Shown: positions 1 to 13,479 of the stretch, in pieces
How the letters are laid out: every line of letters starts with the position of its first letter
Numbering within the stretch: position 1 is the first letter of the stretch
NCBI GenBank assembly: GCA_919901895.1
Contig: CAKKQI010000411.1
Location: 1 to 13,479, forward strand
Length of the DNA stretch: 13,479 nt
Direction of reading: 5' to 3'
Origin: Candidatus Brocadiaceae bacterium
GTDB taxonomy: Bacteria; Planctomycetota; MHYJ01; JACQXL01; CAKKQI01
Program-made: the position numbers and the translations under genes
Notes under the pieces: generated by a model
Seen by the model: the letters and a program-made list of their open reading frames with translations, nothing else
The model's database searches: none
What the model was told of the DNA's origin: nothing

Positions 1-2
1 AA

Positions 3-419
3 TCCATTGATAAATTTAATAAAATTGTAGGCACGAACCTGTCGGCCGACCCGCTTCGCCAAAGCGGAAGCGAGGCGATCGAGGCCGGTTCGATTCGGGC
101 CAATCATCAACCAGTAGAAAGCACGGATAAATCTGTGCCTACAAAAAGAGAAGAGGCTGGTTCGGTAAAAACAGACATAGGTTCATTTGCCGAAAACCTG
201 ACCACCGAAGGGATTGACCTGAAAAATCTGCCGGTCGGAACAGAACTCAAAGTAGGCGAATCAGTCCGTTTACGCATTACCCAGATCGGCAAGGAATGCC
301 ATACTAAATGCGCTATTTTCCGTAAAGTCGGTGATTGCATTATGCCGCTGGAGGGAGTTTTTGCCGAAGTGCTGGAAGGCGGGATGGTTAAGGTGGGGGA
401 CCCTCTTATTAAATTATGA
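3..419 (+). CDS. MOSC-domain protein, 5' end outside the window, carrying an in-frame repeat insertion
   Basis: The frame is open from the window edge, so the gene is 5'-truncated by the window. The first residues (SIDKFNKI) and the later SFAENLTTEGIDL, LPVGTELKVGESVRLRITQIGKECH and C-rich tail (GDCIMPLEGVF) match the C-terminal half of small stand-alone MOSC proteins (molybdenum-cofactor sulfurase C-terminal domain family), which bind sulfur or metal-sulfur groups through a conserved Cys. The likely Cys lies in the GKECHTKC segment. Between SIDKFNKI and the FAENLTTEG block, where family members have only a few residues, about 39-45 extra residues are encoded by a palindromic repeat (27-144), and the frame survives. 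A GTG at 135 could start a shorter 94-residue product, but it lies inside the repeat and would remove half the domain, so I treat the whole open frame as the gene. Substrate unknown; such proteins often sit near molybdopterin genes, which would be upstream of the window. Confidence 0.8.
   Translation, partial: SIDKFNKIVGTNLSADPLRQSGSEAIEAGSIRANHQPVESTDKSVPTKREEAGSVKTDIGSFAENLTTEGIDLKNLPVGTELKVGESVRLRITQIGKECHTKCAIFRKVGDCIMPLEGVFAEVLEGGMVKVGDPLIKL
25..144. repeat. Palindromic repeat element inside the MOSC coding frame
   Basis: The element is bounded by a perfect 10-bp inverted repeat, TTGTAGGCAC (25-34) and GTGCCTACAA (135-144). Nested inside are CGAACC (34-39) against GGTTCG (87-92) and a hairpin CCGCTT (51-56) / AAGCGG (62-67). 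The element is more GC-rich than the surrounding gene. It is read through in the MOSC frame without a stop. No transposase is present, so it would be a non-autonomous element. The boundaries are inferred from the inverted repeats and from where the protein departs from its family. Confidence 0.7.
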
Positions 420-460
420 ATTATAAATGCTGAATTATTAATGAAATAAGTCTTTTTGAT

Positions 461-504
461 TTGACATAATTTGCTTATGTAGACCAATTGGACTACATTA
501 TAAT
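461..504 (+). promoter_or_regulatory. Putative promoter/operator region of the antitoxin-asd gene
   Basis: The 88-bp gap before the gene contains TTGACA (461-466) and TATAAT (499-504), and a 22-bp near-perfect palindrome at 477-498 (ATGTAGACCAA / TTGGACTACAT, one mismatched pair). The two hexamers are 32 bp apart, too far to pair as one sigma70 promoter, and TATAAT is only 3 bp from the ATG at 508, so the exact promoter is unclear. The palindrome is a good candidate operator. Phd/YefM antitoxins are known to repress their own promoter by binding such palindromes, and the encoded N-terminal domain is of that family. Confidence 0.45.
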
Positions 505-507
505 AAT

Positions 508-690
508 ATGAAATTTGTAAATGTCCGTAACCTTCGGATTAATGCCTCCCGGGTTATTAGAAAAATTAAACAGGAAGATATTATTGTTACCCGCCGGGGC
601 AAACCGGTCGCCGCTCTTATCCCTCTAAACGAAAATATGATGGACGAGTTTCTGAAATTACGCAAATCAACTCGGTCGCAAAAAAATAAA
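508..690 (+). other. Phd/YefM-type antitoxin domain fused in frame to Asd
   Basis: The first 60 or so codons encode a short antitoxin-like DNA-binding domain with the family pattern: a leading strand (MKFVNVRNLR), a helix (INASRVIRKIKQE) and a DIIVTRRGKPVAALIPL hairpin. No toxin gene (RelE, Doc, PIN) is visible nearby, so it is an orphan. The frame runs on into Asd with no stop. An A7 tract at 680-686 sits at the end of the domain; with one more A the frame would end at once in TAA, giving a stand-alone antitoxin of about 60 residues. Either a true fusion, a slippage site or a sequence error. Confidence 0.7.
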
Positions 691-1797
691 ACTAATTATC
701 AGATTGATCGTCAGATCGGAGCAAAGGTGCTAAAGAAAAAAAATATAAATGTCGCCATTGTGGGAGCCACCGGGGTGGTCGGACTGGAACTGTTAAAGAT
801 ATTAGCCGAACGTCGGTTTCCCATAAAAGAACTGAGGTTGGTTGCTTCAGAGCGTTCGGCCGGTAAAACAGTTAGGTTTAAAGGGGTTAGGTGTCCGATT
901 AAAGGTTTAAGGGGGAATTCATTTCAAGATATAGATATTGCATTTTTCTGTGCCGGCAGTTCGGTCAGTAAAACCTGGGGGCCGGTGGCCGTAAAACATG
1001 GTGCCATCGTCATAGACAAAACCGCGGCCTTCCGGATGGATAAAAATGTTCCGTTGGTCGTACCTGAAGTTAATGGCGAGATCCTTAAAAATCACCGGGG
1101 TATTATTTCCAGCCCCAATTGTTCTAGCATTCCGCTGGCGATGGTTTTAAAACCGCTTCATAATTACGCCCGCATAAAAAGAGTAATTGTATCAACCTAC
1201 CAATCCGTTTCCGGCGCCGGCCTAAAAGCCATTGCTGAGATGGAACAGGAGACAAAACGTATTCTTAACCGATTACCGACGAAGCGAAGCGAAGTCCCGA
1301 CAAATGTCGGGATTACTGATTACCGATTACGTAAAACGAAAATCTTTCCTCACCAGATTTCCTTTAATGCCATCCCGCAAATACCCCAATCCAATGCTTT
1401 CTGCGAGGATAATTATACGGATGAAGAAATTAAGGTTATTAAAGAAACCGGGAAAATAATGGGTAACAACTCTATAAAAATCAGCGCGACCTGTGTGCGC
1501 ATACCGGTTTACCACGGGCACAGCGAATCGGTTAATATTGAATTTGCCAGGCCGGTCTCACCGGCCAAGGCAAGACAGATTTTATCAAAAGCACCGGGAC
1601 TTCAAGTCCTTGACAATCCGGGCAAGCAATTATATCCGACCGCCGTTGAGGCCGCGGGTAAGGATGAGGTTTTCGTCGGTCGAATCAGAATAGATCGGAG
1701 CGTTAAATATGGTTTGAATCTCTGGTTAGTGGGCGATAACATCCGCAAAGGCGCGGCTCTTAATGCCGTTCAGATTGCAGAATTACTCTTAAAATAG
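508..1797 (+). CDS. asd: Aspartate-semialdehyde dehydrogenase with N-terminal Phd/YefM antitoxin-like extension
   Basis: Asd makes L-aspartate 4-semialdehyde from aspartyl phosphate with NADPH, the branch point to lysine/diaminopimelate, threonine and methionine. Residues about 80-92 hold the Rossmann NADP motif (VAIVGATGVVG); the catalytic Cys is C205 in SSPNCSSIP; FPHQISFN and RIPVYHGHSE are family signatures, the latter with the acid/base His. Residues 1-60 are instead a Phd/YefM antitoxin (INASRVI, DIIVTRRGKPVAALIPL), an unusual fusion. A GTG at 727, preceded by GGAG at 718-721, would give a normal Asd in which the catalytic Cys is residue 132, as in the family, so asd may be translated from its own internal start. 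About 16-20 residues before KTKIFPHQ come from a palindromic insertion (1271-1326). The TPR gene follows after 18 bp. The Asd assignment is firm; whether the antitoxin is expressed as a fusion is open. Confidence 0.93.
   Translation: MKFVNVRNLRINASRVIRKIKQEDIIVTRRGKPVAALIPLNENMMDEFLKLRKSTRSQKNKTNYQIDRQIGAKVLKKKNINVAIVGATGVVGLELLKILAERRFPIKELRLVASERSAGKTVRFKGVRCPIKGLRGNSFQDIDIAFFCAGSSVSKTWGPVAVKHGAIVIDKTAAFRMDKNVPLVVPEVNGEILKNHRGIISSPNCSSIPLAMVLKPLHNYARIKRVIVSTYQSVSGAGLKAIAEMEQETKRILNRLPTKRSEVPTNVGITDYRLRKTKIFPHQISFNAIPQIPQSNAFCEDNYTDEEIKVIKETGKIMGNNSIKISATCVRIPVYHGHSESVNIEFARPVSPAKARQILSKAPGLQVLDNPGKQLYPTAVEAAGKDEVFVGRIRIDRSVKYGLNLWLVGDNIRKGAALNAVQIAELLLK
718..729 (+). promoter_or_regulatory. 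Internal ribosome binding site and GTG start for asd proper
   Basis: GGAG at 718-721 is followed after 5 bases by GTG (727-729) in frame with Asd. Translation from here gives VLKKKNINVAIVGATGVVG, the usual Asd N terminus. By contrast the ATG at 508 has only AT-rich sequence before it and no Shine-Dalgarno match. This supports independent translation of Asd. Confidence 0.55.
1271..1326. repeat. Palindromic insertion inside the asd coding frame
   Basis: A perfect hairpin TCCCGAC (1295-1301), loop AAAT, GTCGGGA (1306-1312) lies between two direct copies of GATTACCGA (1271-1279 and 1318-1326). Between the hairpin and the first copy is a short GAAGC-type repeat. The encoded residues (roughly LPTKRSEVPTNVGITDY) have no counterpart in ordinary Asd, where the ILN segment runs almost directly into the KxxxFPHQI block. 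The insertion preserves the frame. Confidence 0.7.
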
Positions 1798-1815
1798 CCA
1801 GCTGGAGAAAATTAA

Positions 1816-2928
1816 ATGAAAAAAATAATATGGATTTTAACCTGTTTAATAGTCATCGTAAATTTTGTCCAGGCTCAGGATCAGGCCGATGCGCATCTTC
1901 AGAAAATTAAAAAATTAATTGATGAGGGTAAACAAGAGCAGGGCGTTACGGAATATCAAAAATTATTGGTAAAATATCCGGAATCAATTGATATTTACCG
2001 TTTATATCAAAATTTAATGCGAGAACTTAATCGAACAGAAGAATTGAAGAAAGAATGTAAAGCCAAGTTAGATAAAAATCAGCAAAAAGCCATCTGGCAT
2101 TACTTTTACGGACGGCTTCTGGAAGGGGAAGCGTTAGAGCAGGAGTTTAAAAAAGCCATCGAATTAGACGAAGATTTTTTCTGGGCGTATAACGGGTTGG
2201 GTTATTATTACAAAGAACAGGCGAAATGGTCCGAATCGATTAAGTTTTTTGAAAAAACCATTGGAATAAAACCTGATTTTGTCGAAGCCAGGCACGGGCT
2301 GGCTCTGGTTTATTACGAACAAAATGAGTTAACCAAAGCCGAACAAACCTGGCATAAGGCATTTGAACTGGCTCCGGATAATCTGGAAATAAAACTCGGA
2401 CTCGGGCTTTGCTATAAAGCCCAGTTACAATATGACCTGGCGATTAAAGCTTTTGATTCGGTGTTACAGATTGACGAAAACTATTGGAAGGTTTACGAAC
2501 CGTTAATCCAGTGTTATTACGCTAAACAAGATTATGAAAAAGGAGGGAGTTTTAGACAAAAAATAAAGGAATTATATCAGCAGACAAAAAACAAAGAGTT
2601 TTTAAGAGAAATAGAAATCACGATTGATGTGGTCAAATCCGGGAAAAAAGTTATTATCGTTAAAGAAATGATTAATTTAGGCCGGGCCGATACGGTTCAT
2701 CTTTCTTTTAACGGTTATATACCGGAGCATGTTTCAGATACGCCCTTTCAGGTTGTTAGCGCTATTTCCAGAAAAATTCCTGAAGGGTTTGCGGTTGAAT
2801 ACGGCTATTACGAAAATAGTCCTGTGGCGATTGATGTGTCCCGACGGACCACTAAAAATTATTCGGAATTCCCTTCTTATCGGCAAATTTTAACCGAGGC
2901 AAAAGATATTCTGGAAAAAGCGAAGTAA
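1816..2928 (+). CDS. Exported TPR-repeat protein
   Basis: A 370-residue protein. Residues 1-20 are a Sec signal peptide with a positive start, a hydrophobic core and a likely cut after VQA; there is no lipobox Cys at the cleavage site, so it is probably periplasmic. TPR units are clear at about 121-154, 155-188, 189-222 and 223-256 (patterns such as AYNGLGYYYKEQ and GIKPDFVEARHGLALVYYEQ), with a weaker helical region at 25-100. Residues 262-370 form a separate, probably beta-rich domain that I do not recognise. TPR proteins act as protein-binding scaffolds; the partner is unknown. A GGAG at 1804-1807 precedes the ATG at good spacing, and the gene lies 18 bp after asd, so co-transcription is likely, but nothing ties it to amino-acid synthesis. 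Confidence 0.85.
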   Translation: MKKIIWILTCLIVIVNFVQAQDQADAHLQKIKKLIDEGKQEQGVTEYQKLLVKYPESIDIYRLYQNLMRELNRTEELKKECKAKLDKNQQKAIWHYFYGRLLEGEALEQEFKKAIELDEDFFWAYNGLGYYYKEQAKWSESIKFFEKTIGIKPDFVEARHGLALVYYEQNELTKAEQTWHKAFELAPDNLEIKLGLGLCYKAQLQYDLAIKAFDSVLQIDENYWKVYEPLIQCYYAKQDYEKGGSFRQKIKELYQQTKNKEFLREIEITIDVVKSGKKVIIVKEMINLGRADTVHLSFNGYIPEHVSDTPFQVVSAISRKIPEGFAVEYGYYENSPVAIDVSRRTTKNYSEFPSYRQILTEAKDILEKAK

Positions 2929-2944
2929 TTAGATGATCCGGCTC

Positions 2945-2997
2945 TATCCGTGCTAATAATCCGTGTAATCGTGATTTAAAAATCAGTGTAATCTGTG
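2945..2997. repeat. GTGTAATC-type dispersed repeat, running into the truA start
   Basis: The gap between the TPR gene and truA is filled by degenerate tandem copies of an (A)ATC-x-GTGTAATC motif: ATCCGTGCTAAT (2946-2957), CCGTGTAATC (2961-2970) and CAGTGTAATC (2984-2993). The last unit runs on into TGTGG, whose GTG (2995-2997) is the only good start codon for truA. Related copies in both orientations lie at 6913-6921 and 6972-6980. Confidence 0.6.
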
Positions 2998-3738
2998 GTT
3001 AGAAACATTAAACTTATTATTGAATACGACGGTACCAATTACTGCGGCTGGCAGAGCCAGGCCGGTCATCATTCCAGTATTCAGGAAACAATCAGCGACG
3101 CACTTAAAAAGATTACGGGTAAAAAAACTACTCTTTACGGCGCCAGCCGGACCGATAGCGGCGTTCATGCGCTGGAGCAGACGGCGAATTTTTTTACCGA
3201 TTCCCGGTTGCCGGCTGAAAAATTTATTCCGGCTTTAAATCATCAATTACCACCTGATATTGTAATTAAACAGGCGCTGGACGTACCGCCTGATTTTAAC
3301 GCCCGGACTAAAGCCCGGCGTAAAACTTATGTTTATACCATTATGGATGGGCCAACCCCTTCCGCTCTCCGGAGAAATTTTATTTATTTTGCCGAGCGGG
3401 CGAAGTTGAATTTAAAAAAAATGAAAAAAGCGGCTCGGAGTTTGGTGGGGCGCCATAACTTCCGGTCTTTCGCGACCAAGGGACATTTGAAAGAAAATTG
3501 TATCCGTGAAATTTATAGTTTAAATATCTGCCGCAAAAAGGATACGCTTCAATTTAAAGTGGCGGGGAATGCTTTCCTTTACAATATGGTGCGCGCTCTG
3601 GTCGGCACCTTACTGATGGTCGGACGCGGTAAAATTCAACCGGAAGAAGTAAAGAAAATCATTGATTCTCACGATAGAAAAAATGCCGGACCTAAGGTGC
3701 CGGCCCAAGGCCTTTGCCTGGTAAAAATAGATTATTAA
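2995..3738 (+). CDS. truA: tRNA pseudouridine(38-40) synthase TruA
   Basis: TruA converts uridines 38, 39 and 40 in the tRNA anticodon arm to pseudouridine in the cytoplasm. The 247-residue product has the typical family length and signatures: IKLIIEYDGTNYCGWQ at the N terminus, the catalytic Asp D54 in GASRTDSGVHALEQ, RRKTYVYTI in the middle, GRHNFRSFA at about residues 152-160 and FLYNMVRALVGTLLMVGRGK near the C terminus. The GTG start at 2995 puts the conserved N terminus at residues 4-6, as expected. No Shine-Dalgarno sequence is visible because the upstream bases belong to a dispersed repeat, which appears to have replaced or created the initiation site. Confidence 0.96.
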   Translation: MVRNIKLIIEYDGTNYCGWQSQAGHHSSIQETISDALKKITGKKTTLYGASRTDSGVHALEQTANFFTDSRLPAEKFIPALNHQLPPDIVIKQALDVPPDFNARTKARRKTYVYTIMDGPTPSALRRNFIYFAERAKLNLKKMKKAARSLVGRHNFRSFATKGHLKENCIREIYSLNICRKKDTLQFKVAGNAFLYNMVRALVGTLLMVGRGKIQPEEVKKIIDSHDRKNAGPKVPAQGLCLVKIDY

Positions 3739-3753
3739 AAGTTTATTCTAATA

Positions 3754-3824
3754 GTAGCGTTGGGGCTTGTCCCCAACAAAAATATTAGGCGGGACATAAT
3801 CCGCCTGAGGCGGACCCGCGCTAC
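3754..3824. repeat. MITE-like palindromic element, copy A
   Basis: A 71-bp element bounded by GTAGCG (3754-3759) and CGCTAC (3819-3824). It contains two hairpins: GTTGGGG / CCCCAAC (3759-3765 and 3771-3777, loop CTTGT) and TCCGCC / GGCGGA (3800-3805 and 3809-3814, loop TGA). Its right half, GGCGGGACATAATCCGCCTG, matches the reverse complement of 13179-13216. It could end truA transcription as a hairpin, but no T-run follows. Confidence 0.65.
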
Positions 3825-3845
3825 CCACGAGATAGGCTCTAATTA

Positions 3846-3871
3846 ATAAAATTTGCCGAAGCAAATTTTAT
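3846..3871. repeat. AT-rich perfect hairpin before cvpA
   Basis: ATAAAATTTGC (3846-3856), loop CGAA, GCAAATTTTAT (3861-3871): an 11-bp perfect stem with a stable tetraloop-like loop. It ends right at the GGGGAG ribosome binding site (3872-3877) of the cvpA-like gene, so it could affect translation. A near copy with the same outer stem is at 13143-13167. Confidence 0.75.
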
Positions 3872-3885
3872 GGGGAGAAAATCTT

Positions 3886-4416
3886 ATGACTCTTGATATT
3901 TTTATGGTGGTGATTTTGCTGGTCGGAACCTACCTGGGCTGGAAAGCCGGTTTCCTGAGGCAAATTGTTCATTTGGTGGCGGTGATTCTAACTGTCGGGT
4001 TAAGCATTTTTTTACAGGAAATAATTTACGGATGGCTCAGCGGAAAATTAGGCAGTTCCGTCTGGTTCGGTTTCGTCGTTTATGTTTTTATTTTCCTGGG
4101 AGTTTACATCGGCTTGTTTTTCCTTACTTTGCTTCTGGAAAAACCCCTGAAAGAAATTCAACCGAATCTGGTTAATCGAATGGCCGGTTCCGTCATCGGT
4201 TTGTTAAAGGTTGCTTTAATCTGCGGCGGAGTACTGTTGCTCTTTGTCCGTTATCCGGTGGCCGAATTTAACAGCCGCCTAACCCCTCATGTTTTAAATT
4301 ATACTAAGTCGGTTGTTTTTATCATGCCTCAAAAATATAAGAATTTAATCAATGATTTTATTAACCAGGCCGCTCAACCTCAGGGGCAATCGCCAGAAAA
4401 AAATGAAAGAAAGTGA
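3886..4416 (+). CDS. CvpA-family inner-membrane protein
   Basis: A 176-residue protein with four predicted membrane helices at about residues 2-19, 27-45, 58-84 and 100-121, and a hydrophilic tail. The first helix pair with LVGTYLGWKAGFLRQI is the typical CvpA (colicin V production, PF02674) signature, and RMAGSVIGLLKVAL matches the conserved third block of the family. CvpA proteins affect envelope stability and stress resistance by an unclear mechanism. I chose the ATG at 3886 because GGGGAG lies 8 bases upstream; an in-frame ATG at 3870 and upstream TTG lie inside the AT-rich hairpin. The 3' end overlaps the next gene by 14 bp, indicating translational coupling. Confidence 0.85.
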   Translation: MTLDIFMVVILLVGTYLGWKAGFLRQIVHLVAVILTVGLSIFLQEIIYGWLSGKLGSSVWFGFVVYVFIFLGVYIGLFFLTLLLEKPLKEIQPNLVNRMAGSVIGLLKVALICGGVLLLFVRYPVAEFNSRLTPHVLNYTKSVVFIMPQKYKNLINDFINQAAQPQGQSPEKNERK

Positions 4417-5650
4417 AACCCATTACCCCGCCCAGGCGGGGTGGGAGCGAGGCCGGCCGACCGGTGCCGGCGGAAAGAAACAAAGCGGTCAGGTTCGGGT
4501 AGTGCATATTATCACCCGCCTGATCTTAGGCGGAGCCCAGGAAAATACGCTTTTAACGGTGGAAGGATTGCAGGCGAAGAGAGAATATGAAGTCTGGTTG
4601 ATTTCCGGTCCGGCTCTGGGGCCTGAGGGAAGTCTTATTTCTCGCGCCCGGGCTAATAAAGTTAACCTGATTATTATCCCGGAAATGCGCCGCAATATTT
4701 ATCCTCTGAAAGATGCCGTCGCGTTTTTCAAACTTTACCGTCTGATCAGAAAAATAAACCCTCAGATTGTTCATACCCATAGTTCCAAAGCCGGATTCCT
4801 CGGCCGCCTGGCCGCTTATCTGGCCCGGGTTAAAGTGATTGTTCATACCATCCACGGATTACCATTCCATCCTTACCAGTCTAAATTCATTAATTTTATT
4901 TATATTTTAACGGAACGAATTGCCGCATCGGTAACGCATCGGATTATCAGCGTCGCTGACGCAATGACTCATCAGGCCGTCAAGGCCGGCGTAGGAAAAC
5001 CGGCTCAATATGAAACAATCTACAGCGGACTGGAATTAAATAAATTTAAAAACCTGTCGTCACCTCAACGGCTGCGTCAGGAATTGGGTATTCGTGAAAA
5101 TCAAAAAGTAATCGGAACGATTGCTCGTTTATTTCCCCTGAAAGGGTACGATTATCTTTTAAAAATTGCCCCGGCTGTGATAAAATTAATTCCTGAGGTC
5201 CGTTTTTTATTTGTCGGCGATGGAATTCTTAAAGATAAAATTATTAGCGAATCTCGGAAATCAGGGATAGCCGAACATATCATTTTGGCCGGCCTGGTCA
5301 ATCCGGAACGCATTCCTGAGATGATAAATATTATGGATGTTCTGGTGCATCCGTCGTTAAGAGAGGGTTTACCGCGGGCCGTTCCACAGGCGCTGGCTCT
5401 GGGTAAACCGGTCGTTGCGTTTGACCTGGACGGGACACGCGAAGTGCTTCGCCGCGGCGAAACCGGTTGGTTAGTTACCCCTACGGACTTTGAACAGATG
5501 ACCAAAGATATTGTGGCTATTCTGACCGGCGACAAAGTGACTGTTCAAAAGATGGGGGAAAGAGGGCGTGACTTAGTTTACCAAAAATTTGACGCCGGTC
5601 TAATGGTGGAAAAAATCAATGCGGTCTACCAAAAATTACTTGCTTTTTAA
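4403..5650 (+). CDS. Family-4 glycosyltransferase (GT-B fold)
   Basis: A 415-residue GT4 enzyme that probably transfers a sugar from a nucleotide-sugar donor to a surface polysaccharide or lipid-linked glycan on the cytoplasmic side. Residues 31-50 hold the acceptor-domain start (VVHIITRLILGGAQENT); IVHTHSSKAGFLGRLAA is the conserved first-domain block; the donor domain begins about residue 220 (VIGTIARLFPLKGYDYL) and holds VGDG and HPSLREGLPRAVPQALALGKPVV. In the usual E-x7-E motif the first Glu is E321 but the second position is Q329, as I recall from several subfamilies of this type. Residues 1-30 are an extra tail encoded by a GC-rich palindromic sequence. ATG 4403 is preferred over ATG 4352 because it lies just before the end of cvpA, but no strong ribosome binding site decides it. 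Confidence 0.88.
   Translation: MKESETHYPAQAGWERGRPTGAGGKKQSGQVRVVHIITRLILGGAQENTLLTVEGLQAKREYEVWLISGPALGPEGSLISRARANKVNLIIIPEMRRNIYPLKDAVAFFKLYRLIRKINPQIVHTHSSKAGFLGRLAAYLARVKVIVHTIHGLPFHPYQSKFINFIYILTERIAASVTHRIISVADAMTHQAVKAGVGKPAQYETIYSGLELNKFKNLSSPQRLRQELGIRENQKVIGTIARLFPLKGYDYLLKIAPAVIKLIPEVRFLFVGDGILKDKIISESRKSGIAEHIILAGLVNPERIPEMINIMDVLVHPSLREGLPRAVPQALALGKPVVAFDLDGTREVLRRGETGWLVTPTDFEQMTKDIVAILTGDKVTVQKMGERGRDLVYQKFDAGLMVEKINAVYQKLLAF
4425..4472. repeat. GC-rich palindromic sequence within the glycosyltransferase N-terminal tail
   Basis: ACCCCGCC (4425-4432) pairs with GGCGGGGT (4435-4442) around a 2-base gap, followed by GC-rich sequence up to 4472 with further self-complementary tetramers (GGCCGGCC at 4451-4458, CCGGTGCCGG at 4461-4470). 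It is coding in the glycosyltransferase frame and yields a low-complexity, Gly/Arg-rich tail lacking any family match. Confidence 0.55.
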
Positions 5651-5716
5651 GAAATAATAATATATATTCTTTATAAGTATGTAATTATTAATAAATTTCC
5701 CCGTAAAAAATTTATA

Positions 5717-6487
5717 ATGAAATCAATCATTTCCGATATTCATAGTAATCTGGAAGCGTTACAATCCGTCTTAAAAGATATAGAAAAACAAGGTATTACT
5801 GAAATTATTTGCTTGGGTGATATTGTTGGTTATGGGCCGAACCCGAATGAATGTCTTGACCTGATTTTGGGTAAATGTTCTAAAATTGTTATTATGGGGA
5901 ATCATGATGAAGCGCTGATGCAACCGGTGGTTGGATTCGGTCATAAAGCTCGCCAGGCTATTGAATGGACCAGAACACTTCTGGAACCAGGCTGGTTAAG
6001 TCCTCGTGTTAAAAAAAACCGGTGGAAATTCCTGAAAAACCTGCCTCTGACCAAACAGGACAACGGTATTCTCTGCGTCCACGGCTCGCCGCGCAATCCC
6101 ACGACCGAATATATTCTTCCCAGCGATACGGAAACTGTCATGGGGGAGCGTTCGGCTAAACTGGATGAAATTTTTAATATGTTCCAGCATTTCTGTTTTG
6201 TCGGGCACAGCCATTATGCCGGTATCATTACCGAAGAACAAAAATTTTTGACCCCGGTAAATCTTAATTATGCTTATAACATTAAGCCGAATGAAAAACT
6301 GATTGTGAATGTTGGTTCGGTCGGCCAGCCGCGTGATGGCGATAACCGCAGTTGTTACGTTACCTTTGATGAAAAAACAATAAATTATCACCGGGTGGAG
6401 TATGATTTTAAAACTACCCAGAAAAAGATTTATGAAATTCCCGAACTGGACCATTGGTTCGGCGAACGTCTGGAAAAAGGGCAATAA
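5717..6487 (+). CDS. Calcineurin-like metallophosphoesterase
   Basis: A 256-residue cytoplasmic enzyme of the calcineurin-like phosphoesterase family (PF12850 / YfcE-like type). All metal-binding motifs are present: D7 and H9 in SDIHSN, D35 in GDIVGYGPNP, N62 and H63 in GNHDEAL, H122 in HGSPRN, and H164 and H166 in GHSHY. These bind two metal ions and hydrolyse phosphomono- or diesters. The GYGPNPNEC segment and 'NVGSVGQPRDGD' C-terminal motif are common in a subgroup often labelled diadenosine-tetraphosphatase or phosphodiesterase, but the substrate cannot be told from sequence. It lies 66 bp after the glycosyltransferase with AT-rich sequence between; no clear Shine-Dalgarno is seen. Confidence 0.9.
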   Translation: MKSIISDIHSNLEALQSVLKDIEKQGITEIICLGDIVGYGPNPNECLDLILGKCSKIVIMGNHDEALMQPVVGFGHKARQAIEWTRTLLEPGWLSPRVKKNRWKFLKNLPLTKQDNGILCVHGSPRNPTTEYILPSDTETVMGERSAKLDEIFNMFQHFCFVGHSHYAGIITEEQKFLTPVNLNYAYNIKPNEKLIVNVGSVGQPRDGDNRSCYVTFDEKTINYHRVEYDFKTTQKKIYEIPELDHWFGERLEKGQ

Positions 6488-6517
6488 CTCAATACTTGTT
6501 GTTCAGGAGAAAAAATT

Positions 6518-6907
6518 ATGACCCAGATTAAAATTACCGTCCGGCATATGAATATTACCGAAGACCTTAAAAATTATGCCCTGGCTAAGGCGGATAAATT
6601 AAGCAAGTATTTTGACCGGTTGAATAAAATAGAAGTGATTCTTGACCATAATAAAAATAATTTTAGCGCCGAGATGATTATTTCGGCTCCCCGGGGAGCA
6701 ACGGTGGTCGGGCACGTTTCCGATACCTCCTGCCAGGCGGCTCTTGATTTCCTGACTGATAAAATGGAACGTCAATTGACGAAATTGAAAGAAAAAATGA
6801 AAATGCACCGGCGGTTAACTAAAGTTGACCGGATGGGCACCCAAGGTCCGGTGGTCGAACAGGAAAAAGAGGAAAGTGGAGGATTGGAGCAGCATGATTG
6901 GTATTAA
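6518..6907 (+). CDS. hpf: Ribosome hibernation-promoting factor (HPF/YfiA family)
   Basis: A 129-residue protein of the HPF/RaiA family, which binds the 30S decoding centre and inactivates ribosomes in stationary phase or starvation. Residues 1-100 match the beta-alpha-beta-beta-beta-alpha fold: ITVRHMNITEDLKNYALAKADKL, then FDRLNKIEVILDH and AEMIISAPRGATVVG, then the second helix with a basic end (MERQLTKLKEKMKMHRR). The acidic tail of about 27 residues has no clear long-HPF dimerisation domain, so it is a short-type HPF with an extension. AGGAG at 6506-6510 precedes the ATG. Placement next to PtsN-like EIIA is common in bacteria (rpoN-hpf-ptsN clusters). Confidence 0.93.
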   Translation: MTQIKITVRHMNITEDLKNYALAKADKLSKYFDRLNKIEVILDHNKNNFSAEMIISAPRGATVVGHVSDTSCQAALDFLTDKMERQLTKLKEKMKMHRRLTKVDRMGTQGPVVEQEKEESGGLEQHDWY

Positions 6908-6912
6908 TGATC

Positions 6913-6980
6913 TGATTACACCGATGGAAGATAGGTTATACCGATTATCTGAAAACGGTCTTTTACTATCTGTGTAATCA
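6913..6980. repeat. Inverted pair of GTGTAATC-type repeats in the hpf-EIIA gap
   Basis: TGATTACAC (6913-6921) and GTGTAATCA (6972-6980) are perfect 9-bp inverted repeats flanking about 50 bp. The core octamer matches the repeat before truA (2963-2970, 2986-2993). The pair may form a long weak stem upstream of the EIIA start, or be the ends of a small repeat element. Confidence 0.5.
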
Positions 6981-6991
6981 TTTAATAAAAA

Positions 6992-7000
6992 GGGGGGGGG
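6992..7000 (+). promoter_or_regulatory. G9 tract directly against the EIIA start codon
   Basis: Nine consecutive G residues end immediately before ATG 7001 and probably serve as the Shine-Dalgarno site, with effective spacing set by tract length. Change in length by slipped-strand mispairing would alter translation of the EIIA gene without changing its frame. It could also be a miscounted homopolymer. Confidence 0.6.
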
Positions 7001-7474
7001 ATGAAATTCGCTGATTTTATTCATAAAACGGCTATTATTAAAAACCTGAAATCTAAAGATAAGAAAGAAGGCATTAAGGAGATGGTGGAATGTATTAAAA
7101 ATGCTTACAAGTTGACTTCCCCTAAAATAACCGATATTGTTGAGTCGTTAATGAAACGTGAAACGGTTGGCAGTACCGGAATTGGCGGTGGAGTGGCTGT
7201 GCCTCACGCGAAGATACCTGGTTTGAAAAATATTATCGGTTCATTTGGCCGTTCTGCGGCTGGTATTAATTTTAATGCAATTGATGGGGGACCGGTCCAT
7301 CTGGTTTTTGTAATTCTGGCGCCGCCGGAACAGGAATCAGATTATCTGCAGGCGCTCCGGCGTGTTTCTCAATCTATCCAGCAGGCAAATTTTTGCCGAT
7401 TCCTGACAGAATCTAAAGATATAAAAAGTATTATTGATATTTTCAATGAATACGACGAGACGGTTAGATGTTAG
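7001..7474 (+). CDS. PTS EIIA protein, fructose/PtsN type
   Basis: A 157-residue stand-alone EIIA domain of the fructose/mannitol/nitrogen (PtsN) family (PF00359). The phosphorylatable His is H69 in GGVAVPHAKIPGL, following the signature RETVGSTGIGGG. It would accept phosphate from HPr. There is no attached or adjacent EIIB/EIIC, so a regulatory role like PtsN (nitrogen/potassium/stress signalling) is more likely than sugar uptake. The family's usual 'DG.PVHLVFVILAP' and 'HLQALRRVS' motifs are present as GGPVHLVFVILAPP and YLQALRRVS, with Tyr where many members have His. The gene follows hpf and its end overlaps the HPr gene by 7 bp. Confidence 0.92.
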   Translation: MKFADFIHKTAIIKNLKSKDKKEGIKEMVECIKNAYKLTSPKITDIVESLMKRETVGSTGIGGGVAVPHAKIPGLKNIIGSFGRSAAGINFNAIDGGPVHLVFVILAPPEQESDYLQALRRVSQSIQQANFCRFLTESKDIKSIIDIFNEYDETVRC

Positions 7475-7737
7475 TGGAGAAAAATATAAAAATCATTAAT
7501 AAATTGGGTATCCATGTCAGGCCGTCCACGCAGATTGCCGACATCACCAACAAACATCAGTCAAAAATTGTTTTCATTAAAGACGGTTTGGAAATAAATG
7601 CCCGAAGCATCATTGAACTGCTTACTCTGGCGGCCGGTTGTAATGCCGATATTACCATCAGGGCTGAAGGAGACGATGCCGAGGCTGTAGTTAATGCGGT
7701 CATCAAGTTAGTAGAAAGTAAATTCGGAGAAGAATAA
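7468..7737 (+). CDS. ptsH: Phosphocarrier protein HPr
   Basis: An 89-residue HPr that carries phosphate from Enzyme I to EIIA. The active-site His is H16 in NKLGIHVRPSTQ, next to R18. S47 in NARSIIELLTLAAG lies at the position of the regulatory Ser46 that HPr kinase/phosphorylase modifies in many bacteria, with the following hydrophobic helix and AAG turn intact. The ATG at 7468 overlaps the EIIA stop; a GTG at 7474 would also give a typical N terminus (MEKNIKI), and I cannot decide between them. Enzyme I starts 3 bases after the HPr stop, so the two are translationally coupled. Confidence 0.95.
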   Translation: MLVEKNIKIINKLGIHVRPSTQIADITNKHQSKIVFIKDGLEINARSIIELLTLAAGCNADITIRAEGDDAEAVVNAVIKLVESKFGEE

Positions 7738-7740
7738 CTG

Positions 7741-9483
7741 ATGGAAATTAAAAAAGGGATTGGGGTGTCACCCGGGATCGGCATTGCCAGAGCATTCGTT
7801 CTGGATAGTGAAAAATACCGGATTCCTTTGCGTTACGTCAATGAAAAGGATATTAAAAACGAAATAGAACGTTTCGAAGAAGCAGTTCGTAATGCTACCA
7901 AAGAACTTGAAAATATCCGCAAACGGTTTTTACGTCGTTTTAGAGATGATGCCACTCCGATCGTTGAAGGGCATATCAAGATGCTTCAGGATGAGCATCT
8001 TAAAACGCAGATCCTTGAATTTGTTAAAAATAATAAATATTCCCCTGAATACGCTGTTTCGCGGGTGTTTCGCCGTTACGTCAAAACCCTTTCCGGTAGT
8101 AATGATCCTTTATTTACCAACCGGATCCAGGATATTAATGATATTGAACGGCGTCTCTTAAAAAATTTACTTGAGGAAAGACGTGAAGAATTAACCGATT
8201 TAACCGAACAGGTTGTTCTGGTTGCTCATGACCTTACCCCAACCCAGACGATTGCTCTTGATCGCCATAAAATTAAAGGGTTTGCTACCGATGTAGGCGG
8301 ACGAACTTCGCATACGGCGATCATTGCCCGGATGCTGGGTATTCCGGCCGTGGTTGGGCTTAATAATATCAGTTTTGATGTTTCCGGCAGCGATACTATT
8401 ATCGTGGACGGTCACAACGGTATCGTTATTACCAATCCGGATGAAGAAACCGTCAAAAAATACGCGGCGATGGGGGAAAGTTTTAGCATTTTTGAGAAAA
8501 AATTAGTTGATGAACTTAAAAACCAGCCGGCGGTCACAAAAGATGGCTATGAAGTTTCTATTTACGCCAATATTGAATTGCCCCAGGAAATACAATTGGC
8601 TTTAAAATACGGTGCTAAAGGAATTGGTCTTTTACGGACGGAATTTCTTTACAATACGCCGCAGCGCCTGCCGATCGAACGGGAACATTTTGATATCTAT
8701 AAAAAAATAGCCGTTCAGTCCGGAGAGAAGGAAGTCGTTATTCGCACGCTGGATTTGGGAGCCGATAAGATGGAAGTCAATAACGGCAGTAAAGAAAAAA
8801 ATCCATTCCTGGGATGCCGGGCGATCCGGCTTGCTTTCCAGCAACCGCAAGTTTTTCGGACCCAGCTGCGCGCCATTCTGCGTGCTTCAGAATACGGTAA
8901 TACCAGTATCATGTTTCCGATGATTTCTTCTATGGACGAATTAATTAAGGCAAAAGATATGCTGGCCGAAGTTAAAAATGAGTTAAGGGCTGATAAAATT
9001 CCTTTTAACGAAAATATCAGGGTTGGTATTATGATTGAGGTTCCTTCGGCGGCCCTGATTGCCGACCTGCTGATTACTCAGGTTGATTTTTTCAGTATTG
9101 GGACAAACGACCTGATTCAATATACCCTGGCGGTCGACCGGGGTAATGAACGCGTGGCGTCGCTTTACCAGCCCACTCATCCCGCCGTGTTAAGATTGAT
9201 TAAAAAAGTTATTGACGAAGGAGCCAAACATCATAAAACCGTGGCGATGTGCGGCGAGATGTCCGGCGACTGGCTTTATACCATTCTTTTGCTGGGTCTG
9301 GGGTTGAAAGTATTCAGTATGGCGCCCATCGTTATTCCGGAAATTAAAAAAATTATCCGTTCGGTTACTTATGCGGAAGCGAAAAAAATTAGTAACGAAG
9401 TGATGTCATTCCAGAATGCCCAGGAAACATTAGATTACCTTAAAAAATATACGGCTCAGATCCTACCCCAGTTTTCGTCATAA
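7741..9483 (+). CDS. ptsI: PTS Enzyme I (phosphoenolpyruvate-protein phosphotransferase)
   Basis: A 580-residue Enzyme I that autophosphorylates from phosphoenolpyruvate and passes phosphate to HPr. The swivelling His domain holds H191 in GGRTSHTAIIAR; the PEP-binding barrel has GIGLLRTEFLYN (near residues 295-306), the catalytic Arg region VIRTLDLGADK, the metal site IMIEVPSAAL and FFSIGTNDLIQYTLAVDRGNE, and the acid/base C504 in CGEMSGD. It starts with the usual IKKGIGVSPGIGIARAF and has no N-terminal GAF domain, so it is the canonical type and not PtsP/EI-Ntr. Length and motif spacing are normal. It stands with HPr and EIIA as a minimal phosphorelay. Confidence 0.97.
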   Translation: MEIKKGIGVSPGIGIARAFVLDSEKYRIPLRYVNEKDIKNEIERFEEAVRNATKELENIRKRFLRRFRDDATPIVEGHIKMLQDEHLKTQILEFVKNNKYSPEYAVSRVFRRYVKTLSGSNDPLFTNRIQDINDIERRLLKNLLEERREELTDLTEQVVLVAHDLTPTQTIALDRHKIKGFATDVGGRTSHTAIIARMLGIPAVVGLNNISFDVSGSDTIIVDGHNGIVITNPDEETVKKYAAMGESFSIFEKKLVDELKNQPAVTKDGYEVSIYANIELPQEIQLALKYGAKGIGLLRTEFLYNTPQRLPIEREHFDIYKKIAVQSGEKEVVIRTLDLGADKMEVNNGSKEKNPFLGCRAIRLAFQQPQVFRTQLRAILRASEYGNTSIMFPMISSMDELIKAKDMLAEVKNELRADKIPFNENIRVGIMIEVPSAALIADLLITQVDFFSIGTNDLIQYTLAVDRGNERVASLYQPTHPAVLRLIKKVIDEGAKHHKTVAMCGEMSGDWLYTILLLGLGLKVFSMAPIVIPEIKKIIRSVTYAEAKKISNEVMSFQNAQETLDYLKKYTAQILPQFSS

Positions 9484-9495
9484 TAAAATTTCTTT

Positions 9496-10890
9496 ATGAA
9501 TAGTAGAATAAAATTTTTCTTCATATTTTATCTGTTTATTGGCTGCTTGCTCACTCCTCAATTTCTCCAGGCTATGGCCGTCGAACTTAAAGATGGGCAG
9601 TATCTTCAGGGAGAGATTATCGGCCACGACGACCAGGGCTTTGAATTTAAGCGCTGGGATAACGAGGGAGTTGTTTATATTTACTGGTATCATTTGCCTC
9701 CGCGTGAAATTACCCGCCTGAAAAACTTTTTAAATGTTCAGCCGGCCGAGGAAAAAACAAAAGGTTACCGTGTCTATACGGCCGGGAGCGAGATTTTTGA
9801 AGGCGTTCCGGTTGAGGATTCGGCGGAAAAATTAGTTTTGAAAAATATCAATAAAACACGCACCTTTTCAAAAAAAGAAATTTTAAAAACGGAAACGGTC
9901 GAACTTGACCTGTTTGCTGTTTATACCAAAGATGAACTTTATCAAGAAAAGAATAAGAAGTATGATCTTAATAGGGGGGTGGACAATTATAACCTAGCCC
10001 AATATTGCCGGGATGTTTTGATTGATTACGTCCTGGCTGAGAAACATTTTCGGAAAGCAGCCGACCTGGACCCGTCTTTACAAAACCAGGTTAACCTGGA
10101 TGTAACCGGCCTGGAAAAAATCGAATTGAATCAGGAAATCCAGAAAATTATGAAATTTTTGAGAGAAAATGATATTAAATCGGCTAAAGAAGTTCTCCAG
10201 ACGATAAAAAATACTTTTGATTTGACTAATAGTGATTTGAACAAAATAGTCCAGCAGACAGAAACAGCCGTTAGTGCTCTGGAACAGCAGGTTAAAGAAA
10301 ATCGGCAAAAAGGAATAAACAAGAAGATTATTAACGACTGGCATAAAGAACTGAAAAGTCTTTTAAGAAAAACGGCCGGTAATACCCGGCTGACTTATTC
10401 TGATGCCATTCAGTATGTGGCCAATTTGTTGAAAAAAGAACTGGTTAAAAAATTGGCGGATGATTATGAAATTATAGAAAAAGAAGTGGAAACGATCTGG
10501 GCTAATCGTGATTTAAAAGAAGCACCTCAGAAAACCGCCGGTTACGGCGATGGGAGCTGGATATTATTCCGATTGACCGCACCGGACAACAGTACTATTG
10601 AGGAATTTGCTAAATACCGTGAAAAAATACGACTGATTAATAACGCCAGACGCCTGGCTGCCGACAAAAATAAATTGCTTACGTCCGATGTCTGGTGGGA
10701 ACAGGTCAGCCCCACGACCAAAGAAAAATGGTTGGAGGCCTATTTTGCCGAACGGCAGATGACCATAGTCCAGGTGAAAAAAGAGAATTGTTCTAATTGC
10801 CAGGGCGAAGGGGTGCTCAAATCTAAAAATAATGAACTCTGCGACCGTTGCCAGGGCGAAACATTGGAAGTAACGGTAATTTATCAATAA
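9496..10890 (+). CDS. Exported protein with SH3-like N-terminal region and C-terminal double CxxC motif
   Basis: A 464-residue protein I cannot name. Residues 1-28 are a signal peptide ending near LQAMA. Residues 29-75 (VELKDGQYLQGEIIGHDDQGFEF, then IYWYHLPPREITRL) resemble the 'LKDG-x-x-LEGxI' beta-barrel segments common in exported Planctomycetota proteins, and a second similar unit follows at about 90-130. The middle (about 200-340) is charged and helical, likely coiled coil. The last 33 residues hold CSNCQGEG (C432, C435) and CDRCQGE (C449, C452), two CxxCxGxG-like motifs of the DnaJ zinc-finger type, unexpected in an exported protein. It starts 12 bp after ptsI without a clear ribosome binding site. 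The role is unknown; it could be an envelope protein linked to the barrel protein just downstream. Confidence 0.8.
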   Translation: MNSRIKFFFIFYLFIGCLLTPQFLQAMAVELKDGQYLQGEIIGHDDQGFEFKRWDNEGVVYIYWYHLPPREITRLKNFLNVQPAEEKTKGYRVYTAGSEIFEGVPVEDSAEKLVLKNINKTRTFSKKEILKTETVELDLFAVYTKDELYQEKNKKYDLNRGVDNYNLAQYCRDVLIDYVLAEKHFRKAADLDPSLQNQVNLDVTGLEKIELNQEIQKIMKFLRENDIKSAKEVLQTIKNTFDLTNSDLNKIVQQTETAVSALEQQVKENRQKGINKKIINDWHKELKSLLRKTAGNTRLTYSDAIQYVANLLKKELVKKLADDYEIIEKEVETIWANRDLKEAPQKTAGYGDGSWILFRLTAPDNSTIEEFAKYREKIRLINNARRLAADKNKLLTSDVWWEQVSPTTKEKWLEAYFAERQMTIVQVKKENCSNCQGEGVLKSKNNELCDRCQGETLEVTVIYQ

Positions 10891-11726
10891 TTAATGGAAA
10901 AAGTATTTTTTTATCTATTTTTTTTCTGATAATAAGCGGCGGTAAATTGCCGGCTGATGGATTGGTTTCCTTTGACAGCGGCGTCCTTGGAGGTTATACG
11001 GATAATCTTAATAATGCTTCTTCCGATGAAGATAAAACCGGTTCTGAATTTTTAGACGCCTGGTTTTCTGCCAGTCTCGCTGATGAGCGCATCCTTGACC
11101 CGGCTCAGATTTATTTAACCGGTACATATGAAAGAATAAACTATACCGATTATAGCGACCTCGCCGTTAATAACCTGATTCTCGAAACCGGATTTTCTTA
11201 TCCATTTTCCGAAGTAACCGTTTTCTCAATAGAACCTTTTTCAGGATCCAGTAATTACAATGATTCTGATCGGAATGCTACCTTTCATGGTTTTTCCATA
11301 GTGCTACAACAGACATTTTCTAATCTTGATACTTCTCTTGGATATACTTATACCGATAACGACGCGAAAGAATCAGTCTTTAGTTATACCTCAAAAGAAT
11401 TAAGGCTGAGCGGTGAAATAGAAATGTGGAATTCCATTTTCTGTTCAGTAAGTTATGCGGTTACTTCAAGTGAAAGTGTTCGTTATCAAACCATTTTGGT
11501 GCCGATACCGTCCGGCGGAAAAATGGGCAAGCCTTCGGTTACTTTTGCGCCCCGAGAGATTGCTTACCGAACCGAAACCAGCGGTAACGTTTTTTCGCTG
11601 AATCTGGAAAAAAAAGTTGCCGGCCGGATTTCCTTGCTAATCGACTATTCTCATTCATACGTGAAAAGTGATACGGGAAATTATCGCATTAATGCTATCT
11701 CGGGTGGTATCGGTTACCGCTTTTGA
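10848..11726 (+). CDS. Probable outer-membrane beta-barrel protein, start uncertain (possible frameshift in signal peptide)
   Basis: The frame ends in GGIGYRF with the terminal Phe typical of BAM-assembled barrels, and much of it consists of alternating strands rich in aromatic and Ser/Thr residues (LDTSLGYTYTDND, SLLIDYSHSYVKSD). A hydrophobic signal-like segment (SIFLSIFFLIISGG) precedes KLPADGLVSF. In this frame the only start codon before the signal is a TTG at 10848, inside the upstream gene. The more natural start is ATG 10894, but it reads 11 codons (MEKVFFYLFFF) into TGA at 10927. One extra T in the T8 tract (10918-10925) would join that ATG to the barrel and give a textbook signal peptide. 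The role is unknown; it may be a surface or porin-like protein. Confidence 0.65.
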   Translation: MPGRNIGSNGNLSIINGKSIFLSIFFLIISGGKLPADGLVSFDSGVLGGYTDNLNNASSDEDKTGSEFLDAWFSASLADERILDPAQIYLTGTYERINYTDYSDLAVNNLILETGFSYPFSEVTVFSIEPFSGSSNYNDSDRNATFHGFSIVLQQTFSNLDTSLGYTYTDNDAKESVFSYTSKELRLSGEIEMWNSIFCSVSYAVTSSESVRYQTILVPIPSGGKMGKPSVTFAPREIAYRTETSGNVFSLNLEKKVAGRISLLIDYSHSYVKSDTGNYRINAISGGIGYRF

Positions 11727-11736
11727 ATAAAAATTA

Positions 11737-11764
11737 TTGACAACTATACGAAAAATTTTATTCT
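11737..11764 (+). promoter_or_regulatory. Possible sigma70-type promoter for the PurD-like gene
   Basis: TTGACA (11737-11742) and TATTCT (11759-11764) are 16 bp apart in the 48-bp gap after the barrel gene. The start would lie near 11771, leaving only a few bases before ATG 11775, so the transcript would be almost leaderless; no Shine-Dalgarno is present. The prediction rests on two hexamers only. Confidence 0.35.
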
Positions 11765-11774
11765 TTAACCCTAT

Positions 11775-13142
11775 ATGGATAATAACGTCATCAAACAAAA
11801 TAATAACCAGCCACCGATAAAATCGGGGCAGGTTGAATTGTTTCCCAAAATTGCCGACCCGAAGAAATTCCTTTTTGTTTCACTGGAAAGTTTAAGCGGC
11901 GACCTCGCCTGGCATATTAAAAATGAAGGCCATGAGGTTAAGGCCTATATCAAATCTGAAAGTGACCTTGATGTTTATAACGGGTTCGTTGATAAAATTG
12001 ATAATTGGGAGCCGTATGTTGACTGGGCTGACGTAATTATTTTTGATGATGTGGAATTCGGCGCCACAGCCGATAAACTCCGCACTAAAGGAAAATTAGT
12101 CGTGGGCGGGACTAAATATACCGATGACCTGGAAATGGACCGCGAGTTCGGCCAGGCCGAATTGAAAAAATACGGAATTAATGTTCTGCCCAGCTGGAAT
12201 TTTTCCGATTATGATTCGGCCATTAATTTCCTTAGAGACCATCCCGATCGATATGTGTTCAAACCAAGCGGTAATATTCCTTCCAGTGGTAAGGGGTTAT
12301 TATTTTTAGGTGAGGAAGAAGACGGAAAAGATATCCTGGAAATCCTGGAACAAAATAAAGAAGTCTGGTGTAAAAAAGCGCCGACGTTTATATTGCAAAA
12401 ATACGTTTCCGGAGTGGAAATAGCCGTCGGCGCCTTTTTTAACGGTCAGGATTTTATTTATCCCATTAATATTAATTTTGAGCATAAAAGGGTTTTTCCC
12501 GGCAACCTTGGTCCTTTTGCCGGCGAGATGGGAACGCTGATGTTCTGGAGCCAGCCGAACGTTTTGTTTAACTCAACTCTGGCGAAAATGAAACAGCCGC
12601 TGGCTGAATCCGGGTATATCGGATACGTTGATATTAATACCATCGTTAATGGCCGGGGGATTTATCCGTTGGAATGGACTACTAGGTTTGGCTACCCAAC
12701 GATTCAGATTCAACAGGAAGGTATTCTGATGCCGATGGGGGAGTTCTTGCTGAAATTAGCCAGAGGCGAAAACTTTGAACTTAAAACCAAAAAGGGATTT
12801 CAGATTGGCGTGCGAATACTGGTTCCATCTTATTTCGCCAAAAAAGACCAGGAAATAACTGACCTCTACCACGATTTACCGATCCTTTTCAAAAAAATAA
12901 ACCCGACGCTGGAAGGTATCCATATTGAAGATATTAAGATTGAGCATGGTGTCTGGCGGATTGCCGGTGAATCCGGCTGTTTGTTGGTGATTACCGGTTC
13001 CGGCTCAACCGTAACCGAGGCCCGGAAACAGGTTTATTGGCGCATTAAAAATATTATGATTCAAAATATGTTTTACCGGGTGGATATCGGTGAAAGCTGG
13101 CTGGAAGACAGCGACAAACTGCAAACCTGGGGATATTTATAG
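11775..13142 (+). CDS. PurD-like ATP-grasp enzyme (phosphoribosylamine-glycine ligase homologue, divergent)
   Basis: A 455-residue protein related to GAR synthetase (PurD), which joins phosphoribosylamine and glycine with ATP in purine synthesis. The pattern FLFVSLESLSGDLAWHIKNEGHEVKAYI at about 32-59 is the PurD-like N domain; RYVFKPSGN (159-167) is the first ATP-grasp lysine strand; LQKYVSGVEIAVGAFFNG (207-224) is the second; NFEHKRVFPGNLGPFAGEMGT is the substrate loop typical of this group. At the Mg-binding motif, where true PurD has E-x-N-x-R-x-GDPE, this protein has EWTTRFGYPT (300-309), so Asn, Asp and Glu are replaced. That fits a separate ATP-grasp branch annotated as PurD in archaea and phages rather than a normal housekeeping PurD. 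A disordered Asn-rich N-terminal tail of about 28 residues precedes the domain. Confidence 0.75.
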   Translation: MDNNVIKQNNNQPPIKSGQVELFPKIADPKKFLFVSLESLSGDLAWHIKNEGHEVKAYIKSESDLDVYNGFVDKIDNWEPYVDWADVIIFDDVEFGATADKLRTKGKLVVGGTKYTDDLEMDREFGQAELKKYGINVLPSWNFSDYDSAINFLRDHPDRYVFKPSGNIPSSGKGLLFLGEEEDGKDILEILEQNKEVWCKKAPTFILQKYVSGVEIAVGAFFNGQDFIYPININFEHKRVFPGNLGPFAGEMGTLMFWSQPNVLFNSTLAKMKQPLAESGYIGYVDINTIVNGRGIYPLEWTTRFGYPTIQIQQEGILMPMGEFLLKLARGENFELKTKKGFQIGVRILVPSYFAKKDQEITDLYHDLPILFKKINPTLEGIHIEDIKIEHGVWRIAGESGCLLVITGSGSTVTEARKQVYWRIKNIMIQNMFYRVDIGESWLEDSDKLQTWGYL

Positions 13143-13216
13143 ATAAAATTTGTAAAGTAAATTTTATGGCAGCGGCTGTCCGCCTTCCGCCTTAGGCGGA
13201 GCGGATTATCCCCGCC
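13143..13216. repeat. Composite palindromic element, copy B (inverted relative to copy A)
   Basis: Begins right after the PurD-like stop with ATAAAATTT (13143-13151), loop GTAAAGT, AAATTTTAT (13159-13167), followed by GC-rich sequence with hairpin TCCGCC (13186-13191), loop TTA, GGCGGA (13195-13200) and GCGGATTATCCCCGCC (13201-13216). Read on the - strand, the GC part comes first and the AT hairpin second, the same order as 3754-3871 on the + strand. The AT hairpin could also help end transcription, but no T-run follows. Confidence 0.65.
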
Positions 13217-13259
13217 AATCTTTCATATCATCAAATCAGTTTTTCAACAGTCTCACAAT

Positions 13260-13479
13260 ATGAAACTCCGGCTGACCCGCCAACGATTTAAAGAATTAGT
13301 TGAAGAAGCCATCAGGCAATTGCCTTCCAAATTACAAAGTTACCTTTCTAACGTTCTGATCCAGATCCAATCACGTCCAACCAGGGAACAATTACGGCAA
13401 TGGAATATTCCATCTACTGTGCATCTTTTAGGATTTTACCACGGGGTTCCGGTAAGTAAACGGAGCAAGGACGACACCT
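13260..13479 (+). CDS. Zinc metallopeptidase-family protein (PF06262 type), 3' end outside the window
   Basis: An open frame from ATG 13260 runs to the window edge (73 codons). The start MKLRLTRQRFKELVEEAI, the segment RQLPSKLQSYLSNVLIQIQ, the 'P(S/T)xEQL' piece PTREQLRQWNIP and LLGFYHGVPVSKRS match the small 'possible zinc metallopeptidase' family, in which this N-terminal half is followed by the HExxH zinc motif. That motif would lie beyond the window, so activity cannot be judged. No strong ribosome binding site is visible before the ATG. Nothing in the sequence links it to the PurD-like gene; a repeat element separates them. Confidence 0.75.
   Translation, partial: MKLRLTRQRFKELVEEAIRQLPSKLQSYLSNVLIQIQSRPTREQLRQWNIPSTVHLLGFYHGVPVSKRSKDDT

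Follow-up and report, generated by a model that had tools for sequence, protein, structure and literature searches.

Genes and gene order of the locus

The window, that is, the whole stretch of 13,479 nucleotides that was analysed, is one entire contig (C411) of the source genome, which is a draft of 2.5 Mb in 509 contigs with 93% completeness. Behind the remainder of a MOSC gene it carries a single open frame in which a Phd/YefM antitoxin domain is read into aspartate-semialdehyde dehydrogenase (Asd), followed by genes for a TPR protein, truA, cvpA and a glycosyltransferase (features around the fusion are given in Table 1). The sequence-only reading had described an antitoxin domain continuous with Asd and no toxin partner in view, and both statements were borne out: the frame is open throughout, both parts score above their Pfam and NCBIfam cut-offs, and the next gene is that of the TPR protein. 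Further downstream, 6518-9483 holds a row of four genes, which we take to encode a ribosome hibernation factor, PtsN, HPr and PtsI by resemblance, and all four were matched in L047, L048 and L049.

Table 1 Features of the fusion gene and of the region in front of it (positions in the window)
Feature	Position	Strand	Remarks
MOSC-domain protein, C-terminal part, cut by contig end	3-419	+	Pfam MOSC, 38.3 bits
TTGACA, -35-like	461-466	+	18 nt before GTAG, vs 29-33 nt in 8/9 relatives
CATAAT, preceded by TGA, possible extended -10	465-470	+	Consensus match only
Imperfect palindrome ATGTAGACCAATTGGACTACAT, candidate operator	477-498		10/11 pairs, GTAG-N10-CTAC type, as in relatives' operators
TATAAT between candidate operator and ATG 508, putative alternative -10	499-504	+	
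Phd-Asd fusion ORF	508-1797	+	429 aa, single open frame
Phd/YefM DNA-binding and dimerisation domain, without toxin-binding tail	508-672	+	Residues 1-55
Linker, not clearly alignable to antitoxin tail or Asd	673-726	+	Residues 56-73, about 18 residues
GGAG, Shine-Dalgarno-like	718-721	+	5 nt before GTG 727
Asd from probable native GTG start	727-1797	+	356 aa
In-frame insert in variable Asd loop, repeat dispersed in source genome	1268-1330	+	About residues 262-285

Among the asd neighbourhoods of ten relatives (L042-L051), the MOSC gene was found directly upstream of asd in two, ending 2 nt ahead of the start of asd in L044 (same family as the source genome) and 128 nt ahead of it in L042 (same taxonomic order). 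Both showed the row MOSC-asd-TPR-truA-cvpA-glycosyltransferase of the window without phd in between, so in this lineage MOSC and asd belong side by side and the Phd piece is an addition between them. L047-L051 had truA and more downstream genes in common with the window, without MOSC, and L043, L045 and L046 had asd alone in common with it. A Phd match occurred in none of the ten neighbourhoods.

Domains of the fused protein

In Pfam, PhdYeFM_antitox (PF02604) matched residues 1-42 with 32.8 bits (cut-off 29.8), and Semialdhyde_dh and Semialdhyde_dhC matched residues 81-195 and 214-414, both above cut-off; in NCBIfam, phd_fam (TIGR01552) scored 24.4 bits (cut-off 20.8) and the asd_B equivalog 449.5 bits (cut-off 324.2) on the same frame. 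With a domain model built without the window, the Phd domain scored 79.5 bits, while nine separate relatives, each left out in turn from a model of the same type, scored 66.1-98.9 bits and the best of 50 shuffles of the window domain reached 4.3 bits. Sequence matches of the Phd part in the PDB were VapB46 (E 3e-4) and, weakly, P1 Phd (E 0.16-0.77). The AlphaFold model of the whole protein was confident for most of Asd and had a pLDDT of 31-35 for residues 1-40, for which the alignment contained no Phd relatives. Judged by these matches, a DNA-binding domain is attached to an intact enzyme.

Separate antitoxins aligned convincingly with the window domain to about residue 55, and past this point the toxin-binding C-terminal tail was not recognisable in the alignment with them. 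The linker that follows includes a run of seven A (680-686), where a sequencing error or slippage may have occurred. The fused Phd domain is the only one above cut-off in the source genome, where a second match fell below it. Third-position GC of the Phd part was 0.418, which is like that of seven window genes (0.373-0.475) and compares with 0.509-0.891 in the nine relatives, so the piece may have resided here for long or may have come from a low-GC donor.

The Asd part and its start

The sequence-only reading had pointed to an internal GGAG-GTG start at 718-729, and we found it present, in frame (GTG 727-729 is codon 74) and with a spacing of 5 nt. In 26 of 29 related Asd proteins (P0002-P0030) the start lay 8-11 residues before the motif G[AG]TG, which the other three did not contain as written; counted from GTG 727 the distance is 12, which is 1-4 residues from the relatives' start, so the native start should be GTG 727 itself or lie only a few codons away. 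Free Asd is thus probably also made from it. The proposed sizes of 47 and 39 kDa for the two forms agree with 429 and 356 residues, and the proposal of two products from one gene gained plausibility from the position of GTG 727 near the relatives' start, the fused form being a putative product. No ribosome site was found before ATG 508. Such a site was present at 5 of 13 other gene starts of the window (tpr, hpf, ptsN, hpr, ptsI) and missing at the other eight, so its absence is common here.

C205, Q232, R331 and H338, presumably the catalytic Cys, Gln, Arg and His of Asd, were invariant across 24 aligned Asd sequences, and only one asd was found in the source genome at its 93% completeness, so the gene presumably still makes the enzyme. 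The insert in the variable loop of Asd has copies elsewhere in the source genome (87% identity over 63 nt in C395, 74% in C279 and 84% over 37 nt in C252), and other inserts occupy the same loop in relatives, for example 'LKLQIPNLKFQISH' in L042. It recalls coding palindromic elements.

Candidate operator and related toxin-antitoxin modules

A palindrome just upstream of the frame had been reported in the sequence-only reading as a site that the fused domain could bind. It is present with 10 of 11 pairs, and one of 200 shuffles of the 60 upstream nucleotides had an equally good one. Its core GTAG-N10-CTAC occurred once in the window, compared with a mean of 0.03 in window shuffles (5/200 had one copy). 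The palindrome is likely to be an operator for the Phd domain.

With a profile made from the window domain and three relatives, matches were obtained in 66 of 392 genomes of the phylum, and we examined 28 non-window matches with loci; L075, L083 and L084 (partial match or stop), L036, L038, L041, L052-L056 and matches without loci were outside this set. GTAG-N10/12-CTAC was found at most 60 nt upstream of the start in 8 of the 13 relatives scoring above 65 bits (L057, L035, L040, L058, L060, L061, L062 and L067, with N12 in L035 and N10 in the rest) and in none of the 15 examined relatives with fewer bits. L057 and L034 denote one locus, and a single genome contributed L057, L040 and L085. L085 had GTGG instead of GTAG, and L063-L066, which belong to one family, had no such site; L063, L064 and L065 have GTTACACTATTGTGCAAC in common about 55 nt upstream of the antitoxin start, which is unlike GTAG-N10-CTAC, and their best palindrome scores were reached in 73, 7 and 70 of 200 shuffles. 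In a generic palindrome test, the number of shuffles as good (of 200) was 0 for L035, L058, L060 and L067 and 1 for the window, and 14 for L085, 24 for L040, 64 for L061, 138 for L057 and 200 for L062, where the palindrome scored in L057 and L062 was another one. At a threshold of 1 in 20, the sites of L040, L057, L061 and L062 were no better than shuffles as generic palindromes; the case rests on the common arms and position of the sites. The pairing of domain and palindrome therefore received comparative support, and asd may be regulated through it.

Downstream of the antitoxin, a RelE/ParE-like toxin gene was found in all nine relatives examined, a count that excludes L063-L066. The toxin gene overlapped the antitoxin gene in L034, L035 and L040 and was placed directly downstream by similarity in L058, L060, L061, L062, L067 and L085. 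The toxins of L034 and L035 passed the Pfam ParE_toxin cut-off; the L040 toxin was just below the Gp49 and ParE cut-offs, as was its antitoxin for PF02604. As a toxin follows every one of these relatives, the piece in the window resembles the opening part of a toxin-antitoxin module.

The exact pattern TGTAGNCCNNNNGGNCTACA was present at two places of the source genome, the window and the inside of a purine nucleoside phosphorylase gene, where a perfect 24-nt palindrome, TTTGTAGTCCAATTGGACTACAAA, lies at L184 2166-2189 (G000:C492). It shares a 20-nt core with the window operator except for one base and may be a chance occurrence or a second putative binding site. When up to two mismatches were allowed, the pattern gave 5 matches and its reversed control 10, and we therefore claim no operator regulon.

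Promoter

In eight of the nine relatives, TTGA lay 29-33 nt before GTAG, and L062 had TTGCCA. Their best promoter pairs had a spacer of 15-17 nt and 8-12 of 12 matches, and the start codon followed the operator by 11-16 nt (28 in L060). The -10-like hexamers of the pairs ended 0-6 nt before GTAG, so the operator probably covers the transcription start in these modules. Single -10 boxes of the relatives were matched by shuffles in 5-37% of trials.

The window differs from this arrangement. Its TTGACA is 14 nt closer to the operator than in most relatives, with no -10 at the right distance. The best promoter-like pair near the operator was ATGAAA (441)-18-CATAAT with 9 of 12 matches, which scored no lower than those of five of the nine relatives (L035, L040, L057, L058, L060), and transcription from this CATAAT would possibly start at the operator. 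The TATAAT behind the operator would start transcripts past ATG 508, just inside the gene. Scanning 300-900 on both strands gave five promoter-like sites where 1.8 were expected, and asd transcripts may also arise by read-through from the MOSC gene. No Rfam family matched the window at gathering scores, and the folding of 465-740 was no better than that of shuffles (z -0.67, 48/200 as good). We regard the promoter as the point that casts most doubt on a functional autorepressor translated from ATG 508.

Searches for further fusions

As the sequence-only reading had proposed, we searched other genomes for the same fusion, and no second one was found, so it was a singleton in everything searched. 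Residues 1-80 were compared with 5.8 billion proteins, and among 64 candidates, picked by whole-protein length, the one match was the protein itself; the Phd part alone gave no match in a protein search. A profile of the fusion and 11 Phd relatives scored 8000 proteins; all of the 120 matches listed had Asd domains, and among these 120 only that of the window had PF02604. Close Asd proteins among them were named 'Planctomycetes bacterium' and 'Candidatus Brocadiia bacterium', which points to the phylum Planctomycetota for the source genome. With the whole protein, 52 of 59 genomes were matched (source genome included), and both parts occurred in one match in none of the 59 besides the source; Phd-part matches in G013, G033 and G058 were on contigs other than that of asd, and no asd was found in G042. 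Within the class, the Phd part was matched in 7 of 23 genomes (source included) and was fused to asd in the source alone.

A first scan of genome contigs for the fusion gave nothing. After a second scan, which yielded 588 Asd relatives of which the top 80 were kept, the Phd model was applied to 119 asd loci (L002-L030, L042-L051 and L086-L165, the first two sets overlapping) and matched once, in L150, on the opposite strand and apart from asd. PF02604 was present in 175 of 392 phylum genomes. No fusion was seen in the 19 long frames inspected among the matches listed there (17 of at least 220 residues plus two shorter ones), which all ended 75-101 residues from the match start and were ordinary short antitoxins. 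Phd relatives were not confirmed in viral contigs, and no Phd-Asd fusion was found in the titles and abstract beginnings of the open-access literature.

Proposed origin and alternative explanations

The domain and the operator are both intact in the window and occur together in relatives, which supports the capture of a module. We propose that the 5' part of a Phd/YefM-RelE/ParE module, comprising operator and DNA-binding domain, was inserted between the MOSC gene and asd, and that, in whatever order, the toxin and the toxin-binding tail disappeared and the remaining domain became joined in frame to asd. The fused protein would be made from ATG 508, dimerise through its Phd domain, bind the palindrome and hold down asd transcription, while unfused Asd would come from GTG 727, so that the enzyme level would feed back on its own gene in the manner of a PutA-type trigger enzyme. 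That the Phd piece originates from a toxin-antitoxin module is highly probable. That the captured head in front of asd gave a self-repressed, PutA-like trigger enzyme beside free Asd has, in our view, a chance somewhat short of even, and that Asd represses itself through the Phd domain after the module lost its toxin, one gene giving both a fused and a free form, is put forward more tentatively still; for autoregulation by the fusion as such our confidence lies between these two levels. It is a speculation that Asd substrates or the oligomer state change DNA binding.

Counted against a working autorepressor are the missing ribosome site at ATG 508, the promoter spacing unlike that of relatives and the singleton fusion, besides the four relatives' sites no better than shuffles as generic palindromes and the low model confidence for residues 1-40. 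The first three points, together with GGAG at GTG 727 and the loss of toxin and tail, speak for a non-functional remnant, in which the antitoxin head would be a leftover in frame by chance, ribosomes would start at GTG 727, the fusion would be rare or absent and nothing would be regulated. Against such a remnant stand a domain score within the range of the nine separate antitoxins, 219 nt without a stop and an operator with 10 of 11 pairs, but a recent insertion could also explain all three. We therefore consider the remnant a close rival of the trigger enzyme, though one that we would rather doubt than accept.

Alternatively, a stop between the two domains might be hidden by a single-base error of sequencing or assembly in the linker, with the run of seven A as one possible site, so that phd would simply precede asd as a separate gene. 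One of the other two forward frames has stops at 509, 518, 626, 638, 653 and 731 and the other at 528, 540, 558, 567, 687, 693 and 705, so such an error would split the fusion through the stop at 687 or that at 731, and the many contigs of the draft leave room for it; the fused protein is, however, recorded on two contigs in the protein collection, which may share reads and are perhaps not independent, and we judge two genes to be unlikely. It is very unlikely that the fused domain still serves as antitoxin for a RelE/ParE-like toxin of the source genome, tying toxin control to the Asd level: six PF05016 loci exist on other contigs, four of which (L174, L175, L178, L179) are weakly similar (30-33% identity) to the relatives' toxins, but the tail that should follow the DNA-binding domain is not recognisable and no toxin is adjacent. 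Least probable of all is an assembly chimera of two loci, which the position of the fusion 508 bases from the contig end might suggest, since MOSC and asd adjoin in L042 and L044 and both flanks thus belong together.

A common view of toxin-antitoxin modules is that they are selfish elements or serve defence. If the captured-module proposal is true, the ready operator-repressor pair of a broken-up module was taken over for housekeeping control, which would show a one-step origin of trigger enzymes.

Comparison with known systems

The DNA-binding part of PutA is a ribbon-helix-helix. Trigger enzymes have been defined with BirA, NadR, PepA, PutA and PyrH of E. coli as examples, and PutA acts on the adjacent spacer/promoter region to repress its own gene (PMC8249747). 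The window fusion would be alike in that a metabolic enzyme also controls transcription, whereas its DNA-binding part is of the Phd/YefM type and its enzyme is biosynthetic. The N-terminal domain of Phd dimerises and binds the operator while its C-terminus binds Doc, and YefM operators contain TGTACA (PMC4803016), unlike the GTAG-N10-CTAC core of the sites in the window and its relatives. Compared with the nine Phd/YefM-RelE/ParE modules (L034=L057, L035, L040, L058, L060, L061, L062, L067 and L085), the fusion has the same DNA-binding domain, and the operator type is the same in eight, but it has no toxin and no tail, is joined to an enzyme and differs in promoter spacing and ribosome site. 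YefM-YoeB and ParE-like-Phd/YefM fusions exist (PMC11980606) and likewise contain Phd/YefM within a longer protein; their partner is a toxin, whereas in the window it is a housekeeping enzyme. BzdR was proposed to have turned from enzyme to regulator by gaining a DNA-binding domain (PMC3602430), which resembles the gain considered here, but BzdR is a dedicated regulator, whereas the enzyme part of the window fusion looks complete.
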